Source of the DNA: an uncultured cyanobacterium
GTDB lineage: Bacteria > Cyanobacteriota > Vampirovibrionia > Gastranaerophilales > Gastranaerophilaceae
DNA: 38,896 nt
Reading direction: 5' to 3'
Assembly: GCA_945487905.1 (NCBI GenBank)
Contig: CALYTW010000006.1
Location: 1 to 38,896, forward strand
The position numbers were made by a program, and so were the translations under genes. Positions 1 to 38,896 of this stretch are shown here, piece by piece. Position 1 is the first letter of the stretch, and each line of letters begins with the position of its first letter. The notes below the pieces were generated by a model. That model worked only from the letters and a program-made list of their open reading frames with translations. It was not told where the DNA came from and did not search any database.

Positions 1-62
1 TATATTTATAAAAACATTTGTTAATAAAAATTTACAAATTGGTTAAAATTAAATAAAATAGC

Positions 63-90
63 TTGCATTAGGATTTTTAGCAAATATTAT
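63..90 (+). promoter_or_regulatory. possible promoter of the infA operon
   Basis: TTGCAT (63-68), a 16-bp spacer and TATTAT (85-90) resemble a sigma-70 promoter. The predicted start of transcription, near 97, falls just before a perfect hairpin at 98-113. The surrounding sequence is very AT-rich, so a chance match is possible. Transcription may also come from genes outside the window. Confidence 0.35.
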
Positions 91-97
91 TAATTAA

Positions 98-113
98 GAT
101 GTCGCAAGACATC
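98..113 (+). other. GNRA-capped hairpin before infA
   Basis: GATGTC-GCAA-GACATC is a perfect 6-bp stem closed by a GCAA (GNRA) tetraloop, ending 32 nt before the infA start codon. There is no U-tract, so it is not a terminator. If the promoter at 63-90 is real, this hairpin would sit at the extreme 5' end of the mRNA, where it could protect against decay. The function is inferred. Confidence 0.45.
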
Positions 114-145
114 ATCAATTGACAGCCGAAAATAGAGGAAATTTA

Positions 146-361
146 ATGGCAAAAGACGTAATAGAAATCGAAGGTACTATTCTGGAATCTATGCCGAATG
201 CAATGTTTCGTGTAAAGCTTGAAAACAATCATGAGATTTTGGCGCATATTTCAGGAAAAATCAGGAAGAATTTTATCAGAATTCTCCCCGGTGACAGAGT
301 AAAGGTTGAAATGACACCTTATGATTTGTCAAAAGGCAGAATAACCTTCAGACTTAAGTAA
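146..361 (+). CDS. infA: translation initiation factor IF-1
   Basis: This 71-residue protein is the expected size for IF-1, the single OB-fold factor that occupies the A site of the 30S subunit during initiation. The start [12 protein letters not shown] and the stretch [22 protein letters not shown] are typical of the family. I chose ATG 146, preceded by the purine-rich AGAGGA at 134-139, over an in-frame TTG at 119 that would add nine uncharacteristic residues. It heads the ribosomal cluster, and rpmJ follows after 112 nt containing a hairpin-prone repeat. The identification is firm. Confidence 0.96.
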
Positions 362-431
362 ATTGAAAATGGAAAATGGAAAATTAATTTAAAAATAATT
401 TTTAATTTGCGACTTTCAATGTTCCATTAAA
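362..431 (+). repeat. intergenic inverted-repeat element, copy 1
   Basis: The gap between infA and rpmJ starts with AATTGAAAATGGAAAATGG and ends with a degenerate complement (TTTCAATGTTCCATTAA). The same words recur in the gaps at 589-667, 1604-1723 and 13687-13819. The arms pair imperfectly around an AT-only centre. The copies look like one degenerate family of small non-coding palindromic elements. Confidence 0.55.
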
Positions 432-473
432 GACAAAAAGTTAGTAAAAGAAAATAAAAGAAGGAAACGAAAA

Positions 474-587
474 ATGAAAACAAGAAGTTCAGTAAAACCT
501 ATGTGCGACAAGTGCAAGGTAATTAAAAGAAAAGGCAGAGTAGCCGTAATTTGTGAAAATCCTAAACACAAACAAAGACAAGGATAA
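474..587 (+). CDS. rpmJ: 50S ribosomal protein L36
   Basis: This 37-codon gene reads [20 protein letters not shown] and ends HKQRQG. L36 is normally 37-38 residues. It keeps the zinc-ribbon ligands: C11 and C14 (CDKC), then C27 and H32 (CENPKH). L36 sits in the large subunit near 23S domains II and V. An AGGAA Shine-Dalgarno lies a few bases upstream. Its place between infA and rpsM is the usual one. The gene is short enough to be missed by ORF length cut-offs. Confidence 0.95.
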
Positions 588-588
588 T

Positions 589-667
589 TCAATTGAAAAT
601 GGATAATGGAAAAGGGGAAATTAATTTAAAACAATTTTCAATTTTCAACTTTTAATTTTCCATTAAT
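589..667 (+). repeat. intergenic inverted-repeat element, copy 2
   Basis: Between rpmJ and rpsM a left arm of AATTGAAAATGGATAATGG type faces a right arm of AATTTTCAATTTTCAAC...TTTTCCATTAAT. The arms are imperfectly complementary and could fold into a long AU-rich hairpin between two co-transcribed ribosomal genes. It is the same family as copy 1. Confidence 0.6.
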
Positions 668-708
668 ACAAATTTTAGTAATAAGAAATAAAAGAAGGAA
701 ACAAGAAC

Positions 709-1074
709 ATGGCAAGATTAGTAGGGGTAGACTTACCTCGTAACAAAAGAATGGAAGTAGCGCTTACATACATATACGGTATTGGGCCTGCTCGTGCAAA
801 AAAGATTCTTGAAGTAACAGGGATTTCTCCTGATTTAAGAACCGATGATTTGACGGAAAATGATATTAAAGATTTGCGTAACGCACTTTCTGAATATCAT
901 ATTGAGGGTGACTTGAGGCGTGAAGTTGCAATGAACATCAAACGTCTTCAGGAAATCAACTCATACAGAGGAATGAGACATAAAAAAGGACTTCCTTGCA
1001 GAGGTCAAAGAACAAAGACTAATGCGAGAACCCGCAGAGGCAAAAAAGTAGCTATTGCAGGAAAGAAAAAATAA
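709..1074 (+). CDS. rpsM: 30S ribosomal protein S13
   Basis: A 121-residue protein beginning [21 protein letters not shown] and ending in the basic tail [16 protein letters not shown]13 lies in the head of the 30S subunit, contacts the P-site tRNA and forms bridges to the large subunit. The helix-two-turn-helix region with [11 protein letters not shown] (residues about 24-34) and the [16 protein letters not shown] signature (about 87-102) are intact. A GAAGGAA Shine-Dalgarno precedes the ATG. The next gene, rpsK, starts 123 nt downstream, a wider gap than usual in this operon. Confidence 0.97.
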
Positions 1075-1197
1075 ATAGTAAATTGTGAAGTGTAAATAGT
1101 AAACAGATATTAAATAGAATCACTATATATCGGACACTAATCGCTTTATTACAATAAGAAAAAGAAATAAAAACAGTAACATAAAGGAAAAAGAAAA

Positions 1198-1584
1198 ATG
1201 GCAAGACCAAGAACTACAAAGAAAAAAGAAAAGAAGAATGTATTGCAGGGAGTTGTACATATTCAGTCAACTTTCAACAATACAATTGTAACTTCTACCG
1301 ATATGCAAGGTAATGCTATTGCTTGGGCAACGGCAGGTGCTTCAGGTTTTAAGGGTGCAAGAAAAGGTACACCTTTTGCGGCACAATCTGCAGCTGAATC
1401 TGTTGCAAAGAAATCAATTGACCAAGGTATGAAAAAGGTTGAAGTTTACATCAAAGGACCTGGTTCGGGTCGTGAAACAGCAATCAGAGCTATTCAGGCA
1501 GCAGGACTCGAAATTACATTAATCAAGGATGTTACACCTATTCCTCACAACGGGTGCAGACCTCCGAAAAAGAGACGTGTTTAG
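1198..1584 (+). CDS. rpsK: 30S ribosomal protein S11
   Basis: A 128-residue protein with the S11 features: [15 protein letters not shown] near residues 22-36, the central [17 protein letters not shown], and the C-terminal [19 protein letters not shown]11 sits on the platform of the 30S subunit next to the mRNA exit and S18. AAGGAAA lies upstream of the ATG. In most bacteria the next gene is rpsD or rpoA. Here rpsD follows, after a 209-nt gap holding a repeat element and a GC-rich structured segment. Confidence 0.97.
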
Positions 1585-1603
1585 TACAGTGAAAATATAA
1601 TTG

Positions 1604-1723
1604 CTAAATGGAAAATGGAAAATGTAAAGTGGAAAATTATTAAATTCGCTCCGCTCATATATTTTCAAAGGATGATAAGGTAAGTGAGTAATTTTCCATT
1701 TTCGATTATGCATTTTCAATTAA
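1604..1723 (+). repeat. intergenic inverted-repeat element, copy 4 (with core)
   Basis: The left arm has repeated GGAAAATGGAAAATG and the right arm has ATTTTCCATTTTCGATTATGCATTTTCAATT, which is inverted relative to the left. Between them lies a core, ATTAAATTCGCTCCGCTCAT (about 1638-1657), that recurs as TTTAATTTGCTTCGCTCAT at about 13723-13741. A shared core flanked by the same arms shows the two copies are related, not just chance AT-rich sequence. Confidence 0.65.
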
Positions 1724-1727
1724 CAAA

Positions 1728-1774
1728 GCCGGGGCTTGAATCCTCGCCAAGGAAACAAACCATAGATGCCCGGC
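1728..1774 (+). promoter_or_regulatory. possible structured leader (r-protein regulatory RNA) before rpsD
   Basis: Immediately before rpsD, GCCGGG (1728-1733) pairs perfectly with CCCGGC (1769-1774), enclosing a second hairpin TCCT (1741-1744)/AGGA (1750-1753). The segment is much richer in GC than the repeat next to it and ends about 10 nt before the rpsD AGGAG Shine-Dalgarno. S4 is a classic autoregulator that binds an mRNA leader: upstream of rpsM in Escherichia coli, upstream of rpsD in Firmicutes. This could serve that role. It matches no leader I can name, so the call rests on structure and position. Confidence 0.4.
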
Positions 1775-1793
1775 AAAAGAAAAGGAGAAAATT

Positions 1794-2396
1794 ATGGCAA
1801 GATACACAGGACCAAACAATAAGCTTTTCCGTAACTACGGAGTAAAAGACTTATCGAACAGAAAGCTTACAAGTTCTATGCGTCAGACTGAATCAGGACA
1901 GCATGGTGCGGTAAGGAAGAAACTTTCTGAATATGCAATTCATTTGAATGAAAAACAAAAAATCAGATTAACTTATCTGGTAAGCGAAAAACAGTTTGCT
2001 AAATATTATCACACAGCCGCAAGAAAGAAAGGTGTAACGGGTACAATTCTTTTGCAGCTTCTTGAATCGCGATTAGATAATATCTTGTACAGAGCAGGTT
2101 TTGGTGTAACAAGAAAGCAATCGAGACAAATTGTTAACCACGGACACGTTTTGGTTAACGGTAGAAAGGTAGATATTCCATCATATTTAGTCAGTGCAGG
2201 AGATGTAATTACAATCAAAGCAAGAAGCAATGACTACTTAAAAACAGTTATGAGTGCAATTGATTTGTCATTAGCACCTTCGTGGTTAACTATAGACAAA
2301 GATGCTTTGAAAATTACGTTTGAAAGAGTTCCTCAAAGAGAGGAAATGGATCCTGATTTTAAAGAACAACTTGTTATAGAGTACTATTCAAAATAG
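1794..2396 (+). CDS. rpsD: 30S ribosomal protein S4
   Basis: A 200-residue protein starting MARYTGPNNKLFRNYGVKDL. S4 is a primary 16S rRNA binder that nucleates 30S assembly and lines the mRNA entry tunnel. The S4 RNA-binding domain is visible at about residues 90-150 (ESRLDNILYRAGFGVTRKQS, then HGHVLVNGRKVDIPSY). The length is close to the usual 200-208. AAGGAGA precedes the ATG. It is followed 19 nt later by rpoA. The rpsK-rpsD-rpoA order is common in bacteria at large but, from memory, is not that of photosynthetic cyanobacteria, where rpsD lies elsewhere. Confidence 0.97.
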   Translation: MARYTGPNNKLFRNYGVKDLSNRKLTSSMRQTESGQHGAVRKKLSEYAIHLNEKQKIRLTYLVSEKQFAKYYHTAARKKGVTGTILLQLLESRLDNILYRAGFGVTRKQSRQIVNHGHVLVNGRKVDIPSYLVSAGDVITIKARSNDYLKTVMSAIDLSLAPSWLTIDKDALKITFERVPQREEMDPDFKEQLVIEYYSK

Positions 2397-2415
2397 GCTG
2401 ATAGGAGAGAAAAAT

Positions 2416-3414
2416 ATGGAATTAAAAATTAAAACTGTTAATACGATGGCCGGCTCAGACGGTTCTCAATACGGTAAATTCACAATCGAACCTCTTGAAA
2501 GAGGATTCGGAACAACTATCGGTAATGCACTTAGACGTGTATTGCTGTCCAGTCTTGAAGGTGCGGCTGTAACATCTTGCAGAATAGAAGGTATTACTCA
2601 CGAATATACGGCTATTCCTGGTGTTTTGGAGGATGTGATTGACGTTATGCTGAATCTCAAGGGTTTGGCAGTAAAGATGGATTCAGCAGAACCACAGCGC
2701 TTGAGAATAGACGTTGATAGAGCAGGTGCGGTTTTGGCAAGTGATATTCAGCTTCCGGCAGGGGTAAAAGTAGTTAACCCGGACTGGTTGATTTGTACAA
2801 TAGCAGAAGGCGGTTCATTCCATGCTGATATCATTGTAGAAACAGGCAAAGGTTATGTGGCAAATGATGTACCGAGAAATTCAAAAGGTGCGGCAATTGA
2901 CATGCTTCCTATTGATGCAACATTTATGCCTATCAAGAGAGTAAGTTATGAAGTAGAAAACACCCGTGTAGGGGGCAGCATTGATTTTGACAAATTAACG
3001 CTTGAAATTTGGTCGAACGGTACAATTGATGTAACAACAGCTCTTTCTCAAGCTGCGGAACTTCTTATTGAACACTTTGTTCAAATTGCAGCAATTTCAG
3101 GCAAGGTTGTTCACAAAGAAATAGAAGAACCTGTTTCTGTCGAAGAAGCAAAAGAAGTTGAATCGGATGTTGAAGAACCTTCAATTACAATAGACGAGTT
3201 AGAATTGTCGGTTCGTGCATACAATTGCTTAAAAAGAGCAAGCATAAATTCAATGGCTGAACTTCTTAAGAAATCAGAGCATGATTTGTTGAATATCAAG
3301 AACTTCGGCAAGAAATCTTCTGACGAAGTTATTGAGAGATTACACCACTTCGGTTTAGACTTAGCTCCGAATCCGGAAGGTATAGATATGGAAGTTGCAG
3401 AAGCAGCTGAATAG
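2416..3414 (+). CDS. rpoA: DNA-directed RNA polymerase subunit alpha
   Basis: This 332-residue alpha subunit nucleates RNA polymerase assembly and contacts activators and UP elements. The N-terminal dimerisation/assembly domain has the family signature EPLERGFGTTIGNALRRVLLSSLEGAA (about residues 25-51). An acidic linker (EEPVSVEEAKEVESDVEEP) leads to the C-terminal DNA-binding domain with the helix-hairpin-helix LKKSEHDLLNIKNFGKKSSDEV (about 284-305). AGGAGAG precedes the start. It sits between rpsD and rplQ as in most bacteria. Confidence 0.98.
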   Translation: MELKIKTVNTMAGSDGSQYGKFTIEPLERGFGTTIGNALRRVLLSSLEGAAVTSCRIEGITHEYTAIPGVLEDVIDVMLNLKGLAVKMDSAEPQRLRIDVDRAGAVLASDIQLPAGVKVVNPDWLICTIAEGGSFHADIIVETGKGYVANDVPRNSKGAAIDMLPIDATFMPIKRVSYEVENTRVGGSIDFDKLTLEIWSNGTIDVTTALSQAAELLIEHFVQIAAISGKVVHKEIEEPVSVEEAKEVESDVEEPSITIDELELSVRAYNCLKRASINSMAELLKKSEHDLLNIKNFGKKSSDEVIERLHHFGLDLAPNPEGIDMEVAEAAE

Positions 3415-3463
3415 ATTTTCAATAGAAAAATATAGATAGTAAATACAATAAAGGAAAGTAAAA

Positions 3464-3892
3464 ATGAGACACCAAACAAAACAACATACGCTTGGTAAAG
3501 CACCGGACCAGAGAAAGGCTCTGTTGCGTTCATTGGCTACCGAACTTTTGACTTATGATGAGATTAAAACAACAATGGCAAGAGCAAAAGCTCTTCAGCC
3601 ATATGCTGAAAATCTTATCACGATGGCAAAGAAAGGTGACCTGAACTCAAGAAGATTAGCAGGAAGATATATCTTTGATAAAGAAATCGGAAAGTTAATT
3701 GACACAGCAACGGGCGAAGTATTTGACGAAGCACAAGAAGGTAAGAAATTAGCTAAACAAACTGTTTTAAGAAGATTGTTCAGTGTAATCGGACCTAAAT
3801 ATTCTTCAAGAAAAGGCGGATATACAAGAATTTACAGATTACCGCCGAGACGCGGAGATGCTTCTGAAATGGCATTAATCCAATTGGTATAA
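3464..3892 (+). CDS. rplQ: 50S ribosomal protein L17
   Basis: A 142-residue protein beginning MRHQTKQHTLGKAPDQRKAL, the invariant L17 N-terminus (LGR/K...R.ALLR.L). The core ends in YTRIYRLPPRRGDASEMALI, also standard. L17 binds 23S rRNA near the peptide exit. AAAGGAAAG precedes the start. The truA start codon follows its stop after only 3 nt, so the two are probably translationally coupled. Confidence 0.97.
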   Translation: MRHQTKQHTLGKAPDQRKALLRSLATELLTYDEIKTTMARAKALQPYAENLITMAKKGDLNSRRLAGRYIFDKEIGKLIDTATGEVFDEAQEGKKLAKQTVLRRLFSVIGPKYSSRKGGYTRIYRLPPRRGDASEMALIQLV

Positions 3893-3895
3893 CTG

Positions 3896-4678
3896 ATGCG
3901 ATACGCTCTTGATGTTCAGTATAGAGGTAAACACTACTCGGGAAGCCAAATACAATTTGAAGGTAACGAGCTGATAGATGAACCGACCATACAGGGCGAA
4001 ATAGAAAGAGCGATTGGTACATTGATAATCGGCGGTAAATCTGCTAAACATAAAAACCGACAGGTTAAAACAATCTTCTCCGGAAGAACCGATAAAGGCG
4101 TAAATGCTCTCGGGCAGGTCATTCATTTTGATTGTGATAAAAATATTGTTGCTTCAGATTTTATCTATCATTTGAACGAAATACTTCCTGATGATATTTC
4201 GGTTGATAACTTGAGAGTTGTGTCAGACAGATTTCACGCTCAAAAATCCGCAAAAAGCCGATATTATCGATATGAATTTATAAATAGACGATATAAACAG
4301 GCATTTGACGGAGATATTTTGAGGGTAAAATTTGAGGTAAATATTGAAAGGATGCAAAAGTCGCTCAATTATTTACTTGGCGAACACGATTTTTCAAGTT
4401 TTAAAAGCTCCGGAACGCTAAACCCAAGCAAAGTTTGTACTTTAACCAGAGCCGAAGTTGAAAGACAAGGGAACAGAGTTTTTATTCATATTGAAGGAAA
4501 CAGATTTCTATATAATATGGTAAGAACTATAGTCGGTACGCTTCTTGAAATTGAAGGTCATAACCTCTCAGCGGAGTATATGAAAGAAGTTCTTGAAGCG
4601 AAAGATCGCCGAAAGGCGGGACAAACAGTCAGTCCGTACGGGTTGACTCTGATGAGGGTTGATTATCCTCAGTTTTAA
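3896..4678 (+). CDS. truA: tRNA pseudouridine(38-40) synthase TruA
   Basis: This 260-residue enzyme isomerises uridines 38-40 in the tRNA anticodon arm to pseudouridine. The catalytic aspartate lies in FSGRTDKGVNALGQVIHFD (about residues 61-79), matching the family GRTDxGVHA motif, with N replacing the usual H. Other family features are SRYYRYEF and the C-terminal FLYNMVRTIVGTL. It starts 3 nt after rplQ and is followed 30 nt later by rplM. The rplQ-truA-rplM-rpsI order is the cyanobacterial arrangement, which supports the lineage assignment. Confidence 0.95.
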   Translation: MRYALDVQYRGKHYSGSQIQFEGNELIDEPTIQGEIERAIGTLIIGGKSAKHKNRQVKTIFSGRTDKGVNALGQVIHFDCDKNIVASDFIYHLNEILPDDISVDNLRVVSDRFHAQKSAKSRYYRYEFINRRYKQAFDGDILRVKFEVNIERMQKSLNYLLGEHDFSSFKSSGTLNPSKVCTLTRAEVERQGNRVFIHIEGNRFLYNMVRTIVGTLLEIEGHNLSAEYMKEVLEAKDRRKAGQTVSPYGLTLMRVDYPQF

Positions 4679-4708
4679 GTAAATATAAATTAAAAAGGAA
4701 CAAGGAAG

Positions 4709-5152
4709 ATGATGAATAAAACATATTCAGCAAAACCTCTTGAAGTAGAAAGAAAATGGTATGTAATAGATGCGGAAGGCGAAATTTTAGGTCGTCTTGC
4801 GACTCGTGTTGCAAACATTTTGAGAGGTAAAAACAAACCTGAATACACTCCGAATGTTGATACAGGCGATTTTGTAATCGTTATCAACGCAGAAAAAGTG
4901 TTGGTTTCAGGAAACAAAGAAACAGATAAAATCTATTACCACCATACAGGTTATCCTGGTGGTTTGAAAGCAGCTTCAGTTAAAGAAGTTCGAGAGAAAG
5001 ATGCAACAAAGTTGATTGAAAAGGCCGTTAAAGGTATGTTGCAACACAACACTTTGGGCGATACTCAATTCACAAAGTTGAAAGTATACTGCGGTTCAGA
5101 ACATCCGCACGCAGCACAAAAACCAATCGTGCTGGGAAAGGAGTCTAAATAA
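4709..5152 (+). CDS. rplM: 50S ribosomal protein L13
   Basis: A 147-residue protein with the L13 signatures [19 protein letters not shown] (about residues 17-35) and [13 protein letters not shown] plus [16 protein letters not shown] at the C-terminus. L13 is an early-assembly protein of the 50S subunit. Two adjacent ATG codons (4709 and 4712) both fit the AAGGAACAAGGA Shine-Dalgarno region; I used the first. Its stop codon TAA shares one base with the rpsI start ATG (TAATG), the usual coupling of L13 and S9. Confidence 0.96.
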
Positions 5153-5550
5153 TGGCAGAATCAAAAGAAATTATGGCAACCGGCAGAAGAAAATGTGCAA
5201 TTGCCGTTGTTAAATTGGTAAAGGGCAAAGGCAGAATTTTCGTTAACGGAAAGAAATTGCAAGACTATATCGGCAATATGCCTGCTGTTGAAATGATGGT
5301 ATACAGACCATTAGTTTTAACAGAAAATCAGGACAAATACGATGTCAGAGTAAAAGCTGTAGGCGGTGGTATTGTTGCACAAGCTGCTGCTATTAGACAC
5401 GGTATTTCAAGAGCATTATTGAAATCTAACGAAGAATACAAAAATGTTCTTAAATCAGAAGGTCTATTGACTCGTGATGCTCGTGTTAAAGAACGTAAGA
5501 AATACGGCAGAAAAAGAGCTCGTAAGAGATTCCAATTCTCTAAAAGATAG
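5152..5550 (+). CDS. rpsI: 30S ribosomal protein S9
   Basis: A 132-residue protein with ATGRRKCAIAVVKLVKGKG near the N-terminus, VKAVGGGIVAQAAAIRHGIS in the middle and the basic C-terminal tail KERKKYGRKRARKRFQFSKR. That tail ends in the Lys-Arg pair that reaches toward the P-site tRNA. It overlaps rplM by one base. An intrinsic terminator follows at 5583-5617, so rpsI closes the operon. Cyanobacteria commonly have rpmE next; it is absent here. Confidence 0.97.
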   Translation: MAESKEIMATGRRKCAIAVVKLVKGKGRIFVNGKKLQDYIGNMPAVEMMVYRPLVLTENQDKYDVRVKAVGGGIVAQAAAIRHGISRALLKSNEEYKNVLKSEGLLTRDARVKERKKYGRKRARKRFQFSKR

Positions 5551-5582
5551 AGCTATATTGTTATTTTGCATTGCAAGAATAC

Positions 5583-5617
5583 AAAAGAGAAGGATATTGA
5601 AAAACCCTTCTCTTTTT
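5583..5617 (+). terminator. intrinsic terminator of the ribosomal operon
   Basis: AAAAGAGAAGG (5583-5593) pairs perfectly with CCTTCTCTTTT (5606-5616) around a 12-nt loop. The right arm merges into a run of T. It lies 32 nt after rpsI. Confidence 0.85.
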
Positions 5618-5633
5618 ATGTTATCCTAGTTAT

Positions 5634-6464
5634 ATGAAGAATGTGAAAAAAATAGGATTTTGGGGATATCCTGACCCTGAGGTCGTCAACAGAATTAAAA
5701 ATCAGTATCCGAATTCGGAATGGGTGGATTTAGATATTGATTTTGGTTATCCGAGGGTAAATATATTACCGGAATCTAATTGCAAAATTATCAGGAACAT
5801 CGTTGACAATGTGTTTTATCTGAAGCCAGATTTAATTATTGCACCAAAAGGCAAGGATAAGTGCGACAGTGGTTGGTTTGTATCAAAAATTCTTGAAAAA
5901 GAAGGTTTTGATATTGTTACAACAATTTACGAAAAACTTGAACCGAAACGGGAAATTAAGATTTGCACAAGCAATCTGCCGTTGTACGACAAAGTTCAGT
6001 TAATAACGGCAGGAATAATTAATCCTGAAATTTTCGAAAAAGATTCGATTCTTCCACCTAACCCCCTACCACAAGGAATAGGGGAAGTCGCCACGGGCTT
6101 GGATTCTCATTTACCCCTACCACAAGGAACAGGGGAAGTTGTCACGGGTTTGGATTCTCATTTACCCCTACCGGGTTTTTGGGGAGTTCCGCCGAATGAT
6201 TTGGAGATACTTAAACTGTTTCCTGATTCGACACGAGTTTATGGCTGGTTAAGATGCGTCGAAGCCGGAACTCCTGCGGATTTGGATTTGGAAATGTATG
6301 TTGATGAAAATGTGCCGACGGTATTTTATGCACAGGCTTTTTGTGCGAAATCGCAGCTTGCAAAATACCTTGCGGATAAGTATAACGGACTTTATATCGA
6401 TATTGATGACTATGCTTCAAATTCAATAAAGGCAAAAATTGAAGCGTTTTTGAGGCTTCGCTGA
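5634..6464 (+). CDS. hypothetical protein with in-frame 17-residue repeats
   Basis: I do not recognise this 276-residue protein. The N-terminal part (KKIGFWGYPDPEVVNRIKNQ) looks alpha/beta and cytosolic, with no signal peptide or membrane segment. The C-terminal part contains VPTVFYAQAFCAKSQLAKYL and a very acidic LYIDIDDYA. Residues about 143-180 are an obvious insertion: two copies of a 17-residue unit of the LPQGTGEVVTGLDSHLP type, encoded by 51-bp direct repeats at 6063-6164, plus a partial third. No Shine-Dalgarno is visible before ATG 5634, and the gene starts 16 nt after the ribosomal terminator. Its TGA overlaps the pflA ATG by one base (TGATG), so the two are probably co-translated. 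The coding call is good; the function is unknown. Confidence 0.8.
   Translation: MKNVKKIGFWGYPDPEVVNRIKNQYPNSEWVDLDIDFGYPRVNILPESNCKIIRNIVDNVFYLKPDLIIAPKGKDKCDSGWFVSKILEKEGFDIVTTIYEKLEPKREIKICTSNLPLYDKVQLITAGIINPEIFEKDSILPPNPLPQGIGEVATGLDSHLPLPQGTGEVVTGLDSHLPLPGFWGVPPNDLEILKLFPDSTRVYGWLRCVEAGTPADLDLEMYVDENVPTVFYAQAFCAKSQLAKYLADKYNGLYIDIDDYASNSIKAKIEAFLRLR
6063..6172 (+). repeat. 51-bp tandem repeat inside a coding sequence (2.2 copies)
   Basis: Copies start at 6063 and 6114 and a fragment at 6165, each beginning CCCCTACC. The period of 51 bp keeps the reading frame. Each copy contains CCCCT...AGGGG, so the DNA and RNA can form a small hairpin. The GC content is well above that of the host gene. 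A mobile palindromic element that inserted in frame, comparable to the Rickettsia palindromic elements, would look like this; that origin is inference. Confidence 0.8.
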
Positions 6465-7195
6465 TGAGTGAAATTATCGGGAAAATACATTCCATAGAAA
6501 CATGCGGGACGGTAGACGGGCCTGGAATAAGATTTGTAGTCTTTACTCAGGGATGCCCGATGAGGTGCATGTATTGCCACAACCCTGATACATGGGAAAT
6601 AGATGCTGGCGAAAAAATGACATCTGCCGATATCCTTAAAAAATACGAAGGTGTAAAAGAGTTTTGCAAAGGCGGAATTACTGTTACCGGCGGAGAACCT
6701 TTGGTTCAGACGGAGTTTGTAACAGAGCTTTTTAAAGAGGCACAGGAAAAAAATATTCATACGGCTCTTGATACGTCGGGGATTTTGTTTAGCAGAAATA
6801 ATAAAGAAAAAATTGATGAGCTTTTGGAATATACTTCTTTAGTGCTTTTGGACATCAAACATATTGACGATAATGAACATAAGAAGCTTACAGGTCATTC
6901 AAACGGGAATATTCTGGATTTTGCGAAATATTTGTCTGAAATAGAGAAACCCGTGTGGATAAGGCATGTTGTTGTACCGGAAATAACTTATAATGAAGAA
7001 TTTTTGACACGGTTGGGTAGATTTTTATCGGAATTAAAGAATATAAAAGCTTTGGACATACTTCCATACCACAATATGGCGATTTCGAAATATAAAGAGC
7101 TTGGGATTGATTATAGGCTTGCCGATACAAAACATTTAACAAAGGAAGAAGCAATAAATGCAAGAAATATTATCTTAAAAGCAATGAAAGTATAA
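6464..7195 (+). CDS. pflA: pyruvate formate-lyase activating enzyme (radical SAM)
   Basis: A 243-residue radical SAM enzyme that uses a [4Fe-4S] cluster and S-adenosylmethionine to place the glycyl radical on pyruvate formate-lyase. The cluster motif CPMRCMYC gives C31, C35 and C38, the CxxxCxxC signature. The N-terminus SIETCGTVDGPGIRFVVFTQ (about residues 10-29) and GGITVTGGEPL (about 70-80) are strongly PflA-like. The length fits the 240-250 typical of PflA and lacks the extra ferredoxin insert of other glycyl-radical activators. The partner pflB is not in the window. It implies anaerobic mixed-acid fermentation. Confidence 0.9.
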   Translation: MSEIIGKIHSIETCGTVDGPGIRFVVFTQGCPMRCMYCHNPDTWEIDAGEKMTSADILKKYEGVKEFCKGGITVTGGEPLVQTEFVTELFKEAQEKNIHTALDTSGILFSRNNKEKIDELLEYTSLVLLDIKHIDDNEHKKLTGHSNGNILDFAKYLSEIEKPVWIRHVVVPEITYNEEFLTRLGRFLSELKNIKALDILPYHNMAISKYKELGIDYRLADTKHLTKEEAINARNIILKAMKV

Positions 7196-7260
7196 AAATT
7201 TGCCTGATGATAATGACAATACAAGACTTACGTCGTTATAAATTTATTTGAACTTTGCTG

Positions 7261-7289
7261 TTGTATTTATCTTTATTTGAATATATAAT
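7261..7289 (+). promoter_or_regulatory. probable promoter of lysC
   Basis: TTGTAT (7261-7266), a 17-bp spacer and a perfect TATAAT (7284-7289). The expected transcription start, about 7296, lies after an upstream ATG at 7295. This supports ATG 7322 as the aspartokinase start. Confidence 0.6.
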
Positions 7290-7321
7290 GATGAATGACT
7301 CTATTTAATACGGGAAAAATA

Positions 7322-8587
7322 ATGGAAGATATAATAGTACAGAAGTTCGGCGGAACGTCCGTTGCCGATACGGATAAGATAAAGAATGTTGCAAAAGCCG
7401 TTATAAGGGAGAAGAATCTCGGACACAGTGTCGTAGTTGTTGTATCTGCGATGGGGCATACAACGGATATTTTACTTAAACTTGCAGGGGAAATCACTTC
7501 AAAACCATCATCCAGAGAATTAGACATGTTGTTATCAACCGGAGAGGGTGTGTCTATTGCACTTTTGGCTATGGCACTACAGGCTCAAGGGTGCGATGCT
7601 GTGAGTATGAACGCAATGCAGGTTGGTATAATTACAGAAAAAGTGCATACAAAAGCCCGAATTTTGGAAATCAAAACCGACAAGATTAATCAGTATCTTG
7701 AAGAAGGAAAAGTTGTTGTTATAGCAGGTTTCCAGGGTGTAACCGATGATTTTGAGATTACCACTCTCGGTAGAGGCGGTTCGGATACTTCTGCCGTAGC
7801 ACTTGCCGGAGCGTTAAATGCAAAGAGGTGTGATATTTATACGGATGTTGAAGGTGTTTATACGACAGATCCAAGAATTGTACCGTGTGCTTCAAAACTC
7901 GAACAGATATCTTATGATGAAATGATGGAGCTTGCTTCGGGTGGCGCTAATGTGCTTCATCCGAGAGCTGTAGAAACAGCTATGATACACAGCACTCCGG
8001 TCAGAGTCAGAAGCACTTTTAAACTTGATGATTTAGGAACTTTAATATTAGGAGTTGACGAAATGGAATTACATAAACCCGTAACAGGTGTTGCGTTAGA
8101 CAGAGAGCGTATAAGAATAGTTGTGTGTGATGTGCAGGATAATCCCGGTACTGCGGCAATATTGTTTGACGGACTTGCAAAAGAGAACATTTCTGTCGAT
8201 ATGATTATTCAATCTTATGCTAGAAAAGATTTGCATACTAACGACATTGCTTTTACGATGGAAAAAGCCGATTTAGACAAAGCTATGCAGGTTTTGAGAA
8301 ATGTTAAAATGGAGCTTGGATACAGTCGGGTTTTTGTTGATGAAAAGATTGCGAAAATATCAATCGTTGGTGCAGGTATGGTAGGACGCCCAGGTATTGC
8401 GGCAAAAATGTTCAGAACATTTGCTAACCTCGGTATAAATATTAAAATGATTGCAACAAGTGATATTAAAATAAGTTGTCTTGTCGATATAGACAAAGCT
8501 GATGAAGCAGTTGCCGTTTTACACAGCGTTTTTGGTCTTGATTCGGATGAAATTGCTGACGTGAAAGGCGATTTGCCAAACGTATAG
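7322..8587 (+). CDS. lysC: aspartate kinase
   Basis: Aspartokinase phosphorylates aspartate, the first step toward lysine, threonine, methionine and diaminopimelate. From ATG 7322 the protein is 421 residues and begins MEDIIVQKFGGTSVADTDKI, placing the KFGGTS nucleotide-binding motif at residues 8-13. The catalytic region has TTLGRGGSDTSAVALAGALN and CDIYTDVEGVYTTDPRIV. Two C-terminal ACT domains, with IVGAGMVGRPGIAAKMF in the second, indicate feedback control by amino acids. An in-frame ATG at 7295 would add nine unusual residues and probably lies upstream of the transcript. A 9-nt gap separates it from the next gene. Confidence 0.95.
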   Translation: MEDIIVQKFGGTSVADTDKIKNVAKAVIREKNLGHSVVVVVSAMGHTTDILLKLAGEITSKPSSRELDMLLSTGEGVSIALLAMALQAQGCDAVSMNAMQVGIITEKVHTKARILEIKTDKINQYLEEGKVVVIAGFQGVTDDFEITTLGRGGSDTSAVALAGALNAKRCDIYTDVEGVYTTDPRIVPCASKLEQISYDEMMELASGGANVLHPRAVETAMIHSTPVRVRSTFKLDDLGTLILGVDEMELHKPVTGVALDRERIRIVVCDVQDNPGTAAILFDGLAKENISVDMIIQSYARKDLHTNDIAFTMEKADLDKAMQVLRNVKMELGYSRVFVDEKIAKISIVGAGMVGRPGIAAKMFRTFANLGINIKMIATSDIKISCLVDIDKADEAVAVLHSVFGLDSDEIADVKGDLPNV

Positions 8588-8596
8588 GAGTTTTTT

Positions 8597-9067
8597 ATGA
8601 AGAAATTTTTGTTATCGATTTTTATACTGTTATTCTTTTCTCTGGTCGTTTATGCAGACGGAAGGCAGGAGGCTCTGGACTTTTTTAACAATTATGTTAA
8701 TGCCGCAAACACATACAGTAATTCTATAGTGGATATGTATTCTCCGAATGCCGTTATAATAAGACAGGTTGTTAAGCCGGACGGTACTACGGCGAATGCT
8801 TATACTGATACGGCAACATATTTAAGACAAATGAGATTGAGTTCTGCTGCGGCAAAGGTTAAAAAATACAAAAACACTTATAGAAATATTACGGTAACTC
8901 CTGTAGACAGAGGTTACAAAATAAGCTCAGAAAGACAACCCTCGGGCGAAACATACTGGCTAAAAACATATCAGATTATAAAAAAACAGCCTGACGGCAA
9001 GTGGTTAATAACTGAAGAAATGATGCAGACAAAAGTGCAGACATTTTTGCGTTATGTAAAAGACTAA
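8597..9067 (+). CDS. small secreted NTF2-like (SnoaL-type) protein
   Basis: A 156-residue protein with a clear signal peptide (MKKFLLSIFILLFFSLVVYA, cleavage near residue 20). The mature part fits an NTF2-like cone fold: a helix with QEALDFFNNYVNAANTYSNS, then DMYSPNAVIIRQV, and a C-terminal strand pair with KTYQIIKKQPDGKWLITEEM. This pattern occurs in many periplasmic ligand-binding or enzyme-accessory proteins. No catalytic residue can be assigned. AGGAG precedes the ATG. It lies 9 nt after lysC, so it is probably co-transcribed, but the context does not reveal its job. The fold is a moderate-confidence inference. Confidence 0.7.
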   Translation: MKKFLLSIFILLFFSLVVYADGRQEALDFFNNYVNAANTYSNSIVDMYSPNAVIIRQVVKPDGTTANAYTDTATYLRQMRLSSAAAKVKKYKNTYRNITVTPVDRGYKISSERQPSGETYWLKTYQIIKKQPDGKWLITEEMMQTKVQTFLRYVKD

Positions 9068-9123
9068 CGAAGTATTTACATTCTTAATAAGTTTAGAAGC
9101 AGGTTGTAATTTGCTTAAAAGTC

Positions 9124-9152
9124 TTGACCTTTTTGGCAAAATAATATATCCT
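9124..9152 (+). promoter_or_regulatory. possible promoter of glnA
   Basis: TTGACC (9124-9129), a 17-bp spacer and TATCCT (9147-9152). The -35 is near consensus; the -10 is weak. No NtcA-type GTA-N8-TAC site was found in the gap. Confidence 0.4.
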
Positions 9153-9178
9153 TGAATTGAATAGGAATGGAGGTTTCA

Positions 9179-10537
9179 ATGGAATTTCAACACATGCCTT
9201 TAACGGGTGCAAATTATACTGATGAAGATATAAAAAAACTTATAAAGGAGTTTGATGTACAGTTTGTAAAACTTCAGTTTGTTGATATAAATGGTCAGGT
9301 TAAGAATCTTGCGATACCTTCAGAGCATATAGACAGAATTCTTAACAACGATATTATGCTCGATGGTTCGTCAATAAAAGGATTTAGAAACATTGAAACT
9401 TCGGATATGTTTTTCTATCCTGACAAAAACACTTTCCAACTTATTCCGTGGCAGGAAAAAAACGGCAGAAATTCTGCAAGACTTATTTGTGATATTTACA
9501 ATGCAGACGGAACACCGTTTGAAGGCTGTCCGAGATGTAACCTGAAAAGACTTATGGAAGAAGCTCAAAATCTTGGATTTTCAATGAATATAGGTCCGGA
9601 GGCAGAATTCTTCCTTTTTGAAAAAGACGGAAAAACCGTTACCACTATAACTCACGATAAAGGCGGTTATTATGATATGGGGCCTGATGATTTAGGCGAG
9701 GCGGTAAGGTCAGATATAGTCAGTACATTACAAGAAATGGGCTTTGATATAGAAGCATCTCATCACGAGGTTTCTGACGGACAACACGAGATAGATTTTA
9801 AATATTCGGATATCTTAACCACTGCAGATAATGTTGTTACATTCAGAGTTGCTGTTAAGGCGATTGCAGATAAATACGGACTTCATGCAACATTTATGCC
9901 TAAGCCTGTATACGGAATCAACGGTTCTGGGATGCACTGTAATATCTCTTTATTCAAAGACGGTACAAATGCATTTTTTGATGAAAATGCCGAATATCAA
10001 TTATCAGACATTGCAAAATATTCAATCGGTGGAATGTTAAAGCATATCAAGAGTATGACAGCGATATTAAATCCGACGGTAAACAGTTACAAACGGATTG
10101 TTCCTGGATTTGAAGCTCCTGTTTATATGGCTTGGTCTCTGGCAAACAGAAGCGCACTTTTGAGAGTTCCTGCAAAGCGTGGAATTTCAACCAGAGTAGA
10201 GCTTCGTTCTCCCGACCCGAGTTGTAACCCCTATCTTGCATTTGCAACAATACTTGCTGCCTGCTTAGACGGTGTCAGAAATAAAATAGAACCTCCGAAA
10301 CCGGTTGAAGCCAACATTTACAAATTATCCGAAAAAGACAGAAAGAAATTGAAAATAGAGTCTCTGCCCGGAAGTCTTAAGGAGGCTTTGGGATATATGC
10401 AAAATTCTTTGATAGCACAAAAAGCTCTCGGTCCGCACATTTTGGACGAGTTTGTAACTTCCAAAGAGATAGAGTGGGATGATTTCAGAACTTATGTTTC
10501 CCAATGGGAAATTGACAAGTATTTGTCCAAATACTAG
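9179..10537 (+). CDS. glnA: glutamine synthetase, type I
   Basis: Glutamine synthetase joins ammonia and glutamate using ATP and is the main route of ammonia assimilation. The protein is 452 residues from ATG 9179, which follows GGAGG at 9169-9173; an in-frame ATG at 9167 overlaps that ribosome binding site and is rejected. Family motifs are IMLDGSSIKGFRNIETSDMF, GPEAEFFLF, GSGMHCN, NPTVNSYKRIVPGFEAPVYM and SANRSALLR-type sequence. The region around NIYKLSEKDRKKLKIESLPG resembles the shorter GSI-alpha group, and no clear adenylylation loop tyrosine context (NLYD) is seen. It ends before a palindrome- and hairpin-rich gap. Confidence 0.96.
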   Translation: MEFQHMPLTGANYTDEDIKKLIKEFDVQFVKLQFVDINGQVKNLAIPSEHIDRILNNDIMLDGSSIKGFRNIETSDMFFYPDKNTFQLIPWQEKNGRNSARLICDIYNADGTPFEGCPRCNLKRLMEEAQNLGFSMNIGPEAEFFLFEKDGKTVTTITHDKGGYYDMGPDDLGEAVRSDIVSTLQEMGFDIEASHHEVSDGQHEIDFKYSDILTTADNVVTFRVAVKAIADKYGLHATFMPKPVYGINGSGMHCNISLFKDGTNAFFDENAEYQLSDIAKYSIGGMLKHIKSMTAILNPTVNSYKRIVPGFEAPVYMAWSLANRSALLRVPAKRGISTRVELRSPDPSCNPYLAFATILAACLDGVRNKIEPPKPVEANIYKLSEKDRKKLKIESLPGSLKEALGYMQNSLIAQKALGPHILDEFVTSKEIEWDDFRTYVSQWEIDKYLSKY

Positions 10538-10546
10538 TAACGCATT

Positions 10547-10586
10547 AAATGTACATTTCTTTCTCTTTTTTGTGATGAAAAGAGAA
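10547..10586. other. palindrome and hairpin after glnA
   Basis: AAATGTACATTT (10547-10558) is a perfect 12-bp palindrome. It is followed by TTCTCTTTT (10561-10569) pairing with AAAAGAGAA (10578-10586). On the + strand the stem is followed by A residues, not T, so it is not a canonical terminator for glnA. It may still slow transcription, or act as a protein-binding site. Confidence 0.4.
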
Positions 10587-10622
10587 AAAAAGAACGGCAT
10601 AAATAATTAACTGCTAATACAC

Positions 10623-10638
10623 CAAAATGTATATTTTG
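10623..10638. promoter_or_regulatory. inverted repeat CAAAAT-N4-ATTTTG upstream of lpxI
   Basis: CAAAAT (10623-10628), GTAT, ATTTTG (10633-10638) is a perfect 6-4-6 inverted repeat. It lies 23 bp before a TATAAT at 10661-10666. A near-identical copy with one mismatch lies before metG at 19416-19431. The pair suggests an operator for one regulator; the regulator is unknown. Confidence 0.4.
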
Positions 10639-10660
10639 TTTTGTAAAACATTTCTTGTAG

Positions 10661-10666
10661 TATAAT
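10661..10666 (+). promoter_or_regulatory. possible -10 element of lpxI
   Basis: A perfect TATAAT lies 34 nt before the lpxI ATG. No good -35 sits at 16-18 bp; TTGTTT at 10636-10641 is 19 bp away. A second TATAAT lies at 10673-10678. Confidence 0.45.
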
Positions 10667-10699
10667 TGAATTTATAATATTGGGAGGTAAGAAGATTTA

Positions 10700-11515
10700 A
10701 TGTCTGTTGTATTAGAGCATAAACAAGGTTTGATAGCAGGAGACGGATTATTACCGGTTAAGATGGCGCAGCACGCAAAAGAAAACGGATTTGATGTTGT
10801 TTGTATTTCTCTTTCAAACGACAATTACAAACAATTGAAAAAATATTGCTCAAAAGTTTATTCACTCTGCCCCGGAGAAGCATTGAAAATAGAAAAAATC
10901 CTAAAGGATGAGGAAATAAAACAGCTTACCTTTTTAGGAAAAGTCAGTAAGACTGTTATTCTAAAACGCCCGAAGTTTGATTCCAAAGCTATAGATTTTA
11001 TAAAAAAAGCAATCAGATTGAATGACGATAAAGTCATGCTCATGATTATAGAAGAACTTGAGGCAATCGGTGTGACGGTTCTAGACCAAACATTATTTAT
11101 CAAAAACCTTATGATTCCGTCAGGTGTTTTAGGGAAAATTCAGCCTTCTCAAGAACAAGTTGATGACGTGAATTACGGTTACTGGTTAGCCAAAGAAACA
11201 GGAAAACTTGATATTGGTCAGTCTGTTGTTATTCGAGACAAAATGATAATGGCGGTTGAAGCCATCGAAGGCACGGATAAGTGCATACGAAGGGGCGGTA
11301 AGCTTGCCAAGAAAAACGCAAGAATTATAAAGGTTGCAAAACCCTCTCAAGATAAGAGATTTGATATTCCTGCAATAGGTCTTAAAACTCTAAAAACAAT
11401 GAGAAAATATAGGGCTGATTTGATTGCTGTTGAAGCCGGTGAAACCATTATTGTCGATAAAGACAAAGTTGTTGATTATGCTGACAGACATAATATAGTA
11501 ATAATGGCTGTGTGA
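10700..11515 (+). CDS. lpxI: UDP-2,3-diacylglucosamine diphosphatase LpxI
   Basis: A 271-residue LpxI (formerly DUF1009) protein, which hydrolyses UDP-2,3-diacylglucosamine to lipid X and UMP in lipid A synthesis, in place of LpxH. Family features: the N-terminal LIAGDGLLPVKMAQHAKENG (about residues 11-30), the central LTFLGKVSKTVILKRP, and the C-terminal domain with QSVVIRDKMIMAVEAIEGTD and RGGKLAKKNARIIKVAKPSQ. GGGAGG precedes the ATG. The next gene, lpxB, takes the LpxI product as substrate, and the two are 2 nt apart. The pair indicates that this organism makes lipid A. Confidence 0.93.
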   Translation: MSVVLEHKQGLIAGDGLLPVKMAQHAKENGFDVVCISLSNDNYKQLKKYCSKVYSLCPGEALKIEKILKDEEIKQLTFLGKVSKTVILKRPKFDSKAIDFIKKAIRLNDDKVMLMIIEELEAIGVTVLDQTLFIKNLMIPSGVLGKIQPSQEQVDDVNYGYWLAKETGKLDIGQSVVIRDKMIMAVEAIEGTDKCIRRGGKLAKKNARIIKVAKPSQDKRFDIPAIGLKTLKTMRKYRADLIAVEAGETIIVDKDKVVDYADRHNIVIMAV

Positions 11516-11517
11516 TT

Positions 11518-12636
11518 ATGAAAATTTTTGTTATTACTGGAGAATATTCTGGAGATATCCACGGGGGTAAAGTTGTTAGCCTCATTAAAGAGCAATGTCC
11601 CGAAATTGAAGTCGAGGCTATTGGCGGAGATAATCTGGAAAAAGCAGGCGCAAAGCTTTTCTGCGACCATTCTAAAATGTCTGCATTCGGGTTTAATCTT
11701 AAAATTGCTGTTGATCATTTGACACTTGAAAAACGGGTTTGTAATTATCTTTTGAACGAATATAAACCGGATTTGGTTTTATTAATTGATTACGGTGCAT
11801 TTAATTTAAGAGTCGCAAAACGACTAAAAGGAAGCGGAATAAAGGTTGTTGATTATATTCCGCCTCAGGTCTGGGCAAGCAGGAAATGGCGTATTAAAAA
11901 AATCAAAAAATATGTAGACAAGGTGCTTTGCATATTTCCTTTTGAAGAACAAATGTACAAAGAATACGGAATAGATGTGCATTTTTGCGGACATCCGCTT
12001 GTAAAACAGCTCCCCCAAAAAGCTGACAGGGATAAATTTTTTGAAACCCACGGTCTCGATAAAGACCGTCCTTTAGTTTCGGTTTTTCCGGGTTCAAGAC
12101 CGATTGAACTTGCTTTTCTTGCAAAAACGCTGATAGGCGGTGCTAAAAAATTGCAGAAAAAACATCCGGAATTACAATTTTGTATTTCGCATGCACCGAA
12201 TTTAAGCGATTCTGTTTTTGACAAGCATATAAAAGATACAGATTTTAAAATAATAAAAGGCGAAAATCATGCACTTTTGAGCGTTTCTGATTCTTTAATC
12301 TTAGCATCAGGAACGGTTGCCCTTGAAGCATCATTGTATCAAACACCAATGATTATAGGGTACAAAGGTCCGTGGCTGATTTTCTTAATTTACTTAATGG
12401 TCAGATGTATTAAAAAGATTTCACTTCCAAATATAATTACAGGAGAAGATATTGTTCCTGAACTTTTGCAGACAAAATTTACTCAGGAAAATATTTGTTA
12501 TGAAACAGAACGCTTGCTTTATGACAAGGAATACAGGGCTGATTTTATATCAAGATTAGGCAAAGTTCGAAGTTTGCTGACCGATAAATATTCCGCAAAA
12601 GAAGCAGCAGACTGTATTTTAAAAATGCCGGTTTAG
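11518..12636 (+). CDS. lpxB: lipid-A-disaccharide synthase
   Basis: LpxB is a GT19 glycosyltransferase that condenses UDP-2,3-diacylglucosamine with lipid X to form the lipid A disaccharide. The 372-residue protein starts MKIFVITGEYSGDIHGGKVV, the family GExSGDxxG motif. Later motifs are YIPPQVWASRKWRIKKIKKY, CIFPFEEQMYKEYGIDVHFCG, and VFPGSRPIELAFL (PGSR). SLILASGTVALEASLYQTPM is the donor-binding region. I chose ATG 11518 over an in-frame GTG at 11512 inside the lpxI stop. The C-terminus is complete. Confidence 0.94.
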   Translation: MKIFVITGEYSGDIHGGKVVSLIKEQCPEIEVEAIGGDNLEKAGAKLFCDHSKMSAFGFNLKIAVDHLTLEKRVCNYLLNEYKPDLVLLIDYGAFNLRVAKRLKGSGIKVVDYIPPQVWASRKWRIKKIKKYVDKVLCIFPFEEQMYKEYGIDVHFCGHPLVKQLPQKADRDKFFETHGLDKDRPLVSVFPGSRPIELAFLAKTLIGGAKKLQKKHPELQFCISHAPNLSDSVFDKHIKDTDFKIIKGENHALLSVSDSLILASGTVALEASLYQTPMIIGYKGPWLIFLIYLMVRCIKKISLPNIITGEDIVPELLQTKFTQENICYETERLLYDKEYRADFISRLGKVRSLLTDKYSAKEAADCILKMPV

Positions 12637-12686
12637 CAGATTTTTCCGCATGCTCCAATTAGTGCATGATTCATACATTGATACAT

Positions 12687-12708
12687 TATAATCCGATTTT
12701 ATTATAAA
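12687..12708 (+). promoter_or_regulatory. possible promoter -10 elements of birA
   Basis: Two candidate -10 boxes precede birA: TATAAT at 12687-12692 and TATAAA at 12703-12708, with TTGATA at 12678-12683. Use of the second would put the mRNA start within a few bases of the ATG at 12717. No Shine-Dalgarno is present, so a leaderless or nearly leaderless transcript is possible. Confidence 0.35.
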
Positions 12709-12716
12709 ATATTCTT

Positions 12717-13436
12717 ATGAAGAGTTTGTATTTAGAAACAGTTGATTCTACAAATAAGTGGGCGAAAGAGCATATTTCTGCGCTTGAAGATACAACCATT
12801 GTTTATACTTTTAATCAAACGGCAGGCAGAGGAAGATTGAATCGGACTTGGAATAATACAGGTGCCGATAATATTTATGCAAGCCTTGTTCTGAAACCTT
12901 CAGGCAAGATGAAAGAAGTTTATTCAAATCTTACTCAATATTTGTGCGTTGTTATTGCCGAAATTATGGAAGAATACAATGTTTCTCCAAGGATAAAATG
13001 GCCTAACGATATTAAAATAAACGGGAAAAAAGTTTCCGGAATCCTTGCCGAAGGAGTTATAAATAACAATTGTCTTGAAGGTTTGGTTTTGGGGTTTGGT
13101 GTAAATCTTAATACTAAAAAAGAAATTCTTGATAAAATCGACCAACCTGCAACATCACTCAATTTGGAAGCAGGCATGGAAATTGATAAAGAATACTTCT
13201 TAAATAGGGTTTATGATAGATTTTGTTTGGTGTATGATAAATTTATTGAGGAAGGTTTTCCTTTGATAAAAGAAGATTACATAAAGAGAGCAGAGTTCCT
13301 CAATAAGCACATTTCGGTTAAAGTTTTTGATAAAACAATTGAAGGTTTTGCGACAGGGCTGACTGAAAACGGTGCGTTGAAGATAGTTGATAAACAAAAC
13401 AGAGAACAAATACTTTTGATAGGAGATATTTTATGA
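12717..13436 (+). CDS. birA: biotin--protein ligase (class I)
   Basis: A 239-residue ligase that activates biotin as biotinyl-AMP and transfers it to the lysine of a carrier domain. The catalytic loop GRGRLNRTW is at residues 37-45, and IKWPNDIKINGKKVSGILAEG provides the biotin and ATP pocket. The end is the small SH3-like domain (LKIVDKQNREQILLIGDIL). There is no N-terminal winged-helix domain, so it should be a pure ligase and not a repressor. Its TGA overlaps the oadG ATG, and the likely substrate, the OadA biotinyl domain, is encoded two genes on. No Shine-Dalgarno is evident. Confidence 0.93.
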   Translation: MKSLYLETVDSTNKWAKEHISALEDTTIVYTFNQTAGRGRLNRTWNNTGADNIYASLVLKPSGKMKEVYSNLTQYLCVVIAEIMEEYNVSPRIKWPNDIKINGKKVSGILAEGVINNNCLEGLVLGFGVNLNTKKEILDKIDQPATSLNLEAGMEIDKEYFLNRVYDRFCLVYDKFIEEGFPLIKEDYIKRAEFLNKHISVKVFDKTIEGFATGLTENGALKIVDKQNREQILLIGDIL

Positions 13437-13666
13437 ACCAAGTTTTAAGCGAAGGTTTGGCAATGATGCTAATAGGTATGGGAACAGTATTGATGTTTCT
13501 TTGCATAATGATTGTTGCAATGAATGTCATGTCTTGGTCTGTGGCTAAAATAAATGAAATTTTCCCCGCACCAGTGACAGTAACCGGAGGCGGGAAAAAA
13601 GCCGTAAAAGCTTCTGATGATTCGGAAATCGCAGCTGCAATTGTTGCGGCCTTATTCAAGAAGTGA
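13433..13666 (+). CDS. oadG: OadG-like small membrane subunit of Na+-pumping decarboxylase
   Basis: This 77-residue protein has one N-terminal transmembrane helix (about residues 8-32: GLAMMLIGMGTVLMFLCIMI) followed by a short cytoplasmic tail with FPAPVTVTGGG and SEIAAAIVAALFKK. This is the layout of the gamma subunit of oxaloacetate and related decarboxylases, which tethers the carboxyltransferase to the membrane. AGGAG precedes the start, which overlaps the end of birA by 4 nt. A 193-nt gap with a repeat element separates it from oadA. The GMGxV helix motif and the EIAAAIVAA tail support the call. Confidence 0.82.
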   Translation: MNQVLSEGLAMMLIGMGTVLMFLCIMIVAMNVMSWSVAKINEIFPAPVTVTGGGKKAVKASDDSEIAAAIVAALFKK

Positions 13667-13686
13667 TTAAATAATAAACGAAGTGA

Positions 13687-13819
13687 ATTAATGGAAAATT
13701 GAAAATGGAAGATGAAAAATTATTTAATTTGCTTCGCTCATAAATTTAAAAATAAACAAGTTTTACAATATGCAATATTTATAACAATTTTCCATTTTCA
13801 ATTTTCCATTTTCAATTAT
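13687..13819 (+). repeat. intergenic inverted-repeat element, copy 5 (with core)
   Basis: The left arm GGAAAATTGAAAATGGAAG faces the right arm TTTTCCATTTTCAATTTTCC, followed by ATTTTCAATT, giving a long potential hairpin. The centre holds TTTAATTTGCTTCGCTCAT, which matches the core of the element at 1604-1723. It fills most of the gap between oadG and oadA. Confidence 0.7.
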
Positions 13820-13859
13820 TGAATAAATTTAAAATATACACATAAAATGGAGAACAAAG

Positions 13860-15668
13860 ATGACAAAATTAATTAAGGTAATGGATACGTCTTTTCGTGA
13901 CGGATTTCAATCAATTTTTGGGGCAAAAGTCCTTGTTGAAGATTTTATACCTGCACTTCAATCAGCAGTAGGAGCAGGAATTAAACATTTTGAAACGGCA
14001 GGCGGTGCAAGATTTCAGGCTCCGATATTTTTCTGCAACGAAAATGCATTTGAAACAATGGATAAAATAAGAGAAGCCGTAGGGCCTGACATTAAACTTC
14101 AATCCCTCGCAAGAGGCGTAAATGTGGTTGGTTTGAATTCTCAACCCCGTGATGTTATTGATCTTCACGCAAAAATGTTTGCAAAACACGGAGTTAATGT
14201 AATCAGAAACTTTGATGCGCTCAATGACGTTAATAATTTAATTGATTCTGCAAATTCAATCAAAAAATACGGTTTACAGCACGAAGTTACAATAACAATG
14301 ATGGAGCTTCCATACGGATGCGAAGGTGCTCATGACGTTGCTTTTTATGAAAGAGTTTTGAGAAGCATACTTGATTCCGGCTTACCGTTCGACAGTTTAG
14401 CATTTAAAGATGCTTCAGGAACATCAAATCCAAGAAAAGTTTATGCAACTGTTAAAATGGCTAGAGAATTATTGGGTCAAGATGCTCACATACGTTTCCA
14501 CTCACACGAAACTGCAGGAACTGGCTTAGCCGCATACCTTGCAGCTCTTGAAGGAGGTGCTGACGGAATAGATTTGGCTATGAAACCGGTTTCAGGCGGA
14601 ACAGGACAGCCCGATATAATTTCTATGTGGCACGCTCTTAAGGGTACGGAATACGATTTAGGATTGGATATCAAGAAAATTATGGAGACAGAAGAAATCT
14701 TCAAAGAATGCATGAAAGATTATCCGATATCTCCGATTTCTCTTGCCGTTAATCCGATTCTTATCCAAGCACCTCTTCCAGGCGGTGCAACCGCAACAAC
14801 GGTTAACCAATTGAAAGACATGGGAATGCTTGATAAATTCCCGAAACTTATTGCTAATATGAAAGAAGTTGTTGAAAGAGGCGGTTTCGCAACATCCGTA
14901 ACCCCTGTTTCACAATTCTATGCGCAACAATCTTTCTTAAATGCCATAACAGAACATCCTTGGGAACAGGCAAATCCTGGTTATGCAAAGATGCTGTTGG
15001 GTTACTTCGGAAAAACTCCTTGTGAGCCAGACCCTGAATTGGTTAAGTGGGCGGAAGAAAAAACAGGACTTCAACCTACTACAGAAAAAGTTGTTGACCT
15101 GAATGAAAAAGATCCTGAAAAAGGTATTGAAGCAGCTAAGAAAAGACTTGAAGTAGCAGGACTTCCAACTACAGAAGAAAATATCTTTATAGCAGCTGCC
15201 TGCAAAGATGGAAATGTTGATAAAGGTATTGATTTCTTGCTAGGCAAAGGCCAAATATCCGTTAATAAAGTTAAAGCAGATGCTTTGAATTCCGCTACAG
15301 CTTCAAATGCTTCCGGCGAATATACTGTTAAAGTTAACGGAAAAGCTTATGCGGTAAAACTTGAAGGAGATAACAAGGCAACTGTTAACGGAAAGGCTTA
15401 TGACATAGATGTTAAATCCGGTATTGAATCCAAAGCTTCAGTTTCATCTGGCGAAGGAGAAGAAGTCAAAGCCGGACTTCCCGGAAATGTTTTGAGAATA
15501 GAAGTTTCAGAAGGGGATTCTGTTGCGGAAGGAGATGTTCTTCTTGTTATGGAAGCTATGAAGATGGAAACAGAAATAAAAGCTCCTAAATCAGGAACTG
15601 TCCAATCAATTCTTGTTTCTCAGGGCGATAAAGTTGTTACAGGTCAAGCATTGGTTGCTATAGCATAG
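13860..15668 (+). CDS. oadA: biotin-dependent decarboxylase alpha subunit (oxaloacetate decarboxylase type)
   Basis: This 602-residue carboxyltransferase moves carboxylate from a 2-oxo acid to its own biotin, which the beta subunit then decarboxylates while exporting Na+. An N-terminal TIM barrel begins DTSFRDGFQS. The metal-binding pair H214 and H216 lies in RFHSHETAG. The PYC_OADA domain follows, with GGATATTVNQLKDMG. A linker with a KVNGKAYAVKLE repeat leads to the C-terminal biotinyl domain with VMEAMKMETE (biotin lysine K568). The barrel motifs differ from the usual DTTLRDAHQS and HTHDTSG, so oxaloacetate as substrate is likely but not certain. GGAG precedes the start. oadB follows after 15 nt. 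Confidence 0.88.
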   Translation: MTKLIKVMDTSFRDGFQSIFGAKVLVEDFIPALQSAVGAGIKHFETAGGARFQAPIFFCNENAFETMDKIREAVGPDIKLQSLARGVNVVGLNSQPRDVIDLHAKMFAKHGVNVIRNFDALNDVNNLIDSANSIKKYGLQHEVTITMMELPYGCEGAHDVAFYERVLRSILDSGLPFDSLAFKDASGTSNPRKVYATVKMARELLGQDAHIRFHSHETAGTGLAAYLAALEGGADGIDLAMKPVSGGTGQPDIISMWHALKGTEYDLGLDIKKIMETEEIFKECMKDYPISPISLAVNPILIQAPLPGGATATTVNQLKDMGMLDKFPKLIANMKEVVERGGFATSVTPVSQFYAQQSFLNAITEHPWEQANPGYAKMLLGYFGKTPCEPDPELVKWAEEKTGLQPTTEKVVDLNEKDPEKGIEAAKKRLEVAGLPTTEENIFIAAACKDGNVDKGIDFLLGKGQISVNKVKADALNSATASNASGEYTVKVNGKAYAVKLEGDNKATVNGKAYDIDVKSGIESKASVSSGEGEEVKAGLPGNVLRIEVSEGDSVAEGDVLLVMEAMKMETEIKAPKSGTVQSILVSQGDKVVTGQALVAIA

Positions 15669-15683
15669 AGGAGGAAAACAATA

Positions 15684-16850
15684 ATGACAATAGATATTCA
15701 AAGCGGTTTAACTTCTCTGTGGAACTCAACAGGTATAATGAATTTTATACAACCTTCAAATCCTGATATAAGCTGTGTTGAAAATTTTCTTCACATGTAC
15801 GGAATGCTTTTAATGATAGTTATTTGCTTATTCCTTTTGTGGCTTGGAATCAAGAAACAATTTGAACCATTGCTTTTAGTTCCGATAGCGTTCGGCGGTT
15901 TGATTGCTAATTTTCCTTGTGATCACAGTTTTCAGGCATTTATTTACAAAGTCGGTATTGACCCTGCAATCGGAATTTTTCCGCTTATAATCTTTATGGG
16001 TGTAGGTGCAATGACAGACTTTGGCCCGTTAATTGCGAATCCTAAAACAGCACTCTTAGGCGGTGCTGCACAATTTGGTATATTTGGTGCCTTATTGTTA
16101 GCATTATGCCTTGGTTTTACGCATGCAGAAGCCGGTGCAATAGGCATTATAGGCGGTGCTGACGGCCCTACATCAATATTTATTACATCAAGATTGGCTG
16201 AACATCTGCTGCCGGCAATCGCTGTTGCTGCATATTCTTATATGGCGCTCGTTCCGGTAATTCAACCGCCTATCATGAAACTTTTAACTACAAAAGAAGA
16301 ACGTATGATTCAAATGACACAGCTTCGTGAAGTTTCAAAACGTGAGAAAATTGCATTTCCTCTTGTGGTTTTAATTCTTTGTGCAATACTTCTTCCGGAT
16401 GCCTGTCCTCTGGTAGGTATGTTGACTTTTGGTAACTTATGTAAGGAATGTGGTGTTGTTGACAGACTTTCAGATACTATGCAGAATGCTTTAATAAATA
16501 TAATAACTATTTTCTTGGGGCTTGCTGTAGGTTCAAAACTTTCTGCAGACAAGTTTTTAACACTCGAAACATTGAAAATATTATTACTTGGTATAATTGC
16601 ATTTTCGCTTGCAACAGCTGCAGGTGTTATAATGGCAAAAATAATGAATTGTTTTTCAAAAACGAAAATCAATCCGCTTATCGGTGCTGCTGGAGTTTCT
16701 GCTGTACCAATGGCTGCTCGTGTAGCTAACAAGGTAGGTTTGGAAGCTAATCCTCAGAACTTCCTGTTAATGCACGCAATGGGACCGAATGTTGCAGGCG
16801 TAATCGGTTCTGCCGTAGCTGCAGGTGTATTGCTTGCATTATGCCATTAA
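15684..16850 (+). CDS. oadB: Na+-translocating decarboxylase beta subunit
   Basis: A 388-residue polytopic membrane protein of the OadB/GcdB/MmdB family, which decarboxylates carboxybiotin and pumps sodium ions outward. Signatures are [20 protein letters not shown] (the GGADGPT substrate/Na+ region), [19 protein letters not shown] at the C-terminus, and [19 protein letters not shown]. About nine to eleven hydrophobic segments are visible. It starts 15 nt after oadA with GAGGAGG upstream. With birA, oadG and oadA it forms a complete Na+ pump module, coupling decarboxylation to an ion gradient in an anaerobe. Confidence 0.94.
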
Positions 16851-16984
16851 TAAAGTGAGTAAAGTTAGACGAGTGAGCAAAGTGAGTAAATCATTTTGTT
16901 TGTACTTATCACGATTGTTACAAACTTGATTAATTTTACACAATGTAATAGAATAGGTTATCAATTGAAGATAGAGGGAATTAT

Positions 16985-17560
16985 ATGAAAAAAGCTTTAT
17001 TAATCGCATCGGTGCTGTTTATAGCCGTAATTTCTACAGCATGTATAAATAATATTGCAGTTCAAGAACTTAACAATAAAGCTGCGGAATATATGGAAAA
17101 AGGCGACTATGAGTCCGCTATGAACAGATTACAAGCAAGTCTTGATTTGGATGCTACAATGTATCAAACGTATTACAATTTGGGTATTGCCGCCACCAAT
17201 GCTAAAAAATATGATACTGCTATAGAAGCTTTTGAAAACGGTATGAAAATTAAACCGGATTATTATAATTTTTATTATTCTTTGGGCGTAGTACAGGCTG
17301 AATATGCAGACAAACTTGTTGAAACAGAATCTGTCAATGCAGAAAATGCCGAAACAACAGCACCTAAAGAAGTTTCTGCAGAAGATAAAGCGAAAGCGGA
17401 AGGGCTTAAGATTTCTGCAATTCAAAACCTTAAAAAATATCTTGAACTTTATCCCGATGCAGGCGACAGAGAAACTGTAGAAGAATTGATTAAAGATTGT
17501 GAGAATTTCGGTAAACCGACGCAAACGGAAACGACTAAAGTTATAGAAGCGGAAGGATAA
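16985..17560 (+). CDS. TPR-containing probable lipoprotein
   Basis: A 191-residue protein with an N-terminal hydrophobic leader ending in a lipobox-like ISTAC, cysteine at residue 20. The mature part has at least two TPR units (about residues 29-96: MEKGDYESAMNRLQASLDLD and AKKYDTAIEAFENGMKIKPD), a low-complexity acidic stretch (VETESVNAENAETT) and a final TPR-like helix with LKKYLELYPD. TPR lipoproteins usually scaffold envelope complexes. The lipobox has S, not L, at -3, so lipidation is probable, not certain. The next gene, starting directly after its stop, is lgt, whose enzyme would lipidate it. Confidence 0.82.
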   Translation: MKKALLIASVLFIAVISTACINNIAVQELNNKAAEYMEKGDYESAMNRLQASLDLDATMYQTYYNLGIAATNAKKYDTAIEAFENGMKIKPDYYNFYYSLGVVQAEYADKLVETESVNAENAETTAPKEVSAEDKAKAEGLKISAIQNLKKYLELYPDAGDRETVEELIKDCENFGKPTQTETTKVIEAEG

Positions 17561-18349
17561 ATGTTTGCCTCTCATTCACAAATTATATGTACAATTTTTG
17601 GAATGCACATATACTTTTATGGTGTAATTCTTGCAATAGCAATTGTTGCAGGAACTTTTGTCTCGGATTATATCGGCTGTAAATTTTTTGGTTTACAGAA
17701 AGAAACAATAATTGATTTAGCACCTTATGTAATAATATTCGGAATAGTCGGCGCAAGATTGTATTATTGCTTTCTCAATTATGGTTTTTATTTAAGATTT
17801 CCGACAGAAATTATTGCAATCAGACATGGCGGAATTTCCATACACGGTGCAATATTAGGCGGATTAGTCGGGCTTGTAATTTTTGCCGGGAGACATAAAA
17901 TTTCTGCATTTAAACTTGCAGATGTATCCGCAATAGGGCTAGCTTTGGCTCAATCAATCGGCAGGTGGGGCAATTTCTTTAATTCAGAAGCCTTTGGACT
18001 TCCGACTCAGCTTCCTTGGAAACTATATATTGCTCCACAGTACAGACCTATACCATTTCAAGGGTATGAGTATTTTCATCCGACGTTTTTGTATGAAAGT
18101 ATTTTGGATTTGTTAATTTTTATTATTTTATTTGTGATGGTAAAATTTGACAAAACCAAAAAAGCAGGAAATATAGCTTTAATATACCTTATTTTGTATT
18201 CAATTGCCCGAATAATCGTAGAACGCTGCCGTATAGACAGCGTGCTTTATATTCACGGAATTTCTGTTGCAATCGTTGTATCTGTGTTTATAATATTCTT
18301 ATCGGGAATAGTTCTTTTGATACGAAATATTCCAAAGAAGGATTCATAA
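17561..18349 (+). CDS. lgt: prolipoprotein diacylglyceryl transferase
   Basis: Lgt moves diacylglycerol from phosphatidylglycerol to the lipobox cysteine of prolipoproteins. This 262-residue membrane protein has HGGISIHGAILGG (about residues 88-100), the signature QSIGRWGNFFNSEAFG (about 130-145) and FHPTFLYES, all conserved in the family, plus about seven transmembrane helices. The ATG follows the stop of the TPR lipoprotein gene without a gap, and GGAAGG at the end of that gene serves as Shine-Dalgarno. The stop shares one base with the next start (TAATG). Confidence 0.95.
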   Translation: MFASHSQIICTIFGMHIYFYGVILAIAIVAGTFVSDYIGCKFFGLQKETIIDLAPYVIIFGIVGARLYYCFLNYGFYLRFPTEIIAIRHGGISIHGAILGGLVGLVIFAGRHKISAFKLADVSAIGLALAQSIGRWGNFFNSEAFGLPTQLPWKLYIAPQYRPIPFQGYEYFHPTFLYESILDLLIFIILFVMVKFDKTKKAGNIALIYLILYSIARIIVERCRIDSVLYIHGISVAIVVSVFIIFLSGIVLLIRNIPKKDS

Positions 18350-19380
18350 TGAAGGCAATTTTATACTACGGACCTCAAGATATAAAATATGAAGAAACTA
18401 AAATTAAACCGCTTGCAAAAGGCGAAATTTTGGTAAAAGTTGATTCTGCACTTACCTGCGGAACTGATGTAAAAACCTACAGAAGAGGACATCCGGTATT
18501 AATAAAAAATGTTCCGTCAGGCTTTGGGCATGAATTTGCCGGAACAGTTGCAAAGCTTGGCGAAGGAGTCAGCCAATTTAAAGTCGGAGACAGGGTCGTC
18601 GCTGCAAATTCAGCGCCTTGCGGAGAATGTTTCTATTGCAAAAGAGAAGAATATAATCTCTGCGAAAATCTTGATTTATTAAATGGTGCTTATGCCGAAT
18701 ACATTGTTGTTCCGGCAAGAATCGTTGAAAAAAACACACTTCGAATTCCAAAGGGTCTGTCAACGGATAAGGCTGCTTTTTGCGAACCGCTTGCGAATGT
18801 GGTTCATGGTGTTGCAAGAACCGATATTAGACCTAATCAGACTGTCGGGATAATAGGAATTGGACCTATAGGTTTGATGTTTGCGAGAGTTGCGAAGCTC
18901 AAAGGGGCAAGGGTTATTGCAGCAGGAAGAAATCCGATTAAATTAAAACTTGCTGAAGAATTTGCACATGCAGATGAAGTTGTGGATTTAATAAAATACC
19001 CGAATCCGGAAAAAATATTTAGAAATTTTTCAGACGAAGGTAAGGGTTTAGATGTTGTAGTAGAGTGTGTCGGACTTCCTGAAATCTGGGAGAGGGCATT
19101 CTCATGCGTACGTCCTGGCGGTACGGTTCACTTTTTTGGCGGCTGTAAATCAGGTTCTACAGTAACATTTGATACTACAAAAATGCACTACGGCGATATA
19201 AAGCTTATGAGCGTGTTTCACCATACACCAAAATATTTTAGAGAAGCCCTAAAACTCATTAATTCCGGAGAAGTAGAAGTAGAAAAGCTTATAACGGATA
19301 CACTTCCGCTCGAAAAAGTTGAATATGCCATGGAACAGCATATTGCGGGTAATGCTATAAAATTTCTTATAAAACCATAG
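18349..19380 (+). CDS. zinc-dependent medium-chain alcohol/polyol dehydrogenase
   Basis: A 343-residue medium-chain dehydrogenase. The catalytic zinc ligands are C37 and H61-E62 (GFGHEFAGTV). The structural zinc site is C91, C94, C97 and C105 (CGECFYCKREEYNLC). The Rossmann motif is VGIIGIGPIGLMFARVAKLK (about residues 166-185), suggesting NAD(H). The sequence lies near threonine/sorbitol dehydrogenases, but the substrate cannot be read from it. It overlaps lgt by one base. The gene after it, metG, has its own promoter, so this ends the unit. Confidence 0.88.
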   Translation: MKAILYYGPQDIKYEETKIKPLAKGEILVKVDSALTCGTDVKTYRRGHPVLIKNVPSGFGHEFAGTVAKLGEGVSQFKVGDRVVAANSAPCGECFYCKREEYNLCENLDLLNGAYAEYIVVPARIVEKNTLRIPKGLSTDKAAFCEPLANVVHGVARTDIRPNQTVGIIGIGPIGLMFARVAKLKGARVIAAGRNPIKLKLAEEFAHADEVVDLIKYPNPEKIFRNFSDEGKGLDVVVECVGLPEIWERAFSCVRPGGTVHFFGGCKSGSTVTFDTTKMHYGDIKLMSVFHHTPKYFREALKLINSGEVEVEKLITDTLPLEKVEYAMEQHIAGNAIKFLIKP

Positions 19381-19392
19381 AAGATTATTACG

Positions 19393-19414
19393 TGTGCTAA
19401 AATAACTTAGCACA
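19393..19414 (+). terminator. hairpin between the dehydrogenase gene and metG
   Basis: TGTGCTAA (19393-19400) pairs perfectly with TTAGCACA (19407-19414) around a 6-nt loop, 12 nt after the dehydrogenase stop. No U-tract follows (AGCAAAATG), so it may be a weak terminator or a dyad operator for metG, not a standard intrinsic terminator. Confidence 0.4.
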
Positions 19415-19415
19415 G

Positions 19416-19444
19416 CAAAATGTATATTTGGTTTATGTTATAAT
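19416..19444 (+). promoter_or_regulatory. metG promoter with upstream inverted repeat
   Basis: CAAAAT-GTAT-ATTTGG (19416-19431) repeats the motif upstream of lpxI with one mismatch. It is followed by an extended -10, TG-T-TATAAT (19436-19444). There is no good -35, as is typical of extended -10 promoters. The dyad would overlap the -35 position. Confidence 0.5.
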
Positions 19445-19467
19445 TTGCATAAGAAGACGAGGTATAT

Positions 19468-21027
19468 ATGGAAAAATTTTTTATAACAACTGCGATTGAT
19501 TATGTTAACGGCGCACCGCATATCGGACACGCTTATGAAAAGATATTAACGGATGTAATATACAGACATTTTACTCAAAGATGCGAGAAACACTATTTTC
19601 TGACCGGAACGGATGAACACGGTATTAAAATTCAAAAGACGTCCGCTTCGCAAGGTATGACTCCTAAAGAACTTTGTGATATGAATTCTCAAAAATTCAA
19701 AGATGCGTGGAAAGCGCTGGGAGTAGACTATGACCAATTTATAAGAACAACTGATGAATATCACGAAAAAGTGGTTCAAAAAATATTCAAAAAGCTTGTA
19801 GAACAGGGAGATATATATAAACACGCATATACAGGGCTTTATTGCTCGGGCTGTGAGGCGTTTTTAAGTGAAAAGGATTTGACAGAAGACGGACTGTGTC
19901 CTGATCATTTAAAAAAACCGGAAATTGTACAGGAAGAAAATTATTTCTTTAAACTTACAAAATACAAAGATGCGATAATTAAACATATAAAAACCCATCC
20001 CGATTTTATAGTTCCGTCTTTCAGAGCGAACGAAGTTTTGAATCAGCTTGAAAATATTGAGGACATTTCGGTATCGAGAGCTGCTTCAAACGTAAGCTGG
20101 GGCGTTCCTGTTCTCGGAGATGCGGAACAGTCCATCTATGTATGGATAGATGCACTCTCAAACTATATTACGGCTCTCGGATATGATGTTGACAGTGAAT
20201 CCAATCAAAAATTTAAAGATTTTTGGCCCGCTTCGGTTCAGGTTATCGGTAAAGATATTTTGAAATTTCACAGCATATATTGGCCTGCAATCCTTATGGC
20301 GCTGGATTTACCTTTGCCGGAACATTTGCTTGCACACGGCTGGATAACAATTGATGAAGCAAAAATGTCAAAATCGTTGGGAAATGTAATTTCTCCGACT
20401 GCTGTTTTGGAAGCTTTTAATATAGATATTCCTGACCCGCTTAGGTATTATATGGCAACATCGGCGCCATGCGGCAAAGACGGAAATTATTCGGATGAAG
20501 ATTTTAAAGAAAAAGTTAATGCGCATCTTGCAAACTCAATGGGAAATCTTCTTAACAGAACCTTATCAATGCTTATAAAATACTTTGACGGAGACATAAA
20601 GCCCGAATTTCTCGGCAAGAACGAGCTTAAGGAAAAAGCGTTGGAAACGATTAAAGCCGTAAAGCACCATTTTGATTATTTCGAAATTCAGGAAGCCTCT
20701 TTAAAAATTGTTGAACTTGTTGATATAACAAATAAATATGTAACAGACAACGCACCGTGGACTCTTGCAAAAGAGGGGCAAATGGAAAAATGTGGGGAAG
20801 TTTTGACAAACGTACTTCAGGTTATGACGGTAATTGCTTCTCTTATTTACCCATTCTGTCCGAATATTGCTAAATCTATGGCAGAACAATTGTCTTATGA
20901 TATCAATACAAAATTGGATGATATATCCTGTGAATCCTTAAATGCAGGGCATTTGATTGATAAGGAAAATATAAAACCTGTATTTTTGAGAGTAGACAGC
21001 GAGCTTGCTGATAAAAGCAAAAAATAA
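19468..21027 (+). CDS. metG: methionyl-tRNA synthetase
   Basis: MetRS charges tRNA(Met). The 519-residue protein has the HIGH motif at residues 18-21 (APHIGHAYEK), a zinc knuckle with C126, C129, C144 and H147, and KMSKS at about 298-302 (EAKMSKSLGNVISP). The anticodon-binding helical domain follows with VTDNAPWTLAKEGQMEKC. The C-terminal tRNA-binding OB domain found in longer MetRS proteins is absent; the short form is usual in cyanobacteria. GAGG precedes the start. Confidence 0.96.
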   Translation: MEKFFITTAIDYVNGAPHIGHAYEKILTDVIYRHFTQRCEKHYFLTGTDEHGIKIQKTSASQGMTPKELCDMNSQKFKDAWKALGVDYDQFIRTTDEYHEKVVQKIFKKLVEQGDIYKHAYTGLYCSGCEAFLSEKDLTEDGLCPDHLKKPEIVQEENYFFKLTKYKDAIIKHIKTHPDFIVPSFRANEVLNQLENIEDISVSRAASNVSWGVPVLGDAEQSIYVWIDALSNYITALGYDVDSESNQKFKDFWPASVQVIGKDILKFHSIYWPAILMALDLPLPEHLLAHGWITIDEAKMSKSLGNVISPTAVLEAFNIDIPDPLRYYMATSAPCGKDGNYSDEDFKEKVNAHLANSMGNLLNRTLSMLIKYFDGDIKPEFLGKNELKEKALETIKAVKHHFDYFEIQEASLKIVELVDITNKYVTDNAPWTLAKEGQMEKCGEVLTNVLQVMTVIASLIYPFCPNIAKSMAEQLSYDINTKLDDISCESLNAGHLIDKENIKPVFLRVDSELADKSKK

Positions 21028-21134
21028 AAATCTAAACATCAATCAATTGCCAATCAATTGTAAACTTTTGTAAAAAATTATTACATACTGGCAAATAATA
21101 TTTTTAGAGGTTATATTACATTATGAGGGTATTT

Positions 21135-21154
21135 TATAATATAGGAGTATACTC
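21135..21154 (+). promoter_or_regulatory. possible -10 element and palindrome before the 21173 gene
   Basis: TATAAT at 21135-21140 is followed by GAGTATACTC (21145-21154), a perfect 10-bp palindrome at the expected transcription start. No convincing -35 is present. The palindrome could be an operator, but it is short. Confidence 0.4.
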
Positions 21155-21172
21155 TCAAAACGAGGTCTAGAA

Positions 21173-21541
21173 GTGGTAGATAACAGAAACGCAGGATTTT
21201 TCGGAATTGGCGGCTCTTTTAACTTTAAAAGCGGAGACGCATCGGGAACTGCGGCGAAAATGAGTCAGGAAAAATACGGTTCCGAGGCGATGTATCTTCC
21301 GCCTGCTGAAGGTGAAGAAAACGAAGATCCGTTTTTCAATCAGCCTTATGTAGACAGGAGCGCAATGCTGAGAGCTACACTTAATTCTCTGGCAATGAAT
21401 AATGTAGCATCAGTTATAAACTCAAAAAAGCATAAAAAGGGTACGTCCGTTTTGGATGAAGATTTAGAAGAAGAATTGAATAAGGAGCAGGCTGAGGAAG
21501 CCATTAGACACCTGGAGGATGTTTTCAGGGAAGAAAAGTAG
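21173..21541 (+). CDS. hypothetical protein, possible regulator or adaptor
   Basis: I do not recognise this 122-residue protein. It starts at GTG 21173, with CGAGG at 21161-21165 in a good position. The N-terminus is glycine/phenylalanine-rich (NAGFFGIGGSFNFKSG) and probably disordered. The middle has YLPPAEGEENEDPFFNQPYV. The C-terminal third is a charged helix (LDEDLEEELNKEQAEEAIRH). No signal peptide or membrane segment is seen. It has its own probable promoter, and plsC follows with a separate one. Codon usage matches its neighbours, so it looks real. Confidence 0.65.
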   Translation: MVDNRNAGFFGIGGSFNFKSGDASGTAAKMSQEKYGSEAMYLPPAEGEENEDPFFNQPYVDRSAMLRATLNSLAMNNVASVINSKKHKKGTSVLDEDLEEELNKEQAEEAIRHLEDVFREEK

Positions 21542-21571
21542 ACAACCAAGCTATTAACAACAGCCTGTTTG

Positions 21572-21580
21572 TGATATAAT
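21572..21580 (+). promoter_or_regulatory. extended -10 promoter of the plsC pair
   Basis: TG-A-TATAAT (21572-21580) is a perfect extended -10. TTAACA at 21554-21559 could be a weak -35 (15-bp spacer). GGGAG at 21594-21598 is the Shine-Dalgarno for the ATG at 21605. Confidence 0.55.
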
Positions 21581-21604
21581 TATCCTTGTATCAGGGAGTT
21601 TTTA

Positions 21605-22273
21605 ATGACAAAAGAACAAAAAAAGAAAAAAAACGCATCTTCAAGAGAGCAAAAGTTTTTTAATAAGTGGAGAAGAATCTTTCAATTTATAATAACGCAT
21701 TGGTGTTATATGTTAAGATTGAAGCTTGTATACAGATTAGAGGTATACGGTAAAGAAAATATACCGAAAAATAATCGTTACATACTTGCGCCGAATCATC
21801 TTTCGACGCTCGATCCGCCTATAATTGCCGGTGTATTTCCGAGACCGGTTGCGTTTATGGCTAAAAAAGAGTTGTTTGAAAATCCGTTTTTACGTTGGTG
21901 GTTAAATTGGCTTGGTGCATTTGCAGTCGACAGAGAAAACTTAAGTGTTTCAACAATAAGAACGGTTTTAACAATAAATAAAACAGAGTGGGTATTTGGC
22001 ATATTCCCTCAGGGTACAAGACAAAAACCCGGAACAATATCCGGAATTACAAAGGGATTTGCTTCTCTTGCAAAAACTACAAAATGCGGAATTTTACCGA
22101 TTGGAATTGTGGGTTCGCAAGAGTCTAGGTTTATACCTTTTAGCGGAAAAATAGTTATAAAAATCGGAGAAATAATACCTTATTCGGATAATGTGGATGA
22201 AATGTTTGAAAAGTGGATAACGTCTATTCAGAAACTGACCGGATTTAAGTATGAATCGTTAGTATCAGTATAG
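21605..22273 (+). CDS. plsC: 1-acyl-sn-glycerol-3-phosphate acyltransferase (PlsC family), first copy
   Basis: A 222-residue PlsC-family acyltransferase, which adds the second acyl chain to lysophosphatidic acid to form phosphatidic acid at the inner membrane. The catalytic HX4D motif is NHLSTLDPP (H65 to D70) and the acceptor-binding motif is GIFPQGTR at about residue 134. A basic N-terminus (MTKEQKKKKNASSREQ) precedes an amphipathic or membrane-associated helix. It is followed 8 nt later by a paralogue, suggesting gene duplication and possibly different acyl or acceptor specificity. Confidence 0.9.
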   Translation: MTKEQKKKKNASSREQKFFNKWRRIFQFIITHWCYMLRLKLVYRLEVYGKENIPKNNRYILAPNHLSTLDPPIIAGVFPRPVAFMAKKELFENPFLRWWLNWLGAFAVDRENLSVSTIRTVLTINKTEWVFGIFPQGTRQKPGTISGITKGFASLAKTTKCGILPIGIVGSQESRFIPFSGKIVIKIGEIIPYSDNVDEMFEKWITSIQKLTGFKYESLVSV

Positions 22274-22281
22274 GGGTATAA

Positions 22282-22992
22282 ATGGCTGAGTGGTTTTGGC
22301 AAAGAAATTATAATAAAAGAACGGAAAAAGATTACGGATTAATAAGATCAATTTATTACAAGTTGTTCGTATATTTTGTGGTGTGGCCTGTTTCAAAGCT
22401 GTTTTATTGTTTAAAAGTAGAAGGCAGAGAGAATGTGCCGAAAGGCAGAAATAAAGAAGGCAGAGCAAATCTGATAATTGCGGGCAACCATGTTTCGTAT
22501 ATAGACCCTCCGATGATTACTTACGCTGTTCAGCGCAGAGTTGTATATATGGGGAAAAAGGAATTGTTTACAAGTCCGAATTGGCTTTTGAGAGCTATGT
22601 GTATTTCATTGGGCGGTTTTGCAGTAAACAGGGAAAAACCAGAACTTGCTACATTTAAAACCGTTAAGGCAATTTTTAACACACCATGGCTTTTGGGAAT
22701 TTTTCCGCAGGGCGGAATAAGACACGAACCTGTGCTTGAAAATATACACAAAGGGTTTACTTTATTTGCCAAGAAATTTGAAGCGGATATTCTGCCTGTG
22801 GCTGTATGCGGATTTGACGGATATGCAAAACGACTTTTTCAAAAACATATGACAATAAAAATCGGTAAACCGATTTCTTACAAATTGAGTGATGAAGAAA
22901 TTGTAAGGGAATGGGCAAGACAAATTTGTGAAATGACAGGTTTCGAGAACAAAGTTGAAGAAACATTAAAAGAAACTGTAAATGTTTCTTAA
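22282..22992 (+). CDS. PlsC-family acyltransferase, second copy
   Basis: A 236-residue paralogue of the preceding gene. HX4D is NHVSYIDPP (H70 to D75), and GIFPQGGIRHEP takes the place of the usual PEGTR, with an insertion relative to the first copy. A hydrophobic N-terminal helix (YYKLFVYFVVWPVSKLFYCL) may anchor it to the membrane. Overall similarity, including the GGFAVNREKPELATFKTV region that parallels GAFAVDRENLSVSTIRTV in the first copy, points to tandem duplication. AGGGG precedes the start. It could acylate a different lyso-lipid. Confidence 0.88.
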   Translation: MAEWFWQRNYNKRTEKDYGLIRSIYYKLFVYFVVWPVSKLFYCLKVEGRENVPKGRNKEGRANLIIAGNHVSYIDPPMITYAVQRRVVYMGKKELFTSPNWLLRAMCISLGGFAVNREKPELATFKTVKAIFNTPWLLGIFPQGGIRHEPVLENIHKGFTLFAKKFEADILPVAVCGFDGYAKRLFQKHMTIKIGKPISYKLSDEEIVREWARQICEMTGFENKVEETLKETVNVS

Positions 22993-23067
22993 TAATTCAT
23001 TAAAATTGGTCAAATTTTAGTATTTAGCGTTTTTACTAACATTGTGTAGTCTAGTCGGAATTTATAT

Positions 23068-24291
23068 ATGAACATTTTACCATTAAACAGTTTGAAATTA
23101 TTTAGCCGAAGCTCTGTAAACAACAATAAAGGAGCGGAATATAACAGTACAAATACCGGTTTAAAAATGTCGAAACCGCTATCTGCTGATACAGTTTCAT
23201 TTAAAGCAAGAATGGTGGAATTAATAGAAGCAGCGGCTGATAAAACTAATAAAGAACTTAGGGGTGTATCAACGAAATATATGGAAGTTCTGGAAGTTAT
23301 AGCCGGCTTATTAAAAGATTTCGGGGTATCATTTGACAGATCATATTGTGAACCGTATGCAATCAAAACAGCAAGCTCTGTTGTTTCAAAAATTATACGC
23401 TCAGGCTCATTTCATGTACCTGATCGTATAAGGGCAACTGTATACTCCAAAAATATTTATGACCTTTCAATTTTAATTGAAAAAATTCTTATGGAATTAG
23501 ACAAGCGTAATTATGTACTTGCGGAAAACCCAATGCACTTAAAAGAAGCTGTTTTACGTGGTTACAGACCGACTTCCGAAGATTACGAAAGGGGATATGT
23601 TCTTATGCCGGATTTGGATATCCGATTGGATATGCGTAATGAAGATATAAAACCTTACATTTTACCGGAAGAATTAAAATATTCTATGGGAGAAAAACAA
23701 CCTTCCGGATACGAAGATATCCAATTACGTTTGGTAAAAGTTTCTAGAGACGAAAACGGAAAGATAATAAAGGTAAACCAGAACCGACAGTATGAATTAC
23801 TTATTCTTGTCGGGAAAAATTATTCTAATGCAAAAAAAGATGAATCTGCACATATTTATAATTATACGAGACAGTTTAAGGAATTGCATATATTTCAAAA
23901 AGATAAATCAGACAAGGAAGTAGCAAAAGTTAAAGATCTTGCGGATAAAATAAAAGATATTTTCAGCACGGAAATATCACAAAAAGTGTATGGCAATGCA
24001 AAGAGTCGGGATAGATTTGGCACATCGGAGCTAATTCCTATTAACTTAGGTAAAGAAAATGAAGATGCCCTGACGGCGTGCTATGATGCATTGGAAGAAT
24101 CAATCAGAAATTATTATGAAAATTTGATAGAGTTAAGAGCAAAAAATAAAAAAAAGCTAAAACAAATTGTTAAAGACTACCAAGAGGATATGACAAGACT
24201 GAAAAACATAAGAATTGGTTTAACAAATGCTGTGGACTTTTACAAAAATTATTCTTCGGAAGTGCAAAGCAAAAAGCCTAAGAAATCTTAA
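23068..24291 (+). CDS. divergent RelA/SpoT-like synthetase-domain protein with N-terminal tag
   Basis: This 407-residue protein would normally be called hypothetical. Aligned by eye to the Rel encoded next door, it shares spaced residues of the (p)ppGpp synthetase core. K100-x3-S104-x3-K108-x2-R111 matches Rel K244/S248/K252/R255 at identical spacing. FHVPD (D119) matches FHDLYD (D265). GYEDIQL (Y215) matches MYQSLH (Y309). E243 and H262 lie 19 apart, exactly like E325 and H344, with a shared alanine at +12. The conserved arginine before K100 and the QIRT motif are missing, and no hydrolase, TGS or ACT domain is present. Residues 1-47 form a tail with SADTVSFKA (39-47), which I recall in Gastranaerophilales proteins. 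The coding call is firm; the fold is inferred. Confidence 0.65.
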   Translation: MNILPLNSLKLFSRSSVNNNKGAEYNSTNTGLKMSKPLSADTVSFKARMVELIEAAADKTNKELRGVSTKYMEVLEVIAGLLKDFGVSFDRSYCEPYAIKTASSVVSKIIRSGSFHVPDRIRATVYSKNIYDLSILIEKILMELDKRNYVLAENPMHLKEAVLRGYRPTSEDYERGYVLMPDLDIRLDMRNEDIKPYILPEELKYSMGEKQPSGYEDIQLRLVKVSRDENGKIIKVNQNRQYELLILVGKNYSNAKKDESAHIYNYTRQFKELHIFQKDKSDKEVAKVKDLADKIKDIFSTEISQKVYGNAKSRDRFGTSELIPINLGKENEDALTACYDALEESIRNYYENLIELRAKNKKKLKQIVKDYQEDMTRLKNIRIGLTNAVDFYKNYSSEVQSKKPKKS

Positions 24292-26507
24292 TTATTTTTT
24301 TTCAGAGGTTTTTTCTGAACCTTGTTGCTTTTCTTTGTAAAATTCTGTGAAGAACTGTTCGTATGTGACGTTTGAATTCTCTTTACGCTGAAAACATCCG
24401 GCATTGCTTGGATAGCAGTCATTACACGACGCAGAGTATCAATGTTATCAAGTTCTATGCCGAGTTCAATAATACCAACCCTGCCTTTTGATTTTACATT
24501 TGCAGAAACGATGTTTGTATTGTTATCCGAAACGACACCGATAATATCTTTTAACAAGCCCATTTTTTCGGCTGTTTCGACACGGATAGTTGTTGTGTAA
24601 GTCTTGTTTATGTTATTTCCTGACCAGTGAATATCCAAAAGTCTTTCGGGCGGAATATCGTCTAGAGTTTTGCAATCCAAACGATGAACGCTTACACCTT
24701 TTGAGCGAGTTACAACACCGACAATCGGTTCTCCCGGAATTGGAGAACAGCATCGTGCAAATGAATACAAAAGGCCTTCCAAACCGATAATATCTTTTTC
24801 GGAAGATTTTTTAGAATGATGCTGGAATATTCTTTCCTCGTTCTGTTCCTGTTTAGGTTTTGAAAGCCTGTTAATAATTTTATTTAAAGTTGTTTCTCCG
24901 TAGCCCAGTGCTGCAAACAAATCCTCCGAGCTGACGTAATTCATCTGTCTAGCAACTTTTTCAAATTCGCCCGACTTCATATAATCATCAAAAACTGTTT
25001 TTGTTAATTCGTGTTCAAGATTTGCACGTCCGATTTCAATATGGTCTTCTCGTTTATTCTTTTTATACCACTGTTTAATTTTTGATGTTGCCTGTTTTGT
25101 AATAACAAAATTAAGCCAATCAAGTCTTGGTGCTGCAACTTTCGAGGTCATAATTTCGACGATGTCGCCGTTTTTAAGGTGTGTATCAAGCTGGGCAATA
25201 CGACCGTTAATCAGCGCTCCGACAGTTTTGTGACCGACATCGGAATGGATACGATATGCAAAGTCAACCGGAGTAGCTCCTTGAGGCAGGTCTATTACAT
25301 CTCCTCCGGGAGTAAAGGCAAAAACTTGGTCTGAAAATATATCGAGTTTAACCGAATCGACATAATCTACGGCATCTTGTGTGTCTTTGTTGTATTCAAC
25401 GAGTTTTCTCATCCACGAAAATTTTATATCACTTGCAGAGTCTGCCTTTTTGGAACCTTTTTCCTTATATCTCCAATGAGCAGCGATACCATACTCAGCG
25501 ATTTCGTGCATTTGCCATGTTCTTATTTGGACTTCAAGCGGTTTTTGGCGAGGGCCGATTACGGAAGTATGCAGAGATTGGTACATGTTGCCCTTTGGCA
25601 TTGCAATATAGTCTTTAAACCTTCCCGGGATGGGTTTAAAACGGGAGTGAATGAGCCCCAAAACTTCGTAGCATTCTTTTTCGGTATTTACGATTACACG
25701 AACGGCGGTAATGTCGTACAAATCGTGGAACTGAACATTAAGTCGTTCCATTTTTTTATAAATACTGTAGTAATGCTTAGCCCTTCCTGTTATTTTAGCA
25801 TTAATTCCGCTTGCTGTAACTTCTTTTGAAATAGTTGAAATCAGTTCATTTACAGCCAATTCACGTTCGGCTTTTTTTTGTGAAACAAGCTGAGCGATTT
25901 CGTAATATTTATCTGGATGAAGATATTTAAGGGACAAATCTTCAAGCTCTGCTTTAATTTTACCGACACCTAATCTGTTAGCCAGAGGGGCAAATATATC
26001 AATTGTTTCCTGTGCAATTTTTTGTTGTTTAATTGCGGACATATAGTTCAGGGTTCGCATATTATGAAGCCTGTCGGCAAGTTTTAAAAGAATAATCCTG
26101 ACATCTGAAGCCATTGCAATAAACATTCGCCTAAAATTTTCTGCCTGACGTTCTTCTGTTGATTTAAACTGCAATTTTCCCAGTTTAGTGACTCCTTGAA
26201 CGAGATTGAGAACGTCATCGCCGAATTTTTCCTTAATTTCATCGGGTTTAGTATTTGTATCTTCGAGGATATCGTGCAAGAATCCTGCAATAATGGTATG
26301 TTTATCGGCTCTTAAACCTATGAGTATTTTAACAACTTCCATCGGGTGAATAATATAGGGTTCTTCAGAGACTCTGAATTGTCCTTCGTGCATTGATTTT
26401 GCGAATTCAAAAGCCTGCTCAAGCTCGGCAATATCGTTTTTTTGATAATGCTCATCCTCTAACATTTTTCTTATGTCATCAAAATTTATATTATAATTTT
26501 CATCCAT
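24288..26507 (-). CDS. rel: bifunctional (p)ppGpp synthetase/hydrolase Rel
   Basis: This 739-residue long RSH enzyme makes and degrades (p)ppGpp. The hydrolase HD domain (about residues 30-180) is intact: H54, H78-D79 with the HDxxED motif (HDILED), and D145. The synthetase has RAKHYYSIYKKM (242-253), D265, RFKDYIAMPKGNMYQSLHT (the RxKD type of bifunctional enzymes), E325 in EVQIRT and H344. A TGS domain (FTPGGDVIDLPQGATPVDFA) and a C-terminal ACT domain follow. The ATG has no Shine-Dalgarno, and a good promoter lies only bases upstream. The 3' end overlaps the convergent gene by 4 bp. Confidence 0.96.
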   Translation of the reverse strand: MDENYNINFDDIRKMLEDEHYQKNDIAELEQAFEFAKSMHEGQFRVSEEPYIIHPMEVVKILIGLRADKHTIIAGFLHDILEDTNTKPDEIKEKFGDDVLNLVQGVTKLGKLQFKSTEERQAENFRRMFIAMASDVRIILLKLADRLHNMRTLNYMSAIKQQKIAQETIDIFAPLANRLGVGKIKAELEDLSLKYLHPDKYYEIAQLVSQKKAERELAVNELISTISKEVTASGINAKITGRAKHYYSIYKKMERLNVQFHDLYDITAVRVIVNTEKECYEVLGLIHSRFKPIPGRFKDYIAMPKGNMYQSLHTSVIGPRQKPLEVQIRTWQMHEIAEYGIAAHWRYKEKGSKKADSASDIKFSWMRKLVEYNKDTQDAVDYVDSVKLDIFSDQVFAFTPGGDVIDLPQGATPVDFAYRIHSDVGHKTVGALINGRIAQLDTHLKNGDIVEIMTSKVAAPRLDWLNFVITKQATSKIKQWYKKNKREDHIEIGRANLEHELTKTVFDDYMKSGEFEKVARQMNYVSSEDLFAALGYGETTLNKIINRLSKPKQEQNEERIFQHHSKKSSEKDIIGLEGLLYSFARCCSPIPGEPIVGVVTRSKGVSVHRLDCKTLDDIPPERLLDIHWSGNNINKTYTTTIRVETAEKMGLLKDIIGVVSDNNTNIVSANVKSKGRVGIIELGIELDNIDTLRRVMTAIQAMPDVFSVKRIQTSHTNSSSQNFTKKSNKVQKKPLKKNN

Positions 26508-26516
26508 AATACTGAT

Positions 26517-26545
26517 ATAATAGTGTTTTTTTCTTTATTAATCAA
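26517..26545 (-). promoter_or_regulatory. promoter of rel
   Basis: On the - strand TTGATT (26545-26540), a 17-bp spacer and TATTAT (26522-26517). The predicted start of transcription, near 26510, is about 3 nt before the rel ATG at 26507. That suggests a leaderless mRNA, consistent with the absence of a Shine-Dalgarno. Confidence 0.5.
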
Positions 26546-26665
26546 GCCTTTGCTAACGATTCGTTTTAGAAAAGCATTTATTTTCATTGTATTTATAACA
26601 TTATTTGAGTATGAGTAAATCAACCTTTTGCATTATATAGCCGAAATCGTCCTGTTTTTAGACAT

Positions 26666-26943
26666 AGCGAACGCTCAGAATGACGTATTTTGTCATCCTG
26701 AGGTGCTTTTGTCATCCTGAGGGCGTCAGCCCGAAGGATCCCTTAAACAATCCGTCATCCTGAGGGGTTTTCTTTTTCTGTCATCCTGAGGGAGTGAAAC
26801 GACCGAAGGATCCCTTTAAAGTAAACGAGATTCTTCGGGGGTAAATAAAACTTCGCTCAGAATGACACAAGGGATTCAAGTAAAAGAGATTCTTCGGCTA
26901 AAGCCTCAGAATGACGTATTTCGCTTCGCTCAGAATGACGGAG
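26666..26943. repeat. palindromic repeat cluster, upstream of the EF-hand gene
   Basis: This gap of about 540 bp without a gene is mostly repeat. Units of GTCATCCTGAGG...CCGAAGGATCCC alternate with inverse units GAGATTCTTCGG...CCTCAGAATGACG, so pairs can form long imperfect hairpins. The word TCAGAATGAC or its complement occurs many times. This REP-like family is common in many bacterial genomes as intergenic palindromes. Outside the cluster only promoter-like sequence for rel and the EF-hand gene is seen. Confidence 0.8.
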
Positions 26944-26988
26944 TGGATGTTAAGAAATGTAACAATTGATTTTAAAATGCTAAAGTTT

Positions 26989-26997
26989 TGGTAGAAT
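26989..26997 (+). promoter_or_regulatory. possible extended -10 of the EF-hand gene
   Basis: TG-G-TAGAAT (26989-26997) lies 51 nt before the ATG at 27049, just outside the repeat cluster. TTGATT at 26966-26971 is 20 bp upstream, too far for an ideal -35. Confidence 0.4.
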
Positions 26998-27048
26998 TTG
27001 CCGTAGTACATGGAAATATTCATTCTTACAAGAAAAGGAGATTATACT

Positions 27049-29478
27049 ATGTCAAATGAAATCAACGCATTACAGAAATTTTTTGAGTACCTCATTCAAA
27101 ACGGCAAAAACTCAAAGGATGTTGTAGATGAAGCTGATGCAAATAATGACGATTATCTTACAAAAGGCGAGTTTACAAAATATGTTAAAGGTGTCGGCTT
27201 AAACCTTACCAAAGACGAAGTTTCGCAGGTTTATAAAATTTTTGATACCAAAACTAATGGCAAAATTTCAGGTACTAGGCTCAATAACAGAAATGCACTT
27301 GATTCTAAGGAAGTTGAGGAAATGCAGGCTAAACTGGATGCTTATAAAAAAGTAAGAGCTGCTTTGGATGCTGTTTGCAGTCCAGAAGGCTATCAAGGTG
27401 TCAAAATTCCGCAAGACTTAAAATATCATGTTCCGAGAGCCTCCCTTGAAGCGTCAGTTATGGCAAATATGAATAGTAATTTTGAGGTCGAAAATCTTAA
27501 AGAGTTGCTCACTCAAGCTATCGCTAGAACAGGAGCTAACGGATACGGTCAAGCTAAATTTAATGAACTTTTACAAGAGGCTAAGAAAAACAACGAAGTT
27601 CCTGCCTCTTATATCGGAGATACGGACTTCCAGTCACTTCTTACTGCTTATGTAAGAAGTTTGGGTCCTACTGCTGCGTTAGAGAGCATTGCAGATGAAA
27701 TTGTCGATATTGTTGAAAATTATTTTGCATCTGCAGGAATCGGTTCAAACAGAACCTCTGACAGCGATTTAAGCCCTTACTACTGGGACGATGCTCAAGG
27801 GCTTAATGGTTTACAGCTTGCAGTTCTTGCTAAGAAAATATTAGGCAGCTATGATGATGATGCTTATAACAAATTTAAGTCTGAATTTGATGAAGCTATC
27901 CAAGGATTTATAAGCGAAGAGTGCTTCGGCATGACATTCGATGAGATTGTAGATCAGCTTGGTAATTTTCAAACCTCTAAATATGGAAAAGCACTTGAGG
28001 TGCTGATTACTTTGTCTGATTTTGATGCACTATACCCGGATGACACATCCCCGGATGACATATCACAGGGGGCCCAATCCCAGGGGACCTCACCCAATCG
28101 ATCCGCCCAAACGCTCGATGATAAATTTTACAATGAACTCTTCAAGACATTTGGAGTACATTTTGCAAACGCTCTGGCTTCTGCTGATGTTAACTATGTT
28201 GAATCACAAGGTCTTTATTACAATATATTGCAAACCGTTTATAGAATGGTCATGAGTGGCGAAATTAAAAATGATGATGATGGCGCTATTGTAAATAAAA
28301 TGATAGAACTTATTAGTGAAAACTATGCAGAGTTCAAATCAGGTTTGGGTTTGGGTTCTTCTAACGGAGATGTTGAGGATTTATACAACAATTTCAACAA
28401 ACTTTACAACAATGACTCCGTTGCTATAGCGGTACTTAAAGATTCTGCAATAGCTTATCTGGATGCACTATCAGCTCTCGGAAACGAATCCCTGAACAGC
28501 TTTATCAAGTCTACATTTGGAGATGACTACAAAACAGCCATCGAACAACTTATGTCGAAAAAGGCACTGCAAGAGAAGATTGACGCGGTTCATACTAAAT
28601 ACAAAGAGCTGATGGATGCTGGAGTAATTACTGAAGAGGTTGATCCTTTTAGCTATAAGGTGCAAAATTGGAACAGCCCTCAAGATCCGAGTTGTTATGT
28701 TGGCGGTTCTGCTCAATATTTCTCTTGTACGGCTAACATAAATCCCGACCCAAGCACGCAAACCCCAATACCACAAATTACTTACGGTATTGAAACCGTT
28801 GGTGGCAATACCGGTTCTACTGCAACAGTAAATCCTGATACAGGCGAAATTACGTTCACTCCGGGAACTCAAGATGGTAATGAAATAATTAAAGTAAAAG
28901 TTATGGTCAATGGAGTCGAAATCGGTACTAAGGATATCCCAGTTACTGTTGAGAAACCGGTATTTGATACATCAAAGGCTGGAATAAGCACTGGTGGTAT
29001 CCAGATTCCTGTCGGTGGTTTGGACAAAGGTTGGGCAACGTCAAGAGATAATGCTATTGCAAACTTTAGCACTAATACAGTTGCTACATTGAAGCAAGCT
29101 GCTATTAAACAAGGCTTTGATGCAACAAGAGCTGAAAATGCTGCAAAAACACTTAAGTCATATTTTTATGGAGCTATGCATGCATTGGATAATACGTTTG
29201 GTGATGGTCTAACAAGTAAATTTGATCTTTCTAGTAAAGGTGATAACTTTACGTATACGAAGTATACCAACGAAGGCGAAATTGAAGTAACAAGCTACGA
29301 CAAATCTACAGCAAAGGCAATAAGAGATTCAAGGTTCGTTGACGACTATGGTAATCTCAAAAATATAACCTCAGAAACAGGTATCTACATTGGTTGCGAT
29401 ATAACAGGCCATGATGACTTCTGGGTATTTGTAAACGGTCAAAAAATGATAGATTTGTTTGCATCATTTCTTGTATAA
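27049..29478 (+). CDS. large EF-hand and Ig-like domain protein, unknown function
   Basis: An 809-residue acidic protein of unknown function. I chose ATG 27049, after AAGGAG at 27035-27040, over an in-frame ATG at 27010. The N-terminus carries a canonical EF-hand loop, DANNDDYLTKGE (residues 30-41), and a second degenerate one, DTKTNGKISGTR (66-77), with R replacing the final Glu. A long, mostly helical middle follows, broken by a GC-rich low-complexity insert (about 328-357). Residues about 575-640 look like a bacterial Ig-like/cadherin-type beta domain (VNPDTGEITFTPGTQDGNEI). No signal peptide, sorting motif or membrane helix is seen. If secreted, it needs a non-Sec route. The gene is flanked by repeat clusters and followed by a terminator. 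Confidence 0.8.
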   Translation: MSNEINALQKFFEYLIQNGKNSKDVVDEADANNDDYLTKGEFTKYVKGVGLNLTKDEVSQVYKIFDTKTNGKISGTRLNNRNALDSKEVEEMQAKLDAYKKVRAALDAVCSPEGYQGVKIPQDLKYHVPRASLEASVMANMNSNFEVENLKELLTQAIARTGANGYGQAKFNELLQEAKKNNEVPASYIGDTDFQSLLTAYVRSLGPTAALESIADEIVDIVENYFASAGIGSNRTSDSDLSPYYWDDAQGLNGLQLAVLAKKILGSYDDDAYNKFKSEFDEAIQGFISEECFGMTFDEIVDQLGNFQTSKYGKALEVLITLSDFDALYPDDTSPDDISQGAQSQGTSPNRSAQTLDDKFYNELFKTFGVHFANALASADVNYVESQGLYYNILQTVYRMVMSGEIKNDDDGAIVNKMIELISENYAEFKSGLGLGSSNGDVEDLYNNFNKLYNNDSVAIAVLKDSAIAYLDALSALGNESLNSFIKSTFGDDYKTAIEQLMSKKALQEKIDAVHTKYKELMDAGVITEEVDPFSYKVQNWNSPQDPSCYVGGSAQYFSCTANINPDPSTQTPIPQITYGIETVGGNTGSTATVNPDTGEITFTPGTQDGNEIIKVKVMVNGVEIGTKDIPVTVEKPVFDTSKAGISTGGIQIPVGGLDKGWATSRDNAIANFSTNTVATLKQAAIKQGFDATRAENAAKTLKSYFYGAMHALDNTFGDGLTSKFDLSSKGDNFTYTKYTNEGEIEVTSYDKSTAKAIRDSRFVDDYGNLKNITSETGIYIGCDITGHDDFWVFVNGQKMIDLFASFLV
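28034..28118 (+). repeat. GC-rich low-complexity insert within the EF-hand gene
   Basis: This stretch is far richer in G and C than the rest of the gene. It has a short direct repeat (CCCGGATGACA at 28034 and again at about 28050) and a run of CAGGGGGCCC. It encodes a disordered segment, PDDTSPDDISQGAQSQGTSP. It resembles a repeat or foreign insertion that kept the frame. Confidence 0.5.
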
Positions 29479-29494
29479 ATATTAGATTAATGAC

Positions 29495-29539
29495 AAAAAC
29501 GAGGTTGCCTATGCTTTTTGGCAGCCTCGTTTTTATTTT
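29495..29539 (+). terminator. intrinsic terminator of the EF-hand gene
   Basis: AAAACGAGGTTGCC (29496-29509) pairs with GGCAGCCTCGTTTT (29520-29533), a 14-bp stem with one G-U pair and a 10-nt loop, followed by TTTTATTTT-type sequence. It lies 17 nt after the stop codon. Confidence 0.9.
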
Positions 29540-29560
29540 GCAATGACAATGGTCGAATCC

Positions 29561-29917
29561 GTCATCCCGAGGTGCTTCCGTCATCCTGAGGTGCTTTTCT
29601 TTTTTCTGTCATCCTGAGGGCATCAGCCCGAAGGATCCCTTAAACAATCCGTCATCCTGAGGGAGTGAAACGACCGAAGGATCTCTTAAAATTTAACGAG
29701 ATTCTTCGGCTAAAGCCTCAGAATGACGTGGAAAGTAAAAGAGATTCTTCGCTTCGCTCAGAATGACGTATTCTGTCATCCTGATGGCTTTTATTTCCGT
29801 CATCCTGAGGGAGTGAAACGACCGAAGGATCTCTTAAAATTTAACGAGATTCTTCGGCTAAAGCCTCAGAATGACGTGGAAGGTAAAAGAGATTCTTCGC
29901 TTCGCTCAGAATGACGT
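29561..29917. repeat. palindromic repeat cluster, downstream of the EF-hand gene
   Basis: The same repeat family as at 26666-26943 fills the gap before pheT. Positions 29608-29662 match 26711-26765 in the same orientation with about one change. Within this cluster a 119-bp unit is duplicated at 29651-29769 and 29799-29917 (offset 148 bp, about one mismatch). A spurious 63-codon ORF on the + strand is made only of this repeat. No gene is present between 29540 and 29967. Confidence 0.85.
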
Positions 29918-29967
29918 TTCCTTATTCCTGTTTGTTATATAATTATTAAAAAAGAGAGGTAAAAATT

Positions 29968-32448
29968 ATGCAGGTTTCTTTAAATTGGTTAAATGATTTG
30001 GTTGACTTAAGCGATATTGATGTGGCTCAAATAGCACACGAGCTTACTATGAGCGGTTTGGAAGTCGAAGCAGTCGAAGAAGTCAGACCGAAGTTTACAA
30101 ATATAATTACGGCTAAAATTGAAAAGATTGACCCGCACCCGAACTCTGAAAAACTTCATCTTGTGACTGTCAATACAGGTTCAGAGGTCAAAACGGTAGT
30201 TTGCGGAGCGCAAAATATTCAGGAAGGTCAAATTATCCCTTACGCTTCTGTCGGCAGTAAAGTTTTGGACAGAAAAACCGGAGAACAATTCGAGCTTACC
30301 CCTGCTGTTATTCGTGGAGTTGAGTCTCAGGGTATGCTTTGTTCCGATGATGAACTCGGTGTTTCAGAAAGAAATTATCAGCAGGAAGACGGAATTTTAA
30401 TTCTTAACAGAATTTTCCCAAACGTAGGAATCGGGCTTGATGTCGAGAAGGTTTTAGGTTTTGAAAAAGATTACATTTTGCACACAGCTCCAACTGCTAA
30501 CAGAGGAGACCAAATGTCCGTAATCGGTATCGCAAGAGAATTGTCGGCATTATTTAACAAACCTTTAAAAATGCCTGTAATACTCTCTGATGACAATATA
30601 AAAGCTGATTTCAAAGTCGAAATAAAGAATCCTGAGGTCTGTAAATACTATTCAATTGCTATTCTGAAAGATATTAAAATAAAACCTTCTCCGGATTGGA
30701 TGCAAAAAAGGCTTGAATCGTCCGGCATGAGGGCAATTAACAATGTTGTTGACATTACAAACTACGTTATGCTTGAATTTGGAACTCCGCTTCATGCTTT
30801 CGATTATGACAAATTAAACGGTTACCTCTGTGTAAGACGTGCCGATAATGGCGAAAAAATAGTTACGCTGGATGAAGTCGAAAGAACTCTTACAAACGAT
30901 TCGGTTTTGATTGCCACTAAAGAAACTTCTGTTTGTTTGGGAGGCGTTTTTGGCGGTTCAAATTCGGAAATCGATGTCAACTCAAGAAATTTAGCTCTCG
31001 AAGGTGCATATTTCTTCCCCGCTGCAACAAGAAGAAGCGGAAGAAGTGTCGGTTATCGCTCCGAAGCCTCCGCAAGATACGAACGGGGTGTCGATATAGA
31101 AGCCGTTAGATGCGGGCTTTTAAGAGCGGTCGATTTGCTTATAAAATATGCCGATGCTAAGTTTGATGGAGTCGTAAAAACAGGAGATATCAGCTCGGAT
31201 GCTTTAGAGTTAACTCTCAGATATGCCCAAATAAAGAGACTTTTGGGATGCGAAATCGAACAGGAAAAATGCTTAACTATTTTAGAAAAACTCGGGTTTG
31301 AAATTTTAGGTAAGAATGATGCGGCTTGCAAGGTTAAAGTCCCATCCTTTAGGGCAGCAGACGTCTCAAGAGAGTGTGATTTGATAGAAGAAATTGCGAG
31401 AATCAACGGTTATGACAAAATTACACCGACCCTTCCAAGCAAATCTTGTTCCGCTGATTTTTCAAAAATGGAAAGAATTATATCGAAACTTCATTCAATT
31501 ATGCTTGCCTGCGGTTTGAATGAAATTCAAACATCTTCGCTTATAGGAAAACCTTTATTAAAACAGTTTAATATGACTTTTGATGAAGAAAATGCAGTCT
31601 TTGTCAATAATCCTGCCTCAGAAGATTTTGCAATGCTCCGTCAAACAATGGCTGCCAGCATGCTTAATTGTATGAAATACAACTACGACAACGGTCAAAA
31701 AGATTTTTGGGGTTATGAAATCGGAAGAACTTATCTTAAGATTGCTCAGGCTGATGAAAAAAATTCCGGGGTAAAGGAAACTCTCGTTTTATCCGGAGTA
31801 ATAACCGGTAATATCCAAAAATCTTTGTGGCAATGTACCGGAAAAGTTGATTTCTATACGGTAAAAGGTGTGGTAGACAAAGTCTTGGATGAATTCGGAC
31901 TTAAGAGAAGAATCAAGTTTTCTCTCCTTGCCGATTCCACGCTTGCAGAATCTCATAAAACCTTGCATCCATACAAAACAGCTGTTTTAACGATGCTCGG
32001 CAAGTCGCCCGAAATCATAGGTTATTACGGAGAAATTCATCCGGAATTGAAGGGTAAATTAAAACTCAATCAGGATGCGTATCTTTTTAAATTGGATTTG
32101 AATATGCTTTCAGAAGCTGTTAACGAAAATGTCGTAAGATACAAAAAACTTCCGCAATTCCCCGAAGTACAGCGAGATTTGGCGGTAATTTTACCCAAAA
32201 AAGTAAGCTGGGCTGATTTGGAAAAGGTTATTAAAAAAGGTGTTGATAATAAAATTTTCAACAGCTGTGAAGTTTTTGACCTATACGAAGGCGAACATGT
32301 TCAAGAGGGCTTTAAATCAATAGCATTTAGATTAAAAATGCAGGATGCAAATTCAACGCTTACGGACGAAACTATTGAAGCTCAAATGGCAAATCTGCGT
32401 TCTGTTCTGAAAAAGAATCTGCCTGAACTATCCTTTAGGGAAGAGTAA
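29968..32448 (+). CDS. pheT: phenylalanyl-tRNA synthetase beta subunit
   Basis: This 826-residue beta subunit of PheRS binds tRNA(Phe) and edits mischarged Tyr-tRNA. Domains in order: N-terminal helix and EMAP-like tRNA-binding OB fold with IDPHPNSEKLHLVTVNTG (about residues 51-68), B3/B4 editing domain with YRSEASARYERGVD, B5 domain, catalytic-like core with GYYGEIHPELKGK, and a C-terminal ferredoxin-like anticodon-binding domain with KLPQFPEVQRDLAVILPK. The length is usual for the bacterial long form. GAGAGG precedes the ATG. pheS is not adjacent; separated pheS and pheT are typical of Cyanobacteria. Confidence 0.96.
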   Translation: MQVSLNWLNDLVDLSDIDVAQIAHELTMSGLEVEAVEEVRPKFTNIITAKIEKIDPHPNSEKLHLVTVNTGSEVKTVVCGAQNIQEGQIIPYASVGSKVLDRKTGEQFELTPAVIRGVESQGMLCSDDELGVSERNYQQEDGILILNRIFPNVGIGLDVEKVLGFEKDYILHTAPTANRGDQMSVIGIARELSALFNKPLKMPVILSDDNIKADFKVEIKNPEVCKYYSIAILKDIKIKPSPDWMQKRLESSGMRAINNVVDITNYVMLEFGTPLHAFDYDKLNGYLCVRRADNGEKIVTLDEVERTLTNDSVLIATKETSVCLGGVFGGSNSEIDVNSRNLALEGAYFFPAATRRSGRSVGYRSEASARYERGVDIEAVRCGLLRAVDLLIKYADAKFDGVVKTGDISSDALELTLRYAQIKRLLGCEIEQEKCLTILEKLGFEILGKNDAACKVKVPSFRAADVSRECDLIEEIARINGYDKITPTLPSKSCSADFSKMERIISKLHSIMLACGLNEIQTSSLIGKPLLKQFNMTFDEENAVFVNNPASEDFAMLRQTMAASMLNCMKYNYDNGQKDFWGYEIGRTYLKIAQADEKNSGVKETLVLSGVITGNIQKSLWQCTGKVDFYTVKGVVDKVLDEFGLKRRIKFSLLADSTLAESHKTLHPYKTAVLTMLGKSPEIIGYYGEIHPELKGKLKLNQDAYLFKLDLNMLSEAVNENVVRYKKLPQFPEVQRDLAVILPKKVSWADLEKVIKKGVDNKIFNSCEVFDLYEGEHVQEGFKSIAFRLKMQDANSTLTDETIEAQMANLRSVLKKNLPELSFREE

Positions 32449-32470
32449 GGGGTAAATCTTCAGGGGTAAA

Positions 32471-32483
32471 GATAATCATTATC
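32471..32483. promoter_or_regulatory. Fur-box-like operator
   Basis: GATAAT-C-ATTATC (32471-32483) is a perfect 6-1-6 inverted repeat, the core recognised by Fur-type regulators. With flanking bases (AGATAATCATTATCA) it matches 14 of 15 positions of the 7-1-7 box TGATAATNATTATCA, counting the central N. A TATCAT at 32480-32485 could be the -10 it overlaps. It lies 24 bp before the cysteine-cluster gene. PerR or Zur could bind instead. Confidence 0.55.
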
Positions 32484-32507
32484 ATACAAGAGCGATAAAG
32501 CACATTT

Positions 32508-32924
32508 ATGTTCGGATTTTTAGAAACCATAAAAAATGAATTTCTTTCGTATTTTGTACCCGAAAAAATGGAGTACAAAATTACGGGCAAGTGTCTAAAA
32601 TGTGGAAGATGCTGCCGCTATATGTACAGCTTTGATACTTACACAACAACGGATTTTAAAATTTTGCAGTTTCTTTTTCCCGCATATAAGAGGTTTTATA
32701 TAAGAGGAAAAGACAAATTCGGGAATCTGATTTTTGCGTGTAAGTATGTGACAGACGAAGGATTATGTTCGGTTTACAATAAAAGGTTAAGAATGTGCAG
32801 AACATACCCCGCAAAATCAATAGGTTACCCCGGAAAACTTCACGAAGGATGCGGTTACAAGGTTGAAGACAAAAGTTTTGAAAGTTATTTAAAATCTAAC
32901 GAATCAGACCGCCAAGCGCCATAA
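32508..32924 (+). CDS. YkgJ-type zinc/iron-chelating cysteine-cluster protein
   Basis: A 138-residue protein with the CxxCxxCC cluster (C29, C32, C35, C36 in CLKCGRCCRYM) and further cysteines C78, C87, C97 and C115. This matches the YkgJ/UPF0153 family, thought to bind zinc or an Fe-S cluster; the biochemical role is unknown. The length and the CSVYNKRLRMCRTYP segment fit. No clear Shine-Dalgarno is seen. A Fur-box-like palindrome lies just upstream, which fits an iron-linked function. The 3' end overlaps the convergent 71-residue gene by 29 bp. Confidence 0.85.
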   Translation: MFGFLETIKNEFLSYFVPEKMEYKITGKCLKCGRCCRYMYSFDTYTTTDFKILQFLFPAYKRFYIRGKDKFGNLIFACKYVTDEGLCSVYNKRLRMCRTYPAKSIGYPGKLHEGCGYKVEDKSFESYLKSNESDRQAP

Positions 32925-33111
32925 CATCTTCATACTCTGCACCCGCTTCAAGCATATCTTCTGCAGTAAAATCAAACAAGGTAATTGTATCAATAATTGC
33001 ATCTTTGTTATCCATATTTTTTACAACAGATTCCAGTGCCGATTCTCTCGTCATATATTTGAATTTATCGTTTATATGTCTGTTTAAATTTCTGCTTTTG
33101 GCTTTCCCCAT
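32896..33111 (-). CDS. small hypothetical protein (71 aa)
   Basis: I do not recognise this 71-residue protein. From ATG 33111 it begins MGKAKSRNLNRHINDKFKYM and ends FTAEDMLEAGAEYEDVMALG plus four residues. The N-terminal half is basic and the C-terminal half acidic. An AAAGG Shine-Dalgarno lies upstream on the - strand, and the ATG comes 2 nt after the nanK stop codon, which supports co-translation. A longer in-frame reading upstream would overlap nanK by over 150 bp and looks spurious. Confidence 0.6.
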   Translation of the reverse strand: MGKAKSRNLNRHINDKFKYMTRESALESVVKNMDNKDAIIDTITLFDFTAEDMLEAGAEYEDVMALGGLIR

Positions 33112-33113
33112 AA

Positions 33114-33992
33114 TTAAACCTTTAAATTTTCCATAGCAAGGAGAGATACCCCTATCATACCCGAAAAATTCCCTGCTGTCGCTATCCTGATTGATGTAGG
33201 TGTCGTCACAATATCGGCGTTCACGGCATCTTCGATTTTCTTTGAATCCACAAACTGCGCCATAGAGCCTGATAGAACAATACAATCAGGGTCAAAAATA
33301 TTTGCAAGCCCAATTATACCTGTTGTTATATCATTTTGCCATCTGTCAAAAACAGCAAGCATGTTTTTATTTCCGTTATTAACCCCTTCAATTACATCGT
33401 ATGTAGTGACATTTTTGTCGTTTAGCATTTCTCCGGCCGTTATTTTAAGCGCTGTTCCTGAAGCATAAGCTTCATAGCAGTCCCAGCTTCCGCATGAACA
33501 TTTACGTCTGTGGTCAGGATACATTTTAAAATGCATTTCCCCTGCAGCACCGGATTTGCCTTTCAAAATTTTGTCATTAATAATAATTCCTCCGCCGACT
33601 CCAGTTCCTAATGTCAGCATTACCGATACTTTTGACCCTTTTGAAGCACCGATTTTGTATTCTGCCCAAGCTGCCGAATTAGCATCATTTTCTATAAAAA
33701 CCGGCTTTTTGCTTAAGTTTTGAAAATTAATTGTGTAGTAACCTTCGACAAGATTCCCTGTAGAACCTATAACTGCAGTATTTTCGTTGTTTACTGCACC
33801 AGCTGTAGCAATCGCAACGACATCAACTTCATCTTCGTATTTTTTTATTTGGCTTATTAGAATCTTTTTGATTCCGTCAATGTCTTTGGGTGTCGAAAAT
33901 TTGACAGGCTCATATAATAATTTGCCGCCTTCGTCAACAATTGTACTGTATATTTTTGTACCTCCGATATCAAAGGCAAGTGCTTTATGCAT
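33114..33992 (-). CDS. nanK: ROK-family N-acetylmannosamine kinase
   Basis: A 292-residue ROK kinase, probably phosphorylating N-acetylmannosamine to ManNAc-6-phosphate. DIGGTKIYS (residues 8-16) is the phosphate-binding motif, and the catalytic aspartate is D103 in ENDANSAAWAEY. The zinc site is H154, C165, C167 and C172 (CSCGSWDC, with D where CGxxGC has G). LTLGTGVGGGIII is the second phosphate loop. The substrate is inferred from the adjoining nanE, with which it overlaps by 8 bp. Glucokinase or another hexosamine kinase is possible from sequence alone. Confidence 0.85.
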   Translation of the reverse strand: MHKALAFDIGGTKIYSTIVDEGGKLLYEPVKFSTPKDIDGIKKILISQIKKYEDEVDVVAIATAGAVNNENTAVIGSTGNLVEGYYTINFQNLSKKPVFIENDANSAAWAEYKIGASKGSKVSVMLTLGTGVGGGIIINDKILKGKSGAAGEMHFKMYPDHRRKCSCGSWDCYEAYASGTALKITAGEMLNDKNVTTYDVIEGVNNGNKNMLAVFDRWQNDITTGIIGLANIFDPDCIVLSGSMAQFVDSKKIEDAVNADIVTTPTSIRIATAGNFSGMIGVSLLAMENLKV

Positions 33993-34671
33993 TTTTGTAC
34001 TCCATAAATCTTTTTGTAATCAATTGTGGTCTCGTTATTGCTGAACCTATTACGACCGCATAAGCCCCAAGGTCAAAGGCTTTTTTAACGTCATCGGTAT
34101 ACCACACTCTGCCTTCGAGTATGACCGGATTTTTAACGACTTTAACAAGTCTTTCAAGCAAATCAAAGGCCGGTGTATCACAATCTTCTTGAGTTTCATC
34201 AGTATAGCCGGATAGTGTCGTAGAAATTATATCTGTGCCGGCATTTGCACAATTTATTCCTTCTTCAAGTGTCGAAATATCTGCCATTGCTAATTTCCCT
34301 GCCTCGTGTATTTTTGCAATTATTTCATTCAGCGTACATTTTTCCCTATGGCGGGATGTCCCATCGAATGCAATTATATCGGCATCAGCTTCGATAAGTT
34401 CTTCAACTTCTTTTAATGTAGGTGTAATATATACAACGCTTTTCCAGTTTTCGGGAAGTTTTTCGGGCTTGGTAATACCGATAACGACAGCACCTAAACT
34501 CTTTGCTATTTTTACATCACGAGTGCCTGCTACTCTCAGAACTTTAGCTCCGCCGTTTATAACAGACTTCATCATGGCTGTCATACAAACTTCTTCATAA
34601 AGCGGTTCATCTGGCATAGCCTGCGAAGATACTATAATTTGTCCTTTTAACTTTTCGATAATACTATCCAC
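33985..34671 (-). CDS. nanE: N-acylglucosamine-6-phosphate 2-epimerase
   Basis: NanE converts ManNAc-6-phosphate to GlcNAc-6-phosphate in sialic acid and ManNAc use. This 228-residue TIM-barrel protein starts with LKGQIIVSSQAMPDEPL, has GAKVLRVAG, ADIIAFDGTSRHRE, and ADISTLEEGINCANAGTDII (about residues 131-150). It ends with NPVILEGRVWYTDDVKKAFDLG and the phosphate-binding GAYAVVIGSAITRP, all as in the family. The sialic acid lyase nanA and transporters are not in the window, so either they lie elsewhere or the pathway begins with ManNAc. Confidence 0.93.
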   Translation of the reverse strand: MDSIIEKLKGQIIVSSQAMPDEPLYEEVCMTAMMKSVINGGAKVLRVAGTRDVKIAKSLGAVVIGITKPEKLPENWKSVVYITPTLKEVEELIEADADIIAFDGTSRHREKCTLNEIIAKIHEAGKLAMADISTLEEGINCANAGTDIISTTLSGYTDETQEDCDTPAFDLLERLVKVVKNPVILEGRVWYTDDVKKAFDLGAYAVVIGSAITRPQLITKRFMEYKNA

Positions 34672-34702
34672 TAAGTTGCCTTTGATTTGTAACAGTCTCT
34701 TT

Positions 34703-35311
34703 TTATTTTAGCATAAACTTTTCATTTCTTGAATAAAGATAAATTATTCCAATCAGCGAAACATAGAAAAGAAGTTCCGAAATTTCTTCCAAAATCTCAT
34801 TATCCATAGTATGTTCAGTGTACCAGCTCAGAAACATTCCTAAAATCATAAGCAAAACATTCCAAATAGGGAATTTTATCTTTTTTATAATATTCCAAAG
34901 ATTTACAAACAACTTGTTCCATAAAAAATAGACTGCGGTTGAAGCCATATAAAGTCCGAACAACGGATGAGCCAGATAGCCGTATTTTATTTGATTCCAG
35001 CTGTAAAAGGCATTGACTTCTCCTGGAATCGGAAAAAATAATGTTCGTCCGCAATTTACTTCTCTAAGCATTAAAATAGTAAGCACAAGTCCCGCAAAAA
35101 TAAAAAACTTTTTCTCAGTTCTAGCAGTAAAAGCAAAATACAGACCTGTAAACAAACAAAACATCTGAATGTTTTCCAAAAGCCCATTTTCGTAACCAAA
35201 GCGTTCGGGCAGAAACATATTGCAAGGTATAATGGCTAGTGCTGTTAAAATGCTTAACATAGTAACTCCGTATATTTTAAAATCAAAATGTTCTTTTAAA
35301 AATTTCAACAT
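34703..35311 (-). CDS. polytopic membrane protein, unknown function
   Basis: I do not recognise this 202-residue protein. It has about six hydrophobic segments (for example VTMLSILTALAIIPC, FFIFAGLVLTILM, VLLMILGMFLSW). Conserved-looking acidic and polar residues sit within them: ENGLLENIQMFCLF near the second segment, LREVNCGRTLFFP in a loop and SWYTEHTMDNEILEEISELL near the end. This pattern of glutamates in membrane helices suggests an enzyme or transporter. It lies 11 nt after recJ and 31 nt before nanE, in the same - strand operon. Confidence 0.75.
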   Translation of the reverse strand: MLKFLKEHFDFKIYGVTMLSILTALAIIPCNMFLPERFGYENGLLENIQMFCLFTGLYFAFTARTEKKFFIFAGLVLTILMLREVNCGRTLFFPIPGEVNAFYSWNQIKYGYLAHPLFGLYMASTAVYFLWNKLFVNLWNIIKKIKFPIWNVLLMILGMFLSWYTEHTMDNEILEEISELLFYVSLIGIIYLYSRNEKFMLK

Positions 35312-35322
35312 AGCAGTCCTTT

Positions 35323-37656
35323 CTACAACTCCATTTGCATAAAATTGTTTTTGTATTCGTGTATTGAATTCATTAATCCAATAAATTCTTCATATTTTGA
35401 GTTTTTACAAATTTTTGACAAATTAATTCCTTCATATATATCGATTCGATATATATTATCATTTGAATCTTTTATTTTAATTATTTCCGAATCAGCAAAA
35501 ATTTCCAGTAAAAGTTCTGAAACTTCTTCTGTAATGCCGAGTACGGCAGAGGCTCTTTCAATATCAAATTTACCATCCTGATTGTTGCAGGAGTAACGTA
35601 TCATTCCCGCAAAAGTTTTAAAAATATCATTTATATCGATTCGATAGGTTTGGTAATTCATGTAGTGAATTGAAGCAGGACAAACTTTTTGACGAATTTT
35701 ATCGTACAAATCCTCTGAACACGGGTAATCAAAGAACATTAAAACGTCATTTTTCACGGCAGTATTGCGATTGATTATGTTTTTTGTAATATTCGGATAG
35801 GGTTTCAGCATTTCAGCAACAGATTTATCTTCAACAAAAACTGAAACACTAAATTTAGTATTTTTTATATAATCGTCAACCTGCGGAAGAATATTTGTTT
35901 TTTTTCGGTTATCATAAATTCTGATTTTCGATTTTTCTTCTTCTTTCAACGCTTCAGAATGAATATCCTTGATAATCAATTGAATATTTGTAACTCCGTT
36001 AAAGGTATTTAATTGCGGAGCAAAAGCGATATCAAGCTTGTCGCCCGATGTGAGCGGAATATCTCCTCTCGACCACCAAATACAGTCTCTTGTGCCGTTT
36101 GGCGTATCAATCAGAAGTTTTAAATGTTCTTTTGTTGAACCCATTAATTTCTTTTGTTTTAGTGTCAAATCTTTTAAGACAAATGTCGGAGAAGGATTTG
36201 ATGCTCCAAAAGGTTCGAGTTTTGAAATTTCTTCAACAAGCGAAACATCAATGTCATCGACGGTCAATTCCAAATCAATATCCAAAGAAGGGCTTAATTT
36301 TTGACCTCCGAGCATTTCGTCAACCGTTTGATTAATAGCTTTTTTTATGGTTTCAAAGGAAGCTTTTTCTTCGCTGAACGAAAAACCTCCTGCAAGTTGA
36401 TGTCCGCCAAAACCTTCAAAATATTCTGAGATATTTGAAAGAATTTCGTAGATGTTTAATTCTTTTACTCCTCTGGCAGAACATCTGAAAAGCTTTGTTT
36501 CAGGAGAATAATTTATTATAAATGCCGGTTTGTAATATTTTTCAACAAATTTTGAGGCTACAATTCCTATGATTCCTATATGCCAATCTTGTTTATATAA
36601 TACAATCGCATTATCTCTCATTCCTGTTGACTGCCAGATAGAATCAGCTTCTTCAAATATTTGATTACACAATTCCTGCCGAACTTTGTTAAAATTATCC
36701 AGATTTACAATTGCCATTTCGATTTCCTGTTTGTTGTCGGAAATCATCAACTTGACTGCTGAATCCACATTATCGAGTCTTCCGGAGGCATTTATCCTTG
36801 GGACAATAGTAAAGGCAACCTGTTCCGCAGTCAATCCTGACTCTGTTCCTATACCTGCAATTTCAAGCATGCGTTTTAAGCCGTAATGTTGTCCCTGTGC
36901 AATCAACTCCAATCCTTTTGTTACGAGATATCTGTTTTCCCCGATTAAAGGTACAATATCCGCAATCGTTCCGACCGCAACAAAAGGAAGAAGTTCATAG
37001 CTGAATTCAAGCTTGTTGTAGTGTTCCAAAAGACCTTGTGCAAGTTTAAACGCAACTCCGACGCCTGCAAGAGCAGCAAGACTTTCTATCTGATGTGAAG
37101 TTAGTTTTTCGTCCAGTGAATTCATTGCTTTCGGGTTTATTATTGCATAGGCAGGAGGCTGATTTTCAGGTGCTTCGTGGTGGTCTGTTATAATAATTTC
37201 TTTTCCAAAGCTGTTGATAAATTTAACCTCATCATAACTGCTTATCCCGTTATCAACCGTAATAATAAGTTTTGCACCGTTAGGTTTCAAAAACGGAACG
37301 AGAGCCTTTGTATTAAGCCCGTGACCTTCTGTATCCCTGTCAGGAATATAATATTCAGCTTCTCCGCCCAAATGTTTCAGCGTTTTTATAAGCACAGAAG
37401 TTGAAGTAACTCCATCCGCATCAAAATCCCCGTAAACAAGAATTTTTTCTTTGTTATCAATAGCTTTAACGATTCTTTCTACCGCTTTTTTCATATCACA
37501 AAAAGCGTTCGGATGAGTTAAGGTAATTTCAAGAGGATGCAAAAACTCTCTCTTTGCATCCCCGCTTTTGATTCCTCTGATTTCCAAAAGTCTGTCTATA
37601 ACAGACTTTTTATCATTTTTATCGCTCTTAATTATCCATTCTGCCGTGCAAGACAT
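35323..37656 (-). CDS. recJ: single-stranded-DNA-specific exonuclease RecJ
   Basis: RecJ is a 5'-3' single-strand exonuclease of recombination and mismatch repair. The 777-residue protein has the DHH phosphoesterase motifs: D77, D79 and D81 in GDFDADGVTS, D135 in VDNGIS, and D158-H159-H160 in ITDHHE. The DHHA1 domain includes GFGGHQLAGGFSF. A C-terminal OB fold and an extension of about 200 residues follow, longer than E. coli RecJ (577) and in the range of firmicute and cyanobacterial forms. The start overlaps ctp by 25 bp. Confidence 0.95.
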   Translation of the reverse strand: MSCTAEWIIKSDKNDKKSVIDRLLEIRGIKSGDAKREFLHPLEITLTHPNAFCDMKKAVERIVKAIDNKEKILVYGDFDADGVTSTSVLIKTLKHLGGEAEYYIPDRDTEGHGLNTKALVPFLKPNGAKLIITVDNGISSYDEVKFINSFGKEIIITDHHEAPENQPPAYAIINPKAMNSLDEKLTSHQIESLAALAGVGVAFKLAQGLLEHYNKLEFSYELLPFVAVGTIADIVPLIGENRYLVTKGLELIAQGQHYGLKRMLEIAGIGTESGLTAEQVAFTIVPRINASGRLDNVDSAVKLMISDNKQEIEMAIVNLDNFNKVRQELCNQIFEEADSIWQSTGMRDNAIVLYKQDWHIGIIGIVASKFVEKYYKPAFIINYSPETKLFRCSARGVKELNIYEILSNISEYFEGFGGHQLAGGFSFSEEKASFETIKKAINQTVDEMLGGQKLSPSLDIDLELTVDDIDVSLVEEISKLEPFGASNPSPTFVLKDLTLKQKKLMGSTKEHLKLLIDTPNGTRDCIWWSRGDIPLTSGDKLDIAFAPQLNTFNGVTNIQLIIKDIHSEALKEEEKSKIRIYDNRKKTNILPQVDDYIKNTKFSVSVFVEDKSVAEMLKPYPNITKNIINRNTAVKNDVLMFFDYPCSEDLYDKIRQKVCPASIHYMNYQTYRIDINDIFKTFAGMIRYSCNNQDGKFDIERASAVLGITEEVSELLLEIFADSEIIKIKDSNDNIYRIDIYEGINLSKICKNSKYEEFIGLMNSIHEYKNNFMQMEL

Positions 37657-38837
37657 GTCATCTCTTTCAATACTTCAATCGCTTTTTTCAGTTGAATGTC
37701 GTCTTTATTATCAACATTTTCCTTAGTTAATTCTACCACAATATCAGGAGTAATTCCCTTTTTATGAATATCTGTTCCTGACGGAGTTAAATACCTTTGT
37801 ATAGTGATATTCATGCCGGCTTCATCCGGAAGTTTATTAATTTCCTGAACAAGCCCTTTTCCGAAGGATTGTTCGCCAACGATTGTTGCTCTGTGATTAT
37901 CCTTTAACGCTCCGCTTAAAATTTCGCTTGCGGAAGCAGAACCTTTATTGATTAGGACTACAACAGGTTTTTGGGTAACCTGATTATACCTTGCCCTTGT
38001 TGTCGTTTTATATCTGTCCCTGTCAACAGTGCTTACGATAACGCCGCCCTTTAAAAGCATGTCGGAAATATAGACTGCGTTAGTTAAAAGTCCTCCGGGG
38101 TTAGAACGCAAATCAAGAATAAAACCTTTTTTGTCAGTTGCGGAATTCAAGATTGTTTCAATTTCGGAAGCTGCGTTTTTACTGATAAAAGAGCTTAATC
38201 TGATATATTGAATATCCTCCGGTATAACGCTTGTTTCAAAAGGAGGCTTGCAGGAAACTGATTTTATTTCAATTTCGTCCCGTACAATGCTGTAAATCTT
38301 GTTCGGAACGCCCTTTCTTTGGATTAAAAGCGTAACTGACGTTCCTTTTTCGCCCCTTATCTTATCTGCAGCAGCATCAATATTAATACCTTTTGTGCTT
38401 TCTCCGTTGATTTCAAGAATCTGGTCATCAGCAAGCAAACCCGCTTTTTCTGCAGGAGAATCCTCAAGCGGTGCAATTATAACAAGATTTCCGTCTCTTA
38501 ATCCGATTTGAGTTCCGATACCCTTCAAAGAACCCTTAATGGATTGAGTTTCTTCTGAAAACTCTTTCGGCTGTAACAACCTAGTGTAAGGGTCATTTAG
38601 GCTGGCAAGCATGGTATCTATTGCAACATAAGCATCATCAACTGTCTTTAGTTTGTGGGCATATCTGTAGCGCCATTTTGCCCAATCCTGTGAATTATTT
38701 GTAGGGTCATAGTATTTTTTGTTTACCAATTTCCAAACATCATCATACAGTTCTGCAGGCGTTGCTGCAAAAACAGTATTTAAAGACAAATATAATACGG
38801 ACGTCATTGTTAAACATGGTTTTATAAATCTTTTCAT
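37632..38837 (-). CDS. ctpA: carboxyl-terminal processing protease (S41)
   Basis: A 401-residue periplasmic serine protease of the Ctp/Tsp family. Signal peptide: MKRFIKPCLTMTSVLYLSLN..VFA, cleavage near residue 24. Next come an N-terminal helical region, a PDZ domain (about 105-180: VIIAPLEDSPAEKAGLLADD) and the S41 protease domain. The catalytic Ser-Lys dyad is S302 (in GSASASEILSG) and K327 (in GEQSFGKGLVQ); D313 lies at the matching spacing. In Cyanobacteria CtpA matures D1, but non-photosynthetic relatives use such proteases in envelope quality control. AAGGAGAGG precedes the start. It heads the - strand operon. Confidence 0.94.
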   Translation of the reverse strand: MKRFIKPCLTMTSVLYLSLNTVFAATPAELYDDVWKLVNKKYYDPTNNSQDWAKWRYRYAHKLKTVDDAYVAIDTMLASLNDPYTRLLQPKEFSEETQSIKGSLKGIGTQIGLRDGNLVIIAPLEDSPAEKAGLLADDQILEINGESTKGINIDAAADKIRGEKGTSVTLLIQRKGVPNKIYSIVRDEIEIKSVSCKPPFETSVIPEDIQYIRLSSFISKNAASEIETILNSATDKKGFILDLRSNPGGLLTNAVYISDMLLKGGVIVSTVDRDRYKTTTRARYNQVTQKPVVVLINKGSASASEILSGALKDNHRATIVGEQSFGKGLVQEINKLPDEAGMNITIQRYLTPSGTDIHKKGITPDIVVELTKENVDNKDDIQLKKAIEVLKEMTCLARQNG

Positions 38838-38862
38838 TTACCTCTCCTTATTATCCGAGCCT

Positions 38863-38880
38863 AGTATAAAATATTTTATA
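38863..38880 (-). promoter_or_regulatory. possible ctpA promoter with palindrome
   Basis: On the - strand a TATACT (-10 candidate, 38868-38863) lies 25 nt before the ATG. It overlaps TATAAAATATTTTATA (38865-38880), a perfect 16-bp palindrome. No -35 is recognised, and AT-richness makes chance likely. Confidence 0.3.
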
Positions 38881-38896
38881 ATATATTTTTTGTTTA

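Follow-up and report, generated by a model that had tools for sequence, protein, structure and literature searches.

Crystal work on the toxSAS FaRel2 has assigned roles to residues of its active site: the donor adenine is bound by R64, R95 and Q147, the triphosphate by R64, K66, S70, K74 and R77, and Mg by D90, while Y128 serves the acceptor (PMC11782079). Exported alarmone synthetases form another established group, and the text describing them mentions neither Cyanobacteria nor Melainabacteria (PMC12691689). Our literature search for RSH proteins or alarmones in Melainabacteria or Gastranaerophilales found no papers.

Here we describe a gene from a contig of an uncultured gastranaerophilacean cyanobacterium (GenBank assembly GCA_945487905.1, contig CALYTW010000006.1), of which 38,896 nucleotides were analysed (hereafter the window). 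The gene, ORF 23068-24291, follows two genes for PlsC-like acyltransferases and is convergent with a gene for a bifunctional Rel (Table 1). Its start lies 75 nt after the end of the second plsC gene. At the other end, a TTAA at 24288-24291 is common to its stop codon and that of rel, so that no space remains for a terminator between the convergent transcripts. The same overlap distance between the stop of a gene of this type and that of rel was seen in many genomes of the genus. Conservation was examined in a set of 98 non-redundant relatives, nearly all from Candidatus Gastranaerophilales, which split cleanly, with a support of 100, into an H-type (n = 36) and a Q-type clade (n = 62, including the protein of ORF 23068-24291).

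Table 1. Coordinates of the gene, of the parts of its product and of the neighbouring genes in the window
Feature	Position	Strand	Remark
Q-type RSH-synthetase-fold gene	23068..24291	+	407 aa, stop included
N-terminal tag, residues 1-46 (M-N-I-L ... GLKMxxPLxADTVSFK)	23068..23205	+	predicted disordered, pLDDT < 50 for 1-45
RSH synthetase-fold core, residues 47-320	23206..24027	+	core model, structure matches
K100-x3-S104-x3-K108-x2-R111, putative triphosphate-binding motif	23365..23400	+	canonical RSH Arg98 replaced by Ala; roles by PMC11782079
D119, predicted Mg-binding catalytic Asp	23422..23424	+	conservation
D182-x-D184-x-R186, within the long D119-Y215 insert	23611..23625	+	alignment
G214-Y215-E-D-I-Q219-L-R221, predicted acceptor-site motif	23707..23730	+	canonical GYxSxH replaced by GYEDIQxR
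E243, predicted catalytic Glu	23794..23796	+	canonical Gln two residues further is Leu245
C-terminal helical appendage, residues 321-407	24028..24288	+	full-length model
PlsC-like acyltransferase 1 (PF01553)	21605..22273	+	upstream of PlsC 2
PlsC-like acyltransferase 2 (PF01553)	22282..22992	+	directly upstream of ORF 23068-24291
Bifunctional Rel (HD, synthetase, TGS, ACT)	24288..26507	-	convergent with ORF 23068-24291

Sequence searches and predicted fold

The protein of ORF 23068-24291 matches Pfam and NCBIfam at chance level only, and PDB sequences were matched neither by the protein itself (phmmer) nor by a 54-row Q-type profile. PF04607 is absent above its cut-off from this protein and from all 13 Q-type members scanned. 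The hydrolase (HD), TGS and ACT domains, already read as missing in the first-pass annotation, gave no Pfam match either; all are present in the adjacent Rel, the only PF04607 protein of its genome. On the H side, several proteins match PF04607 or the YjbM family, and a mixed family profile detected the Bacillus subtilis YwaC protein (E = 2.5e-10). PF04607 is also matched by 15 of the 31 proteins encoded in the slot beside rel. An hhalign comparison of the Q and H profiles produced an alignment confined to the N-terminal tag. As the two profiles align only there and the Q profile matches no RSH sequence, RSH membership of the Q clade rests on the predicted fold, the residue pattern, the shared tag and the shared genomic place. 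The family is an undescribed and fast-evolving one of gut Gastranaerophilales. An origin by recent duplication of rel is not supported: BLASTP detected no similarity between the protein and the window Rel, and the mixed profile is far closer to small alarmone synthetases (SAS) than to Rel.

The full-length model has a pLDDT of 82.6, with residues 1-45 disordered. Submitted to Foldseek, this 407-residue model returned meaningless top rows (Cse1, DOCK and helical bundles), because the C-terminal bundle probably dominates the comparison; folding the core alone (residues 47-320, 54-row alignment; pLDDT 93.9, pTM 0.90) resolved the problem. Against the PDB, Foldseek ranks 1 to 19 of the core model are all small alarmone synthetases, with probabilities up to 1.00 and E-values from 1.3e-3; these E-values are modest and the global TM-scores are low (0.26-0.41 by query), perhaps due to the long insert. 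With VIA-align, the best 24 matches of the core model are all RSH proteins (Z 12.2-8.3) and the next match scores 6.9. The Z-scores are 12.2 for RelQ, 12.0 for the exported SAS 8vx3, 11.9 for RelP, 10.9 for Rel, 10.1 for CapRel and 9.6 for Tas1, whereas weaker matches (Z 5.5-5.9) correspond to pol-beta-type enzymes and the nucleotidyltransferase toxin MenT3/TglT. The secondary structure of the full-length model is in keeping with this: D119 stands directly before strand 121-127, Y215 directly before 217-227, and E243 within 233-247. We conclude that the product of ORF 23068-24291 is very probably an RSH-fold protein. The first-pass annotation had called it a RelA/SpoT-like synthetase, proposing a Foldseek comparison as a check and a model devoid of the nucleotidyltransferase fold as a refutation; what the predicted structure contains is the RSH fold.

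Catalytic residues and the two clades

The residues that had been picked by eye are present as described and, with the exception of H262, largely conserved across the family. None of the 98 relatives departs from K100, K108, Y215 or E243; position 119 is Asp in all 62 Q-type proteins, and all H-type relatives have an equivalent Asp at or near it. S104 occurs in 87 of the 98 relatives and R111 in 61 of the 62 Q-type ones. All five of K100, K108, D119, Y215 and E243 fall within the 17 invariant columns of the 274-residue core alignment, for which the chance is about 5e-7 under random placement, a figure that ignores the unequal conservation of residue types. The Arg before the first Lys (here A98) and the QIRT motif are indeed missing, and the D-to-Y insert is longer than in Rel, with a spacing of 96 residues against 44 in the window Rel. 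This insert contains the D182-x-D184-x-R186 motif, invariant in a 13-row alignment; in 54 rows D182 and R186 remain invariant and D184 exceeds 90%. One proposal had to be abandoned. H262 had been paired with E243 at the same 19-residue spacing as E325/H344 of Rel, residues whose numbering is correct. Position 262 varies freely (Lys in 37/98, then Tyr, Leu and Arg), so that this spacing is a coincidence, and we reject H262 as a catalytic histidine.

The two clades differ in a small number of positions. H-type proteins present the motifs R-x-K-x3-S-x3-K, Y-x3-H and, mostly, E-x-Q. Arg is found at position 98 in 36/36 H-type and 0/62 Q-type proteins, in perfect association with His or Gln at position 219. 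At position 245, 30/36 H-type proteins have Gln and 62/62 Q-type proteins Ile or Leu. Gln219 of the Q type is always part of GYEDIQxR (GYEDVQxR in one protein), and R122, D182, R186 and R221 are specific to this clade. When FaRel2 is used as a map, with residues matched by the order of the motifs rather than by superposition, these differences suggest that the Q clade has kept the transfer machinery and lost the adenine clamp.

In three genomes of genus g35 (G107:C5, G128:C1 and G212:C35), a TAG occurs within the matched stretch of the Q-type gene, and in three other genomes (G142, G143 and G146) the Q-type gene is split; these interrupted genes may reflect decay or, in g35, a shared nonsense codon. 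In distant relatives (L239-L244), which match part of the protein at 24-34% identity, a leader of the form MIKLSQKVL...PLERSPxKDTF replaces DTVSF.

Tag, genomic place and probable turnover

The N-terminal tag (consensus M-[NKR]-I ... D-T-V-S-F, residues 1-46) is retained when the body of the protein changes type, and its F45 is identical in 98/98 relatives. The first-pass annotation had seen in residues 1-47 a targeting or export tag shared by many proteins of the lineage. The tag is real, and 'many' is too strong: in a census by pattern searches and fetched loci, the strict DTVSF pattern has two in-frame N-terminal cases in the genome of origin, the protein of ORF 23068-24291 and a phosphoglucomutase, and none was found among about 500 unrelated flanking proteins. 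Searches with a tag profile recovered other carriers in the genus, belonging to kinase-like, HNH-like and ~490-aa families. The tag is polar and disordered, by inspection there is no Sec-type hydrophobic signal, and the domain scan found no known signal or secretion domain in the protein. A role of the tag in sorting or export is a guess.

Several of the other carriers are worth recording. The phosphoglucomutase/phosphomannomutase has a DSVSF-type N-terminal leader (L126 of the genome of origin, C65, tag ~5839; L175:1995-3680). The ~490-aa family with a DTVSF leader (L171-L174) is undescribed, and its member L173 has a weak C-terminal match to HNH_4, below cut-off (E 5.5e-4). L177:2001-3194 encodes a tagged 397-aa protein with a weak protein-kinase match, also below cut-off (PF00069, 26 bits).

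A search of 97 relatives gave 12 full-length homologues from the same genus and ten proteins matching the first ~65 residues only. A profile scan of a species-level genome collection identified 67 loci, nearly all from Candidatus Gastranaerophilales/Melainabacteria or unnamed gut bacteria. Of the 146 genomes that were sampled from the order, 64 carry the Q type at clear scores, nearly always in one copy; all these matches fall in 11 genera of one family. Within the genus, the plsC-plsC-gene linkage is kept in 48 of the 50 members examined. A tagged RSH-like gene occupies the slot beside rel in 31 genomes, with a gap to the rel stop almost always between -3 and 33 nt, and all 19 members examined that carry the gene away from rel have plsC-plsC upstream. 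The idea that adjacency to rel is functionally essential is weakened by these 19 members, which keep plsC-plsC instead, and by the other genera, which use a third place: of the 60 loci outside the genus, 42 have an RlmD/TrmA-like methyltransferase gene convergent with the family gene, and at 32 the opposite flank carries a PFOR gene (both genes were named by inspection of their sequences rather than by a domain search). The neighbours at the loci examined (plsC, rel, PFOR and methyltransferase genes) include no adjacent, fused or conserved small partner that could be an antitoxin. No relative was encoded by the viral contigs searched, and the top BFVD matches, large phage proteins of which one is annotated RelA/SpoT, have no link to the family; a phage origin was thus set aside. 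At another locus, L109:115-3702 (G025, contig 4), lies a gene for a 1195-aa protein that is glycine-rich in its middle and has a RelA/SpoT domain at the C-terminus. This protein resembles polymorphic toxins that end in an alarmone-synthetase domain, and its layout is unrelated to that of the tagged family.

Across the 31 genomes, the median identity of the protein encoded in the slot is 21.7%, against 87.0% for Rel and 71.2% for PlsC. In close pairs with unsaturated synonymous changes, its dN/dS is 0.06-0.15, compared with at most 0.03 for rel. The gene is faster-evolving than rel, yet under purifying selection, and these ratios reject gene-wide positive selection. Genomes bearing the H and Q types interleave on the rel tree, with six changes, three of them forced by supported branches, and none of the bootstrap trees has only one change. 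Given this interleaving, the two types have probably replaced each other at the slot beside rel more than once; ancient coexistence followed by loss is the alternative.

Possible function and comparison with described synthetases

We consider it rather probable that the protein is an active pyrophosphokinase of the RSH fold, SAS-like and synthetase-only, whose donor and/or acceptor pocket has been rebuilt and which carries a helical extension at its C-terminus as well as a disordered N-terminal tag. That it is catalytically active at all appears likely. K100, S104, K108 and R111 would bind a nucleoside triphosphate, D119 (with E243) would bind Mg, and the beta,gamma-pyrophosphate would pass to the 3'-OH of an acceptor that stacks on Y215. 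The donor-base pocket of the Q clade (the Arg that precedes the first Lys, and the Gln of ExQ) and its YxxxH motif would have been rebuilt, the latter to GYEDIQxR. Such a rebuilt pocket would make the donor and/or the acceptor probably other than the canonical ATP plus GDP/GTP, although the odds that the true substrates differ from these seem to us about even; the loss of Arg98 and Gln245 could amount to a total loss of ATP use. If the product carries a 3'-pyrophosphate, the bifunctional Rel encoded in this genome could remove it by hydrolysis and so be its natural eraser. Any link of the Q-type protein to Rel or to lipid synthesis would be putative.

Of the options listed in the first-pass annotation, the one with the best support is a nucleotide pyrophosphokinase of a new type, since the adenine-binding residues appear to be gone and those predicted for phosphate, Mg and acceptor kept. 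The same loss of the canonical Arg, Gln and His in the Q clade is what would be seen in a dead RSH-fold sensor or scaffold binding a nucleotide. Pseudoenzymes usually lose their metal ligands, and the retention of the catalytic Asp and Glu contrasts with this. All 62 Q-type proteins, whose identity with the protein of ORF 23068-24291 falls to 32-35%, retain these two residues together with both lysines and the tyrosine of the acceptor site; conservation of this kind in a family of 15-20% overall identity makes a dead sensor, an option of the first-pass annotation, improbable. We regard as very improbable a nucleotidyltransferase-fold enzyme of other chemistry (e.g., transfer of NMP to tRNA or to a protein) whose RSH-like residues arose by convergence: the donor pocket residues are unlike those of RSH proteins and pol-beta-type and MenT3/TglT folds are among the weaker matches, but the Z-scores fall clearly from most RSH matches (at least 8.3) to these folds, K-x3-S-x3-K and Y...E come in the RSH order, and the sibling H clade, which shares the tag and the locus, belongs to RSH on sequence grounds.

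A growth-inhibiting effector, either a toxSAS or an exported synthetase directed by the tag to export or delivery, and spared a dedicated antitoxin by export or by the Rel hydrolase, would account for the fast divergence of the slot protein beside well-conserved Rel and PlsC neighbours, for the scattering of the two types on the rel tree, for the occurrence of the tag on unrelated proteins and for structural matches that include 8vx3, CapRel and Tas1, exported synthetases being an established group. This explanation seems unlikely to us, as the gene is present in one copy per genome at fixed chromosomal places, lacks an antitoxin-like neighbour at the loci examined and a relative on the viral contigs, and is under purifying selection throughout, while the tag, by inspection not of the hydrophobic Sec type, offers only a putative link to secretion. 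The active pyrophosphokinase remains our preferred reading. In a bolder and rather doubtful extension of it, the Q clade might be a new class of RSH-fold enzymes that take pyrophosphate from a donor other than an adenine nucleotide, or pass it to a new acceptor, thereby producing a novel signalling nucleotide or an RNA modification, with DTVSF as a lineage-specific sorting signal; if so, this signal would be common to phosphoglucomutase, kinase-like and HNH-like proteins. The family would add to the alarmone-synthetase fold a branch invisible to sequence search, in an uncultured gut lineage. The split between Arg/His and non-Arg/Gln proteins with the same genomic place and tag is a natural experiment on the choice of donor and acceptor by RSH enzymes, and two small proteins make the question of a non-ATP pyrophosphate donor for this fold directly testable.

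Compared with the window Rel, the protein has the same catalytic order (R242/K244/S248/K252/D265/Y309/E325 in Rel), but BLASTP shows no similarity between the two, and SAS are a far better fit to the mixed family profile. The toxSAS share its fold (Z 10.1 for CapRel, 6.7 for FaRel2 and 9.6 for Tas1) and FaRel2 has, by motif order, the same triphosphate, Mg and acceptor residues; however, the residues R64, R95 and Q147, with which FaRel2 binds the donor adenine, have no equivalents in the Q clade, and no antitoxin domain or gene was found with the family. SaEAS (8vx3; PMC12691689) also combines an RSH synthetase fold (Z 12.0) with an N-terminal element outside the catalytic domain, which is a Sec signal peptide in SaEAS and a polar, disordered tag here. 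From RelQ/YjbM and RelP/YwaC the Q clade is separated by the lack of detectable sequence similarity and by the replacement of the Arg before the first Lys, the Gln of ExQ and the His of YxxxH, and the protein of ORF 23068-24291 further by its 96-residue D-to-Y spacing, long helical C-terminus and tag. Like these two enzymes, it has a synthetase-fold domain and no HD, TGS or ACT domain; K-x3-S-x3-K, Asp, GY and Glu follow one another as they do there, and it has a predicted fold that matches theirs over the whole synthetase domain (Z 12.2-11.7).
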